Assembly (NCBI GenBank): GCA_022539475.1 | Contig: VCMS01000020.1 | Location: 309,692-373,691 of the forward strand | Direction: 5' to 3' | Source of the DNA: Gracilaria domingensis | Taxonomy: Eukaryota > Rhodophyta > Florideophyceae > Gracilariales > Gracilariaceae | Length of the DNA stretch: 64,000 bases | Part shown: positions 1-64,000 of the stretch, piece by piece | Position numbering within the stretch: position 1 is the stretch's first letter | Layout: each line of letters begins with the position of its first letter | Position numbers and translations under genes: made by a program | The notes under the pieces: model-generated | The model's input: only the letters and a program-made list of their open reading frames with translations | Databases searched by the model: none | What the model was told of the DNA's origin: nothing

Positions 1-1
1 A

Positions 2-325
2 AATATTGAGAAGGTCGTGCCAAACGAATTTGCACAATTCCGCAAGTATGTGTCCTCGACGGAGAACTGGGCCACCCAAATCGCTGCTTCTAAACAGTAC
101 AAAGAATTTGACAATGCTTGGCGTGGCTTCCGTGCGAAGTACAAGGAACTGCACCGATTTGCTGCAGGTCTTGCGACAATTTTCCCTGGTACAGCTACCG
201 TGGAAGCTGATTTCTCAGTCATTAAGTGGGAGAAGGATGAATATCTTCAAGCCCTTACTGATGTCTCCCTTGAAGGCATTCTTCAAGCGAAGCAACACAA
301 GACACTTGTTTCACTCTCAAAGTAG
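2..325 (+). CDS. hAT transposase, C-terminal fragment (cut by window edge)
   Basis: The reading frame is open from the window edge to a TAG at 323-325, so only the last ~107 residues are visible. Near residue 75 the fragment has the hAT C-terminal dimerisation signature: TATVEADFSVIKWEKDEY, followed by a Leu/Thr-rich stretch and SLEGILQAKQ. The Glu of VEADFS corresponds to the third catalytic residue of the D-D-E triad in hAT transposases (VERxFS in most members). The two catalytic Asp residues and the BED finger would lie upstream, outside the window. Whether the whole gene is intact cannot be judged. It is clearly different in sequence from the full hAT transposase at 25.5 kb, so two hAT lineages are present. 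Confidence 0.75.
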   Translation, partial: NIEKVVPNEFAQFRKYVSSTENWATQIAASKQYKEFDNAWRGFRAKYKELHRFAAGLATIFPGTATVEADFSVIKWEKDEYLQALTDVSLEGILQAKQHKTLVSLSK

Positions 326-1140
326 AACCATCAAGTTGAGCACAAACGAAAAGAGTGTTAGGTTGGGTAACATTCAGAACACTTCGTAAACAAAGTGTCT
401 CTATCTTCCTCAAAGCGATTGTAGCAAAGTCCACTGTAGTAGTCTTATCGCCGTTTCATTGGAAGGCGGAGGAGCGACGTACAGTGAAGTGGCGGCGCCC
501 GTTGTGGAGCCAAATGTCTGCATGGCTTGGCGGTGCGGTGGCGTTGTGTAGCAGAGCGAAGCGTAGGGCCAGTTGAAACGCAGTTTAGTACCTCAAACGT
601 TTTAGGGATTGAATACGCTGAAATGTAGCAAAGCGGCTGAACGGCTCAGCCGCAGAGTGGAGCGGCGAAATGGCCACAAATGTTTGCGGAGAAGCCGAGC
701 GGTCTGGGCATTCCATTGCGTGACCTAACAAAGCGACGGTGTAATGTGGCGAATCTAAGCGGCGACGTTGCGTGTAGGCAAAAACGTCAGTTAGGCGCAG
801 TAGAGTAAATAGGAATGGCGGCAGGGTTTAGTAGAAGCACTGCTTGGCTTGGTGAAAGAACGGAAGAGCTGGGAAGTGCGGGAGCAGCGGTGCAGAAAAG
901 TACAGTAAAACAGCCCTACTGCAACGGTAGAATTGCTTTGTGGAGCGGTAAAGCGTACAAATGTGTTGGAGATGTGAAAGTATGGCGATGAAATGTACAG
1001 AGAGAGGCAGGCGAGAGAACGGTGATGGGGCCTTGCAACGCTGCGAAGAAGTGAGTGGGAGCTGTAGAGCAAAACGTCCTTTGTGGGGATGCACCGAGTT
1101 TTTTTTCATAGTTTGTTGATCCGTTACCGGCTTTGACACC
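326..1140. other. Non-coding, purine/GC-skewed degenerate repeat tract
   Basis: I see no credible gene. The tract is built from loose variants of GGAGCGGC, AAAGCGGC and GTGGAGCGG. The same word family returns at about 2.82-3.6 kb (for example GTGGAGCGGTAAAG in both), which suggests dispersed or decayed tandem repeats. Frames open on both strands are explained by the skewed composition. Confidence 0.5.
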
Positions 1141-2485
1141 TCAGGTTATGAGAGGCTACTGTGGTAGTGGCCCTATTTTGGGGTATGCCTAGGAAGGGTA
1201 GTATTTCTGCACACGTGTGCCAAGTTGGCCCGATAGCGGGTGCGCCGTGGCAAGCCTGCCACGGTTGCACACCTGTAGTGTATTGGCTGGCATCGCCGGA
1301 TACTTAGATATTTAATTGATATTTTCAAGTGCCGTATATAAGTGGCGGCACTTGCCGCCACTGTACGGGAAGTAAACCTCAAGGAGGCTTCTGGTTCTGA
1401 CTTTCTTGCCGCTTGTGAACGGTCTTCGTCCCTTATCAGGCAAGCTGCCACACTTCCGGGCTAGTCATCCGGCCTCTACCACTGAGGAATTCTAGACCGT
1501 CGTTACGGCACCTTTTGTTGTTTCTCTGTTATTATTTCCGTCATACGGCTCTCGTTTCTCTGCCCTGTTATACAGGTTTTTGCCCACTAGTCTCGGGACT
1601 TATTCCCGTTTATCACGAGTCAGTGCTCCGCAGTGCGGCTCGTTTGCAGATCCCTTGTTGCTCCCTACCGTTAGGCTGGATATCTCCACTGGCTGCGGCT
1701 CGTGTAGAGCAAACCCTCCTCAGGGATACCGTTTCGGTAGTGGCAATCATAACTTATGGAGACGCCCATCGATGGGGAACTCGAGGTTATGAGTAGCACG
1801 ATGGCGTGGATCCGGACCCGGAATGTGTACATGTGTACCACTATTTGGTTGTTTGGATGGAGTGAATCTTTTCATACTTTTTAGAAATACCCCGTGGGCT
1901 TTGGTTCGCCACTGTCAGGACTGCCAGGGACGAGAGGTGCACATGAGGTGCTTAGATTATTCCATTATTTAGATATTTTTGATAACCCTCTACAGGGCCG
2001 CTAATTCTACTACTTAGGTGATGGCTCACCGCCATCACCAACCTAGTAAAGGTAACCCGGTGTGCGGATCAATCTATTTCGCCTGCGCGACGACTCCAAC
2101 TCCTCGCGGAGCGAGTTACCGCAGCACGGTCTAGTTATCCCCCGGCTCCAACAAGGAGAGTGCACGCAGTGCATACCATCATTGGTCTTGTTTTTATTTT
2201 GTTTTACTTGTGACTCGTAGAGTGCACACATCTTTGTTACCGGCCGGTACTTTCTCTCCGCCCCAGTACTTGGGTTCGTTTCTGTTCTTTCTTTTGTTTT
2301 TACCATTGGTTTGGTTCATTACCGCATATTTCTGTTTGGTTGTTCCACCTTTGGATGTGTACATTTTGGTACAGATACCGTCATTGGTCAGCTACGATCT
2401 GCACTACTGTGTCCGCCTTTTCTGGCCTTTTTCTCGTTCACGCGTTCTTTGTCAACCCTGTGGTATAGCCTGAAGTCCTCGTGGA
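1141..2485. other. No recognisable gene; possible decayed retroelement terminus
   Basis: Frames on both strands are short and carry no family signature. The stretch contains a TATATAAG at about 1334, a strong 22-bp hairpin next to it (1341-1362) and CACACGTGTG-like E-box palindromes. These are compatible with an LTR or promoter remnant, but no matching second copy was found in the window. Confidence 0.3.
1341..1362. repeat. Short GC-rich inverted repeat
   Basis: Ten-base arms AGTGGCGGCA and TGCCGCCACT are perfectly complementary around a CT spacer. They lie directly downstream of a TATATA box. This could be a hairpin in a transcript leader or a decayed transposon end. Confidence 0.6.
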
Positions 2486-2814
2486 TTTACACCTACACCG
2501 GAGGATACAGGGTGCGCTGTCGCTGTGCAAACCTCTCTTGAGAGCGGGGATTCGAACTGCCGCGGTGGCTTTTCCCTCTCTGGGATTGCTCCACAGCTCG
2601 CTGGAACAACCAGATAACTACTCCGATTCTTCCGCTTCACCTCTGACTGCACGCCCAGATCGGAGCCACCCGGACTTACACCCGGCACCGCGCTGGCTTT
2701 ATCAGAGGGTTCTACTGCTGCATCTACCTCTATAGAGAGCAGGTTTCGAACACTCTGTTGGTGCGCTTTCCACGACGCGGCTTTTGTTCGTCCGTTCGTA
2801 AGATTGCACCACAG
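2486..2814. repeat. Two diverged direct repeats with B-box-like cores
   Basis: Unit 1 (2486-2596) and unit 2 (2675-2814) both begin TTACACC and carry GAGAGC before a TTCGAA core. Both then have a GGCTTTT stretch and end GATTGC-CCACAG. On the minus strand each contains GTTCGAAWCC, resembling an RNA polymerase III B box, with TGGWGCAAT upstream resembling an A box. The flanking bases do not fold into tRNA T-arms, so these are not tRNA genes. A decayed tRNA-derived SINE is possible. Confidence 0.35.
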
Positions 2815-3780
2815 GAGCGGCGGAGCATATAAGCGACGACGCGAAGCAACATGATGGTAGAGCGTCGAAGGGATGCCATGGACCGGCGTTGTTGTAAAAC
2901 AACTGTCTTGTGGAAATGATCGAGAGAACAGCGGAGCAAAGCGGCGAAGCAGCAAAGCGATGCGCAAGCAGAGTAGAGAAGCAGTTGAGAGTTAGAGAGA
3001 CAAGAGAGTAAAGAGTAAGAACGATGTGGGAGGCCGTCTCAAAGTATTCGAGTGATCTAAAGGCAGCTCACTGGAGGCCGGAAGAGGTTTTGTGGAGCGG
3101 TAAAGAGCGAGAGCGAGGCAACGATAGAACAGAGCGGCAGAACGCCGAAACGGTGTTCGCCAGTGGTAAAGTGCCAAACCGGGACATTGGAGTGGCTACA
3201 AGCTGCAAAGTAAAATCAGCGAGTTGGTGAGAGGCGGAAAAGATTGACAAAGCGCCAGAATTCCGGTAGAGATTTGCGGGGTGTTGGTGGATTGGGACGC
3301 CACTTGACAGCTGCGGAACCGTGATCGGTTAGATCAGAAGGTTAGTAAAGCCGGGAGAAGATAGGGTGGACAAGTGGAGCGCTGGAGGTGCGTGGCAATG
3401 GGTCGTCGGTAGAGTGGATCGGCAAAGCGTCGTGGACCTTACGCTGCTTTGCCGCTCCACTAAGACGCACCGCGTCGCTTCCAAGATTTGTTGGGCCTCC
3501 ACGGCGTAGAATGGCAGCGCATTGGGGCAGAAATTCTCCCGCAGAATGGAGTGGCGGCGCGGTGTCGTGGACGCGAGCAACGGACTGGAGCGGCGGCTCA
3601 AAAGGTGTTCGTTTCGGATCAATTCGAAACCGTTTTGAAACTTTATCCGAAAGGAAGTTCATTTCGGATTTTTCGGATTGATCCGAAACGAAAGAGGCCT
3701 GGCGACAAGTGGCGTAGAAATGCAAACATTTAAATAAATTACGAATTCAAAACTGTAAGCCACTCACAAGTTCACAAAGC
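2815..3780. other. Non-coding repeat-rich spacer
   Basis: It resembles the skewed tract at 0.33-1.14 kb, with GAGCGG and AAAGCG words in series. No protein signature was found on either strand. The only structure seen is the inverted repeat at 3607-3692. Confidence 0.45.
3607..3692. repeat. Inverted repeat, 16-17 bp arms
   Basis: The left arm GTTCGTTTCGGATCAAT (3607-3623) is complementary to ATTGATCCGAAACGAA (3677-3692), about 53 bases apart. Further TTTCGGAT and TTCGAAAC words lie in the loop. It could be a small foldback element. No target duplication was identified. Confidence 0.55.
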
Positions 3781-3783
3781 ACC

Positions 3784-3816
3784 ATACGTGTACCACACGT
3801 GTACGACACGTACACC
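3784..3816. repeat. Tandem ACGTGTAC-type palindromic words
   Basis: Three adjacent variants of ACGTGTAC (TACGTGTACC, ACACGTGTAC, ACACGTACAC) form overlapping E-box-like palindromes about 300 bp beyond the 3' end of the Cys-rich gene. Related ACACGTGT hairpins occur in the gypsy element at 36.9-37.0 and 43.2 kb. Confidence 0.4.
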
Positions 3817-4113
3817 AAGATCTTGTGCCGGGGAGGTAATATCGGGGTGATGGCGGAGAGGCGTCGAAGACATGAGAGCACGCGTTGTGGCGCGAGCGCG
3901 GCAGGCAGCAGAACGCCGCTCGCAAAGCGCCGTCGAGGTGAAGCGACGCGCTTCGTTGCCCGAGAGAACGCCGGCGCAACACATTGCTGCTCGACGGAAG
4001 TAGCTGCACACGCTGACTTCGTCCTGGAAATCATCGCGCCGTCTTCTTGTCGGCATGCTGAATCTAACTCGGTTGTGGAACAAACCCTGTGGTGTGTGAA
4101 CATACGCATGCGT

Positions 4114-5561
4114 TTAGAGTCCAACTCGAACGGCCACGCGCAACGCGCCCTCTTCCACCCTCGTGCCGTGCCTCGCCGCGAACGCCGTGTACTGCAGACC
4201 CTCCGTCCTCGACTGCACTCGCAACCCCCTGCTGTAACGCGGGCTATTCACGCGCAGGCTTCGCTTCACACAGCCGACCATGTCGCAGTACGTGTTCATC
4301 ATCATTGCGTCGCCATGAAACAAAACCATATGCCCCGCAGTGGCGCAGCTCTCGTTGGCGTCGCACAGCACCCACGAAAGTGCATGCTTGTCGAACACCA
4401 GCTCGTGCGTCTCGAAATCCGACAGTGCTCGCGCATCTACGCACACAGCAGAGGGCTCATCGTCGTCGGGTTGTAGTGATGGTTCGGGCGTGAAGTCCGT
4501 GCTCGATTGCTCCGATGCGTCGCCCAAAGACTCTGCCGAAGTTTCTGGTGACGATTCGGGAGTAATGTCTTCGTTTGGCTCTATTGACGCTGCCATAGTT
4601 GACGACGGCTCGGTAGATGGCGAAGCAACAGGCGTTGTTGCGGGTGTAGTTGTTGCGGCTGCAGTTGTTGCCGCTGTGGTTGTTGCAGGTAGAGTTGTTG
4701 CAGGTAGAGTTGTTGCAGGTAGAGTTGTTGCAGGTGGATTTGTTGCAGGTGGAGTTGTTTCAGCTGGAGGAGACTCTTGTTCTGTCGGGATTCCAATTGG
4801 ACTTGGCTTGTTCAGAGCTTCACAGAATTGAGACACGCAAACAAGCGGTGATCCAGGTCTAAATTTGCTGCACACCGATCCAGTTTGGCAATCATCATTG
4901 GACGTACAGTCCTCATATGTTTCTGCCTCTGTCGAGGTACAGAATCCAAATGAGCATGTCTCCTCATCTTCACAATCAGCATCTGATTTACACTGGGGTG
5001 ATAGGCAAGTTGAACTCTTGCATGTCCCATCTTCTCCGCAATCGGCGTCGTTGTCGCATACATGCCGGCAAAACCCAAGACTTTGTTCATCCGTAGGAGG
5101 GACACAAGTGTCTGGCAATGTACAATCATCATCCGACTCGCAGTACAAGCCCTTTTGTACGCATAAGCCGAGTGGATTGATCTCAAATTTCGAACAAAGT
5201 TGGTCCTCAGCGCAATCGCGCGAGGTAGTGCACACAGTTTCCTCTGCAACACAGAAGTTGCTAAAGTCTGTCTCAAAGCATACGTGCCCATCCAAGCAGT
5301 CCGCGCTGGTGGTTCAACCTGTACAGAATCCCGATTCGCAAGCAATACAGCCGTGCAGTCAGATTGAGATGTGCACTTTCTCAGCTTTGGGTCAGATTGG
5401 CGCACAAGATGCGGCGGTGGGGCGTCGTGACGAAGAGCTTGATGCTCAACGCGGCGATAGTGCGTCGTTCTGGTATTGATCGGTCGTTCGACGACGGGGT
5501 GAGCAGTGGTGGTGGCCAAGAAAATGAGGAACGTAGCAACAATAGCAGTGAAAACATGCAT
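4114..5561 (-). CDS. Secreted Cys-rich repeat protein with mucin-like linker, frame broken
   Basis: The start at 5561 gives MHVFTAIVATFLIFLATTTA, a clear signal peptide. About seven short disulfide-type units follow, each roughly C-x4-DC-x4-6-C-x-C (for example CTTSRDC, CESDDDC, CDNDADC, CKSDADC). Next is a Thr/Pro/Ala tract made of PATTL units, probably O-glycosylated. A ~110-residue C-terminal domain with LCDANESCATAGHMVLFHG and MMMNTYC ends the protein. The frame changes near 5344, where one extra T in a T run would restore it. An in-frame TGA remains at 5314-5316 inside the first Cys unit, so the gene is either mutated or partly mis-sequenced. The protein is extracellular or wall-associated by architecture. 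I do not recognise a named family. Confidence 0.65.
4676..4768. repeat. 15-bp coding minisatellite
   Basis: About six copies of a 15-base unit related to GTTGTTGCAGGTAGA occur in a row. On the minus strand they encode repeated PATTL in the Thr/Pro-rich linker of the Cys-rich protein. The unit length keeps frame, so copy number can change without breaking the gene. Confidence 0.8.
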
Positions 5562-5632
5562 CTTGTAGTGTGTGCGATGCTCGCGCTGACAATTGTGTTT
5601 CACCGGATTGGTGCTGGATTGGGTGACTGCTC

Positions 5633-6370
5633 TTATACGACTGGGAGTGGCAGCACAACGTTTAGCAACTTTCGTACCCACGGCGCACTAAGCACGCCGT
5701 GCTGCAACAGTCTCCATTGCACCCCGTCTCGCAGCCCGGCATTCACCGCGCATGAAAAGACCATGGACGCGGCGAAAAGTACCGCATAGCTTGGAGCCTG
5801 CCAGCTTTCCGTGACGATCACCAAACCTCCAACCATCGCCGATAGCATTACCTTCGCCAGACTCAACCCTAGCAGTTTTCTCAGCCAGCTGCGTAGCCAC
5901 CATGGGATGCGTCTTCCGCCGCTCGCATTCGGCTCCAGCGGCGAATCGCGCATCATACTGCTTAGCGTGCGTATCGCCCTATCCACATGACGGAGCAAGA
6001 CGGCAGCAAGTGTACTCTTTTCCAGCTCGCCACGGATCGGTACTGTGGCTACTGTGAACTGCTCCCAGCGCGCAATCACCGCCAGCAACTTGTTAGCTTT
6101 GTCATGTGTAGCACGGTGAAGCGCGGCTTTGCGCCCGGCGGAAGCAGAGCAGCCACTTTGGTCGCGACTCGCGTCGCTATCTCCGCCTTCTTGGTTCTCA
6201 TCGCCGCGCCGCTTCGTCTCGTTGAGCAGCATGCTTGCCCAGCTTGCTGTTTCTGCTCTTGCGCAATACCGCATCACGCTTGTACCAGCGACGTGGACAA
6301 GCGCCAGCGCCATGTTGCGTTTCGCTTTGTTGCCGTCGTCGCATTGGCCTGTCGGTGACAATCTCAACAT
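5633..6370 (-). CDS. Membrane protein of unknown function
   Basis: This is a single 245-residue frame starting at ATG 6370, with a second ATG at 6313. The N-terminal two thirds are polar, with a charged RRGDENQEGGDSDAS segment. The C-terminal third has two probable membrane segments: around LAKVMLSAMVGGLVIV, and around YAVLFAASMVFSCAVNAG. A basic-aromatic stretch (RRIPWWLRSWLRK) lies just before the first, as at a membrane interface. It ends 71 bp upstream of the start of the Cys-rich gene on the same strand. No family is recognised. Confidence 0.5.
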   Translation of the reverse strand: MLRLSPTGQCDDGNKAKRNMALALVHVAGTSVMRYCARAETASWASMLLNETKRRGDENQEGGDSDASRDQSGCSASAGRKAALHRATHDKANKLLAVIARWEQFTVATVPIRGELEKSTLAAVLLRHVDRAIRTLSSMMRDSPLEPNASGGRRIPWWLRSWLRKLLGLSLAKVMLSAMVGGLVIVTESWQAPSYAVLFAASMVFSCAVNAGLRDGVQWRLLQHGVLSAPWVRKLLNVVLPLPVV

Positions 6371-8010
6371 TTTTAATGTTGGCAGAGATTAAAAGTTCAA
6401 CATATTTTTTAACGAGAAACTCATATTTCTCGGAAATATGGGGCAAAATCTACTGGTCTACGGAAAACACGTGGTTCAATCAAGCGGCAGCAACAATGAT
6501 AGCCGTCCAATAGAATGCCAAAGGCTCCATACAGCATTTAATTTTTTTCAATTGTAACCTTGGATTAAACGTTTTCGAACTTTTCTTCGAGAAATTGATC
6601 GGAATTTAGAAACAATGTCAAATATGTTCCACCCAGTGTAAAACCAGCGGAAGGGCATGGTGCTGGTGCTAGGCTACAAGGGCACCTCTATCGTCAATGA
6701 TTTACCAATGGTAGAGGCGATTCCACCGCTCTGGTGCGCAACTGAGTGTCGGACGTGTGTTGCTGTGGATCACTCGTATTTGTAAGGCCCCAAGCGTAGC
6801 TTGGCATAGAGGCCATCACGCGCAGGGTAGTGAACTATCGTACAAGGACGTCCAAGAACTGAAGCAAATCTTGTCGACCATTGAAATGTGTTCGTTGAAC
6901 TCGTCAACTCGCAATGGACTTGAACGAGATAGTTTCCAAACCTGCAGAGACTTGTGAAATTGAGATTATATTATGTTATGTTCATTCGACAGATCTATCG
7001 TCGTGTAGCACCAAGCAACGCATTAGAATGGCGTGCTGCGCGTCGACACATTAACTCCAGTTATGTTTATCAAAGAGCGCAATCAGAAATGAAGGAGTCG
7101 TTGAGAATGAGTGGAAGAACTGAGCGTTGGGGAGCTCGGCGAGCGTTGTGGCTCTCAGGTTGAGTTCAGCCATGAAGCGACGAAACAACTGGGAGCTTGT
7201 CAACAAACAAATCAGAGCCACACAGCGCCAACAGCCATCTCCGTCAGGGAATCAGGGAACATTATAATAACCGACGCAGTCGGAAAGGATTGAGAGGGTA
7301 AAGCTCTTGAGCTACGCTCACAAAAACAGGCATCATACAGTGTGTGGCATACGCAGCAGAACGCCGCCTATCTTATTCGGAGGATGAGTCGGGGACCAAC
7401 AGCGATGCAGAGGGCGTGGCAGACGCACTGCTCACGGTGGTGGGCACACTGCAATCACTAACGGCTGGCGGTAACGTGAGGGGCGGCGGCGACTTGACGG
7501 TCTTTAACGCGGCGCGTGGCGCTCTGGGAGGAGTACAACTGTCGGACGGGCGGTGGGACGGTGGCGTAACAGCGGCGGTTGACGACGACGTATTGGTGGC
7601 GGGTGACGACATTTGTGGTCCGCGAGAGTGGCGTCCTCCGTGTGATATTGCTTCCCGTCTCGGTGCCGTTCGGTGTGTAGGCACAAATGTTGGACGCTCC
7701 CGAGCGGCAGGGAGGCCCCTCGCGTTCAAAAACACTTTTTGAGGTGCGGCCAAATGGAACAAAAAAGTGTGCCGCATGTGGCACGTGTTGCGGCGACTTG
7801 GCACTAGGCCTACTTTGCATATTTTCGAAACTTTTTGCCGTGGGACAGTCGGACACGTTGTGAGTCAATTGCGAATTGCACGTGTAACAAAGTACAATAG
7901 CACGCAAACAATTTCAAAACTTATTGGCAAAAATTAGTACTTGCTTTGCCTCTTGCTTGTGGTTGAAGAACAAATCACAAATCGGGATCTACATGATCTA
8001 ATTTCAATAT
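6371..8010. other. Spacer with ambiguous frames at 7.34-7.91 kb
   Basis: 6371-7343 is AT-richer and shows nothing recognisable. From 7344 to 7742 a plus-strand frame of ~130 codons overlaps minus-strand frames of ~145 codons. All are simple in composition (Gly/Val/Ala-rich on one strand, Pro/Ser/Thr-rich on the other). No motif decides between them, so I call none as a gene. Confidence 0.4.
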
Positions 8011-8619
8011 TCATTTCCTTCTATTTCTGCCGAAGCGCCGCACGCGGCAGTTGTACCCAAACGAGCCGGTCGTCTGGCTGGCCGTCCCGGCACCGAGCGG
8101 CCCATCATCGTCAAAGCTTATTCGACAGTCGCCCACATCCGAAAATGAGAACGGGTTTCTTTGCCACACGCAGTACGGGTCGCCCACTCGTAACCCCGAA
8201 AGCGATTTGTCCACACCTTGCAACTCTGGAAACGAGCCAGCCAAAGAAAAGAGCGACGGGTCTCCCACCGCCTGCCTCACGCTTGACTCCTCAAATGTCT
8301 CCGCCGTGAAGAAAGAAAGCGGCATGGCGAACGACTCGTGGATCAGCCCCACCACCGACTCGTTCGTCTCTCTCACCAGTTGTGCCCTCAGGAACAGAAC
8401 CTGATCGTCCAGAATGTATGACGGAGACGTGCTGGACAGCCGTTCATCGAGGCAGAACGGATTCTGCTGGCAGTCCGAGATACACCCAAGAGCCTGCGAG
8501 CACACAATATCGATCTTTGTTGCAACGTATGGGTCTCTACCGGCCCCTTGAGACCGTTCTTGACATACGACACATGCCGATAATGAAAACAACAGTAGCA
8601 GAGCCAGAGAACCTTTCAT
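8011..8619 (-). CDS. Secreted protein, paralogue of the protein at 9360
   Basis: The start at 8619 is chosen because it gives a textbook signal peptide, MKGSLALLLLFSLSACVVCQ. Upstream in-frame codons give only basic sequence. The mature protein is about 180 residues with several Cys residues. It shares FLRxxL, a GLI/FLM-HES/QET block, G(V/I)..L..LRVGD-type residues and a C-V motif with the plus-strand neighbour at 9360-9941. The two genes are divergent, their starts 740 bp apart. The C-terminus is basic (RVRRFGRNRRK). I infer an extracellular protein of a lineage-specific family; the function is unknown. Confidence 0.65.
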   Translation of the reverse strand: MKGSLALLLLFSLSACVVCQERSQGAGRDPYVATKIDIVCSQALGCISDCQQNPFCLDERLSSTSPSYILDDQVLFLRAQLVRETNESVVGLIHESFAMPLSFFTAETFEESSVRQAVGDPSLFSLAGSFPELQGVDKSLSGLRVGDPYCVWQRNPFSFSDVGDCRISFDDDGPLGAGTASQTTGSFGYNCRVRRFGRNRRK

Positions 8620-9359
8620 AACAAATAATGTGCACTTCACACGAGCTTGAGAGCGCGTCTGCGATGTTTGCCTCCTCACAAGCAGTGCCTTCAAGTAGTG
8701 TCCGTATGGGCGAGATGGGCAAAACGAAGCGGCTGCTGAACCATGGCACCGCACTGAATGCGAGGCGAGCTTCAACTATTATGAGGTGCTGTCAGTCGGA
8801 CAGGAGGCGTGCATTGAATCCCACAAAATCATCGTCAGCGCCACTTATCATAGTGCGCGCGATAGCTCTTGAGCTCTGAACGAGCTCGTGATTTGGAGGA
8901 GGCTCTGGTGGATAGCAATGTTACATGATGTTGACGACATGTGCATCCGCCTTCTTGTTTGAGGCTGGTTTCAAACCAATACCGCATTGGGCCAAAACTG
9001 AGATTCTTTTCGGTGAGCTCATGTCCACGTAATATGTTAACTCCTCATGCCATTATACCATAAAAGTGTAACATTATCTACACCACGTCATGTACATAAA
9101 ATCAAAGTTGCTGTCATGCACGGGAAGCCTGACCTAAATCTTTAGCTGAAGGCTTCTGTAGTTGCGAGGGAGGTCTGGATAAGACAGTAGCATCCAGTTT
9201 GTTGCAAAGCTGATCTTTATCCAGTTCCGTTGTCGGAGTTTTGCCCTTGGAAGTACAGACACTTGCTTGATTGTAACGTTCACTACCCTCTCCGAAAATC
9301 CGTCCCTGAGGAAACGAGGCACAAGCTTTTGAACTCACTCTCATAACCGAATTGAAACC
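8620..9359. other. Divergent intergenic region between two secreted-protein genes
   Basis: No gene was seen. By position it should carry the promoters of both flanking genes. A CCATAAAAGTG at about 9058 is the best TATA-like candidate for the plus-strand gene, but it is weak. Confidence 0.35.
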
Positions 9360-9941
9360 ATGGCCAAGATGAAGGATAACGTTTTTGCCACACTTGTGTT
9401 TCTGCATACTCTTACTGCCTTGATCTGTTTATGCCTTGGAGATCAGATAACACCCGAGGAACTTCTAGATCCCGAAATATACGCCGCATGTTTTTGGGGT
9501 TCTTGTATCTCTCCCCCCTATGGAAAAGCTTACTGTTTTGATCGACAAAACGAGCCAATGCCGGAGAATGTGGAAGTCGAAGCTCCTTACAATACTCTTT
9601 TTTTACGCGGAAAACTGATTTCCAAAACAAAACACTCAGCAATCTTCTTGATGCAGGAGACTTATTTGGTGTCGTGGGGTTTCTTTTATTTGAGCATTGA
9701 TGACGAGTGTGACACGACGTTTTGTTCTCTCGAGGAGCTGCGCAACGCAGATCCAGAGATTCGAGGGATCAGAAAAGGGGACAAACTTTGTGTAATACCG
9801 TTGGAATCGTACGAGAGAGGAAGACAATTACCGAACAGTGTGAGGGCTATTGAGGTATCGGACGTATCACCGGGAAATTTTCTTGATTGTTCGCGTAGCG
9901 GCGGTGCTTCTAACATTAGACGCAAGTATTCGTGGTTTTAG
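9360..9941 (+). CDS. Secreted protein, paralogue of the protein at 8011
   Basis: ATG at 9360 (context ACCATGG) opens a 193-residue frame. Its first ~27 residues form a signal peptide (core VFATLVFLHTLTALICLCL). The mature part has eight or so Cys residues. It includes FLRGKLISKTKHSA and IRGIRKGDKLCV, which align with FLRAQLVRETNESV and VDKSLSGLRVGDPYCV of the minus-strand neighbour. That supports duplication with inversion, or two members of a dispersed family. The tail is short and basic. The frame is intact. Function is unknown; secretion is inferred from the signal peptide only. Confidence 0.7.
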   Translation: MAKMKDNVFATLVFLHTLTALICLCLGDQITPEELLDPEIYAACFWGSCISPPYGKAYCFDRQNEPMPENVEVEAPYNTLFLRGKLISKTKHSAIFLMQETYLVSWGFFYLSIDDECDTTFCSLEELRNADPEIRGIRKGDKLCVIPLESYERGRQLPNSVRAIEVSDVSPGNFLDCSRSGGASNIRRKYSWF

Positions 9942-10743
9942 CTAGATACCTTCTGTGAGTAGTAAACGACCCTACATAGGTCTGGGCCTGAAGCCGTTTG
10001 ATTAATGCTTGTGATTGTCTGCGAGGAACTACTTCTGAATTGCTTCTGAACTGCTGCATGCAAAGAACTCTGTTTGAGCAGCAAATTCTGGGATGGCAGA
10101 ACGCCATCTTTCGACAGCAACCTCAGGAATTGTTATCGAGCTGCAAGCAACCGTTGCTCGCTGGCGTTCTGTTTTGGTCCAGCAATTCAGGACAAGCGAC
10201 GCTTTCCGGTGGCTGTTGCTTTCCTTACCGTGCGCAGAAGTCCTTCGAAATCCGTCATACGATACCCCGTGCATGAGATTTCGAAACGCACAGTTCACGA
10301 ATGGCTGCAAATGTTTGCATACGTGGCACTCAGGAAGCATGTCTGGAAGAAATCTCCCAAAGCTCGCAAAACTTGTTCACTCGAATAGATATTGACGGTT
10401 CAGAACTCTCCCCTCAAACGCGTTTCGCCGCGATGGAAGAATCTGTTGTTTGGCAGAACAGAACCTCATTTCCAAGAAGCAGCAATCTCCTTGTTCCTGC
10501 CAACGAGATCGTCGGGCAGGTGCAGCAAGTGCTACATTTTGGATACTCGACATATCTGACAATTCAACGCTTGAACGTTTTCCTTACACGTCTTCCTGGC
10601 AGTTGCAAAGAGTACTGGAAGGCAGCAGCAACGACATATTTGCTGCAATAAATTGGATCGTACATCAATCTGTACTGGATTCACATGGTCAACTTTCCAA
10701 GCACTTCTCCGTTGAGATCCGAACTGGCGGGTGTTCGTACCAT
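9942..10743 (+). other. Upstream region of the membrane protein, partly coding-like
   Basis: 10301-10650 holds an open plus-strand frame starting with ATG at 10301. It would join the membrane-protein frame if one T were missing from a T run near 10542. I cannot tell whether this is a real N-terminal extension. The related protein at 14.8-16.3 kb starts just before its first membrane segment, which argues against one. Confidence 0.3.
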
Positions 10744-11796
10744 ATGGTGCTTATCCAACTGAAGGCTCCGTTCGTGAGCGTGATCGTAACCGTACTTTCC
10801 ACTCTTGCGGAACTCGCATTGCTCTCCTTTCTTCTCGTTTTGAACAACCTCCACGAATGCAAACGGCTTCGAAGTGGGCGGGGGGTTGAAGTACGCCACC
10901 ATCTCAAACGAACTCGCATCATCTCCTTGCTGGCATTGGCTGCTTTCTTCGTTCTTGAGGTAGTGTTCTCCTTCTACAATGATCCTGTTAACAACGTTGT
11001 GTCGGAAACACATGCGTGTGTACGGGTTGCTAATTCTGTGCGGGAACGAGGTGACTCGAGGGGCTTTCTCAGAGCAGCGGATGTGCTTTTGGAATGTGGC
11101 GTTGTCGAGAATGGCACTATCACTCAATTTGAAGGCAACTTCAGTAGGCAGACGCAGCAAGTGGAATGTTCTCCGCAAGCCATGTTTACGTATCCCTTAG
11201 ACGATCGCACAGTGAACGACAGCGTCTCTGACCTGCCATTTCGCTGTGTAGCAGTCGCTGAAGGTGAAGAGTGCGTATTTCTACAACAAAGAGGAAATCT
11301 GTCGCTCATTTCTCAACCGTTCTTCTTGGAAGACCTTCCGTTTCTTCCTGAAAATTTTCCATTCCTCCCAACCGAACTTCACTTTACGGCGCCATCGAAC
11401 CTCACTTTGTTTGCCGACCGAGCAATTGAGGCATTTCAGCGAAACATTTTCGGGCCTGCAGCTCTGAGAAGAATCATCTACAGTGGGGCAAGTGAGGGTA
11501 CCTGTACGTTTCCAGTGGTGGATGGGACTGCCACCACCATACCATTGGCAATGATTATTGCTTTGTCAGTGGTATGGGCGATCGCGATTTTGTTGTTTCT
11601 CTCCGTGTGGTGGCTTCGCAAAGATGTGTTCTTCGAGATGAATAATCCCATGGATTGGGCTACGCGAAGTATGCGGTCGGCTGATGATCCTTTAGGAATG
11701 AACCCCATCTTGACTGGAGTTGAGGATGAGGAAAGGATGCTGGTTAAGATTTCGACGTCAGCCCGGTTATCTGGAGACAATCGAATGGACAAATAG
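10744..11796 (+). CDS. Three-pass membrane glycoprotein, family shared with 14834-16291
   Basis: The ATG at 10744 is chosen because it aligns with the start of the related minus-strand protein (MVLIQLKAP against MLEIPFSTG, both leading into TM1). The 350 residues hold TM1 at about 10-34 and a basic loop (KRLRSGRGVEVRHHLKRTR). TM2 at about 58-78 is followed by a Cys-containing domain to about 266 with several N-x-S/T sites. TM3 (LAMIIALSVVWAIAILLFL) and a ~59-residue cytosolic tail beginning RKDVFFEMNNPMDWATR close the protein. The frame is open upstream to about 10450, so a longer product is possible. The architecture suggests a cell-surface protein. I recognise no named family. Confidence 0.65.
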   Translation: MVLIQLKAPFVSVIVTVLSTLAELALLSFLLVLNNLHECKRLRSGRGVEVRHHLKRTRIISLLALAAFFVLEVVFSFYNDPVNNVVSETHACVRVANSVRERGDSRGFLRAADVLLECGVVENGTITQFEGNFSRQTQQVECSPQAMFTYPLDDRTVNDSVSDLPFRCVAVAEGEECVFLQQRGNLSLISQPFFLEDLPFLPENFPFLPTELHFTAPSNLTLFADRAIEAFQRNIFGPAALRRIIYSGASEGTCTFPVVDGTATTIPLAMIIALSVVWAIAILLFLSVWWLRKDVFFEMNNPMDWATRSMRSADDPLGMNPILTGVEDEERMLVKISTSARLSGDNRMDK

Positions 11797-12664
11797 AAGA
11801 GGCAAGCGGAAATATCCAGACAACCGCAAATAATTTATGCAAGTTGCAAAATATTTTGCCCATTAAAATTTTGAATGAGAACTTGTACGTGTGCAAACTG
11901 TAACGGTGGTAAAAATAAACTTTTTGAAAGCCTAAATTTAGTTTAATATATTCTTAGAAGTTTGAACTTCTCCACACTTTTCCATTCGCCCAAAGTTTAA
12001 CGAGCCATATTTGGCAATCCGGTGATAATACTCGTGACAAATTGGTGAAGGGAACTCAGACCGGACCACGAGGTCACCCTCAGTTGCGCCGATGCCATAC
12101 TTGTCTCAACTGCGACACGAATGGCTCGCAATAGAATGATCCGTTCATGCTGGCTGGAAACGGTTTTCAACGACACTGACGCGTCTCTCATGCGACGTCG
12201 CGTGTGAAGCCTAGGATCACTCGTTCTTCTTCAAGAAATAAGAACAGGAAGCACTGGATTCGAAAATCCTGCGGACCTGTTCTGGCGGTAAAGGTTAACA
12301 AGACGATGGAAGTTGTGGAAAAGCTTTCCAGCAGAACTATCTGTGGCTGTCCAAGGATCTCGAGACATTGAGATGGTTCCGTCAAGACAAGCCAAAGGAC
12401 AAATTCACGAAGCCATAACTACTGTGATGGGAAGCCCCCGAAACCGCCATGCTCTTGAGAAAGAGTGGGAGTAGCTACATTCAACGATCCACCTGGGAAC
12501 GAATCAATACATCACAGACAAGTCCCGAGTCGTGCATCATCATCATCACAACGCGATTTTTCCTTTTTAGATGCGGTAGTTCGTGCATCTCTTAGCAACT
12601 CTTCGAAGATAGAACTGTTCATGAACTATCTTTGTCCTACTGGCTTTGATCTTCTCCTCCATGC
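11797..12664. other. Non-coding spacer
   Basis: 11.8-12.0 kb is AT-rich and probably the 3' flank of the membrane gene. Short frames on both strands at 12.0-12.6 kb look weakly coding but are broken and match nothing I know. No repeat structure was seen. Confidence 0.4.
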
Positions 12665-12666
12665 AG

Positions 12667-12672
12667 TATAAA
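12667..12672 (+). promoter_or_regulatory. TATA box of the small secreted peptide gene
   Basis: TATAAA lies 93 bases upstream of the ATG at 12765, in the context GCAGTATAAAGAGCGG. A pyrimidine-rich leader lies between the two. Confidence 0.45.
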
Positions 12673-12764
12673 GAGCGGTGTTGAACCAAAACTGACGCCG
12701 TTCTGCTCCACCTCCCAATCTGGTCTTCACCTCTTGCCGAGAGCATCTTACAGCACCTCCCGCC

Positions 12765-12917
12765 ATGAACATTTGCTCCATCTATATTGTGTTCGCAATA
12801 TTCCTCTTCATTCAAAATGGCAATGCCGGCTTCTTCTGTCGTGGGCGTAGAGGCCGCCGCCTTGTGATCATCAATCCGCCCACTCTCCCCGACCCCACCC
12901 CCTTCGGTTACCCCTAA
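12765..12917 (+). CDS. Small secreted peptide, 50 residues
   Basis: ATG at 12765 and TAA at 12915 enclose 50 codons. Residues 1-21 (MNICSIYIVFAIFLFIQNGNA) form a hydrophobic signal peptide with an NGNA-G cleavage-like end. The mature ~29 residues begin GFFCRGRRGRRLVIINPP and end PDPTPFGYP: basic first, Pro-rich last, with one Cys. The gene has its own TATA box and a CT-rich leader. The coding strand is supported by the signal peptide rather than by length. It may be a secreted signal or defence peptide, but no family is recognised. The poly-basic RGRRGRR could be a processing or binding site. Confidence 0.5.
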   Translation: MNICSIYIVFAIFLFIQNGNAGFFCRGRRGRRLVIINPPTLPDPTPFGYP

Positions 12918-13342
12918 ATCGTGGTTGACACGAAAACTGCGGTCGCCCATGTGGCTGGACTGAACGCAGTGAACAGAACGGGGTCCATCGCTGGTGAAAC
13001 TCTCGCTGAACAGCTTGAACAGACGCTGCTCAACATTGGACTGGCATTAGATATGGGTGATCTCTTGAAATCCATAGTTGTGTTTGTCGGCGTTGATACG
13101 GGTAGTGGACTTCTACTATTGGAGGCAAACGGGATGCACGGCCCGCCAGAGCCGCCGAATACCGTATTCACTGCCACATCGTCGCGTTGGAGGGACTCCT
13201 AGTTGAGATTCAAGTTGATGTAGCCGTCTCCGAATCGTTCGTGAGACGCTTGCTGTGCTAATAGATGTTTTCGATTCACGACTGCAGGTGATTGCCCAGT
13301 TTCTGTTAGACATCAGGTAGGAGATTGAAGAGCTGTAGCTAC
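12918..13342. other. Downstream flank of the small peptide gene, no clear gene
   Basis: A plus-strand frame of about 93 codons (12921-13202) and an overlapping minus-strand frame of 87 codons are both open. Neither has an informative motif or a persuasive start, so no gene is called. Confidence 0.35.
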
Positions 13343-14050
13343 CAGGCCCGTATTTGTGACTGACTGATTTGATAGATATATAAATGACTATTGACTGACT
13401 GACTAGCACATGCAGTTAAATTCTAGTCACATGTAGTCATTTACAGTACACATGGCCACAGAGACACGTGTCTCACTTTCATAACCACTCATCATCCTAC
13501 ACGTGTGTAACATAATAGCTTAAATAGTTTTCAAATTAAGTTTAAGTTTTATTTTCACTAATATTAGTATAAATAGTTAAATAGTCGTTAAGATATCGCT
13601 TTTCGATTAATTTTGTTTTCAATATTTTCCTCATTGTTAAAAACGTTTTAAAAACTTTAAAGTTTGATATTAACATTTTTTAAAACGAGTAAACATGGTT
13701 AAAGCCTAAGCAAGTTGCATGTATACCTGCATATCTCAAACCAAGAGTAGTGCAGTTTAATTTCTAAGCAAACAGGCTTAGAAGAAGGACAAAGAAAATT
13801 GTGACTAAATCTGACTGACTACGAAATTTTTTAAGTGACTTTGACTTTTCGACACGGTCAAAAATCCAGGCCCGTATTTGTGACTGACTATTTTGCCAAA
13901 TAATAGAGTTTGACTGACTACTTTAGCAGAACGACTAGTCCTTATGCTATTTTTTCCTTATTTTTAGAGCGTTGTGACTAGTCGATTTGTCATTTTTGTT
14001 GACTAGTGACTACTCAATTTACAATTTTGATAGTCACAAATACGGCCCTG
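13343..14050. mobile_element. hAT-type MITE cluster sharing CAGGSCCGTATTTGTGACT ends
   Basis: The terminal sequence CAGGCCCGTATTTGTGACTG occurs at 13343 and again at 13867. The inverted form, ending AAATACGGCCCTG, is at 14038-14050. Between them lie many GACT and TAGTCA words, mirroring the interior of the complete copy at 14369-14858. No matching 8-bp target duplication was found for any pairing. The cluster is therefore probably two overlapping, truncated or nested copies. It has no coding capacity and would depend on a hAT transposase in trans. Confidence 0.6.
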
Positions 14051-14368
14051 CTCTCCACACATAAGTGATATTGAGCGAAACCTCGGCTAGCTAGTGAACA
14101 ATGAGTTGTTTGTCTTTTGAACTAACATGGGTGGAGGATGTAGGAGGCCATGAAGGCCACCATAGATATACAAGCAAACTTTGTTCCAGTTCAAACTGGC
14201 GCAAAATTATGAGCTGACAGCAGCCCTGGCTGAAAGTCAGCATGTAAGTAAAAGAGAGGCGTCACAGAAACATCAAACTTGCCGTCACCATCCATACTTC
14301 ATCAGGTAAATTCATAGCTGTTACTATCATCAGTTCCATCAAGAGGCCCGTGTAGCTCGTACTTTTCT

Positions 14369-14858
14369 CAGGGGCGTATTTGTGACGGATTAAATTTAGT
14401 TTCCCTTAGTCACTAGTCACAACAAAAAATCAGTTAGTCAGTCATGTTAGTCATTAAAAGCTTTCAAATATTTTTTGCTCAGTTTTCTCAACTTAACACG
14501 CAATGGCGTCCACCAAAGAACCTTCGATGCATTTAGCATGATTTAAAATAGTAGTCTGCGCTACGTAATCGTCTTTAAGCTTACTTGTAACAAAAAATCG
14601 AAATAAATTAGATGTTTTTAAACAATTTTTTTGAAAACCTTTGAGTTTAATTTCGTGCAACAGGACATGTCTAACCTCTAACTTTTGTGAATATGCTTGT
14701 AATTCGGTATCACAGTAGACTTCCACGTTAAATACGCCATCGTAAAGAACCTAAAATTTGCTATGACTAAAATGACTAAATCTTTTTTACCGTCGTAGTC
14801 AGTCAGTCATTAGTCACCCATCTTTTAGCTTAGTCAGTCAGTCAGAAATGCAGCCCTG
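14369..14858. mobile_element. Complete hAT-type MITE with 8-bp target duplication ACTTTTCT
   Basis: The 490-bp element starts CAGGGGCGTATTTGTGAC and ends GCAGCCCTG; the ends are imperfect inverted repeats. ACTTTTCT is present directly before (14361-14368) and directly after (14859-14866). Eight-base duplications are the hallmark of hAT transposition. It is non-coding. Its right end lies inside the 3' end of the membrane-protein gene and supplies that gene's last seven codons and stop. Confidence 0.85.
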
Positions 14859-16291
14859 ACTTTTCTGTCCGCCGGTCCTATGAGAGGATTTTCGTCTCTG
14901 TGTCGAATGGGGGCACAATACTGCAGGCGGATCTTATTTCCCATTGTGTGGTCGAGCCCCTCAGATGTTTCTAAGTACCGAGCCCAGCATGCCGAAAGGC
15001 CGTCTAAAGTGTTTGGCCTCATAATATTTTTCATTTTCGTGCAGAAATAGATTTCAACCAGAAACCCAAACAAGAGCACCACAGAAATCTCCAAACCTCC
15101 GAGAATGATTGTCGGCTTGTCTATTGTCGTCCGCATCGAAATCTTTCCTGTAGGGAAACGTGCAGTGATATTGTCGGCCTTGGAATACAAAATGCGACGT
15201 ACAATGCTTCGAAAGTCTTGTTCTCCTAACGGTGGATCGGTTATGAAGTCAACGTTTACAAAGTGTCCGGCGTTGAATATCACTTGTTCTTCAAACTGCA
15301 ACCGGCCCACAAAATATAAAGGCGCAGCCATTGTTCCATTCGCTGAGGTCAAGTTGTTATTGTCTGTGCTCATTTTCGAATTGTTGTTTACTTCGATAGA
15401 GTTGGTACCGGCGGAGTAAAAGTCTGCGTTGTTGGCAGTGACATTCTGGCACATCAGTTTCACGACAGGCGTTCCTTCACCAAAAACAGTTTGCAACGAA
15501 TTTTCCGTGAAGCATTCTATGCCGTCCATATTTAGAACTCTAACCTCCGTTACCTGAAACAACTCCGTCAAATCTTCACCATAATCATTACCCTCGGTGA
15601 TTACGTCTTCAAACCTCTCACGATCTGGGGATGGTTGAAAAGAAAGAACTGGACCTTGAATCCACGATATAGACAGTTGAGCTTCTGTCTTATGAGCAGC
15701 AGGAAATGCGGGCAATTCTGAAGGGATCACAAACGGTGGTAGCTCGTTAATGTACCGAAATAGACGTTTGGAGGTACTTTCAATACATTTCACGTTGTCT
15801 ACTAGTCGGTTTGCGTTATAAGTCACGTTTGCTGTTTTCGCAGTCACAAATCCGTTTTCATCAGAATCCACACAGCGATCGAAAACCGTCTCTGCGTTAT
15901 CTCTGAGAACTATAATGGGGTCCAATTCCGATTGGTAAATAATCCAATCATCTCGCGGCTCGGCAACAAATGCATTCTCAATCCGTTTGGAAACTAGAAT
16001 TGGAACCCCTGTTGATTCCAATCTGGTTTCTAGGTAGACCGGAAGAGCAACACACAGTACACGGATGAGTAACAGAAGCAAATGAGAAGGATAACGATGT
16101 AAAAGACCTTCATTCCATAATTTGAACTTCAAACCTTTCACTTGTACTGATTTTCCCTTTTCAAACTTTCTGTTGAGAAGCAAGGATGCGACTTTGCTTG
16201 TAGATTCCGTAACTACAGGAAAAACAAACAGCTCGAATATGAGAAAGAGAAAGCCTGCAACGATTCCGGTGGAGAATGGGATCTCCAACAT
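14834..16291 (-). CDS. Three-pass membrane glycoprotein, family shared with 10744-11796; C-terminus from a MITE
   Basis: ATG at 16291 gives 485 residues. TM1 is at about 8-27 (AGFLFLIFELFVFPVV), followed by a basic loop (LNRKFEKGKSVQVKGLKFK). TM2 at about 68-87 (LLLLLIRVLCVALPVYL) leads into a ~310-residue domain with a few Cys and many N-x-S/T sites (NVT, NNS, NLT, NGT, NIT). TM3 is at about 397-418. The ~67-residue tail starts KMKNIMRPNTLDGLSACW, resembling FEMNNPMDWATR in the relative. The last seven residues (RAAFLTD) and the stop are encoded by the hAT MITE that ends at 14858. The original C-terminus was therefore displaced. It is probably a cell-surface protein; the family is unnamed to me. 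Confidence 0.7.
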   Translation of the reverse strand: MLEIPFSTGIVAGFLFLIFELFVFPVVTESTSKVASLLLNRKFEKGKSVQVKGLKFKLWNEGLLHRYPSHLLLLLIRVLCVALPVYLETRLESTGVPILVSKRIENAFVAEPRDDWIIYQSELDPIIVLRDNAETVFDRCVDSDENGFVTAKTANVTYNANRLVDNVKCIESTSKRLFRYINELPPFVIPSELPAFPAAHKTEAQLSISWIQGPVLSFQPSPDRERFEDVITEGNDYGEDLTELFQVTEVRVLNMDGIECFTENSLQTVFGEGTPVVKLMCQNVTANNADFYSAGTNSIEVNNNSKMSTDNNNLTSANGTMAAPLYFVGRLQFEEQVIFNAGHFVNVDFITDPPLGEQDFRSIVRRILYSKADNITARFPTGKISMRTTIDKPTIILGGLEISVVLLFGFLVEIYFCTKMKNIMRPNTLDGLSACWARYLETSEGLDHTMGNKIRLQYCAPIRHRDENPLIGPADRKVRAAFLTD

Positions 16292-16734
16292 TTTGCAAGG
16301 AAACAAGTACGTTGTCGGAGAGGAACCTGGTTGAGAATAGCGGAGACGGATGGCAGGCAGATTGAAGATGAGAAGCCGTGAGGATTGAAGCGATGTTTAT
16401 ATATGGGAGGTACAACCAGAACCGTATGTAGATGGAGAGGGAGAGCATACTCGTGTACGTAGCGCTGAATCTGCGTGGAAGTTCTTTGCTGTATTGTTTC
16501 AGTATATATGTCATATGGGGATCATAACTGAGTTAGCAATTGTTGCCCTACGGATCACCCAAAAATCGAATAGTTCAGGACTCGAGTGTCGACGGTATAA
16601 GAAGAACTAAAACAAAAAAAAGTCTAAATTTCCACTTCCCCTCGCTGGTAACAATTTGGTTCACACCGTGTGTAGTTCGACGCACTCCACAACATTTCGA
16701 TACCGGTTCCAATTCTTGGGTGGCACTTGCTGTA

Positions 16735-17455
16735 AACTCTCAACAAGGAAGAGAATGCCAACTAGGAAAGAACGGATCGAGAAAGTTGCAAGTGCACGTT
16801 CATAGACAACGAAAGGTCAGCTGTAACACAGTAGTGTGACCTATAAGCTAGACTAGTGTCTTTTGTAGTTACGCGTGAGGCTTTGCGTCACCTTCATTAG
16901 CGCCTAGCGCTTCAAGCTACCTTCCACGCGTGCTATAAAAGAGGAGGTACGAATCTGGACTGTGCCTCCTGAGGCGAGGACAGCTGATCACGACCTTACA
17001 TCTCATCAGTTTCGTCACAACTGTATTCCTCCACCTTCCGTATTACATCAGCTCAGTCCGAACATGGCGTTAGTGTTCGGTGTGAGACATTTCCAGTTCT
17101 AGCCTTGAACGTCGCCAGTTTCCAGTTCTTGGATGATACGACTGGTTAAATAGGAATAAGAATAAGGTCCACGAAGTTGTCAGGACGACTAGGAAGAAGC
17201 GGATCGAGGAAGCGGCATGTGCATGTTCAGAAAGCTGAAAAGGTTGACACGTCTCCGAGTTGGTATTCCCTTTTGGCGCCAGGGTGAGCCCGCTGCGGGC
17301 TTGAAAGGGGCAACATTTCCGCCTTTGGATGGTCCTAGTTGTTGTTCCGCGACGAGAATAAGGTGCAACAGGTTGTCACGACGACCAGGATGAACAGGAT
17401 CGAGAAAGCCGCATGTGCTCCTTTTATGAACGGCGAAAGGTTAGCTGAGAACGAA
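16735..17455. repeat. Three diverged ~90-bp direct repeats
   Basis: Units at about 16735-16825, 17165-17255 and 17355-17455 share, in order, GACSAYYAGGAWGA, CGGATCGAGRAAG (AGGATCGAGAAAG in the third), GCATGTGC-like and GAAAGGTYAGCTG words. They are too diverged to be recent tandem duplicates. They could be pieces of a retroelement LTR or leader. Confidence 0.4.
16934..16939 (+). promoter_or_regulatory. TATA box in a possible solo LTR or promoter remnant
   Basis: GCTATAAAAGAGG is a strong TATA context, followed by pyrimidine-rich sequence. No coding frame follows within 1 kb, so it may belong to a decayed LTR. Confidence 0.25.
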
Positions 17456-17501
17456 TTTGGCCGTGTCATTAGGTACAAAATGGTTTGCTGTAGGCTTGGA
17501 C

Positions 17502-17548
17502 GAGGCAATTGTATCGGCGGCATAATATGCCGCCGATACAAATGCCTC
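17502..17548. repeat. 47-bp hairpin, 23-bp arms around one base
   Basis: The arm GAGGCAATTGTATCGGCGGCA (first 21 of 23 bases) pairs with TGCCGCCGATACAAATGCCTC around a single central A, with one mismatch. The near-zero loop and GGCGGC core make a very stable cruciform. It could be a transposon end-to-end junction or an element-borne terminator-like structure. Confidence 0.7.
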
Positions 17549-18398
17549 ATATAATGTGTCATACCCTTGGTACTAACGAATACGGCATTGTCATTGTTTC
17601 ACTCATGCACTGTCGAAAACGGCTAATATATACAAAGCCTTTACAACAAAGGCAATTAAAATGAACGTGGTGTGGCGTGGGGACCCCCTCAAAACACGCT
17701 GTCGAGGAAGAGTGAGAAAGAGTTAACCATGCATGGTAACTCCGCTTGCGTATCACGGATTATTGAGGATGTAGCATATACATCTACCAAAGTTACCAAA
17801 CGGCCTCAAACAAACATATATAAATGTCCCAACACAGCGATAAGTTGATAAGTAAAGTGGTGGCCTCTTACGGCGTATATCGTGCGTCCTGAGTAGAAGC
17901 TCGGCACCTTAGCTGAGAGTAATGACGCATGCCCATCTCAAATAGAGAAAATACAGTGCACAGTTCGCTTGACAAGCACCCTTGATGCCGGAGCAAAATA
18001 AACGATGTGAGGAGTCCTCATGTGATTTCGAAAATCAAATAACCATTTTGAGGCATTAGAGAGTTTACGCAAACCGCATTTCTCGTGTAAACGGGAGTAG
18101 ACACGAACGACACGTATGTCACGAAACTTTTATGCGTTGAATAGCTTTCCAAATCTTACGCCAACCAAATCTCGTACCGAACGTACAAGGATATCGTCAC
18201 CTGTTGACTTTTTAAGTCTGAGATAAGACGGGCAGAACGCCACGCGACCTCAGATGTGAAGCGTCGTCTGTGCTTGTGATTTCACCTCGCGTAGTATACT
18301 GTGACATTCAATTGAACTATTGCATCGCACCATTGCAAAGCTGAATTTGCACAACTCTAGTCGGGCTTCAAAAGCCTACTCTTTCTTTTCGTTGTTCA

Positions 18399-19538
18399 AT
18401 GGTACGCCAAAAGCAGTATACAATTGGATATGCACGTCGTCGCTACCGACGCCGAAAGTTACTACTCGCCCTATCCATACAGTCCAATCTCTGTCCTTTG
18501 TTGCGCGAACATATGGCCAGACTTACGAGAGAATCCAGTAGTGACTTGACTGCTCTCAAGCTGCGGATATGGAGCATCAAGACCCATTCGTTTAACATGA
18601 ACTGTCTCTCGACGGAACAATGCCTCCATGATTTTCGCTTTCGTCCAAATGATGTTGGGCGAATATCAAATATCATTCATTGGAACCAACCGCACACCTC
18701 ACGAAATAGATACCGATGTGACTCAATCACCGCATGTTGCATTGTCTTAAAGCGATTGGCATCAGCAATTACGTGGTATGATATGGAGTACATGTTCGGA
18801 ATGAGATACTCGCACATAAGTGAGGTTTTTTGGGAAGCAATAGAGCATTTTGTCGAAAACAAAGGTCATCTTGTGACATCGGTTCGCAATCATCTACTAC
18901 AATCTAGAGCGCAGTTGTATGCGGAAGCTCTTACTCGTGTTGGTGCACCACTCGACAGTTGCGTGGGGTTCATAGACTGTACAAAAGTAAATATCTGCCG
19001 GCCAGGCGGGGATGGTAGCAATCAAAGATCTTGCTTCTCTGGACACACGCGGCGCCACTGTTTGAAGTATCAGACAATTTCTACTCCAGATGGTTTAATG
19101 TTTCATCTATTTGGACCTATTGTTGGTCGGCACCACGATCTCACTCTGCTGCGACGAAGTGGAGTGGAACAACAAATGGAGGAATGTCTTTTAATGAATG
19201 GGAGACAGTACTATCTGTACGGAGATCCGGCATACGTTCTTCGACCATGGCTACAGACTGCATTTGAACGTGCAATTGCAACTAATGATCAGAAAACATA
19301 CAATACATCAATGAATGCAATACGGACCTCCGTCGAGTGGAACTATAAAGATCTAAAGCAACTCTGGGTGCGAAACGGATTCTCGAGGCTTCTGTCTGTT
19401 CGCCGTTTTCCAGTGGCCCTGCTGTACATTGCTTCGGCTTTATTACTGAACTTCAAAGTATGCATTGAGAAAGGAGGGCAGGCAAGCCATTTCTTTGGTT
19501 GTAAAGCACCAGATCTAGACCTTTACTGCATGCTATGA
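18399..19538 (+). CDS. PIF/Harbinger-type DDE transposase, intact frame
   Basis: ATG at 18399 opens 379 codons without a break. The DDE superfamily endonuclease core is clear. GFIDCTKVNICRPGG holds Asp193, GPIVGRHHDLTLLRRSG holds Asp247, YYLYGDPAYVLRPWLQ carries an additional conserved Asp276, and RTSVEWNYKDLKQLW holds Glu313. The N-terminus is basic (RRRYRRRK), consistent with DNA binding or a nuclear signal. Known Harbinger elements also need a Myb-like partner; none lies within 4 kb, though one Myb/coiled-coil gene is at 23.6 kb. Terminal inverted repeats and the expected 3-bp duplication were not found by eye. The intact D-D-E triad suggests recent activity. Confidence 0.8.
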   Translation: MVRQKQYTIGYARRRYRRRKLLLALSIQSNLCPLLREHMARLTRESSSDLTALKLRIWSIKTHSFNMNCLSTEQCLHDFRFRPNDVGRISNIIHWNQPHTSRNRYRCDSITACCIVLKRLASAITWYDMEYMFGMRYSHISEVFWEAIEHFVENKGHLVTSVRNHLLQSRAQLYAEALTRVGAPLDSCVGFIDCTKVNICRPGGDGSNQRSCFSGHTRRHCLKYQTISTPDGLMFHLFGPIVGRHHDLTLLRRSGVEQQMEECLLMNGRQYYLYGDPAYVLRPWLQTAFERAIATNDQKTYNTSMNAIRTSVEWNYKDLKQLWVRNGFSRLLSVRRFPVALLYIASALLLNFKVCIEKGGQASHFFGCKAPDLDLYCML

Positions 19539-19851
19539 ACTTAATCTGGGTGAGAAAGGTCTTCCATTTCGGTCTGGATCTTTTGAACAAAGTGTAAGGA
19601 TGTTCCAAACTACGTGGAATCTATGATTGGTACCACTGCTTCACTGCTTAAAACTAGCCGTGCAGACCTGTATCACCCAAAACTGTATAGACGACGGTAA
19701 TGTTGCTGTGGGTGTGATGTTGTTGACGATCACATTGCAAGGGACGTTTGTGACACCCAAGCGCTTCGTGCATATTTCCGAGTTCTTTCTGCACGACTCC
19801 TAGATTGTTATGAGCCTCAGTTAGACGTGGGATACTTTACACAGCAATATT
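19539..19851. other. Short spacer, no gene seen
   Basis: This is the downstream flank of the transposase. No terminal inverted repeat could be matched with sequence upstream of 18399. Confidence 0.35.
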
Positions 19852-21160
19852 TTAACACAGAAGAGCGCGTTCAAACTTTCCAGTTTCGGCGTAGAGAACG
19901 CCAAGATTGTAGTAACCATCGGAGAAGCAGGGCTGGAGAGCAAGGGCGCGCTTAGAAAGGTTCCTTGCAAGCTTGGCGTCATCATGCTTGATTTGAGAAC
20001 CTTTTCGCAGAGAGCCACAGTGAGATTGATTTTGGCCATTTCGTAGTTTGAATTGCGGTATAGAACCTTCTGGTAGGCGAGAATGGCAACATCGGGGTTT
20101 CCTGCGTTCTTGTGGAGCACGCCGAGGTTGCACCATGCTTCGACGTGCGAAGAATTGTGCTGCAGACACAGCTCGTAGTACAAGAGAGCGTTTTGAGAGC
20201 GTCGGAGTATTGCTTGACAGCGTGAGCAGGAAGGCCGTCAATCTTCAAGCGCAGGCATACATCGCTGAGCAATGCGGGCGGCTGCAACGTCAGCGACGTA
20301 TCGATACGATGATATCACCGCACGAGGGCGAGACCGTGACGGCTCGTCTGAAAAGTCGGAACGCGTCTGGAAACTGCTCGGAGTTGTTGAACAAAATGGT
20401 GACCAGGACCTGCAGCGCGGGCACCGATTTGGGCGCGTTGCGCAGCACGCGCCGCAACGTCTTCTCGGTGTCGGAACGCGCGCGTGCGCATGCTGCATGG
20501 TCAGCTGCTGCACATTGTTCTCATGGACGACCAGCAGTTCGGTAAATTCGGCAATGGCGTAGGGCAAATGAGGATTTGCCCCACACGAGACGCATCAAGA
20601 GCAGAAGTGCGCGGGCAAGCAGCCGCGTCTTGCATGGTGCGTGGGGAAAGACAGGACGTTGCGAACGTCGATGTGGGAGAAAATCCAGGAGCGCCTCAGC
20701 TCGCTCAGCGCGGAAATGTGGCGATACACGCACAGCGGTGCGTGGCGCGGAAACACGGGCTGCAACAGCTGCAGAAAGCGTGGCAGTAACGCGCGGTGCA
20801 GCACGAGCTGGCGGACGCCGGCGGGCAGATTCCTGCAGTCGAACCGCGGCGCGGCGCGCAGCGGAGGCGGGGCAACGGGGGCAATGGGGGCGGCGACGAC
20901 GCGGAGGTGTAGCAGACTGCGGCGACCGAGGTGGAGGCATCGCAACGGATGCGAGCCGCACGACTGCGCGCGCATACTGCGTGTGGTCGTACTGCAGCGT
21001 GGACAGCGCACTGGTGACCGCGTGCTCCGCGGCGGCGTTGGGGCCGCACACGTACAGGAACGCAGCCCGCGATAGCAGTTCGTCGATGGGGGGCGCGAGG
21101 TGTGCTGGGGGGAACGGGGGCGGCGACTCGGGCCGCGGGGGGCGCCGCGGCGAGGAGGCG
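19852..21160 (-). pseudogene. SPINDLY-like O-glycosyltransferase, TPR half (frame-broken, inverted)
   Basis: Reading the minus strand, TPR helices can be followed through several frames. VLRNAPKSVPALQVLV lies near 20.4 kb, and LPAHAVKQYSDALKTL near 20.2 kb. YYELCLQHNSSHVEAWCNLG lies near 20.15 kb, and FSDGYYNLGVLYAETGKFER near 19.9 kb. The order and wording resemble the TPR region of plant SPINDLY (O-fucosyltransferase) and animal OGT. Each frame change inspected is repaired by adding one base, usually in a short homopolymer. A GC-rich N-terminal extension probably reaches 21.1 kb (PIDELLSRAAFLYVCGPN). The TPRs stop at 19852. The catalytic half lies on the opposite strand at 21.6-23.0 kb. Confidence 0.55.
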
Positions 21161-21572
21161 CCGACGCGGTCATGGCGCCGGGTTGCGACCGGCGGTGGGC
21201 GCGAGGGTGAGCGCGCGGGTGGCGCCTTTGGCAAGGCGCCATGGGGGGTACTGGGGGGAACGGCGGCGGCGACGTGGGCGCGAGCGGCGCCGCGAGGCGG
21301 GGCGGCGACGCGGTCACGGCACGAGGCTGCGACGGGCGGTGGGCAAAGTGGTGGCGCTCTGAGGGCGCTAGTGGCGAGATTGTGCTCGTTTACAGCGTGC
21401 CGCGCTCCTATTGGACGTTTCCGTTCGAAGCTGGCGCCTTTAGCGCCGCGCACGCCGTTTTGGCCCCGACAAGTTCTTCGTCGCGACGGCCGCGCACCTC
21501 TACCGGCGGCACCGTGTTCACACAGCAACGGTCCTGGCGCAGCCGCCCGCCTTCTTACCGCGAATCTCTGCC

Positions 21573-22967
21573 ATGGACCGCCCCCGCAGAGATCCCCCCC
21601 GCCCCCAGGGCAACACCATTGCCGTGCACTTGCTTCGTTGTTTGGAAAACGCGCCATGTGTGGGTCCAAGACGACCTCGCGGCTCGAACACGGACAGTCC
21701 GTTGCGGATAGAGTACCTTCTCCCAGACGTTTTCACACATTCAGTGAGCTACTTTGAGGCTCTCTTGCAGAAGTATGACACGACAGGGTTCAAAGTCTAC
21801 GCCTACGCAAATGTGGCACAATCTGATCCGAAGACCGTCCGTTACCAGACGCTTTTCAAAGACCGATCACGAAATATTTGTGGTCTCACGTCGCCTGCCG
21901 CCGCAAAACTTATTGTCGAGGACAAGATCGATATTTTGGTTGAGCTGGATCGGAATGTGGCCAACAATCGGCGGGGTGTAATGGCACTTCGGTTTGCACC
22001 GGTGCGGGTGTCATGGATTGATTATCCAAACACGACTGAGCTGAAGGCTATACACTATCGGGTAACTGATCGCCCAATTGATCCACTCAATACGTCCCAG
22101 CAGTTTTCGAAGAGGCTGTGGCGACTTCTTGATCTTTTCCTTTGTTACATTCCATCTCTTGAGACCCCTGAACAGCCCTGTGAACCACCACTACAGTCAT
22201 TCGGTGGCATTGTTACGTTCGGTTCCTTTCGTGTTCTGGCAAAAGTGCAGTAGCGAGCGATACGCTTATGAGCGCCATTTTCGAAGCGTGTTTCAAGTTC
22301 GCAATTGCTGTTGAAAGCAGGGCCGTTTGCGACCCCTACGACAAATAAGCGCATTGAAGAGCTGTTTCTGAAACAAGCTGTCTCTCCCGAGATGCTTGAC
22401 CTTGTTTCTCTCCTACCGTCTGCCATATCATACCTGCAGCTGTATCCTTACGTAGACGTCAGATTGGACCCGTTTCCATACGATGGGATAACTATTACGT
22501 GTGAAGCCATGTTCATGGGAGTACCGGTTATTACGATGGGCACGCGATCTGAAAACGGCGACCATGCTCACAATGTTGGGGCCGGCAGACATCCAGAACT
22601 TGTTGCTTACACAGATGATGAATTCATCGAGAAGGCAGTCAGCTTTGGTACCGATCTGCCGCGCCTCAGATCTATTCGCAGCTCGCTTCGCACGGACATG
22701 ATGGGAAGTCCGCTTGGGCAGGGTGACAGGTAAATGATGAACGTGGAGAAAATGCTCTGCGGAATGCGGGAAGAGAACGATGGAAAGATTGTGGAAGAAG
22801 GCAATTCGGTATCACTGACTACGAAATGCGAGGAAGTTCTCTCTGACTGTATTTTTGAATTGGAAGATGATTCTGTTGGATCTAGTCCGCCATGCCGCTC
22901 CACCTGTGAAATTTCGGACGAAGAAGAATCTGATGCGTTCGGGCTGGGAGCAAACAGTATTTCTTAA
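21573..22967 (+). pseudogene. SPINDLY-like O-glycosyltransferase, catalytic half with three in-frame stops
   Basis: The frame is constant and encodes a glycosyltransferase-41 catalytic region. LRIEYLLPDVFTHSVSYF starts the Rossmann part, and NNRRGVMALRFAPVRVSWID and YPNTTELKAIHYRVTDRPIDP follow. FGSFRVLAKV, QLLLKAGPF, RLDPFPYDG and TITCEAMFMGVPVITMG form the nucleotide-sugar lobe. An acidic tail closes it. TAG at 22251, TGA at 22269 (where Trp is expected) and TAA at 22731 interrupt it, yet conserved sequence continues after each stop in the same frame. In working SPINDLY/OGT proteins TPRs precede this domain on the same strand. Here the TPR half is on the minus strand immediately upstream, so I infer a local inversion plus decay. 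Confidence 0.75.
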
Positions 22968-23578
22968 GGAAACCCGAGCGTCGATATGTGTACTGCAATC
23001 GAAAGTGTTGTGGCAACCATGAATGAACAAGTAAAGCAAAATCCGGGCCAGTTGTTGAACACAATCTCGACCACTGTACGCCTCCAGGTTGTCATTGGAC
23101 CCTGAAGGCATCGTATATTCTTTCTCTTTGTGAAACCCGAACATTGTCTCCAGGACGTCGTAGCAGACAGTTATTTGTTAAAAGCTTTTGACGCAGGGAA
23201 ATCAATCACGTGCTACTCTTGAGATTTAAGGATTCAATTCCGCGATGTACGGCTGCAGTACTTGTATCGTTATGCTTCGCATTTACTAAGTGAATGCTTT
23301 ACTCCACTGCATGCAAGCGCAGAAAGAGTGTTTACTATGGACAAGCAAGGCAATGAGCTGTTTGATATTCAACAAATCCGGTGAAGGCAACTTCCTGGTT
23401 CTAAACCTATGCAGAACAGCTACTTCTACTCAATGAAAAGGGCCCTTCCGAGCCTGGAGCTCACTAATATGAGCAGAGCTCAATGTCGTTCAGTTTGCTT
23501 CATACTTGTAAAATGTCTTTCGAGAAAAACAATGTATGCAATGCAAAGGAGCGACGAGCTACATATAATGATGCGAAG
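22968..23578. other. Spacer; possible tiny hAT remnant near 23.3 kb
   Basis: No gene was seen. Around 23310-23380 a plus-strand frame reads PLHASAERVFTMDKQGNEL, faintly like the hAT dimerisation motif (SAERVF). It is too short to call. Confidence 0.3.
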
Positions 23579-24511
23579 TCATTGTAGTTTTCTACTCAAG
23601 GCGGCCATTATGTTTAGCATGTGTTTCCGTTCCTCCATTGCTTGCCTACGTTCTTCTTTCTCCAATTCAAACCTCTTCTCTTCCAAAGCCATCCTTCTTT
23701 CAGACTCAGACTTCAGCGTCTCGTAACGTTCAAGTTCTCTTTCCGCTCTACATTTTTCAACCTCTAACCTCTCCTGTTCCACCCTAATTCTTTCAGATTC
23801 TCTTTTCTGTTGTTCCCGAGATTGCTCCATTATAAGGGTCGTAATCGCATCATCAGATTGTAAAGCATCAACTTGTTTCACTCGTTTGGAATGAAAACTT
23901 GATTCAGGGCCAGTGACGTCGTGATTTTTGCGCTTAAGTTTAGAACTACGATTTAACGCTTTCAAACGTATCATTTCACCTGCCTCTATCAATTTGGTCT
24001 CCTTAGCCTCAAGTTTAGCTTTTTCCTGGCGAGTCTGTTCTGTTCTTTCATCTATTTCCAATATGAGGTCATCAAGTAGATTTTCTTTTTCTCCGTACTC
24101 CTCTGCAATGCCGCTTGCTCTCTCATTAACTTTGTTCTGCTCTCGACGAGCACAAACAAGACGTTTGAAACGGTCAATTAATGTCTTCTTGCTTGGTTTG
24201 TGCATGCAAGTAAAGGCACGGTGTGGAACTAGAGTCATGAATGTGGATATGACTTTGTCAAATAAAGATTCAGTTTCGCCCCATTGAGGAACATGTGCGT
24301 CTGCATCTCTTACTGAGCGTAAAAGGAAGAGATCATATGTGTCTGAAAAACGAAACCGCTTCAATTTTGTTTTCGTTTGCGACTGCGGTTTTGAAATTGA
24401 ATGTTCAGGAGCGCTTTGGAAAGATAGTTGTGACGATGAATGAAGCTTCTCTGATTTTGCGTCTTTCAGCTCATCTGTAGGGTGGTTGTTGGAGCTTAAA
24501 GCATCAGCCAT
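23579..24511 (-). CDS. Myb/SANT-like DNA-binding protein with long coiled coil
   Basis: I choose the ATG at 24511 (MADALSSNNHPTDE); a second ATG 23 codons upstream at 24580 is also in frame. The product is about 310 residues. Residues ~55-150 form a Myb/SANT-like trihelix domain: RFRFSDTYDLFLLRSVRDADAH, a Trp in VPQWGETESLF, and KKTLIDRFKRLVCARR. NERASGIAEEYGEKENLLDDL follows, a stretch I associate with transposon- and retroelement-linked Myb-like proteins in algae, oomycetes and fungi. The rest is a Glu/Arg-rich coiled coil to the C-terminus (REQQKRESERIRVEQERLEVEK). It is probably nuclear. It could be a partner of a DDE transposase or a domesticated regulator. Confidence 0.65.
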   Translation of the reverse strand: MADALSSNNHPTDELKDAKSEKLHSSSQLSFQSAPEHSISKPQSQTKTKLKRFRFSDTYDLFLLRSVRDADAHVPQWGETESLFDKVISTFMTLVPHRAFTCMHKPSKKTLIDRFKRLVCARREQNKVNERASGIAEEYGEKENLLDDLILEIDERTEQTRQEKAKLEAKETKLIEAGEMIRLKALNRSSKLKRKNHDVTGPESSFHSKRVKQVDALQSDDAITTLIMEQSREQQKRESERIRVEQERLEVEKCRAERELERYETLKSESERRMALEEKRFELEKEERRQAMEERKHMLNIMAALSRKLQ

Positions 24512-24618
24512 TCTGCCGCAGTTTGGCGGTATTGGACTGGAGAAGATGAGGTGGCATTGAGGAGTCGGTACGAAGTGCATCTCGTACGCAGCTGCGTTTA
24601 CACGAAATATGGTATTCC

Positions 24619-24684
24619 AATTCTCGTACCCCTCGTAGCCACGGAGTACATTACGTCTACGGGTACTATGTGGCTACGAGAATT
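24619..24684. repeat. Imperfect inverted repeat beside the Myb gene
   Basis: AATTCTCGTA...CGTAGCCAC (left) pairs with GTGGCTACGAGAATT (right). The left arm carries a 9-base insertion. It lies 108 bp upstream of the chosen Myb start and may be part of its promoter or of a small foldback element. Confidence 0.5.
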
Positions 24685-24814
24685 TCTATACGAACTGGCT
24701 TGCGTAAACCCTCTATTATCCCACACTTTCATTACTTAAGTCTCATCACGAAAGCACGGGAGATCACCTCGAGCATGAGCAATGTTACCGCGTAGAAAAC
24801 CTTATCCCTTGTCG

Positions 24815-24844
24815 GGTACATGGAAGAGATCTCTTCCATGTACC
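24815..24844. repeat. 30-bp perfect palindrome
   Basis: GGTACATGGAAGAGATCTCTTCCATGTACC is perfectly self-complementary with no spacer (a 15-base arm plus its mirror). A closely related pair of arms, separated by nine bases, is at 31006-31044, and a half-site (GTGTATATGGAAGAGG) lies nearby at about 24867. Confidence 0.85.
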
Positions 24845-25542
24845 GGTTTTTTTGGAAAAGGTACCGTGTATATGGAAGAGGTGTTTTGACCTGCCATGTA
24901 TGAACGTTACAAAAAAACAATCAAAACTTGATATATTTGGCTGCTCCAACGTTGCTGGAATCACCTCACGCTCACGAACGCGGCACTGCTGTTGCGAGAG
25001 TACTACCAGCCAGTGAAACACAACTTCAATAAATTTATAGGCCTCCGAGAAAATTTATTGGGCGTTACCGTCGTCCGTTTCTTCCGTGACAACGGTCCCT
25101 ACACGCTGAATAGTATTCAACGTTTTGAGATGATTGAGCCCACTTTTGAAGTATGCGTTGCATACTAAAGCCTATTCATGCTGTGATCTCGGGCTCCACC
25201 AAGCTGAAATGTAATTCTGCCACGTATTCCAATCGGATTTTGAAGTCCCTCCAGGACCAGCGGACAGAAAGGATTGCGTTCCAGAAACACGCGCCACGGA
25301 GAGGCGAGAAAGAGTTTATACGTGAAGCTCCGCGTGCGGGAGGCCTTGTGCCATTCCAGTAAAACGCTCACTCGTCCGTAGCCAATATTAAGCAGCTTCA
25401 TGTCTCCATTCTTTTAGTCTTCTCTGCAAAAACTCAATACTCTCCCGCCACACCGGTAAGCATAACAAGCCACCCGCAGCCGCTTGCCACCCCACCCAAG
25501 CCCGCAGAAACCTGTAACACTTACACGCGCTTCTCTCCAGCG
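24845..25542. other. Upstream region of the hAT transposase
   Basis: No gene was seen. A CT-rich, CCAC-rich leader runs up to the ATG at 25543. I could not find a terminal inverted repeat that pairs with the GC-rich palindrome downstream of the transposase. Confidence 0.4.
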
Positions 25543-27966
25543 ATGTCCAGCAATAATGCATCCGCCCGTCACGAATCGCAGTCATCAAACTCACGAAGAG
25601 TCGGCCGAAAGCGCAGTTGGTGGCCCACAGAATGCTTTGCTCTACAGCAAGACACCGATCCATTATCGTCCTCTGAGAACTTCTTAACTACATGCAACGG
25701 CTGCGGGTGGCAAAGCAGAAGCCAAAACATGAACGCTACGCAGTTAGGTCAGCATCTTTTGCAATGCGACTTTACTTCTACTGAGACCCTCACAAAACTT
25801 CTCAAATCGCCAGCTCTTATGCGTGCATATCGCAAAATGGGATCTTCCTCAGAGTGCTTCGGTATTCCCGTAACACCGTCCAAAGCAGAGACCGAACGAA
25901 AAGCACCAACCGCCAGCAAAGATTCAAACCCCGTTGTAGGTAGACAACCGGGCACTGCAAGTGTCATGAAAATCGGCGAAACGGAGCACGACTTTGCGCG
26001 CAAAGTCTCTCGGCTCCACGACCTACTAACCAAATTAATCGTCCACCACATGCTGCCGTTCAACATACTGAGTAGAAAAGAGGGCGGAAACGAACTTGTC
26101 GAAATCATCAAACTTCTGGACGCTCGTTTCGAACGTCATGTCCCCACGATAGCGCGAATGGCAAGCAAGAACATTGAAGGGTACTATATGCAGCAAATGA
26201 CATCGGTGAAGTCTTCGATTACCTCTACTCTGCGTCAAGCGTATGGGACGCTTATTTTCGACGGCTGGACAGACTCCAACTCTGAAAATGTTGTCAATGT
26301 GCTTCTGACTATCACAGGCGTGAATCGTTCCAGACAAACCTACTTTCTGCGCTCGGTGTACACTGGGTCAGCCAGCTGCGACTCGTCGCTCTATGCTGAT
26401 ATTGTTACCCAGGTGTTCCGGGAATTCGGAGATATGACGCGCATCAGTGGCGTTGTCAGCGACAACACCGCTTCATGTGTAAAAGCCAAGGAGGAAATTG
26501 TGAGGAGACACAATCATATTCTAGCTGGACAGGACCAGACCCACGTCGCCAACCTTTTAATGCAAGACATTGGTGAATTACAATGGGTAAGTGACATACT
26601 ATCTACAGCGTCAGGGGTAGTGAATGACTTGAGGAAGCATTCGAAGCTCTACTTCCGATTCAAACAATTGAAGGATCAATTTAACGTCAACCTTCGAAAC
26701 ACAGGGTACGTGACAAGAAATCGGGAGGTGGATCAATATGGCAGAGTCCTTCCGATTAGAACTGCGGTTTTGCCTATGAAAATGGCAGCTACTCGCTTCG
26801 CAAGTTGCGAGGGAATGCTGCATTCTTTTATCAGAGGTAAGCCCGTCTACCAAAAATTGGTAGATTGTCCTGACTTTCATAAGAATCTTTACGGGAACAG
26901 AAATCCGCAAAAGAGAGATTACTTCGAATCCACTGTTCGCGACAACTCCGTATTCGAGAAATGTCTGGAGATATACTATGTGTTTAGGATCATGCGACAA
27001 TATCTCCGCGTTTTTGATGATGACAGCTCAATTATATCAGAAGTGTACCCCGCAACAAGACAGCTCGAGCAAGAACTTCGAGCATTGCCGTTGACTCCTT
27101 TTCTTACGGCAGAGCGGAAGGGCGAAGTTCTGACATCTTTCCGTATTCGAGTGAAAGAAGACTCTCGAAAGATTCCTTTACTGACCTCCCTACATTTTGC
27201 GGCGTACTTTTTAGATCTCCGCAGCCTTAACGAAGACGTCACAGAGCATAACGCCCATGTCCTGAAGTACATTCGCGCATACGTTGCATCCGACGTGTTT
27301 CCTCCTACGCAAAAGCTCCCCAGCGCAGGAGGTGTTGATGGTGCTATTCAGCGGTTGTTCGAGGAGTTCAGCTACACGCGGTTGTCGTGGAGAGCGCAGG
27401 CCGATAACCCCATGGAAAGAGAAGCTCTGATGGCATTCAGGAACATTCCTGTCGTTTATTGGATGCAGTTTAATGGAAATCCGTGGTTGCGAGACTTTGC
27501 TCTGCGCATTTTGTCGGTAAGTCCGTCTTCTTCGACTGTAGAAAGAAGTTTCAGCTTGCAAGGGAGGGTTCGAACTCCCTCACGTAACAGGCTTCATCCA
27601 CTTAAAGTGGAGAAGATGATATTCTGCGCATTTAATAGGGCATTGAACTCGGAAAAACGGCCCAGTAGTAAGAAGGTATTGAGATCGAATGCAACTGCAG
27701 CGGCTGAACCGCAAGTGTCAAGGGTAGCTCTTCATCACTCAACGCCCACAGAGCCACAACAGCCTACAACGAGTCACCCGGCAAGCACCGGCGACTTCGT
27801 GTCGTACTTTGAGATGGACGCCAACGAAGACACAACCACTGACGACATTAATGAGGACGAAGCCATCACGGAAGTGATCATTGAATCCGCCTTCTCTGAG
27901 ACCGAAAATGATCAGGAATATAGTCAACTCCCCGAGGCCCATGTCATGCGTCGTCTTTTCCAATAG
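25543..27966 (+). CDS. hAT transposase, full-length intact frame
   Basis: ATG at 25543 opens 807 codons with no break. A BED-type zinc finger sits at residues ~50-75 (CNGCGW...QLGQHLLQC). The RNase-H-like core has YGTLIFDGWTDSNSENV (Asp240) and ISGVVSDNTASCVKAKEEI (Asp307). The third acid is in SVSPSSSTVERSFSLQGR (Glu667), inside the C-terminal dimerisation domain that ends KVEKMIFCAFNRAL. All three catalytic residues are present. A variable acidic tail (~110 residues) follows. It could mobilise the hAT-type MITEs at 13-15 kb. That is untested: their ends read CAGGGCCG, while the sequence just after this gene has GAGGGCCGGCCCTC. Confidence 0.85.
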   Translation: MSSNNASARHESQSSNSRRVGRKRSWWPTECFALQQDTDPLSSSENFLTTCNGCGWQSRSQNMNATQLGQHLLQCDFTSTETLTKLLKSPALMRAYRKMGSSSECFGIPVTPSKAETERKAPTASKDSNPVVGRQPGTASVMKIGETEHDFARKVSRLHDLLTKLIVHHMLPFNILSRKEGGNELVEIIKLLDARFERHVPTIARMASKNIEGYYMQQMTSVKSSITSTLRQAYGTLIFDGWTDSNSENVVNVLLTITGVNRSRQTYFLRSVYTGSASCDSSLYADIVTQVFREFGDMTRISGVVSDNTASCVKAKEEIVRRHNHILAGQDQTHVANLLMQDIGELQWVSDILSTASGVVNDLRKHSKLYFRFKQLKDQFNVNLRNTGYVTRNREVDQYGRVLPIRTAVLPMKMAATRFASCEGMLHSFIRGKPVYQKLVDCPDFHKNLYGNRNPQKRDYFESTVRDNSVFEKCLEIYYVFRIMRQYLRVFDDDSSIISEVYPATRQLEQELRALPLTPFLTAERKGEVLTSFRIRVKEDSRKIPLLTSLHFAAYFLDLRSLNEDVTEHNAHVLKYIRAYVASDVFPPTQKLPSAGGVDGAIQRLFEEFSYTRLSWRAQADNPMEREALMAFRNIPVVYWMQFNGNPWLRDFALRILSVSPSSSTVERSFSLQGRVRTPSRNRLHPLKVEKMIFCAFNRALNSEKRPSSKKVLRSNATAAAEPQVSRVALHHSTPTEPQQPTTSHPASTGDFVSYFEMDANEDTTTDDINEDEAITEVIIESAFSETENDQEYSQLPEAHVMRRLFQ

Positions 27967-28042
27967 TATGAATTAGAACTGTTTAACACGCAGCTCATTG
28001 GCCTTTGCTGCTCAGTACCATGATGAAGGATGAATCTCCAGC

Positions 28043-28056
28043 GAGGGCCGGCCCTC
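28043..28056. repeat. GAGGGCCGGCCCTC palindrome, candidate hAT end
   Basis: This perfect 14-bp palindrome lies 77 bp after the transposase stop. hAT ends commonly read CAGGGCCGGCCC, so this may be the 3' terminus of the element. The matching 5' end was not located. Confidence 0.35.
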
Positions 28057-28319
28057 ACATACTAACATTTCGTGTCTTGCGTCTCACTATTTCTTTGCCT
28101 ACCGTCACATATGTAGGGATGTCCGTGCTGAACAATACTCTGCTGTAGGTGAGTGTGTCCTCATCGCTATGAAGTTGGAACTGGGGAACTTGGCCTCACA
28201 ACAGTTTCTCGATGCGTGGAAGAAGGCGATCTGAACCTTGCCAGTGTGTTTATCGACGTCGAGAACAAGCTCCGCCAGAAACTAGAGGCAAAGGCGGGAT
28301 ATAGCGGTCTCGTTCCCAC

Positions 28320-28880
28320 ATGAAGGACAAACCGGAAGATATCCATGACGAGTTGAGGAGTAGCTCGTCCAATATATCTTGTTTTGGGAGAGGCTTCCAC
28401 AAATCCGACAGACACAGAAAACACTTGCTTAAGCGTTCTAAACAGGATACTAACTTGGTACGAAGAGAGGGTTACGGTATTGCGGGCTTGGGTATATCAG
28501 ACTGGGATATGAATTCTGAAGTCAAAGCTCTAGCGTTGGCGTTGCTTGGCAACCGCAGTCTAGCGAGACGAAGAGTAGGAGATATTCAAGGTTCGTTGTT
28601 TGATGCTGTGACAAGTCTCCAGCTTGACCCATCTTGGATCAGAGGGTATCTTCGAAAGGCCGCTGCTCTCAGAGAAGATGGGAGGCTGCAGCAGGCCAGG
28701 AAGGTGGTGATGGAAGGCCTGAAACAAGATTCCAATCACGCTGGCTTGATAGATATTCTGCGGAGCATTGAAGAGGCTGTGGAGAAGGAGCGAATGGTTG
28801 CGGAGGAGAGTAGGGCTGACATTAAGTTGTGTGAAAGCGAGGTGCAGTCGGCTCCAAGTGCGGTGGCCGGATCATGTTGA
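28320..28880 (+). CDS. TPR-like protein or fragment
   Basis: ATG at 28320 gives 186 residues. From about residue 75 there are two TPR-type helix pairs: ALALALLGNRSLARRRVGDIQ and SWIRGYLRKAAALREDGRLQ, then ARKVVMEGLKQDSNHAGL. A charged helical tail follows (EEAVEKERMVAEESRADIK). The NRSLARRR...DPSWIRGYLRKA spacing is like co-chaperone TPRs of the STI1/TTC type. Upstream, 28170-28235 is a short frame beginning MKLELGNLASQQFLDAWKKA that stops at once. This may therefore be the C-terminal remainder of a longer, frame-broken gene. Function is not assigned. Confidence 0.45.
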   Translation: MKDKPEDIHDELRSSSSNISCFGRGFHKSDRHRKHLLKRSKQDTNLVRREGYGIAGLGISDWDMNSEVKALALALLGNRSLARRRVGDIQGSLFDAVTSLQLDPSWIRGYLRKAAALREDGRLQQARKVVMEGLKQDSNHAGLIDILRSIEEAVEKERMVAEESRADIKLCESEVQSAPSAVAGSC

Positions 28881-29842
28881 TTGGGTTTGTCACGATATGG
28901 CGCTGCTCAGAAATTAACCGCAAGTTCTGGTGGCTTTCGAACTGTTTTGTAACCCATTACGTGGTGTCACGTCTTTTTTCATTCGGTGTTAGAAAGGTTT
29001 GTACCAGTTTGGCCATTCTCCCCAGCGGAATAACGGCTGGCTAAAGCGAAAGAATGCGAACGAATATTGCAAAATGGAACGAAACAATCGGGACGGGCGA
29101 CAACTACTCGCGAAGGTCTTGATCAGCGGCGCCGCTACACGTAGAGGTGGCGCCGACCCTAGCTGGAGAAGTATATCTCGAACACAAGTCGAAACAGATC
29201 CAGGTTCCGTTTTGTCCAGGTGCGTAATATACCGAAGAGTCATAACATCTTTGAGAATGAACAGCCGCGAGTAGGCATGGTTTCGAATGATACAGAGGCG
29301 TCTTTTTGCTCCGCATAGTCCCTCTGAGTGAGACCGAGTCTCATTGAGCGGGCGCGAAGGTGGAACTAGAATAGATCTTCATCAGGACGAACAAGGGCAA
29401 ATCTTGATCAAGACGGTCGTGTCGGGCTGCTTCGGTCTTACTCACGCACTGGATTCCTTTCTTTTCTTGCGTCACAGACTGCTTAGGTCTTCGCGTCCAT
29501 GGCTGGGCCCTTGTACTTCTTCTAATGTCCTTTGGCATGGCATCTGCACTCAAGGCTGAGCGCTGACAACTTCAATGGGTAGCCACACACTGATATGGGC
29601 ATATCAGTCAAATGTAACACGAATTCTAATTGCCAAACTCTGATACAGGCCTCTAATACACGTCAGGGTCCGCCGCAGCGATGAAGATGAGGACGAGACC
29701 TTGTGTGAGCGCGGAGCGTGAGGAATTGAGGAAGCGAGCCCTGTTGCTGGCAAGGAGAATGCGACCGCAAACGAGCTCCGAGGCTTCTGCAGACTCGCTA
29801 GCGGTATATTGGACCATGTCAAGGCGAGGATAGGGAGTGCAA

Positions 29843-29960
29843 GGGAGTGGTATCGCCTGTGCCGTGTCGACGAAAGAGAAGGTGAACAAGGAAAATGGTC
29901 GTGGCCGGGATGGAAAGCAGAAGAGAGTGGTATGGCTTGTGACGTGTCGAGGAAATAGAA
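29843..29960. repeat. Tandem pair, 80-bp period
   Basis: GGAGTGGTATCGCCTGTGCC and GAGAGTGGTATGGCTTGTGA begin two ~38-bp segments, each continuing GTGTCGA-GAAA. They are 80 bp apart, about 80 percent alike by eye. Confidence 0.5.
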
Positions 29961-31005
29961 CGCGATCAAGTATAACTGAGGTAACGCAGCGGTGGTCGGA
30001 AGCCTCAATACGAGAGCTTTGCGATAATCATCGCATGCCTGTTAAGATGCGAGTAAGAGAGGTAATCGTTGCCGGTTGGGCAGCAAAACAGAGTGATGCA
30101 GCTACAAAGGGCTTTAAATGAACTACATGGGATTCGTTAAGAACATTCACGGAGAGAAGTACAATGCAAATGTCTCTTATTAGTAAAAGCCGACTTTGAG
30201 AGTACTAGCTCAAGTCGAATCTCGGATCTTGGATGCATTGGCCACCAATGTTTGATCTTTGCGATTCTGTACCTTTTCAATGCTTAACATTGAGAACCAA
30301 AGAGAAAGTTAGTACAAAAAAATGGATACAAGTTTGGATCGCGTAACGTACTTATACATAGAAAGGCATCCGTCATGATGACACTTAGTTGACAGACTCT
30401 TATTACCGCAATAACATTTGTTGTAAATTACAAATCCTGGACGGTAGAGAGGACTGTTTGCAGGAACCATCGGATCAGTGGTGTGCAAAAGACGGGTTCT
30501 ACTTTTGCATTCACTTTGACTTCTTGGAGTCAATGTATCGAGTTTAGAACTAGTTTTTGTCTCGTTCATGATAGAAAGAAAAACGTAGAACTGTGCAGCA
30601 GCAGAAATTGATGCAAACCCTGGTTGAGACCTTAAGTCGATTTGGAGGCGCAAACGCTATTGTAAGAAGGGCTGCCGTTTTGACTCACAACTTGTGAGGT
30701 TACTTCATTGAAGTGCAATAACAAGATTCTGCTCTGTTGGCCCAACAGGCTTGTGAAATGACTCATTGCTAACGAAAGAACTCTATAATTGAATGTTGAT
30801 TTCAACAACATCACGTTTTTCGGAATTCAACAAAACCCGAACCATAAAGATGCAGAGGCATGTGACTGGCAAAAATTTTGAAGTGACGGGTGTGACGAGG
30901 GGGTCAGAGAGAAAATTTATTCGAGTCGTGTTTCACTGCTACCAGCAATGCAACGCACTGACAAGAGATTGATTTCTGATTGTTTCTTTGTAACCTCCGT
31001 GTACT

Positions 31006-31044
31006 CCGTACATGGAAGAGGTCCAAAATCTCTTCTATGTACGG
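31006..31044. repeat. Inverted repeat related to the 24.8-kb palindrome
   Basis: CCGTACATGGAAGAG (31006-31020) and CTCTTCTATGTACGG (31030-31044) are complementary with one mismatch around nine bases. The arm GTACATGGAAGAG is identical to that of the palindrome at 24815, so both probably derive from the same element family. Confidence 0.7.
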
Positions 31045-32462
31045 ATTCGAAGATGCTTTGGAGCCATCATTCACGATTAATATATCTCTTGAAGTAAATA
31101 AGTGTTTAGCATCAAACGCAGTGCAACAGAAGGAAGAAAGCAGAATCTACTAGAGTGCTGCGCGCAGAAAATGACAAAGAAAGATTGAAAAACAATGGAG
31201 ATGCGCACGCGAGAAAAATGCTAAAATTGAACTATTTCATGTCCGCCCGACAAGGGTTATACTTTTCCGAGCGTAGAAAAGGACAACATTTTTCAAGTCC
31301 ATCTTCCCGAAACCATAAAACCCGCTCTAACGACGTGCAAAAGTTTTTCACATCCAAAAGAAACTCGTCGGGCCTCACGTTCGTTTCTTGACTTCACGGA
31401 CACCCCAATCGCCCAAAATCCGCAAGATCAAAGCTTTTTTACGACTCTACGCCAGTGGCTTCTGATTTTCCCCATTTCTCAATCATGATGGAAGGAATAG
31501 CGCATCGTCCTTCTCTCATTCGGTTTATCATTGGGACTGAAGAGGTTGATACATTAGTTCATAACTGGATGGAGGAGTACAAGAGTCCGACCTCAGATCT
31601 GAGTGACACGAAACTTGAATTATGAACGCAACCACAAAGCACATGAGGATTAATTCCAACGTGAGATTCGCGACGATGAGGAGGTATGCCCCCATTTTCC
31701 TCGCACGGTAAGTGCAAGCTACAAGTTGTGGAGGATTGTGGGAGAGAAGTTCAACATCCAGGGCATGCTGTTTGAATAAAAGTTATTGTATTCTGTAGAC
31801 CACAAGACAGTTGCAGCTTTTATAGTTTGTGCAGAAAAGGCAAGGACCGCGTCCTTCCGGCCAAGGTATATCTTCAGATACATCTTCGAATGGCCGAAGC
31901 AAGGTGCCTGCATCGTCGCCGCGCGACGGCGGTGCATCAAAATCACGCACAACTGTCCAGGATCGAAAACGTTTAAATAAACTATGTTCTTCGTCCCTCG
32001 AAAAGATCCACAAACATGCGAAAATTTCAAATTCAGTTTGATGTGAATTGAATTCAATTGTTCTCGGAAATAACAATTATGGGCGCATATCACTGTCGCC
32101 TGCACCTCCAAGGACTCAAAATATTCCAAGAAAGACAAAAATTCTGAGTTTAACCAAATAATACACGGAAGTACGTGTACAGTGGACCTCTCTATACAGT
32201 GCACCCCTGTGTAAAACAGAATCGAAGTGCACTATAGGGATAGTGCATCATACCGAGGATACAAATTTTACTAGAACTTCCTCTCCTATAGAGAGTAACT
32301 TCGCATAAATACGCAATAGACGTAATGATAGAAAACAAAGCATAAAAGAAAAACAACGCATGTGTTTATAAAAGCATGTGTATAGTACTAAAGAATAAAG
32401 AAAGCACAAGTGCACAAATATATATGAACTTCTCAAAGACCTAGTAATATTGCAATTCATGA

Positions 32463-33600
32463 TTAAGAAGGCTCGATAGTATCATCACCAGAACCAGCCA
32501 CGCGATATCTTGAATCCATTCGATGCTGACGCTTTTCTCTATATTTCCTCAGAGCCATAGAACGCTTGGCTATATTTTGCCTTGAAATAGATTTTAAACG
32601 ATTTTCAATTTGATTGTAAAACTCCCCATCAGCGCTGCGCAACGGATATTTTATGATATAGGCATTTGTCAAAACCAAACAAAATAAAAATATATTATTA
32701 TTCGCCGACTCTGTCCAACGATTTTTGGACCCAATGACAGCCCACAATTGCGTGAGTCGACTAAAATAATTTTCCACACTAAACCTATCGCTTGAAATTT
32801 TAGGATTCCTCTTTTTATTTTCAAAAGACAAAGTACCTCTTCGCGGCTTCTTCTCAGGTATAATTACTCTCATTCTTTCAGTGGCACTTTGATACCCTTT
32901 ATCCATTAAAGTTCCCCAGTATTTTCTATACTGCGAAAAAATCTCCTCAGTGTCGATAATAAAATTATTAGTTTCATCCGTTCTCTTCTCCAAAACAATT
33001 TTATGATCCGCAATATTTTTCTAAAAAATATCAATATTCGCTCTTGATCCCGGAAATTGGGAAGAAGTTAAAAGTGCCAAACCAATCGACAAAACAGAAA
33101 CTTTTGTCTTAATTCCATAGACTTTATGCTTGCCACTGAAATATTTTTTATCTTCTTCCATACTTCCAGAGGGACGTAATGATTGCTGGAAAATTACATC
33201 GGTAGCATATCGGCAATAAGTTAAGTTTGAAAATCCTAAATCGCAATTCAAAATTTTTTTCATAGAAAAAAGACCATCATTTCAACTAGCAAATGCGTCC
33301 CATAACTGCAGTGCAACTGCTGCAATAGACTTCAAAACTACTTATTGATATGTAGAGGAGTTGACGTCAAACATTTGCGCTAGAAAATCCCACTTTCCAC
33401 CGTGTTTGAGTGTAGTCAAAGTCATGAAAAATATTTCTTTGGCAGTAAAATTATATCTTCTGCCTCTACCAGTACTCTACTGTACGGCGGTAATTTTGCT
33501 GACCTTGGTCCAAATTTCCTGAGATTCATGGGCAGTAAAATTGGTCATCAGCAAAACGGTTTGACTCCTACCTGGCGCTGAATTGCTGCAGCCGCTAGAA
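32463..33600 (-). pseudogene. DDE transposase (DDE_4 type) broken by stop codons only
   Basis: One minus-strand frame holds recognisable sequence throughout. An N-terminal part (QTVLLMTNFTAHESQEIW, GRGRRYNFTAKEIFFMTLTT) is followed by YATDVIFQQS with the first Asp. EEDKKYFSGKHKVYGIKTKV, LMDKGYQSATERMRVIIPEK with a later Asp, and SVENYFSRLTQLW with the Glu follow. Four in-frame stops interrupt it: a TAG near 33478, TAA near 33348, TGA near 33281 and TAG at 33018. No frameshift was seen within the conserved part. In SRANIDIF the usual Asp of this motif appears as Asn. AT content is higher than in neighbouring genes. It is a dead transposon of a lineage different from the 18.4-kb transposase. 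Confidence 0.7.
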
Positions 33601-35720
33601 GATTGACGGACTGCGCTACGTTTGAAGCTGAAGGGGGTTGCATTACGGATTTATGTGAGAGTATAGAGTTTTTACTGTCCACATGATACGTTGAAGACTA
33701 ATCAATCTCTTGTATACCCAACTCTTTCTTAGAAGACAATATGTTTTATTTTCATTGTCGCTATATGCGCATATGGAGATATGTTTCTTTTCTACTGAGT
33801 CAGTGCACTGAGGTGCTGTATAAAATTAATTTACGTAAATGATTGTTGCATTTGCTTTATAAGATCACATACTTAGATTTCTACCAGAAAACATAATGAT
33901 TTGCAAAGAAACTTGACAACGCAGCATTTATCTGCTATATGCGTTGAAGGTCTAGTAGTGGAAAGAACTCTAATCCCCTAAATTCCCTGAGGGGCGTTCT
34001 AACTTGTAGTCCAAAAACCTTTCGCTGCCCGTTTCGCCCTCCACGTGGCCAACGTAGCAAGCTTACATCTGCTTTTCTACCAGCAGATCTATTCTGATCA
34101 GACACTAAAGTTGACAGAAAACCGCGGAGCATACACATAAAGAGACGACCAGAGCGTTGGTCTTTCTCAGAATCGTTCTGCAATCTTACAACTTACTACC
34201 GACGCCATTCCTTCCCTTCTACGTCCTCAAGTCTGCGGCCTCTATATTGTTGAAATTCAAATCGTGGAACACTATCATGAACATAACTAGCTTACTACCT
34301 TTCGCATTTTGCAATCTCTTCCCCGATTGATTTTCTACGATGATAATTCAACAGCAAAGGTTGAAAGCTGCCCGGCAGCTTGCATTGACGCGCATCCAAC
34401 TCCTTTCTCCCGCAAATTTCATGGCTCGGCCACAGACGAAATCAATCTTTCGCACACTAGTGAAACAGAAAACCAAACTCCCTGAGTTTCGACGCATATC
34501 TGCAGATTAGAATAAAGAGCTTTGCGCCTCCCATACTGACGAAAGCTTTGCGTCTTTTCTTGGAATGTAGCTAAAAACACTTTGGAAGCTTTTTCAGCGC
34601 GTTCGTCTTTTAATAGTTACGAATAGTAAAATGAGCAATTTGTTGAAGATGAAGGTGATCTGTCGGTAGGACAGACTCTGACCTACACTAAGAGTGTTGG
34701 CTAGAGGTCCCTATTTAGAACAAGCGCGCAGCCACAACATTGGTATCTCTTCTTTTCAGCACTTTTTCATGAGATATGTGTAGGCCAAACTCAAAACAGT
34801 GAGAACCCACCAGACTGTCGAAATTTCCTCTCTCGTTCGAGATAGTAGACTAGTGACAGTACCCTCCGTACCACTTTAACACGGTTGCAAAACTGAAGTA
34901 GCAATTGGCTATACCTACCGAAGTGTTAGGCGCAGAGGTGGGGAGACGATGAAAACCTAGAGATATAGGGAAATGTCTGCAACAATGCGACGCGACCAAC
35001 GACAGGTGTAGTCCCGAGAGGGAAAAAAAACTCACAAAACTAACAAGCAACCAACACTCAAACGCAGCAGGTAATACTTTTTTGACATGATGCTCTGGGC
35101 AGTTTGGAATGTTCCAACAGGTATACACAGGGTTCCAAAACCACAGATAAACTCTATACAGAGTCGGATCACTTCGTAATCTTTTATGATATATCCTCGG
35201 TATGACTCGTAAGCCTTGACATCAACAACAGGTGTTCCTCAGAGGTACTGAAAGGATAGGACCATCGTAAAAAGACGTGTTTATACTCGTGACAGTGATA
35301 ACTCACGTAGGCTATTGGCGCCAGAGCCTCACTCGTGCTGAGTTCACTCGAAAGAGCGCTACTCGACGAAGCGTTTACTTGGGGAGTGCTCGACTTGACT
35401 TTGCAAAGGCGATCGCGTCCGCGAGATCACGCTTACCTAATTAGGTTTGCAAACTAACTATTTACACGTGATCCACACCCGCAGAGGTCCGTACACGTGG
35501 CTAATCCAGTGTCAGGCACATCGGTGCACCAACTTTCCTCCCGTATTCTGCACACACACGGATGTGCCATAAACGCGTCCACCTAGCGGCAACAGCCAGC
35601 AATGGCACCCCTGATTACAGGTAAAAACCTGGGAAAGCCATCTAAAAGTAACTGCATAAATTGGGTCCCACTCATACATTTCGAGTGCATCCTCCTATAC
35701 TCACCCTTGCTCATATGAGT
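33601..35720. other. Non-coding stretch up to the gypsy insertion site
   Basis: No gene was recognised. A hairpin of the type CACGTG...CCGCAGAG...CACGTG at about 35464-35502 resembles repeats inside the adjacent gypsy element. A minus-strand frame at 35583-35725 (SKGEYRRMHSKCMSGTQFMQ) is faintly transposase-like but too short to assign. Confidence 0.35.
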
Positions 35721-35725
35721 AGCAT

Positions 35726-36478
35726 TATTGTGCAAAACCCAGCGATGGGCGAAGAGACGAAACGTGTTCGGAGCCTTCACTTTTCGAGGTGAACACAGCG
35801 ATAGAGCCCCTCTCATGGTGATCGCACTAGCCGGGTGTAAGACGGGGGATCACCGTCACGACTCGCGTAGAGAGCGGTAAAACAGAGAAGACGCGCTAGG
35901 CGGTAAAGACTACGACACACAGTCGGATGAAGCGTCACGTGAGTGAGACGTGGTACCCTTAAGAGTGGCGACAGCGCTCGATAGCGCAAATAGGCCACGA
36001 AAGCGGGTCGACACAAAAAAACTGAATGCACCGGTATGCGGCAAAGCAATACGTGTGTAACAGAGACAAATATATGAAAACACACAGCGAGAGAACCACG
36101 CGAGAGCGATAGGAGTGTTCTAGATGCCGCGAGGCGGATAAAAATCGCTACGCAAGGCGACAGCTCTCCACGAGGAGTTTACTGAACACCAAGGGTGAAA
36201 ACGTAGAGCCGAACACTCGGTTCGTTCCTGTACATTCCCGAATATGGGTGCAGCTCATCCTGCTATGTGGAGTAGAGTGCCATTGTCAAGTCTGCAACCG
36301 AGCAAACTAAAATAAACATCTAGAATATCCCCAAGTTGGGTGTCAGCCGTCCGTACAGGTGTGTCACCATCCCGTATTGCTGTGTTACCTCTTCCAACGT
36401 CCCGGACCTCAACTGCACTACAGCTACGTGGAAATAACCGCAAAAGCGAGCATACACCGCATAATGCGTTGCACTACA
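35726..36478 (-). repeat. Gypsy 3' LTR
   Basis: This 753-bp LTR is alignable end to end with 51222-51966. It has a 6-bp indel near GCACTACA at one end and many substitutions, so the insertion is not recent. Target duplication AGCAT lies outside it. Confidence 0.88.
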
Positions 36479-36900
36479 CATCCCTCTCCTGAGGCAATTT
36501 TTCATGACGGTTGAAGTCCCGTACAAACAGACACCGTCGTGCAAATATCCGCATGAGTGGTATCTGCTAGCGATCTGCAGATTTTTCTGCCATTCCAGCG
36601 GGTACTAGGTCTATCTGTGTCCTCCTGTACCCCCTTTGTTGTCGAGATCACCGTCTGTCGACGTGCCATAACATTACCGACTTCGTCCTGGAAATGGGTA
36701 CAGTGCACCCAGATTGGGGTTCACTGGCGTACCTTGACACGCAATAATGGTCGCGGGGTCGAAGCGATATGCGCCTTGACTTCCCCACGTGGTGAACAAG
36801 CAAAAACCATGACTGTACTCTTGCGCGCGAGGCGGCGAGGGGACTTTCTGCCAAGCAGTGTTAAGGTTGCCCCCGGCACACCGACTCCTTGCACATTGCG

Positions 36901-37043
36901 CACACGTGTATAGGCCGCGAACGGACTAAACATGTGTACCCAGGTCCATGTTTGCAGTGCGCGCGCCGAAAGCAGTGCCAATAGCAGATCAAATAAGCTA
37001 ATTGCCCACACGTGTATAGTCCGCAGAGGGACTGAACACGTGT
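36901..37043. repeat. Tandem hairpin units in gypsy 3' non-coding region (units 1-2)
   Basis: ACACGTGT-TAGTCC...GGACT-ACACGTGT hairpins lie at 36901-36940 and 37008-37043, about 107 bp apart. The sequence between repeats includes GCAGATCAAATAA. A third unit is at 43180-43215, beyond the inserted copia, with the same neighbour word (TGATCAAATAA). The region is thus a tandem repeat split by copia. Confidence 0.7.
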
Positions 37044-37072
37044 ACCCAACCGTCGCGCTCGGCAGTGGCACG

Positions 37073-37320
37073 TGATGGTCTCCTAGTGGAATGCTGGCTA
37101 CTATCTCGCAGAGAGGTAAGGCGCGTGGAAGCGTGGTGAGTATGTCAGGTATGTCAGGAATCTGGGGAGAGCCCCGTTTACCGTGAGTGGCGCTAGTCGC
37201 CTGTTAAGTAGGGAGCGGAAGCCGAATGCTTCAGGGGAGGTGCCGAATCCCGATATGCATCGGAGGGCAATCGGTCGGATACGTCAGTCGGATTGCCAGC
37301 TGTAGGGCTGGTCACCATCA
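37073..37320 (-). repeat. Copia 3' LTR
   Basis: 248 bp, TGATGG...CCATCA, about 4 percent different from the 5' LTR by eye. TSD GCACG abuts at 37068-37072. Confidence 0.92.
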
Positions 37321-37357
37321 CTGGCTCTTCTTCCTCCTGTTTCTCGTCTGTGCCACC

Positions 37358-38238
37358 TCACTCCTTCTTCTTCTTCGTCTTGTTATTGAAAACCGTTCCG
37401 CTTTGTTGTGTAACCCATTGCTGAATTGGGTGGTCGACTTTATTTGTGCGCAGTATTTTGGTTAACGCGCGACATGCCTTCGGTTTCGTTAGTTCGTCGC
37501 AAGGGTTGTGGTTGCGGTCGATATGGCCAATGTCCGAGATTTCTTCGCGGTTGTAGGCTTCTCGCGCGGCGCTGATGTCGATCATAAGCCTTTTCTCCCT
37601 CGTGTAAGTAGCCTTCGTGATAGTATCAAAGATACTCTGGCTATCGGTCAATAAACACAATCGAATTTCTCTTCCTAAGCAATGTTCCAAGTCCTTCTTG
37701 ATGATGTATGCGGCGTCAAAGGCCTCGGCTAAGGCGTAAATCTCAGGGGCCAAAACGGAGCGGAAGATTCTCTTGCTCTTATACGAACGGTAGCTGAAGA
37801 TGTTGCAGTTACCAAGGTGGTCGCATAGCGTAACGATGTATCCAAGCTGTGATGATAGGTCGTCGTTATTGGCGAATGAACTGTCGGAGTAAACTCCAAG
37901 TAACAAGTGTGTGGGTCGATTTCGACGTGTTTGATACACAGTTGTGGAGTGTCTTTCAGGTGCTGGATTACCTTGTTAAGCCTAGTGATGTGACCACTGC
38001 AATAAACTTCCTCGGTCACCTGTACCATCTGCGACGTGTTGCAGGCAATATCTGGTCGCGTGTGTGTAACCCAATTGACCTTCATTAAGTTCGACTTGAA
38101 TGCGCTGTAGTCTGCGTCGTCTAGCTCCACCAATTTCTCGATTTGAGGACGCTCATGCATCTCGAAATGTTGCGGCCTGCTCTCAATATGGACTCCAGCG
38201 TAGAGGAAAGAGTCATTTCTCCTTCGGTTTCGAATCAA
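37358..38238 (-). pseudogene. Copia reverse transcriptase 3' part and RNase H
   Basis: Two overlapping frames continue the polyprotein. 38238-37729 covers the palm/thumb connection (SFLYAGVHIESRPQHFEM, HTRPDIACNTSQMVQVTEEV). 37939-37358 covers RNase H (LLLGVYSDSSFANNDDLSSQ, SYKSKRIFRSVLAPEIYAL, LCLLTDSQSIFDTI). The D-E-D catalytic acids of RNase H are recognisable. The frame change between the two parts prevents one product. Confidence 0.8.
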
Positions 38239-39805
38239 ATTTCTGCGCAGTAGTGTCCGTTAAGTCTTCGAACTTCTTATTACCAGCCTGTGAACAGTCG
38301 TCGACATAAGTTCCCATCACTCCATTGAGCCTTCTGTCCTTCCCTTTCTTCGTATACAGCGATTGGTCGCTCTCAGCTCTCCTCATCTTGAGGTCATGGA
38401 GAGTGTGTGCCGTGAATGTGTGATTCCAATAATCACCAACCTCGGTTAGTCCGTTAAGTGTACGGTTCAACTTCAGTAATCTGTCCGGCGGGAGCTTCAT
38501 TTCGAGAGGCGGGCGCAGGTAGAGTAGTCTTCCGATGGGCGATGTCGATTGAATATACGCCATTGTAATGTCTCGTGACGACACACGAAACTTGGATATG
38601 CGGGCGATGCATGTGATAAATCGTATAGACTGTATCATGAGCGATCGTTGTTCATGGACAATTTGTCCCTTCAACCTATCGGTATTTCCCTGTGCGATTA
38701 ATCGCGCCTTGTATGTGGGCGAAGAAGTCTCCGAATTCTTGATGACGTACACCCATCGCGAACCGAGTATATTAGGAGGTTCTCCTGCGGGGATACATTC
38801 GGTTTCGGCTGCATTGCGCGTGGTGGTAGTCCAAGTTCCACGTGCTGTCAATCCTTCAATTTCCTTCTGTCTAGCTGGCTCAAATTTTGGCATGCTGCAA
38901 CGAGAGTCATGAGGTTGCAGTTGCTCCGTGACCATAATTGTTAGGGTAGGTCGAGGGGTCGGGTCGTCCTCGCTCTTAAATTGGTCTAACTGAGGTTTGA
39001 ACTGCTCGAGAAGCTCCTTGTCGGAGTAGTGCGAGTTGGGGATGCACTGGGATAAGTTGAATTTGGATTTGTTTCCGTTAACTTCTGCGTGAACGTGCTT
39101 TCCATCCAAATGGATTACCTTGTGTGGACCAGTAAACTTCTTCTGCTTTTCCCGGTAGACGCGGAAGAAGTCACTCGGCTTGATATCGAAGTGCGCGGCG
39201 GGAGGCACTCTCGCTCGCAGTGCTTCGAAGATTCTGAGCCTCGCTACAATGCTCGTGTAATCCTTGCGGGCGAGTTCCAAAGCGTTAAGCCGCTGCCGTT
39301 GGTCGGGCAATGAATATGTACCACCATTTGGCCTAGGTAGTGTACCAAACACAAACAGCGAAGATACAAGCCCGTTTGGCCCCATGGTTTCATTAATGGC
39401 CTTTACGGCGATGCTGAGGCGTACTTCCTTCTCCAATGTTGGATATTCCAGGCTGATCTTCTGGAAGGTGCGACGCAACGGTGCGTGGTACCTCTTCCTG
39501 ATGCCCAAACTGTTGTGGCTCTCCGTTCCAGACAGTATGAGCTCGATTCCGAGGTTCTCGGAAATCTTTTTCCAAGCGTCCGAAGTGAAGATGCTACCCT
39601 GGTCAGCTCGCTGTTTGTTGGGGGCTCCAATATATAGCGTGAGCCAACAGGACAAGAATGCCTTCCACGCCACCACCGCAGATTCGTCGTCCAAGAATTT
39701 AGCGTTGGAGAATCTTGTCTCCATGTCAACGACGTGTAGTACTGGGAGCTTCTTCCCAGTGTGGTGTAGGTACATCAAATCAAGGGAGATTTGATTGTTG
39801 AACAC
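38213..39805 (-). pseudogene. Copia integrase core and reverse transcriptase 5' part
   Basis: A 530-codon frame opens in the integrase core. SLDLMYL holds the first Asp and NKQRADQGSIFTSDAW the second. SHNSLGIRKRYHAPLRR stands where GERYH would carry the catalytic Glu, here Lys, so this copy is inactive. After a linker, reverse transcriptase begins with GSRWVYVIKN, YKARLIAQGNT and RDITMAYIQS, and reaches the active-site box GTYVDDCSQAG. The HHCC zinc finger expected upstream is not clear. Confidence 0.85.
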
Positions 39806-40103
39806 GATGGATTCTGGAGGTATGCTTACTCTAAACCTGAGTGGTCTAGTGCGATACGATTGACAGACCCCGCAGTTATCTGCGATTGTCTAATAGTCCC
39901 CGTTTCGTAGGAGTGATTCGGTCAGGTGTGGCGCGCTTGAGGAGATTTAGCAGTTTCTCGGTCTGCGGATGGAAGAAGTTGAGATGCATTTTCCTTAGTT
40001 CCTTCTCCGTGTATTCCGAAATTGCGGAGTGTAATATTGAATTGGGCTGGCTTGGATCCCATTCAATGAAGACGTGGCCATTCTTCTTTGCAACTTGAAT
40101 GCT

Positions 40104-40709
40104 CTACTTCTTGTTCCCACACAGTAGTCTATGGAGCTTCATGTCGAGTATGAAGTGCTCTTGTTCTCCAATGTCTAGTCCGATGAGCAATGGTACAGGT
40201 GCCTCGACGACGTCAACGTAGAGCGTCAAGAATGTTCCGTCAGGTAGTGGCACGTTAATCTGGATTGTACCAAGTGAGCTCTTGATGTGGCCTCCGAACT
40301 TGAAGTGCTGTGTTGAGGTACTTAGTTCAATTGCCTGTGAAGATGATTGGAAATATAACTGTGCTTCATTATTGCCGATGACGGATTTGCTAGCACCTGA
40401 GTTGATGCATGCCCCCTGGAAGCGATGCGTTCCACTGGGTTGGAAGCTGGCTGCGTGGTGTGCTTCCCAAAGCTTTTGGTGGGGGAGCGGAATTTCTCCG
40501 TCGTCGTTATTTGGTGAGTGACTGATGTCAATTGTTTCTGTTGTGACGGGGGACGTGCTTATGCGGCGGTTGGTTTTGCTGGTTGTCATATCAGGTGGTT
40601 CGCAGCCATCATAGTTCAATGAGTGAAACGGTGAGTTCCGTTGTGGACTGTTATCGGGCGGTTCATGGTCAGGTGAGCTCTTGCCCGGGGAATTTGGGTC
40701 TGTGCTCAC
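40104..40709 (-). pseudogene. Copia aspartic protease region
   Basis: The frame contains GACINSGASKSVIGNNEAQL in place of the D(S/T)GA active site, with Asp replaced by Asn. It is followed by VPLLIGLDIGEQEHFILDMK, the typical hydrophobic C-terminal (LIGLD) motif of retroelement proteases. The N-terminal ~90 residues are Ser/Pro-rich linker. The changed catalytic residue would inactivate processing. Confidence 0.75.
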
Positions 40710-41084
40710 GTAACGCCTGGCGCTGGAGACTAGTCGGCGATTTAGGTCTCCGCTTAAAAATGCGGGACGTCGTCATTGTTTACGACATCGTTCGCGTAGT
40801 CGTCGGCGAACTCTGCCAAGAACCCGGCATGATGAATATGTCCTTCCTGCGCGATGTCATTATCTTCCTCATCATAGCCTTCGTGGCTCGCGAACTGATC
40901 ATGAGCGTTATCACTCTCGCAAAGGAGTGTCGTCGGTAATTGATCGTTGAGCGTGAGGGTATCGTCGTCGCTCGCAATGTCTTCTTGTGCAAGTGCGGCT
41001 TGGAGGATGGACATGACGCAGTCATGGTTTGTTCCGTCGGCTTCCTCGGTTGGGTTGGTGTCATTCGCGGCTGCAAACAGAGTG

Positions 41085-42796
41085 TCATAGATGCCGTTTG
41101 CCTCTCTTCCGGAATGGCCAGTTTCGCTTGATTTGGCCAGGTTTCTGACAATGGAAGCATTTGCCTGAACCGGGACCGCGGCGGAAGTTTGAACGGATGG
41201 AGGTATTCCCGTACTGGGCGCCACGACGGAAGTTAGAGCTGCCGTTTGGCCTTGCATAGCGTGCGTTCGCATAGTTGATAGACGCAGTTGGTTTCTGTAC
41301 TCCTCCGTAAGGGCCTCTCTCGTTTCCCAACTTTATTTGTTTCTGACAGTAGCGTTGTGCGCAATCTGCTAGTGCGATATAGAGATCGTGATACGTTGGA
41401 TAAACTGAGTTTGGTCGATACATTTCGATAGCGCACCATTCCATATTCTCCGCGGAAGCGATGAGGAGGACGCGCTTGTACTCTTCCATTTTCAGTCCGT
41501 GAGGAATCTATGGAACTTCGATTCAATTTCACCCGTGAGCGCGCGATATGCCTCATTGATGGTTCGGTTACCATCCAGGTAGTCCTTCAAGTGCAAATTC
41601 TTGAGGAATGACAGAACACGCTGTTGCTGAGCCGTGTTATGGAACTTCGAAGCCATCATTTGTTTAGCGATCGTGTAGCTGGGAGCGATTGCCTTCACAT
41701 TTTGTTCGAAGAAGGTCAAGGCGTTGTCCTTGAGCATGTGCGGGAGCAAATAAAGGCCTTCGTTCTCGCTTAGCATGTACGTGCTCAGCACAATCTGCTC
41801 GTAACTATTCACTGCGTTTTGCCACGACCCCTTCACTGTTCCACCATACTTCTTGCCATCCTTGAAGGTGTAGCCTACCTGAGAAGATGCTTCCTGGGTA
41901 AGTTCCATTCGTTTGATAGAATGATGATCCTGCTCCTCGTAGGCAAGGTTCGCTAGATTTCTCATGTCTTGGGACACTTCGGTATAGCTTTTCGTGAGCC
42001 CACCATTGTTAGAAACGCGTCGTTCTGGGTTAGGTGCGTCGTCGAGACGGATGTGTTGCGGTTGTTGAGCGTGATTTGGCGTTTCATTGGGTATCGTAGA
42101 GCGGTTATTCGTGGCATCGCTTCGGCGGGAGGTCGTCGTGCGCCTTTCTGAAGCCTTGCTTGAAAGCAAGAACTCCTTGAAGCTTTCCATTAGCTTTTAC
42201 ACCTCATTGTGGTTCCTGTTCTGCTCATCATGAGTGTTCGGTGGCACAATGTGTTGGTCTTCATGTGCCTCGCCTAATCTTTCGGTTGGCTCATCGGCGT
42301 AAGAGTGCGGCTGTCGGTGCACAGCATAAGTAACAACGGTGTCGAAGTTTTTGCTATCGTCATCCTCACCGTCCCATATGAGGTATGCAACGCGTGCAAT
42401 TGGGTGACGGTACTTATCGGTGGGGATATCGATGTTGAGGTAATTCAGCTTGTTGATCAACGCATTGATGCATGTGCGTTTCTGCATCACGGTCGGAGCG
42501 CAAAGCGAAAGCGGATCCAATTTGGTCCTAAGGCGTTCGAGAAACGTCTTGCAATCCGGATTGTCTCGAAGCATACGCGTTATGACAGATTTGTACTTCT
42601 GTTCATGAGCACTGCGTAGCGTCGCTCGCGGAAGGAAGGCGGATAGGGAGCCTCGGGCGGCATTATTCGGCGAATGTGGGAGTGGCTCGATGTGGTCTGT
42701 TGAGCTTACCGGCTGATTCGCTAGGGTACGAGGAACGTCAGCCTCCGGTAAGTTGTCCAGGGACAGATTGGACGGGTTGTCGTTCTGGGAATTCAT
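41085..42796 (-). pseudogene. Copia gag with degenerate zinc knuckle
   Basis: ATG at 42796 (MNSQNDNPSNLSLDNLPEAD) lies 39 bp inside the 5' LTR. The same frame continues after a stop near 42191 into the capsid-like part (GSWQNAVNSYEQIVLSTYML, LPHMLKDNALTFFEQNVK). After a one-base shift it reaches GPGSGKCFHCQKPGQIKRNW. That knuckle should be C-x2-C-x4-H-x4-C, but here the His is Gln and the last Cys is Trp. It is non-functional as read. Confidence 0.75.
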
Positions 42797-42834
42797 GAAG
42801 AATAAAAGCTACTTACAAAAGAGGACCATTCGAA

Positions 42835-43083
42835 TGATGGTCTCCTAGTGGAATGCTGGCTGCTAGCTTGCAGAGAGGTAAGGCGCGTGGAAGCGGGGTG
42901 AGTATGTCAGGTATGTCAGGAATGCTGGGGAGAGCCCCGTTTACTGTGAGTGGCCCGAGTCGCCTGTTAAGTAGGAAGCGAAAGCCGAATGCTTCAGGGG
43001 AGGTGCCGAATTCCGATATGCATCGGAGGGCAATCGGTCGGATACGTCAGTCGGATTGCCAGCTGTAGGGCTGGTCACCATCA
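42835..43083 (-). repeat. Copia 5' LTR
   Basis: 249 bp, TGATGG...CCATCA. TSD GCACG follows at 43084-43088. Directly inside it, on the minus strand, is TTCGAATGGTCCTCTTTTG, which may include the primer-binding site (TGGTCCTC); the tRNA is not identified. Confidence 0.92.
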
Positions 43084-43179
43084 GCACGGCCAGCAGTTGA
43101 TCAAATAAATTATTTGCACGATTTTTTGAGAAGTGCCAATTGCGCTGCGCATCCGATGACCTTCCTGCAGTCCTCCTGG

Positions 43180-43215
43180 ACACGTGTTAAGTCCGCGCGC
43201 GGACCAGACACGTGT
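43180..43215. repeat. Gypsy hairpin unit 3
   Basis: ACACGTGTTAAGTCCGCGCG and the mirrored GGACCAGACACGTGT form the same hairpin as at 36901 and 37008. It is separated from them by the copia insertion. Confidence 0.65.
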
Positions 43216-43894
43216 ATCTGCGTAAATCCAGTTGCGGTTGACAATATTCGATACCCGAAGACGGCAACCAAGCCCGGAGGTGACCGGAGATCGATATCAT
43301 TGCATCATGCGGATGCAGTAGACACCGCACCAGCGTGCATGAATCAATCGAAGTACGAGCGACCAACCGCAACAAAAGTTGAACTCCGGCTACAGTAGCA
43401 TTCCGGCAGGGGCGACAACGAACAGTCGGTGTTGCAAGTAACAAACAAGATGATGCGCACGGAAAAGTGGCATCCTTCTCATAGAGAAAAACCATGTCTG
43501 AGGCTCATCAACGGGGTGATGAACCGGAAAGCTGGATAGAAAACCAATCAGGGTAATAGGTTCGAAAAACGAAGGTACGCGATTAGATACGACCAAATCG
43601 GAATCCGACCGCGAAAATGGGAGCATCCACGTGACCTCACCGGTGTGAGAGACACATATCAAACTCTTTCTTCATAACTTCACTTCTGAATACTAAGTCC
43701 TCTCCATAAAGTGTTCATTCCTCAGCCGAGGCTTCATATACCTCTTCCTAGTATTCTTCTTCTTCTCCTCTTCCTCAGAGCATTACTTCTACTTGTTCAA
43801 CTCTTCTCTCCACGAGAGTATCTCAAAGAATTCATTTCGGTACTGTACTCTTCTGGAGGTCGTTTTGTTTCCTCTAGAGATATTCATCGTCTAC

Positions 43895-44977
43895 CTAGGG
43901 TAGGTGGCACGATCGTGCAACACACTTAGTAACGTCTCCGTCATAGGTGACGTGTAAGTACCCGAACATTGCTCGGTGCAAGTTAGGTGGGAGCGTGGTA
44001 TCCGTGCGTCGGTGATACTGCACGATTTTAGATCGGGGTAAATGTTCCACCGGTTCATCCGTGTCTTTGAACGGTTGATAGCTGAACCAACGGACTTGGT
44101 ACTGCCTATACCGCTTCGGGTGCCAGCTATGTCCCACAATGTGATCGATGACGAACTCCTTCGAGTAAACGCCTCTTGTCTCGTCACCTTCTGAAGTGTC
44201 TTCAACGGGCTTTCGCGACGAATCCCCTAACGGGAGAGCATCACAAGTGTCCTGAGACGGCGGCGCTTCCAGCGATTGAGTTGTACCCCTTCCAGAAAAG
44301 TCGCGATGCTTTGTGGAAAGTTGTGCATCTCTCGAAGAGTTCTGTGCGACAGCGGCCGACTGTAGCGCGTCCTTAGCGACTTCATCACGAGACAACGGGT
44401 GATCCTTCCCATTGTCAATAGTGTCCGTGACAATCACGTCTTCAACGGTATCCTGAGGCGATTCTGTCACAACCTCTTTACTTCTCCGTGAATCATGGGA
44501 CGACTGCGACGGTAGCGACACCAGTGATTCCTCTTCCGCGACACGGCGTGACTCCCCTTCCCCCTTCTTAGGTGGAGCGTTACGGGAAGCAGTCATCACG
44601 TCAGTTGACGGCACGATAGACGATTTGAAACGCGATTTCACGTGCGGTGTAGAATGCAAGGATTCGGTCTGCGACGATATAATCGGTACCTTTGCGAGCC
44701 TCCGTCTTGGGTGACGGAGTCCCACAGTGGATGTAACATTTTGCGATGATCTTTCTCGGTTCTGCTCCGGTCCAACTTCGTGCTGTGTATCCGAGGCGAC
44801 TTCCGTGTGAACGGTGGGACCTTGAACAACGCGAACGCGGGAAAAGCGCTCATGAGCGTCACCAACTTCCAGTACAACAGTGTCTGTATCCACGCTGATA
44901 ATGCGATAGGGGCCATCGGCGATGGATGAAAGTTTGTGTCGCTTCTCCCTCCCCAGGTTGTAATACTCTTTCCTCAC
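43895..44977 (-). pseudogene. Gypsy integrase C-terminal region with chromodomain
   Basis: A 360-codon frame starts MRKEYYNLGREKRHKLSS, the integrase C-terminal SH3-like part (GPYRIISVDTDTVVLEV). It continues through a long Ser/Thr/acidic linker and ends in a chromodomain: KEFVIDHIVGHSWHPKRYRQ, YQVRWFSYQPFKDTDEPVEH, LPRSKIVQYHRR. The aromatic positions are partly changed (DTDEP where DTWEP is usual). Chromodomains in this position are thought to direct integration to heterochromatin. This frame itself is unbroken. Confidence 0.85.
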
Positions 44978-45163
44978 AAAAGCGACTTATCCCACCTGTA
45001 GTGGCGGTAGTGGTCTCCTTACTCGGGCGTCAAAGTTCCGCTTATAAGCTAGTTGTGCCTTAGCCATTGACGACCGCGCAACATGTACTATGGTAGTTAA
45101 CCACCGTTTACATTGCAGGTAGTGATCCCGTACGGACAGTAGCGTATCCAGCTTAGCTGATGG

Positions 45164-46399
45164 TTAAACGGAAACTGGTGAGGATGTCCTTGAGAGCACG
45201 AGCTCAAAGGGCGATAACCCAGTTATTCTTTGAACTTGCGTATTGTACGCATACGTCAGCGCATCCGTGAAAAAGTCCCATGTCGTAGGGTGTTCAACGG
45301 TGTAAGCCCGCAATGCGGAGAGCAGTGTACGGTTAAAACGTTCGACTTGCCCATTACATTGGGGATGATACGTCGTCGTGAAGATGTTCTTCACGTCGAG
45401 TATACGACAGACGTCCTGTAAGAATTGCGCAGTGAAATGCGGTCCGTTATCGGATAGTAGGTTGACAGGGGGACCGTAGATCATCACTCAATGGCGAACA
45501 AATGTTTCCGCTACTGCGCGTGATGTAATCTTCTTCAACGGAACTGTCCGCACTAGCTTCCAGAATCGATCCGTAATGACGAGTAGATAACGATTTCCTC
45601 GGGCTGTACGCAAAAACACACCGAGTATGTTGATGGCAATAAACTCAAGAGGCGCCCGTGCGCGGAAAAAGGTTAGTTTCTTGGCATGGCGGCGGAGTTT
45701 AACGCGTTCACGGGCACAGTGTGTACACGCCTTGATGGTGGTATAACAATCTAGGGCTAATGCGGGCCAGTAGGAATCTCGACGTAACGTCATGTACAAC
45801 TTCCTGGCACCAGGGTGGGCGGCTAGCCTAGAGAAGTGTGACACATGAAGTACCCTTGACTGCAAAGAGTGAGGAAATACAATCTGTGGAGAAGGACGCA
45901 CAACTCGAAGAAGATAACCTTGCGTATTGACACCGAACGGGATGTTAGCACCACCATTAATTTGGGCACGTATCTTCGTACAGAATGGGTCTGCCTGCTG
46001 CTCCCACACCATCTCCTCTCGAGGGATGGGGACAAACGTTCCGGATTCCGGTTCTTCACCGTCTGCGACGAGTAGGTCATCACAGATGTCATCCAAGACA
46101 ATGACGTAGTCTTCTCCACCCTCTTGCAGGAGGAAACAGGGGATATCTTCGTCATCTTCATCGACCGGTAGCGCCTCACCTTCCGTTTCTAAGCGTGAAA
46201 GGGCATCCGCTTGGGCGTTTAGAGAACCCTTCTCATAGGCGACTTCGTAATCAAACTCGGCTAACCGGAGACGCCAGCGCATCAGGCGACCGGAGGGTTC
46301 CGTGATTGACGTCAACCAACGCAATGAGAAGTGATCCGTATTGACGGTAAAGTGTACACCCATAAGATATGGTCGTAACGTCTGCAAAGCCCATACCAT
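45164..46399 (-). pseudogene. Gypsy RNase H 3' part and integrase
   Basis: From 46399 the frame encodes the end of RNase H (FTVNTDHFSLRWLTSITEPS, YEKGSLNAQADALSRLE). The integrase zinc finger follows (HVSHFSRLAAHPGARKLY with CTHCARER). The integrase core begins at FIAINILGVF, where the first Asp appears as Asn. One stop at 45485-45487 separates it from 45164-45484 in the same frame. That part carries NLLSDNGPHFTAQFLQD and YHPQCNGQVERFNRTLLSAL with the second Asp and the Glu. Confidence 0.85.
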
Positions 46400-46459
46400 G
46401 GCGAGACACTCGTTCTCGGATACCGAGTAATGCCGCTAGTGAACATTGAGCGTGCGAGA

Positions 46460-47855
46460 TCAATAACCAATTGGTTTGCGTTCCCCTTCCGGTGTAGTCT
46501 GAAAGAGAGCACAGCCAATCTGGTAATCACTATAATTCGTATCCACGGTGTACGGTGACCCTTTCTTTGCTAACGACAACACGGGTGCCGTGCTAACTGC
46601 CTCCTTGACAGAGTTGAAAGCTTCCACATGCGTGGGAGCAAGGGGTCCCAGTTTTGGTGTTTGTCTCTTCTTAAGGAGTTTTTTGAGAGGCCTTGCGATC
46701 TTCGCGAAGCGAGGAATGAACCGTAGACGTAGCAAAGTCCTAGAAGGGAGCGGAGCTCTGTTTGGGTAGTAGGAGCCTTCGCCACTTTGAGGGACTTCAC
46801 GCGAGCTTCCTCGATCAGCAACCGTCCAGGACGTATGACATGTCCCAGATACTTGACTGAATCAGTGAAGAATTCGCATTTATTCAACTTGAGTGTGATA
46901 CCAGCGTCGCGGAGAGTGGCCATGATTTCTCGAATGTGTTTGAGGTGATCTCCCAAACTATTGGAGAAGACGATGATATCATCGAGATAAAAGAAGCAAC
47001 TCCGCCATTTGAAACGAGCCATTAGGATGTCCTAGGCACGCTGTAAAGTATCAGGAACGTTCGATAACCCGAATGTCATACGCTTGAAGCGGTACAAACC
47101 TGAATGACAGACAAATGCGGTTTTATCACGGTCCTCCGGCCTGACTGGAACCTGCCAGCATCCAATGTGGGGAACACCGTAGCATCGCCAATCGATTCAA
47201 TGTACTCGTCCATACGAGGTATGGGGTACAAGTCCTTGACAGTGACATCATTTAACTCACGATACGCGATACAAAAGCGCCAGTACCCATCAAGTTTCGG
47301 AGCCAGTACAACTGGGGATGCCCATGGCGATTGAGTCGGTTCTATCACGACAGCTCGGAGCATCTTGTTGACCTGAAACTCCTCTTCTTCCCGAGCCTTT
47401 GCACCTGCTCTGTAAGGGTGCTGAGCAATCGGCTTAGTCTCCGGTAGCAAATCAATTCGGTGTTCCGTGGTTGATACCTCTCCGAGGGAACCATCCCACA
47501 TCGGTGTAAACTCTCGTAACATATCACGCAACTTCTCGCGGTTTGAATCCGGTACATGGCCGAGATCTAACTCGTCTTGTTCCTTAACAAGATCAAGGGT
47601 ATCATAACTCGTAGTAATGGTCGTAACTTCAGAATCATTCGTGGTGTGAACTGTGTCTAACGGGTTCGGCGCATACAGGCGCGGTGATTTCCCATCCCCC
47701 TCCTCAGAGTGAGACTCGAAAGATGTTTCTTCGGCAATCCCGAGCATCTCGGCGGCAGTCACCTTTGTAGGGATAAGCGCCGTCGGTTGCGGTAGTAGAG
47801 ACCAAATTACTTGGTTCTTCACTAGATACTGGGGCTTCTTGCCAAAGTTAGCCAC
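46460..47855 (-). pseudogene. Gypsy reverse transcriptase and RNase H 5' part
   Basis: 47855-47076 covers HRIDLLPETKPIAQHPYRAG, SPWASPVVLAPKLDGYWRFC and LYPIPRMDEYIESI, then loses frame near 47160 at TLDAG. An in-frame TAG follows near 47033. 47022 onward carries the active-site box CFFYLDDIIVFSNSLGDHLK and LNKCEFFTDSVKYLGHVI. The last frame (46735-46460) has the linker to RNase H with SPYTVDTNYSDYQIGCAL. Breaks prevent a single product. Confidence 0.85.
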
Positions 47856-48685
47856 AAAACCCTGAAAGGGTGACCATCATAGATCTGCACTACTCCGTTC
47901 TCCAATGCAACTGGATACCTCTCATAGAGTAAGTTCAGTGGTTGAACAACCCGCGAATCACGCGGAGCAGCAGTAACTTCAACCCATACTTGGGACTCGA
48001 GCGGAATAGAGGTAGCACGCGCGATGCGGAGTTTTGGCGACTCCTTCGGAAGTATGGAATCCTGCAACGGGGCAGGTAACGGAACCAGCTTTTCTGAGGC
48101 CCTCCGCAGAGAGCGGCGAATAATCGGCACAATAGATCCATCTTCCATGGTTACCTCTCGTGCACGCGGCTTGATGGCTTCATATCTGTCACAGAAGTCA
48201 CAGCCTAGAATGAGAGGGGCAGCGAGCGTCATGCAGACGATGAATGAGACCTGCTCGATGCAGTTACCAATCCTGACAATGAGTCAAACCATTCCAGCCG
48301 TTCGTAACGGGTTATTATTTGCATCTGCCACGTCCATGATGGGTTCTTGACGAACTCGACAACGGATTTCCGGCGGTAGTAACGACTCAACAATGAAGTT
48401 GGGGCCGGCACCTGTATCCAAGACAGAGAGATGACGCACCATATACTGGGTGGATAGGCCAAGGTCAGCAAAGATCTTGTAGTTTCGCTTGGCCATTACC
48501 ATGAATCGACCCGGGATCCGGTTGTTCCTGAACCGTATCCATGGGCGACGCAACACCCTAATGGTGGTAAAGTCCACGTCTAAGACGGTCTGTTTCTTCG
48601 AAAGAATTCTGACCCGGGAGCCAGGCGGTGACGCCTCGGGCGCCGTAGACCTCACCTCAGGCGCCCTTCCATCGGAGGCTCCCAT
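47822..48685 (-). pseudogene. Gypsy aspartic protease region
   Basis: The frame holds HLSVLDTGAGPNFIVESLLP with an intact DTGA active site. After one stop near 48285 it continues in the same frame with LAAPLILGCDFCDRYEAI, the ILG-D C-terminal motif of retroelement proteases. It passes into reverse transcriptase by a frame change near 47830. Confidence 0.8.
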
Positions 48686-48989
48686 AAACTGATACTCAGT
48701 TTAACTGAGTTCCATCCGTTATAATGAGAACGGCGTCCTGTTCGACAGGGACCTTCGCAGATTCCTGCAGAACAGCGACAGAACTACCCGCAGCCGCGGT
48801 GACCGCCCGGGGATTGAACCGGTGAAGCTTTGACCTGGTTCGAACCAGAGTGCAGTAACGCAGCTATTTCCGCTGCAGAAATCCTCCTAGGAAGCTCGGT
48901 CTTCGCCCGCAGATAAGCGGTTACTGGTACTGACGCCTGCTCGGCAGGGGTCAGCGCTTCGAAATTAGCCACAACTGTCGGCATTTCTC

Positions 48990-50783
48990 TCATTGAGAGT
49001 TGCAGTTCGGAGCTGCATGACCGTGGTTGTAACATATGAAACAGATCAGTGGGGGTCTACCGGAACTCCGTGAGTATTGCATATTCACCGATCGCGGGTC
49101 TACCCAACCAGGTCGCTGGTAACGACTACCTGAATAAGGTACTTGTGGGCCGCGAACGCGTGGACGGTCTGCATAAAGTTGCGCATCTTCGGTCTTCGAC
49201 GAGGCTTCCGATGTGGAAGGCAACTACGTAGTCGCGAAAGAATCCAGGTCCACTTGCGCGAAGTGCAAATTATCCACTTCGTGGGCAGTATAATCCTGCG
49301 GAAGCAGTGAAGCCGATGAAGACTCTCTTTCGGGGTGAAGCGCCTTCGATGAAACTCGGTGGCCGGTGCGAAAGCGCAGTGCGTCGCCTTCCGCTTTCGC
49401 GTACTGGACGAACTCCAGATAGGTAGTCTTCCTCCGGTCTTCCCGTCGTTGGGCCACCAAAGTGCAAATAGCTGCATTCAATCCGTTAATGAACACAGTA
49501 CAACGCTCATTATCGGAATAAACGTTACCGCTTCTGCGGAAGACTTTGTTCAATCGAACTGAAAATTCAGTCTCCGATTCCTTCGGGCGTTGCTTCGTCT
49601 CTCGCAGCGCGGTAATAGCCTCCTCGATTGCAATCCCCGTCGCATACGAGCGTAGCAAGTACTGCACGGCCTCGGGCCAGCAGGTAACCCCTCCTTCAGA
49701 GGCACGTGAGGAACCTCTCACAGAGTTGAACTGGTCTTCAGCGAGTCCAAGTAGGAAATGCGGTAGCGCGACATAAGCTTGCCCTTCACTCATGCCGAGG
49801 ATGCCAGCTTCCGCTACAAAGCGTGAAAGAAAATCCAGCACCAAGATTGGGTCCTCTCTAGTAAAGAACTGGTTTCGAAATGTGAGAGACATGCGCCTGA
49901 TACAATCCTTCACTTTACCCGTACCTCGGGGTGTACGATCCAAACTGCAATCTTCCAAACGGTAGTACCGTTAAGACAGAAACCTTCTGTATAAGGGATT
50001 CGTAGGCTTCAGCTCCTTCAAACCGGAGTGCTTCCTCCCCTTCTCTCTGCTGCGAATCTCACCGCTGGTGCATGAAGATGGACGCGAGCGCGAGGCGCGC
50101 CCGCGACGTGCACCATCAACTGATGAGTCCAACGAAGAATATTCCGCTGAGCGGTTTGAAAGATCAGAAGACTCGGAACGAGTCCGAATCATATTCGGCA
50201 ACATTCCTCTTCTTAGAGCGGTGCTTCCTGGAATTGGGGTCACGTATCAGACGAGACCTACCCGCGATTTCGGCAGCGGGGCCATCATCCTTGCGGATGG
50301 TGGCTTCCAATATCTCAAGACGGCCAAGAATCCGAATGAATTTCGTGTCCACCTCCTCGGTAAAACCGGGATATCCTTGAAGTACCTCTAAAAAGGAGAG
50401 TTGACATCCTTCCGTAAAATACGTAGATCATCAGAGATATCTCCAGTGAGGGTAGCGTCAACCTTCACACGAAGTTTGTCGACTTCGAAAACTCGTGCAG
50501 CATGGGAGCTACACATGACTGCGTTCTGAGCCTCAAGCACATGAACTTGAGCCTCCAACTCGATTTCGAGCGCATCTTTCGCCGCAGCAGCGGGTTTAGG
50601 ACCCTCCAAAGGAGCAGATAAAGGCCCAGCTACTGGGACGTCCGACGACTTAGGCGATTGCTTCCGGCCTTTCCGATTCTTCTCAACTCCAACAGGAGGC
50701 TCTGGAACAGACCGCGAACGCGGAGGTAGACCTGAGCCAACCGACCGAGCCTCAGAGGGACTCGAGCGTTTGCCGGAACCCAT
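48990..50783 (-). pseudogene. Gypsy gag with intact zinc knuckle, broken by stops in one frame
   Basis: ATG at 50783 (MGSGKRSSPSEARSVGSGLP) starts a frame that continues, interrupted only by stop codons (near 50388, 50244, 49960-49971 and 49224), to about 48990. Recognisable parts are an Ala/Glu coiled-coil N-terminus, a capsid-like region (FLSRFVAEAGILGMSEGQAY, FSVRLNKVFRRSG) and an arginine-rich linker. A complete C-x2-C-x4-H-x4-C knuckle reads CFICYNHGHAAPNC. Decay by nonsense without frameshift is notable beside the frame-shifted pol. Confidence 0.8.
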
Positions 50784-51221
50784 CCGTGACAGGGAGAAAA
50801 GGCGAGAGAACTGGGAACAACCAAGCGAACAAACAAATTAACCTCGAATGAGTGTAGCGTTCTCACACGAGTGACGGTAACCGACAAATCGGGCGAACAA
50901 ACCGTACCCACGGGAACAACCGTAAAAGGAATGAAGGTAGTTCGACCAGATTGCTGGGATAAGTTCAAAACCCAAACCGGGTGAAAAAAACCGTACCGGC
51001 GGGAACCACACACTACGAAAATAGGTAGTGCACCCGGTAACGAGCCGTGCCCAAACAACAACCCAAAAATAGTAAAACGAAACCAACTCGACGTCAAGCA
51101 GGTGACGAATTCCAGTAACCACTGTGAATGTTCACCATACCCAGAAACGAACCGACAAACCGGAAATTGATCAGAAAACCAGCTTGCTGGATCAACACGA
51201 CTTCTAAGTCGGGAGACCAAT

Positions 51222-51966
51222 TGTTGTGCAAAACCCAGCGATGGGAGAAGAAACGAAAGGTGTTCGGAGCCTTCCCTCTTCGAGGTGAACACACCGATAA
51301 AGACCCTCTCAGGGTGATCGCATTAGCTGGGTGTAAGACCGGGGATCACCGTCACGACACGCGTAGAGAGCGGTAGAACAGAGAAGACGCGCTAGGCGGT
51401 AAAGACCACGACACAGGGTGGGATGAAGCGTCACGTGAGTGAGACGCGGTACGCACTAGAGCGGCGACGGCACACGGTAGCGGAAATAAGCCACGCGAGT
51501 GGGTCGGCATAAAAACTGAATGCACCTGTATGCGGCAAAGCAATATCTGTGGAACAGAGACCAACAAATGAAAACACGCACCGAAAGAACGACGCAAGAG
51601 CGAAAGGAGTGTTCTAGATGCCGCGAGGTGGATAAAAATCCGTACGCAAGGCGACAGCTCTTCAGAAGGAGTGTACTGATCACCAAGGGTGAAAAGTTAG
51701 AGCCAAACACTCGGTTCGTTCCTCTACATCCCCGACAATGAGTGCAGCTTAACCTGCTAAGTAGTGTAGAGTGCCACTGTCAAGTCTGCAACCGAGCTAA
51801 CTAAAATAAATATCTAGAATATCCCCAAGTTGGGTGTCAGCCATCCATACACGTGTGTCACCATCCCGTATTGCTATGTTATCTCTTCCAACGTCCCTGA
51901 CCTCTACTGCACTACAGCTACGTGTAAATAACCGTAAAAGCGAGCATATACCGCATAAGCACTACA
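51222..51966 (-). repeat. Gypsy 5' LTR
   Basis: 745 bp, running GCACTACA (outer end at 51966) to TGTTGTGC (inner end at 51222) on the plus strand. AGCAT target duplication lies at 51967-51971. The inner end is followed by the probable primer-binding site at about 51204-51219. Confidence 0.88.
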
Positions 51967-51971
51967 AGCAT

Positions 51972-52478
51972 CTTCCTGATTATCACGCGATTTCGCGTTG
52001 CTCTACAACATGCAACGCACTACAAAAAGTACTTTCTTTTGAAGGACTTCCCACCAGTGCAGAGGGTTCCAAAAAACTTTCGGATGGATACAAAACGCTG
52101 AGAAGACAACCGAGTCCGTTAACCGGTTGTATAATGGCGCTTGATGGAATTCTGATCCGAATTGCTAAGCCGGCGAAACAGTACAACCCAGCATCGTTTT
52201 TACTAGGAAAATTTACTACGGTCTCTCAGTTCCAGCCATGGTTTCGTTTGACGCTAAGTTTGTTTGCGCGTTTATCAAATGTGTTGGATCTACTCACGAC
52301 TCTCTATATCATAGTGTTTCAGAGCTCGGTCGTTATTTGGAGAAGTACGGATTGCCATGTGGTTACTGGATTGCTGGGGACGAAGCATATATATGCATGA
52401 ACGTTCTTCTTACGCCTGTACCTTTGTCAAGAGCATCATTGGAAGAAGATGCTTTTAAGATTTTTTGCCTTCGTTGCT
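51972..52478 (+). pseudogene. Harbinger-type transposase fragment truncated by the gypsy insertion
   Basis: Directly after the AGCAT duplication the frame reads LPDYHAISRCSTTCNALQKV, LSFEGLPTSAEGSKKLSDG and GCIMALDGILIRIAKPAKQY with the first catalytic Asp. After a one-base frame change near 52210 (one A missing from an A run would explain it) it continues SVPAMVSFDAKFVCAFIKCV, GSTHDSLYHSVSELGRYLEK and WIAGDEAYICMNVLLTP with the second Asp. The N-terminus is absent and the C-terminal Glu region is missing. A Myb-like gene lies convergently next to it, the usual Harbinger gene pair. Confidence 0.75.
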
Positions 52479-53038
52479 GATCTGCGTAGAACAAGCATTT
52501 GGACGGCTTGTGTCGAAGTGGAAAATTTTAAAGACCGAGCCTGCATTTCTGCTTCCACATCTGTGGCCTCTCCGAGATTCTCATTAGCATCTAGATCCTC
52601 AGATGGAGCAAGGCTCTCTTTCTCGTTCTCTATTTCTACGTCCTCTTTACCGTCCGAAATTTCCATTCGTTCCCAAAGAGCATGAGCAACTCGTTTTGCT
52701 TTCACTACCTCGGGAAGGCAGAGCGGAGATCCGGTTGCAACCGGGGTACATTGCAGATTGTTAAACTTTCGGCGAATTGAATCTGCAGATCTACCCGTTT
52801 CTGGGTATGTTTTTCGATGCCGAGTCGCCACTGCATCCCACTCGTTAGGACCGATGGGCAATATGTCCTCAATGCCCTTTAGAAAATGAAGGCATTCGGC
52901 ACTAGTGAAGCCTAGTCCACGGCGGTTCCGTGTGGTGGATTTTGCCCTCACACTACCATTCGAAACCGTACTGCTTTCTCCTACACGATTTGCGGGACCA
53001 GATCGTAAGATGCTGCGCGTGTTACCAGGAACTCTCAC
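52436..53038 (-). CDS. Myb/SANT-like protein, probable Harbinger partner
   Basis: About 200 codons. No ATG precedes the domain in frame, so the true start may lie beyond a frameshift; 53038 is a GTG. The core is GFTSAECLHFLKGIEDILPI, GPNEWDAVATRHRKTYPETG, RSADSIRRKFNNLQ and LCLPEVVKAKRVAHALWERM. This is a Myb/SANT-like type (DUF6818-like, from memory) often found beside Harbinger transposases in algae and oomycetes. An acidic segment and a basic C-terminus follow. Its 3' end overlaps that of the transposase fragment by about 45 bp. Confidence 0.65.
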   Translation of the reverse strand: MRVPGNTRSILRSGPANRVGESSTVSNGSVRAKSTTRNRRGLGFTSAECLHFLKGIEDILPIGPNEWDAVATRHRKTYPETGRSADSIRRKFNNLQCTPVATGSPLCLPEVVKAKRVAHALWERMEISDGKEDVEIENEKESLAPSEDLDANENLGEATDVEAEMQARSLKFSTSTQAVQMLVLRRSATKAKNLKSIFFQ

Positions 53039-53562
53039 GCGAAGTGTAGCCGGCCGGGTAGAGCCTGGGGGGAACAGTTACACTTGCTTGGGCAAATTTA
53101 ATTATTTAAACGTGCACGGTGTCGGATAAGGCTTACGTCTGTGTTTCCGGAACGCTATGTAAAGAGGCTAGAATGCTATTTTGTGGATTGAATCGTTAAA
53201 AAATGTGCAAAGAATTGAATGTACGGCTATGTGCAAGCCAAAAAAAAAAATTTTTGGATACCATACTTTCATTTATTCAAGCAATACTACACAATTTGTA
53301 GAATGAGTGAAAGCGGACATAATTGCTAGTTCACCTCCATGACATGAAAGTTTTTGTACCTAGTATACCCAGACGGATTAGGTGGTAGCTCGATCTGGAA
53401 GCTACCAACGGCACTTGCATACTTGTCGATTGCAAATAAACACAAATAATGAATCTAAACTAACTCTGGCTAGTACAACATTCATGAAATGGTAGTTGCG
53501 CACATCCATTCCCCCACCGCTTTTCTACCTCCATCAACCCGGCAACTACTGTATCACCTCAA
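53039..53562. other. AT-rich spacer, no gene seen
   Basis: Contains a poly-A/T run near 53240. It separates the Harbinger remnant from the CT-skewed gene block that follows. Confidence 0.45.
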
Positions 53563-54375
53563 TCAAAGTAAAGCACCTTCATCTCCTTCCTCTACCTCCA
53601 CATCCGCGAATGATAGCGTAAGAAATTCTTTCCCATCATCATTCTCAACGGTTTCCTCCTCATCCTCAACAACATCCTCCCAGCTCCACTTCTCCTCGTA
53701 TCCAACAACACTGCTCCCTTTCCACACCGGCTTCGGAACCGTCCTGAACCCAACCCGTGTCCTCTTCTTACTATCCCCTTTTCCTTTCTTGTTCTCCACC
53801 TTCGGCTGAATTTCATCCTCTTCTACCCCCACAATCCTCGGTTGGATCGGCCTCTTCTCGCCAATCTTCCTCTTCAGACCTCTCTTCCTCACCAATTCTC
53901 CCTCCATCACCTTATCCGCCCCAAAACTATCCGTCGCCGGTACAAAGTCTCTCGCATCCTCGTCCTCGCTTCCGATCCACACTCCTACCCCAACGCCGTT
54001 CACGATCTTCGTCTTCGGCGCCGGAGTTACCGGCGTTCCCTCCACACCCCCTACTTCGCCCTTCTTCCTCCCATTCACCTCCTTCGAGCTCCCCTCCAGA
54101 TTCTCAATGCGTTTTATCATCTTCTTCTGCTCCTCTTTCATCCCGCTCAGTTCCCTTACCACGAACCCTGTCACCTTCTTCGTCAGTCGAGCCACGTCCT
54201 CTCCCATGCGCGTCCTCATCGCTCCGGCACACCCCAGCACTGCAGTGGCCCACCAGTCCAGCTCGTCCTTTTCTTCCTCCTCCTCGAACACACTCTTTAA
54301 CTTCTTGTGCGACCGTACCCCTTCGTCCGACTCCCACGGCCACCTAATGTTCGAACGCGAATCTTCATCGCTCAT
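53563..54375 (-). CDS. Charged coiled-coil protein of unknown function
   Basis: ATG at 54375 gives 270 residues (MSDEDSRSNIRWPWESDEGV). An acidic start is followed by EEEEEKDELDWWATAVLGCAG. A predicted coiled coil spans about residues 58-95 (ARLTKKVTGFVVRELSGMKE, EQKKMIKRIENLEG). Next come Gly/Val-rich linkers, a basic patch (VRKRGLKRKIGEKR, KKGKGDSKKRTR) and an acidic tail. The patchwork of acidic and basic segments suggests a nuclear or nucleic-acid-associated adaptor. Purine-rich coding composition matches the oxygenase gene at 56.7-60.3 kb, so I suspect they belong to one element. No family is recognised. Confidence 0.6.
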   Translation of the reverse strand: MSDEDSRSNIRWPWESDEGVRSHKKLKSVFEEEEEKDELDWWATAVLGCAGAMRTRMGEDVARLTKKVTGFVVRELSGMKEEQKKMIKRIENLEGSSKEVNGRKKGEVGGVEGTPVTPAPKTKIVNGVGVGVWIGSEDEDARDFVPATDSFGADKVMEGELVRKRGLKRKIGEKRPIQPRIVGVEEDEIQPKVENKKGKGDSKKRTRVGFRTVPKPVWKGSSVVGYEEKWSWEDVVEDEEETVENDDGKEFLTLSFADVEVEEGDEGALL

Positions 54376-55012
54376 GGTCGCGTTGGTAGAAGATCTGGTA
54401 AAAGAGCAAAAGGGATATCGAAAGAGAAATCAGGGAAGCCGAAAAGAACAGAACTCGCTGATCGCTCCTTCGCAAACCGATCACGGTGTACCAAGGGTAG
54501 ACGCTTTCGTCCCATGACACTGTAGTACCGCCGCACCCGCTCATATCCGTCCAACCTCTGCATCGCAATTATTTTCATATTTACTAGCACAATTCTTCAC
54601 TTTTGAACACTCTCTATGCTTCTCATTCTCCATGTTCTTCCAACCGTTGCGAGAAGGGCGTCCCTTTTCATACATGGTTCATGCCAGTAGTATATGAAAT
54701 GAAATCCTACCACTACCATCATATCATGATTCTTCCGTCCTTTTCATCGCCCTACATTTTACTCTTCATGTACTCCGTCTCTTCATGGCTTTTCCATCAC
54801 AGAAGCTAAGTTCGCCACTCGTTTATGAACACCTTCTTCACTTCAAATTTACAAGCCTCAAAGGAAACAAAACATAGATATAGCTCCTTCGATACACCTT
54901 TTTATAGGTAATATCTGCTCGTTTCGTTCTCAATAAATATATCTTCTCCTCGCCCCTTCTTTCTTCATTTCTTCTCCTCTTTCCTACCTACTCACAGGCA
55001 GCAGAGCTCACA
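54376..55012. promoter_or_regulatory. Intergenic, pyrimidine-rich promoter/leader of the membrane gene
   Basis: An AATAAATATATC box at about 54931 is followed by a long CT-rich leader (TTTCTTCTCCTCTTTCC) up to the ATG at 55013. No other gene was seen. Confidence 0.4.
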
Positions 55013-56228
55013 ATGGCCTTCCAAAACACCCACAAGGTATCGCATGTACAGCTTCGCAACCAAACTGCTCTCATACCTATCCATCTCAACGCATTTCCCC
55101 ATAGGACATACATCACCTTTGACGACTGCCTTCAACTGAAGTACGACGTTGACACCGGGGAAGCCACGGTTCGAGGAGTCCAGACCCTTTTATCCCCCGA
55201 ACTGCTGGATGAACTCAGTGATGTTTATGACATACTTCACGAAGTTTTAATTCATGACCGAATCCTTGAACATCCTCCCTTCTTCCACACAATTGGGAAT
55301 CTTTCAGAGCTACCCAACTACATGTCAGAGGCTCGGTCTTATTCACATAATCCCCTGAACATGCTCTCGCTATCCTCTCTCTTGGCATTCTCCCTCTTCG
55401 TTTCAGTAGCCATAGGAGCTCTCTATGGGATTATAAAGCGTCTCACAACACACGCTCTTCTCTACGATCGCTCCTCCCGCCAAACACAACTGGCATTCAC
55501 CATCCTGTACAGCATGCTCGAAACTATGTTTCACATTATTCTGTTTGAATTGGCATTCTCTCTTCACGCCACAAGGTATGGTAGACTCGCATATGGTCTA
55601 ATGACTCCTTCGCACACATCCAGCACCGTTTCGGCACTGAGGAATAAATACCTCGGCATGGGCATCGGTGGGCTTATCGTCCTCAACCTCTCTATCTTCG
55701 TCACCTATCAGCTCCGTCCTCCTCCAATCGATGTCATGGATTCTCTCAAAACTGCATGTATTTCCTTCTTCCCCGGCGGTTTCTTCTTCGGCTTCTTCAC
55801 CATTCTCATCAACACATTTGGGATCTATTTCTCTACAAAACATAGTTCCGCTCTCCAATCGGGTGGTATACCGGAGAAGAGGGCTAAATCCGTACTGCCG
55901 TTGTATTCTAAACTCGTTCCGGAAAGCTTTGTTCCTTCAGGATTTCCTGCTTTCTATCAGACTTTTTCTGAACAGAGTGGTCCCAGTTTTCTTCGCACAC
56001 ACACTCTCCGAGTCTTTGGACCCCGAATCCTTTGGTTCGTACAGAGGTATCCCGCCCCTCCTCACAAACACCTTGTTCAATGTACTACTTGTATGCTCCG
56101 GAGTCGTCAAACACGCACCAAGAATCAACGCAAAGCGATACTTGTGCGCCATTGGTGAGCACCCTAGACCCCCGACACAACATCTACTGCCTTCTGGCGG
56201 ACGTATTCACCAAGTGCGAGACAAGTAG
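55013..56228 (+). CDS. Multi-pass membrane protein of unknown function (one frame slip)
   Basis: ATG at 55013 (ACAATGGCC). The first ~120 residues are soluble. Membrane segments follow at LSLSSLLAFSLFVSVAIGAL, TILYSMLETMFHIILFELAF, GMGIGGLIVLNLSIFVTYQL and FFPGGFFFGFFTILINTFGI. In a CACACACAC run at 55996-56004 the frame must change to reach the only plausible continuation: SESLDPESFGSYRGIPPLLT, then TNTLFNVLLVCSGVVKHAPR, a fifth hydrophobic segment, ending at 56228. One missing CA unit explains this. Without the change the frame ends at 56158 in basic, non-membrane sequence. The product would be ~405 residues. Confidence 0.6.
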
Positions 56229-56481
56229 TATACGAACATAAGTACATAACTGATACATGTTTCAACTAAACAGAATTTCTTCTCTACAAACATAGTTCCC
56301 ACTTGTTCATGACGCTCTCCAGGATTGAAGTGTTTGGTATGGTATCCTATCCTACCCTTCAATCTTGGGTAGAGTCGTCGCTTCCACAATTCTTAAACTT
56401 TCTCTCGATTCACAACATCATTTACTTCGAAACTATATTCGACACATAGATTACTACAAAGTTTCATCACATATTCACTCA

Positions 56482-56712
56482 GTCCTCTTCGCCATCCTCA
56501 AGATCGTTTTCAATCTCCTCCACTTCATAATTCTCATCTTCGTCATCTTCTTCATACTGTTCTTCCCCTTCCTCTACTATCACCTCATCATTCTCCTCCT
56601 CCAAATTCGACGGTTCCGGATTCTTCCTCTTCTCCTTCATACTAACCAGGTCTTCATCCTCCTTGAACTGAGGTCGAAAGTGTGGGTTAAGGTGTACCGC
56701 ATCCGGGAGGTT
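56482..56712 (-). other. In-frame acidic coding extension beyond the oxygenase stop
   Basis: After the TAA at 56713-56715 the same minus-strand frame stays open for 77 codons to a TGA at 56479-56481. It encodes NPHFRPQFKEDEDLVSMKEK, then a strongly acidic tail (VEEGEEQYEEDDEDENYEVE). The composition is coding-like and not random. Either the TAA is a recent nonsense mutation, or it is read through, or it is a sequence error. Confidence 0.6.
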
Positions 56713-59700
56713 TTATTTCTCAGGTACCATGTACATGTGGTAACGAAACAAGGGAATCTCGGGGAATCTTCCATCCTCATTTGAAGCGCCGGCATGGAAC
56801 ACATCACCTCTTCCAATAAATATAGACTTAGGCGGAACGAAAAACTTCCTCACAAACATCCCCCGTGCCAAACCTTCAAATACCTTGGGAGTAACTGCGT
56901 AGTCTGTATGAGACCCTTCACATACCCAAATTGGAAACGACACACTTCCGGACACCATCATAAAGTACCCCGGGTTCTTCTTCTCTTCCAGCTTATCCTC
57001 ATTCGCCAAGGTCGGGAAATCCGTATGTAACTGCTGCCGCTTGCATCCAACTGCAGTGCATAACACCCTCCCCCCCGTCTTCGGCGCATACATCCTCTCG
57101 TTTTCCACCCTATTATCTTGTAAACCCATTAAAGCACATATCTGTCCCAGTCGGGCATCCAGTAAAGCTCTCTTCTTCACAAGCACATGTCTTTCTACGG
57201 CTGCCTCCATGTCATCCACTATGCCTCTTCTCGTAGTCATGTACCTCCCACCATCTGCGTTGATGATCGGTATCCATGTGGTTCCGTTCTCTGGTATCCT
57301 AAGGTCTGGAGCCCTCTCGAAGTTCCTTCGGAAGAAGTCCAGTAATTCCACACTAACATCCCCGTCAATGAGCTTGCTCAAACTCTCTGTCAGCTTCACC
57401 AACTCTCCATCTGATGCAAAGCCGTCCAGAATACAGAAACCTCTGTCTCGAAGCTCGACGTTCTTCTTCACAAAATAGACATACGCAAGAGAGTCGTTCT
57501 TCAGTGCATCCCCCCATAACGTCTTCTCGTCGACCTCCATGCCTCCCATTGCCGCGTTCAGGAGTTTATGGCCATGATACGCTGCATGCCAAAAGACTGC
57601 ATGGTGCACACTTTCAAAGTCCTTGGGCTCCAACAAGTGGCCTCGGTGTTGCTTCTGGAGATGTATCGCATCCATCCACGGGTACACAGATTTAATGACA
57701 TTCTCCACTCCAGTCGGCCACTTGCTTGGTAAGGTCTTCACCAACTTTAGCCACGAATCGTCACCTTCATATGCTACTTCTTCAGCTTTCTTCAGACCTG
57801 GCGCCAACACCTGCGGTACTGTGTCATCGAACGGGTCAGTGTCCTCTGCCTGTGAGACCACAATTGGTACTCCATCTGAGTCTGTGTCGCTGCCAATGGA
57901 TATCTGATGACTTTTCAACAAGTTTCTCACCCCCTTCGCACCAAGACTCCGCAGATGACTGATAACTTCATCCTGAACAGATTGAATACCCTCCGTCCTT
58001 GACTTCTTCCGTTGATTAGGGTTCACGTCTCTCATTGCATTCCTTCGTCGACGGCTTCGTCTTGAACTCCTCATGCTTCTTGTCTTCGATGGCATCTTCT
58101 CTTCACTTTCTACATCAGAGTCCTTAGAGCCCTTGCGCACTGGCGCTTTGGCCTTCCTACTTGCCGAACGTGTGGCCATTCTCTGCGTTGTAGACTCGTC
58201 TACCGCTTTGGTCTCAGACTGTGGTTCAGTCGGCGTAGTACCAGTGGCAGGTTTCAACATATCCACCCCTAAACTCTTTGCCAGCTTATCACGAGCAATC
58301 CAGACTCTTCTCGAAATCCTTCCTTCCCAGAGCTTCTTATTCGAAGGTACTTCAATTCGTGCTGCCTGTGTTGCAAGGTACTCACGAACGGTGCGCATTT
58401 CAAACTTTGTCACTTCCACCTTCATGGCATACGCTTCTTCCAATGTAACTTTCTTCTTCTTCGAAAGCTCCTCTGCCAAAGATTGAAGCCTCCTGCAGCA
58501 GATAAAGAAGTATTTGCGTATGTCTTCAAAACGACCGGTCAGTTGCGACACTCGCCTCCTGGAAAAGTATGCAACCAGAGCGTCGAGCGTGAAGTGGGTT
58601 GTATGCTCATCCATGGTAAAGAATTCTTCACTTGATATACAAGAAATTCCAATCTCATGGTAGTCCTCACAAATCCGCTCCAAATGTTCCAGCAATCCAG
58701 AACTTCTCGCCACCTTCAACCCCATCTCTGCAAATCTGGCCAAATGCTTGATATTGTACTGGCCAATGATACCGAAAACACTTAGTGCACCTGCGACAGA
58801 GGTCCTCGTCATCTTGCTCAAGTCCTTCTTCTCTTCCTCAACCAGGACCGTTATAAATGACACAATAGAATGCACCTTGTCAGCAAAACCCATAAGACGA
58901 GCTTGCTTCAATCCATCGTTTAGCACATTGCCAAGGCTCAAGATTTCCCTCGTGGTCATCTTCTGTCCATCTTTTCTCTTCCACAGCGAAACAGAAAGAC
59001 CTCCACATAGATTCCTAATGTTGGGCATAGATTCACAGAGCTCTTTGAGTGCTACATGACGATGAGCTTCATCAATCAGCACACAATTCACTTTCAAGCG
59101 ATTGTTCTGCACTATGTCCTTCTCGGACACATCCTGAGACATAACAGCAACGCTCATGGTCCCAAGTGCCTGTAAGAAGCTTTTGCGTCCAATCTCTTCT
59201 TTCAGAGCCTCTACATGATTCCGGAACAACCCTCTCACAGTCATTTCCGGAACTTGAATGAGCTCAATATCGATTTCAACAGACACATACTCGTAATGAT
59301 CTAACTCAAATACCAAACTCGCATAACTCGTATCGACATCATCAGGAGGTATCACATCACCTTCATCAAAGAGTTCATTGACGTTGCTTCCAAGGCTTTC
59401 CTTCACTAGAACCACGTCTTCGTCTTCGTCTTTATCCACGTCAATCACTTCCATTGTCACTCCACTGCGATTTCCAGCCTGAATAATAGCTTCCGCAGTG
59501 CTGTTCCTCGATGCTCCAGACTGCACAATCGTAGCAGTTTGTTTACGAAATGCCGATACAGCACTCTCTGGGGTCGTGGTCATCTTGAATTCTTGCATCT
59601 GCTTTCCACCACCATGAACGTTCGATGATGTTTTCAGCTTTGGTACTGGCGCTTGTTTCCCGCCTTGGGGTTTTTTAGCATTCGACGGGGTTTTCACATG

Positions 59701-60327
59701 AGCCACTTTCATCGGTATTCGCTTTCGGGCACTGGATGGAGTTTTAGGTTCTACCACTCGCACCCGTTTCCAAGCAGTATTCGATGGCTCCTCAGGGGCG
59801 ACGAATTTGGAACTCGGAGCACCCTTGTCCCCTTCATCAGCGCTTACGACGTCACCCACCTTAGACATTAAGTTCAGGTCCCAGGCGTAGAAACCGGGCC
59901 TGTTCATGTCCTTCAAAGTCTTCGGAACAGAATCTTCATCGGTACACTTAAAGGGATAGGGATAGGGAGTGTCAAGCTCATGAGATATCTTCGCTCGCCA
60001 TATACCAACTACATCTTCCCCTGGTTTTCCCTGCAGAGCATGTCCATGCATTTCCCTTCTGAACGTTGTCTTCCCTCCACCAGCGACCGCTTCAACGAGA
60101 ACAGCTTTCCCAATCGCTGCTTTGTTCCCTCCTGCCCCTCCCAACAACAAGGTCACTTCTTCGCCTGGTGCGGGCTTCGACTTCATAGCTGTGGATGCGT
60201 TCCCCGTGGCTGCGTTCGGTTCAGCAGTTTTGGTCCCGCTTCGAAGTTGTGGTGCCATGGTTCGTCGAGGCTTTCTCACCTTTCGAGAGCGTCTCATTTG
60301 ACCCTTTCCCAGTCCCCTCATATCCAT
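56713..60327 (-). CDS. Large protein: helicase-like P-loop motifs plus C-terminal 2OG-Fe(II) oxygenase
   Basis: First ATG at 60327 (MDMRGLGKGQMRRSRKVRKP) gives 1204 residues; the frame is open 44 codons further upstream without ATG. VEAVAGGGKTTF (~79-90) resembles the superfamily-1 helicase Walker A box, and VNCVLIDEAH (~414-422) a Walker B/DEAH box. Repeated KTPSSARKR-like basic segments lie between. A second basic, nuclear-signal-like block (RSMRSSRRSRRRRN) precedes the oxygenase. The oxygenase spans ~960-1204: GFCILDGFASDGELVKLTES, the iron ligands in QQLHTDFP (His1101, Asp1103) and GRGDVFHAGAS (His1178), and an Arg in FRYHMYMVP (~1195) for 2-oxoglutarate. EVIDVDKDEDED resembles a SUMO-interacting motif. 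The substrate is unknown; nucleic acid is inferred from context. Confidence 0.75.
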   Translation of the reverse strand: MDMRGLGKGQMRRSRKVRKPRRTMAPQLRSGTKTAEPNAATGNASTAMKSKPAPGEEVTLLLGGAGGNKAAIGKAVLVEAVAGGGKTTFRREMHGHALQGKPGEDVVGIWRAKISHELDTPYPYPFKCTDEDSVPKTLKDMNRPGFYAWDLNLMSKVGDVVSADEGDKGAPSSKFVAPEEPSNTAWKRVRVVEPKTPSSARKRIPMKVAHVKTPSNAKKPQGGKQAPVPKLKTSSNVHGGGKQMQEFKMTTTPESAVSAFRKQTATIVQSGASRNSTAEAIIQAGNRSGVTMEVIDVDKDEDEDVVLVKESLGSNVNELFDEGDVIPPDDVDTSYASLVFELDHYEYVSVEIDIELIQVPEMTVRGLFRNHVEALKEEIGRKSFLQALGTMSVAVMSQDVSEKDIVQNNRLKVNCVLIDEAHRHVALKELCESMPNIRNLCGGLSVSLWKRKDGQKMTTREILSLGNVLNDGLKQARLMGFADKVHSIVSFITVLVEEEKKDLSKMTRTSVAGALSVFGIIGQYNIKHLARFAEMGLKVARSSGLLEHLERICEDYHEIGISCISSEEFFTMDEHTTHFTLDALVAYFSRRRVSQLTGRFEDIRKYFFICCRRLQSLAEELSKKKKVTLEEAYAMKVEVTKFEMRTVREYLATQAARIEVPSNKKLWEGRISRRVWIARDKLAKSLGVDMLKPATGTTPTEPQSETKAVDESTTQRMATRSASRKAKAPVRKGSKDSDVESEEKMPSKTRSMRSSRRSRRRRNAMRDVNPNQRKKSRTEGIQSVQDEVISHLRSLGAKGVRNLLKSHQISIGSDTDSDGVPIVVSQAEDTDPFDDTVPQVLAPGLKKAEEVAYEGDDSWLKLVKTLPSKWPTGVENVIKSVYPWMDAIHLQKQHRGHLLEPKDFESVHHAVFWHAAYHGHKLLNAAMGGMEVDEKTLWGDALKNDSLAYVYFVKKNVELRDRGFCILDGFASDGELVKLTESLSKLIDGDVSVELLDFFRRNFERAPDLRIPENGTTWIPIINADGGRYMTTRRGIVDDMEAAVERHVLVKKRALLDARLGQICALMGLQDNRVENERMYAPKTGGRVLCTAVGCKRQQLHTDFPTLANEDKLEEKKNPGYFMMVSGSVSFPIWVCEGSHTDYAVTPKVFEGLARGMFVRKFFVPPKSIFIGRGDVFHAGASNEDGRFPEIPLFRYHMYMVPEK

Positions 60328-60516
60328 TATATGGTGCCAGTGTGTGTGATATACACGAGTCCTGGTGTTCTTCAAATCGTACGTTTGCTCCCGTGAAGTT
60401 GCAACTGCTCGTGTTCGAATCTCCACCCTTTCTCGCGTGAGCACAATGGACGCAACCACTCACGTTCAAAACGGCTGAAATGCCCACGTGAGCAGTGTGG
60501 GTACAGTTCCTGATGG

Positions 60517-60524
60517 TTATAAAT
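60517..60524 (-). promoter_or_regulatory. Possible TATA box of the oxygenase gene
   Basis: ATTTATAA on the minus strand, 190 bases upstream of the ATG at 60327 and just outside one arm of the large palindrome. Confidence 0.3.
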
Positions 60525-60577
60525 GGTTGGATCAATGTCCGATTCCGTCCTGGTTGACCACTGTCCCCGCCTTTCAT

Positions 60578-60713
60578 CATCTTTGAACATCGCCCGAGCG
60601 CCGTGTGGGAACCGCAGTTCGCCCAGTTCATAGCCGAGATCATAGCTATGATCTCGGCTATGAACTGGGCGAACCGCGGTTCCCACACGGCGCTCGGGCG
60701 ATGTTCAAAGATG
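60578..60713. repeat. 136-bp near-perfect palindrome, no spacer
   Basis: Arms 60578-60645 and 60646-60713 are complementary over 68 bases with one mismatch (60616 against 60675). The centre is CATAG|CTATG. Each arm begins CATCTTTGAACATCGCCCGA and contains CGCCGTGTGGGAACCGC. It lies between the divergent oxygenase and methyltransferase genes, flanked by a TATA-like box on each side. Palindromes of this length without a spacer are normally unstable in genomes. That points to recent origin or a function as an origin, terminus, resolution site or bidirectional regulatory hairpin. Confidence 0.95.
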
Positions 60714-60754
60714 TACGAACCCAGTGTTTTCTACGTTGATTTTACATACTAGAC

Positions 60755-60760
60755 ATATAA
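60755..60760 (+). promoter_or_regulatory. Possible TATA box of the methyltransferase fusion gene
   Basis: ACATATAATGC at 60753-60763, about 235 bases before the ATG at 60994 and 40 bases beyond the right arm of the palindrome. A pyrimidine-rich leader follows. Confidence 0.3.
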
Positions 60761-60993
60761 TGCACTGCACATACTGAGGTGCCCCACCGGTTTGATGTGT
60801 TTAGATCCCACTCTCGCCTCTCTATTTCATTACCCGCTCAGTTCTCGGTAATCCGTCGCAACCGCGCTCTCCACCATTGTTTCCGACGCTTCCCGACGTT
60901 TCCGACGCTTCCCACCCATTTAAACATCTCCGAAACTTCTACCGTTTCACAATACTCGTTTACTTCGCGTCCTTTCCGATTCTCAGTTCTTAC

Positions 60994-63900
60994 ATGGCGT
61001 CCACCGGAAATGACGCTCCTCGGACTGTTAAGCAGAGTGTGCTGGCCGATGAGAACCACGGCACGGTATCCTCTAGCGCATCCTCTAGCGCGTCGTTCGA
61101 TTCAGCCAGGATGGCAACGCGTTTCTTGAAATGTTGGGGGTTGTTCATTGAGTTGCGAGATGCGTATGCCGCTTCAAGAAGTGGTACTGGTAATCCGCGT
61201 GAAGTTGGGTACACGGAAGTTGTAGAATACGCTGTATCAAACCGTGAACACCTGGCATGTGCACGAGAGTTCATCACCACTGCGGTCAAGGGTCCTTTCC
61301 AAAACTACTCCGCAAAAGAACTCACGAAGATCTGTCTGGACGTGCGTTTTCTGAGCAGGGTCTACAAATATACGCGTATCACTGATCTAGACGACGAGAA
61401 TTCTGATCGGCGCGTGAGAGATTTGTTTACCTGGAGTCTTGAAAAGGATTTCGACAACGGTAACTCGTTCATAGAACGGGCTTTCTGGAATGACTTTTTC
61501 AAACGACATGGTCCAGGCAGTAAGCAGACGAAGAGAACTACGTTCAGGATTGGGCCTCCCACTCGTTTTCAGCAGTTACTCTATCTCTCTTTCGTGAAGC
61601 ATATAACTTCGGAGAGAAATCTCCCAGCGGCGAAGAGAGGAAGGACCGGGAAGGGAACCCATAGAGCTGTGCAGTTCGTCGACGACTACATAGCTTCGAA
61701 TGAAACGCACGGGAGACGGATGGCACATGCAGTGCAAACAATTTGTAAGGGATGGGATTTCTTTGCCTCAACCTTAGGCTTTGGTGATGGTGAGCAGATG
61801 TTGCTGCCATACCTGCTTGTAGAAAAGAAGTCGCTTGGGTTCCATGTCATTGAATCCCGCTCTGTTGGGTACAGTCCGGAGTCAGCTTTTCATACGTTGG
61901 GGGAAGAACTGAAACCCACGTTGGATGTGAACGACACCGTTTCTTGGGTTCATACTCTTCCCGATACTATCGACGCCAACTTACGGGAGTTGGCAAAGGA
62001 ATTCTTGGCAGATTTCAGCAAGATTGTGTTGAATGGCTTCCTATACAAAATGTCCCCAACGTCAAGATGGAATTTGTTGGAAAGCTTCAGACCTGGCCGC
62101 CCCGCACGAGTACCACCCCGTTTCAATGTATTCTACGAAGAGTACGTGTCTCCTATTCATCAAGCGATGTCTGTACATAACTTCCAACCATCTCGACTTA
62201 TCCCAAGGGCCGCTCCTTCAGGGCAGGATGGAGGAAGTAATACCGTCACGGTTAAGGTTGAGGACTCGATACAGATTCCGAGCTCCTCCAAGAGGAACGC
62301 CGCAGGGAAAAGCTCAGTTAACTCCGATGTCATCGTCATCCTCGATAGCGACAATGAAGAAGGTGATACACCTGGTGCCTCTGTTGGGGCGAAAGATAAC
62401 GTTCAAGATGGGGTTCTCCCCCCTCATGACTTTGATGACACGCGCACGTTAAATGCTCTAGATGTGGTGCGAGAAAGCATGGAGAAGCAATTCTCAATGC
62501 ATTGTGTCGGATATGACGAACTGGTGGAGGACCATGGTACTATCTTCCATCGGATACATCTTTGGAAGGCAACGTTCAGTTCGTGCTCACAGACCCACCA
62601 TATGGCATCCGCGACAGCGAGTACGACGAATTGGCTGACGATGATATGGACAATACTGCGGACATCATGGCATCCATGCTTCGACCAGGAGGACATTTCG
62701 TTTTGTTCTGCAGTATCGACCAGTTTGAAGACTGGGAAGAGATTTTGCGAGAGCACAAGTCGGAGGACGCAAGCGGAAAGAAAACCGCATCATTCTTAGT
62801 GGATTCGACGCCCATGAACTTCATTCGTTCTCGTTCGAACCCCTTGAAGAACCCTGCGCGTAATACTACTCGCCTGTTTGGGGCGACGGAGTACGCCGTG
62901 CATGGCGTGAGGAATGGAAACCCGTACGCGGAACAGAAGGTAATGGTGAACTATCAGAACTTCAACTACGTTTCAGCTCGCTATCCTGGGCACTATTCTA
63001 TCATTGACCAGGTTCCAAATCTTACGCCTGGGGAGAGTCTCCGATGGAGAGTGAAGAGTGGTAGAAGAATTCGAACCGCGAAGGCTCGTCCAGAACAAAA
63101 GTCGAGGCAGCTACTGATGGAGCTGATAGCGAGGTTCTCGAATCCCGGGATGTTGTGGTTGATCTCTACTCCGGGACGTTCTCGTGCGCGCTGGCATGTA
63201 TGGATATTGAGGGGCCTCGGCGTTTCATGGATGTGAGCAAGATGAGCAGTGTTTCTCTCATGCCAAGCACAATGCTATTGTGCATTACGCAAGAAAGGTG
63301 TGGCGCAATGAATTGAAGATGAAGAACCGGTTACGAATGAGGTAGTTCAAGCGTCTTATTGGTGGATGCCAAAATTCCTGAACGCCGAAACGAAAGACTC
63401 GACCATCTGCGAAGCACCCCAAGGGATCCCATCTACCAATCTTCCATTCCATATATGTCGTATCCTATCCACCTATTGGAATGAACCTGGGCTTATCACT
63501 ACGCTCAGAGAAACCTTCCATGAGTAGCCATTGCCTTACAAGGAAGATGACTACGATGGACAGTCACAATTTACTCCTGTCGAGGCGAGATCGCTATGGC
63601 TGTGTGAGAAGTCGAATATACAACACAAGCGCAGCAATGAAATGAGTATTACGAGATAGGCGTTTTCCGCAAGGGAGGTTTATGGAACTTTTATGGGACC
63701 TGGGTGTATCCTGATCTAGCCGACCAATACCACACAGTTGACGTATGGAGACCGGAATGCTGGGGCCACTGCATCTCGGATTCAGGAGTATTGCATGCAA
63801 GTGAGGGTGAAGGGCAAATTTACAAAACTCTCCGCATATATGATACTGAAGTCAACGCTGGTCATGCCGCGATATTCCTGCTCCTTCTGTGTAGGCGCTA

Positions 63901-64000
63901 TATCAATGACGCGTCATATCCGTGAAGGTGATTGAGGACAAGGAATTGCCGAAGAAAATGGATTCTACATGGCACGCAAACCAAATGTATTCATTCGCCA
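60994..64000 (+). CDS. Unknown domain fused to DNA amino-methyltransferase (frame-broken, runs off window)
   Basis: ATG at 60994 (MASTGNDAPRTVKQSVLADE). About 520 residues of unrecognised sequence follow. They include a SUMO-type acceptor (VKVE, ~62251) and a SUMO-interacting-like motif (DVIVILDSDNEEG, ~62326). Then comes an N6-adenine/N4-cytosine methyltransferase of beta order. VQFVLTDPPYGI (DPPY at 62592-62603) and MLRPGGHFVLFCSIDQFEDW are followed later by motif I, DVVVDLYSGTFSCALACMD (63149-63205), and GCEQDEQCFSHAKHNAIV. Coding-like sequence continues to the window end (YWWMPKFLNAE, GLWNFYGTWVYPDLADQYHT). The frame changes six times (~62567, 63148, 63229, 63332, 63642, 63921). Each is repaired by one extra base in a short homopolymer. 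One TAG remains at 63525. Confidence 0.75.

Follow-up and report, generated by a model that had tools for sequence, protein, structure and literature searches.

A giant Plavaka-type transposon of a red alga carries a DNA methyltransferase–SET fusion gene divergent from a putative 2OG-Fe(II) oxygenase gene

The window, which is the whole 64,000-nucleotide stretch of Gracilaria domingensis contig VCMS01000020.1 that was analysed, ends with two large genes that are transcribed away from each other (Table 1). The leftward gene has an open frame of 1248 codons and encodes 1204 residues from its likely ATG, in agreement with the protein of about 1200 residues that the original prediction had described. 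The C-terminus of this protein has the motifs of a putative 2OG-Fe(II) oxygenase. The rightward gene is predicted to encode a protein of three parts, in which an N-terminal region precedes a beta-class DNA methyltransferase (N6_N4) and a SET domain (lysine methyltransferase). The divergent pair is the middle, integral part of a Plavaka-type transposon.

Table 1. Features of the transposon within the window
Feature	Position	Strand	Comment
Left terminus, (N)CGTCTGTGTTTCCGGAACGCTATGTAA	53135..53162	+	First base differs among copies
ORF, 270 aa	53566..54375	-	Inside element; Pfam matches all weak (lowest E 0.035); chance ORF possible
ORF, 381 aa	55013..56155	+	Inside element; hydrophobic stretches
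Putative 2OG-Fe(II) oxygenase gene	56713..60459	-	1248-codon open frame; 1204 aa from the likely ATG at 60327
Near-perfect palindrome, 136 nt	60578..60713	.	68-nt arms, no spacer; divergent promoter region
Methyltransferase–SET gene	60994..64000	+	Likely ATG at 60994; cut by contig end
N-terminal region, no assigned domain	about 60994-62550	+	Part of methyltransferase–SET gene
N6_N4_Mtase region with DPPY	about 62562-63235	+	Frameshifted in window copy
SET region, start, decayed	about 63600-64000	+	Domain make-up taken from other copies and relatives

The window copy of the methyltransferase–SET gene is decayed, with frameshifts at about 62560 and 63150 that break the methyltransferase frame, and the gene exits the contig at position 64000. 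The Pfam family PF01555 matches the DPPY frame of the window with an E-value of 1.1e-5 and 25.9 bits, just below the cut-off of 26.7, and scores 42.7 bits against copy P0001, the frame of which is open through the domain. The DPPY motif IV precedes the AdoMet motif I, as in the beta class. The best match to PDB profiles is M1.HpyAVI (4.7e-13), followed by CcrM, M.BceJIV and RsrI, and the closest solved structures are mostly N6-adenine enzymes. A fold search with the relative P0005 retrieved M.BceJIV, M1.HpyAVI (target TM up to about 0.8) and the rotifer N4CMT; the P0005 model (mean pLDDT 48) is reliable in its methyltransferase core alone, and its low-confidence SET part lends no support to a SET fold. 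Motifs, profiles and the modelled fold thus all identify the domain as a beta-class DNA amino-methyltransferase, the writer that had been expected here. Its predicted product is either 6mA or 4mC. The fold and motif order, with DPPY ahead of the AdoMet motif, are shared with M1.HpyAVI, CcrM, M.RsrI and M.BceJIV, but these enzymes are without the N-terminal region and the SET domain. The earlier description of the gene as a large unknown domain fused to a DPPY methyltransferase is borne out by the PF01555 match but is incomplete. It lacked the SET domain, which the frameshifts and the contig end hide in the window copy.

A protein search with the methyltransferase–SET protein found five relatives. 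The SET family PF00856 exceeds the Pfam cut-off in three of the five (P0005, P0007 and P0008) and stays below it in P0004; no match was reported for P0006 and L035, or for P0001, in which the SET part is frameshifted. The SET motifs GxG-F (ELG in one relative), IND and YG align in all seven segments compared, and IND takes the place of the NHS motif with its Asn retained. Alignment and motifs point to a SET domain also in the window's own family. The SET region matches the PDB profiles of EZH2 (best) and KMT5A too weakly to predict a target lysine. All 150 genome matches scored for SET passed the cut-off, among them host genes and copies of another family of the element, and a SET match is located 365–445 bp downstream of a methyltransferase match in 76 of the 150 listed. 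Other copies of the fusion carry the class-defining motifs, and the fusion enzyme looks able to methylate DNA as well as proteins, for instance histones.

The partner gene was originally read as a P-loop or helicase-like protein with an H-x-D...H...R oxygenase C-terminus. The P-loop reading was rejected, because neither Walker box is conserved among relatives. The proposed Walker A box, GGGKTT, keeps its lysine in 11 of the 16 copies that have a letter at that position; it reads GDGKDY in the second lineage and lacks the lysine in P0009, a relative with 30% identity. The DEAH of the proposed Walker B box is peculiar to the window copy, in which residue 464 is E; among the 18 copies examined, 14 others have a letter at this position, and 12 of them read G. 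Relatives have at this site the motif DGxHRxxAL or one close to it, which suggested a ParB-like N-terminal half; PDB and Pfam searches with this half gave weak, unrelated matches only, and a ParB-like identity was not retained.

The oxygenase motifs fared better. The HTD motif occupies residues 1145–1147 of the 1248-codon frame, the distal histidine is residue 1222 within GDVFHAGA, and the arginine is residue 1239. Among 18 mostly close copies examined, H and D of the iron triad are present in 10 of 11 copies with a letter there, the distal histidine in 12 of 12 and the arginine in 10 of 12, and copy C231 has the HxD...H...R motifs too. HTD and the distal histidine are common to both genome lineages that have the region; the second lineage, about 57–73% shared, largely keeps the residues of the series HTD – GSH – GDVFHAGA – R. 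P0009 keeps HSD and GSH, and its C-terminal end is unalignable. This order of motifs is that of PhyH-like oxygenases. From the conserved HxD...H...R motifs, the partner is a putative 2OG-Fe(II) oxygenase. It could also be some other metal- or DNA-binding protein of the element in which the HxD...H...R pattern is coincidental. The C-terminal domain has no relevant match in Pfam or NCBIfam, its best match to PDB profiles is unrelated (E 0.35), the PHROGs matches are weak and unrelated (best E 0.009), and the AlphaFold model, with a pLDDT of 32, does not confirm a double-stranded beta-helix. We nevertheless consider the coincidence doubtful, though a serious competitor, since the motif order is PhyH-like and the residues are largely kept in the second lineage, and in part even at the 30% identity of P0009. 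A protein search with the oxygenase-like protein found one relative, and a two-sequence profile found none in the wider protein set. Because the fold is confirmed by neither profile nor model, the protein is only a candidate for the role of an eraser. The suggested likeness to TET/JBP did not hold for four members of the C-terminal domain, which had no such Pfam match at E-values up to 10.

The divergent pair is not due to chance, as it recurs throughout the genome with its orientation unchanged. PF01555 has at least 150 matches across the genome (best 150 of 328 candidates), and the N-terminal region of the methyltransferase protein is found at 60 merged loci. The close family of the oxygenase-like gene comprises 37 merged loci, at least 27 of which have a divergent methyltransferase and/or SET match beside them, so that the expected co-occurrence of homologues was observed in this genome. 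Among the matches listed, ten of the 37 loci have no partner within the limits, and two of these ten have one 12–20 kb away. A distant family, with 38–52% identity to P0009, comprises 43 merged loci, of which at least 16 have the divergent partner and 27, among the matches listed, have none within the limits. The same arrangement is seen across lineages of about 40–60% protein identity. All or most of the oxygenase-like gene is absent from copies L020, L022 and L031.

The vehicle of the pair is a giant DNA transposon of the Plavaka type (EnSpm/CACTA-related), of which the genome has many copies. The homology of copies L020 and L022 to the window ends at position 53135, beyond which the flanks are unrelated, and the left ends of ten further copies were read. 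A genome scan for the left terminus with up to three mismatches found 39 termini, and the reversed-pattern control found none. The element measures at least 19.6 kb in copies and extends beyond window position 64000. Its genes stand in a fixed order: first that of the putative oxygenase (leftward), then two rightward genes, for the methyltransferase–SET fusion and for a coiled-coil-like protein, and last the leftward gene of a Plavaka transposase, the product of which matches PF18759 with an E-value of 6e-24. In element copies the transposase gene is convergent to the methyltransferase gene, and of ten copies read at the corresponding position, six (C12, C25, C25b, C233, C395 and C19) contain transposase-gene sequence. 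Among the best 123 of 672 candidate Plavaka matches, 43 have a convergent methyltransferase or SET match within 15 kb, five have one on the same strand and three have a divergent one; 80 of the 123 listed have no methyltransferase or SET match where it was expected. A convergent methyltransferase match alone accompanies Plavaka at 32 loci of this set, 29 of them spaced 4.7–5.9 kb. The element probably moves by a cut-and-paste mechanism driven by its Plavaka transposase; of its two termini, the analysis covered the left one. The suggestion of a mobile element in an alga was therefore correct, since the pair recurs on a transposon and the 77.9-Mb genome contains phycobilisome and phycobiliprotein genes, which is in line with a red alga. 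The vehicle is not KDZ, a family absent from the match list, and a viral origin was discarded, as viral_contigs contained no relative of the methyltransferase–SET alignment or the oxygenase C-terminal alignment. The transposase and the left end had been overlooked, and the element exceeds the interval 56479..64000 first assigned to it.

Both enzymes are under strong purifying selection between element lineages, with dN/dS of 0.145–0.182 for the oxygenase-like gene and 0.087–0.095 for the methyltransferase–SET gene, in both cases at dS near saturation. Giant transposons often carry captured genes, and the two enzymes could be mere passengers that were picked up together with adjoining DNA, in keeping with the changes of the methyltransferase–SET gene inside the recent family, which look neutral. 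However, the dN/dS values of about 0.09–0.18 between the two lineages speak strongly against such accidental cargo, as does the recurrence of the divergent arrangement across distant lineages, and we regard it as highly improbable.

A C5 cytosine methyltransferase was not detected in the genome of about 78 Mb by a search in which 10 of 14 controls, all prokaryotic, were positive. For this reason, 5mC is a less likely mark than 6mA or 4mC; together with the missing TET/JBP profile match, the negative result also makes a 5mC eraser unlikely. The genome search for MT-A70 had no match, and neither had its controls, so it is uninformative about absence.

Based on these observations, we propose as the best explanation, with a probability of roughly 0.55, that the transposon carries its own epigenetic toolkit and controls its own silencing. 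The Plavaka transposase would move the element, while the fusion protein would methylate the amino group of adenine, or less likely of cytosine, in element DNA, and its SET domain would methylate a histone lysine on the same chromatin. The two coupled marks may keep the element copies expressible despite host silencing. The oxygenase-like partner might remove or alter an opposing mark, or reset the element's own, and the common palindromic promoter could place both genes under joint control. The toolkit would serve anti-silencing or self-regulation to the benefit of the element rather than a host function. We tentatively extend this proposal to a form that we hold to be possible but clearly less likely: that the DNA methylation machinery of the alga belongs to giant Plavaka transposons, each lineage with a single-protein writer for DNA and lysine plus a dedicated oxygenase to edit or erase the mark, both at one palindromic promoter. 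This writer–writer–eraser set would license the transposons' own chromatin and be the main source of base methylation.

The same genes could be used for restraint. Dam methylation controls the transposition of the bacterial IS10 in such a way, and here the methyltransferase may mark the ends or promoter and thereby limit the transposase to copies that are hemimethylated or unmethylated, with SET and oxygenase tuning the expression of the element itself; the aim would be self-restraint or timing and not evasion of the host. The similarity of the methyltransferase to bacterial N6-adenine enzymes, the fixed spacing of the element-borne genes to the transposase and the palindrome in the divergent promoter agree with this coupling to replication or methylation, but it leaves no obvious role for a protein-acting SET domain or an oxygenase, and we consider it unlikely. 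Somewhat less probable still is that the pair serves silencing and not escape, the fusion laying repressive marks on the copies and thus limiting copy number and host damage. EZH2, the best SET profile match, is a repressive enzyme, but the match is too weak for a lysine prediction, and self-silencing would bring the element little benefit, which sits badly with the strong conservation of the genes between lineages. According to the available text of PMC8885841, the rotifer N4CMT, of the same methyltransferase class and fused to a chromodomain, deposits 4mC on transposons and recognises silent marks; a read–write form of silencing has been proposed for it. Conversely, a wide survey (available part of PMC12695648) associates the 6mA that AMT1 makes in eukaryotes with permissive chromatin marked by H3K4me3, but AMT1 belongs to another enzyme family.

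The toolkit reading has precedents in TET-bearing and SET-bearing transposons, which are already known with one chromatin enzyme each. Plavaka and other DNA transposons of fungi carry TET genes, for which escape from silencing was proposed (Kojima 2025, PMC12730594, from its available text). They resemble the algal element in combining a Plavaka transposase with a dioxygenase gene, but theirs is of the TET/JBP type in fungi with 5mC, whereas here neither a TET/JBP match nor a C5 methyltransferase was detected, and the algal element has the methyltransferase–SET fusion in addition. Fungal Plavaka termini, TGT..ACA and CATCA..TGATG in the same source, differ from the algal left end, which begins (N)CGTCTG and has neither TGT nor CATCA. 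HarbingerS and MuDR transposons of Phytophthora likewise encode a SET lysine methyltransferase, but their transposases are of other superfamilies, and the part of PMC12730594 that cites them mentions neither a DNA-methyltransferase fusion nor an oxygenase partner. The N4CMT of bdelloid rotifers, a captured bacterial gene that makes 4mC (PMC8885841, available text; PDB 8s9m), is likewise a bacterial beta-type N6_N4 methyltransferase with a chromatin domain in a eukaryote and a structural match, but it is a host gene with a chromodomain reader, as opposed to a transposon-borne gene with a SET writer. No description of an N6_N4 methyltransferase–SET fusion on a transposon, or of its pairing with an oxygenase, was found among the titles and abstract starts listed by searches of open-licence PMC papers. 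One conserved element combines DNA and lysine methyltransferases in a single polypeptide, together with a candidate oxygenase, in a many-copy setting in a genome without detected 5mC machinery. It is also a further instance in which a bacterial beta-class methyltransferase has been linked to a chromatin domain in a eukaryote.

The giant EnSpm/CACTA families of Chondrus crispus, with 16–20 kb and 4–5 ORFs (Kojima et al. 2013, as cited in the available text of PMC6431247), share with the element the red algal host, the related transposase group, the size and the number of ORFs, and are possibly the same kind of element, as compared by description only. Two palindromes about 400 bp apart are present in eight of 15 fetched copies of the window family, and in part in a ninth copy. 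The N/S ratio is 0.67 of neutral for the coiled-coil ORF in the recent family, 0.89 for the 381-aa ORF (two copies only) and 1.18 for one further ORF (three copies).

By its sequence, the methyltransferase gene encodes a fusion in which METHYLTRANSFERASE is joined to a SET domain in one protein. A profile of the fusion matched M1.HpyAVI (E 4.7e-13) and also CcrM and RsrI in the PDB. The predicted structure of P0005, one of five relatives of the protein found in public data, matched M.BceJIV, M1.HpyAVI, CcrM and rotifer N4CMT in a fold search. These matches bear out the DNA methyltransferase of DPPY type in the original prediction, which had described the domain fused to it as unknown and had missed the SET domain. 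The SET profile PF00856 scored above the cut-off in P0005 (26.7 bits), P0008 (33.2) and P0007 (22.6) and barely under it in P0004 (20.5); the Pfam search did not report it for the relative P0006, the genome copy P0001 or the copy L035. In a PDB profile search, the SET segments matched EZH2 chimeras (E 9e-5) and KMT5A (E 9e-4). The DPPY motif precedes the AdoMet motif, which is the class rule for beta-class methyltransferases, and motif order assigns the predicted enzyme to this class. The rule is applied in PMC8885841.

At least 150 SET matches, all above the cut-off, are present in the genome (150 of 311 candidates scored). Eight of them, those with the highest scores, resemble normal SET genes of the host in score and frame length. 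Of all 150, 76 are located 365–445 bp downstream of a methyltransferase match on the same strand. Among close copies of the window element, a single frame extends from the IND motif to DEIYVDYGPTYPW in five of seven loci (L022, L024, L028, L030 and C25), and the DEIYVDYGPTYPW end is in a different frame in L020 and L033. A second lineage (L034–L038) has about 72% DNA identity to the window's family; L034 and L035 end with DELYVDYGPSYPW, and the SET end is altered or interrupted by stops in L036, L037 and L038. The same architecture was found in L001 (contig C6) and L004 (C211), which represent a diverged family of the fusion in this genome, as do many PF01555 matches for further families; L004 has DPPF in place of DPPY. 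The window copy of the methyltransferase gene is frameshifted and cut by the end of the contig, and its PF01555 match is slightly under the cut-off.

Features of the element and its left flank
Feature	Position	Strand	Description
ORF with DUF6818 match	52439-53038	minus	E 4e-7; immediately outside the left end
Putative 2OG gene frame	56713-60459	minus	open reading frame, 1248 codons
Near-perfect palindrome	60578-60713		136 nt, 68-nt arms; between the two genes
Methyltransferase gene	from ATG 60994 to contig end	plus	start probable; DPPY frame matches PF01555
Coiled-coil-like ORF	right of methyltransferase		weak family matches only
Plavaka transposase	right of coiled-coil-like ORF	opposite to methyltransferase	1110-codon frame in C12; matches PF18759 (E 6e-24)

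The C-terminal region of the partner protein contains HTD, GSH, GDVFHAGA and then an arginine, an order that we take to match that of PhyH-like 2OG oxygenases. Among 18 mostly close copies, counting those with letters at the position, the histidine and aspartate are conserved in 10 of 11, the distal histidine in 12 of 12 and the arginine in 10 of 12. The diverged copy C231 agrees with these motifs, and the public relative P0009 has HSD at the HTD place. The predicted oxygenase motifs are largely kept across copies; the 2OG assignment was confirmed by no profile or fold result. Therefore, we name the partner only a putative 2OG oxygenase. The helicase-like Walker A/B boxes proposed for it are not conserved among copies or relatives. 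Its start is likely the ATG at 60327, since a methionine is kept at the same place in a diverged copy.

The two genes recur as a divergent pair. In the close 2OG family, at least 27 of 37 merged loci have a divergent methyltransferase match within 6 kb, and two more have one at 12–20 kb. A search with P0009 identified a distant 2OG set of 43 merged loci with 38–52% identity, at least 16 of which have a divergent methyltransferase and/or SET match within 15 kb. Four of the distant loci (C60, C57, C296 and C168) also contain the transposase, at 8.5–10 kb and in unchanged order. Two other distant loci (C20 and C89) have a transposase and no detected methyltransferase. At the locus on C6, the methyltransferase match has another orientation and is part of the element that follows on the contig. 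A 2OG copy more similar to P0009 (G000:C20:221467-228111, 51% identity) is located on the window's own contig, 2.8 kb from a Plavaka transposase; no methyltransferase was detected nearby.

At least 87 places in the genome match the N-terminal part of the methyltransferase protein and merge into at least 60 loci (69 of 640 candidates scored), and PF01555 has at least 150 matches (150 of 328 scored). Twenty copies were fetched, fifteen of the window's family and five of the second lineage. L029, L030 and L032 show unbroken homology to the window across about 8 kb at 97%, and in most other copies the homology is split into two blocks of unchanged order and orientation. The 2OG gene is wholly or mostly missing from L020, L022 and L031 and retained in parts by L025 and L027. 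In the second lineage, L034, L035, L037 and L038 carry both genes arranged as in the window, and a search of L036 found no 2OG match.

The suspicion that the pair is mobile was well founded. Only 123 of 672 Plavaka candidates in the genome were scored, so the pairing counts are lower bounds. A convergent methyltransferase match is located within 15 kb of at least 32 of the 123, with a gap of 4.7–5.9 kb in 29 of the 32. Counting methyltransferase or SET matches, at least 43 of the 123 are convergent, five on the same strand and three divergent. The homology of L020 and L022 to the window ends at 53134/53135, which defines the left end of the element. With up to 3 mismatches allowed, the genome contains 39 instances of the left terminal sequence and none of a reversed-pattern control. 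The flanks of ten further left ends all differ, save one common to C12 and C233, evidently a duplicate. C12 and C25b have different left flanks, and their similarity extends for 19.6 kb or more from that end; the likeness of C25 to C12 breaks off earlier, shortly beyond the transposase gene. The sequence that was read rightward showed no inverted counterpart of the left end. Six of ten copies read (C12, C25, C25b, C233, C395 and C19) have transposase-gene sequence at the expected place; C8 and C166 have unrelated sequence there, C42 has a different element part, and the tenth was unreadable. The left flank of L022, read by eye as ...IVDGLHRLKAIQYLAA, apparently places its insertion site within the 2OG-type gene of another element, a nested insertion.

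Comparisons between two lineages, four for each gene, gave a dN/dS of 0.145–0.182 in the 2OG gene and 0.087–0.095 in the fusion, for which a fifth comparison was saturated; with dS at about 1.8–2.8, these values are safe to an order of magnitude only. Among 14 copies of the recent family, amino-acid relative to silent changes in the fusion stand at 1.03 times the neutral prediction, as neutrality would give. Together, these results give the usual transposon picture, in which the proteins matter while the transposon moves and the copies decay later.

The palindrome between the genes, in their divergent promoter region, would fold as RNA at -139 kcal/mol (z -24.7). Two palindromes about 400 bp apart are present in 8 of 15 window-family copies (L019, L021, L023–L026, L028 and L033) and partly in L027. 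A single palindrome like that of the window is present in L029, L030 and L032; of the other copies, two have a partial one and one has none. Gene spacing is 421 bp in five loci versus 916–920 bp in eleven, the single palindrome going with the shorter spacing, and it looks like a deletion product. Short palindrome remnants persist in four of five second-lineage copies. The palindrome is possibly a bidirectional operator or a source of hairpin RNA.

With vehicle, gene content, linkage and selection established here, a mechanism can be proposed. The fusion protein would write an amino-methyl mark on DNA and a lysine mark on the chromatin of the element. The oxygenase would edit one of these marks or a host mark that opposes them, and overall this would favour expression of the element. 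The effect on expression could go either way, because AMT1-dependent 6mA is a permissive-chromatin mark in many eukaryotes (PMC12695648), whereas rotifer N4CMT marks transposons and reads silent marks (PMC8885841). The C5 methyltransferase profile PF00145 had no match in the whole genome; among 14 prokaryote genomes searched as controls, 10 gave a match. 5mC is therefore probably not the mark at issue, and the host may be without it.

Plavaka elements with TET in fungi and Harbinger/MuDR elements with SET in oomycetes are described in PMC12730594. Giant EnSpm elements of Chondrus crispus, 16–20 kb long with 4–5 ORFs (PMC6431247), may by this description be of the same kind as the element here. 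Apparently new are the fusion of the methyltransferase with a SET domain and the constant association of this fusion with a putative oxygenase. The genome comprises 77.9 Mb in 680 contigs, with the window as the final 64 kb of C20. A profile search found 12 phycobiliprotein (PF00502) matches, 10 of them on contig C680, which point to a red alga.
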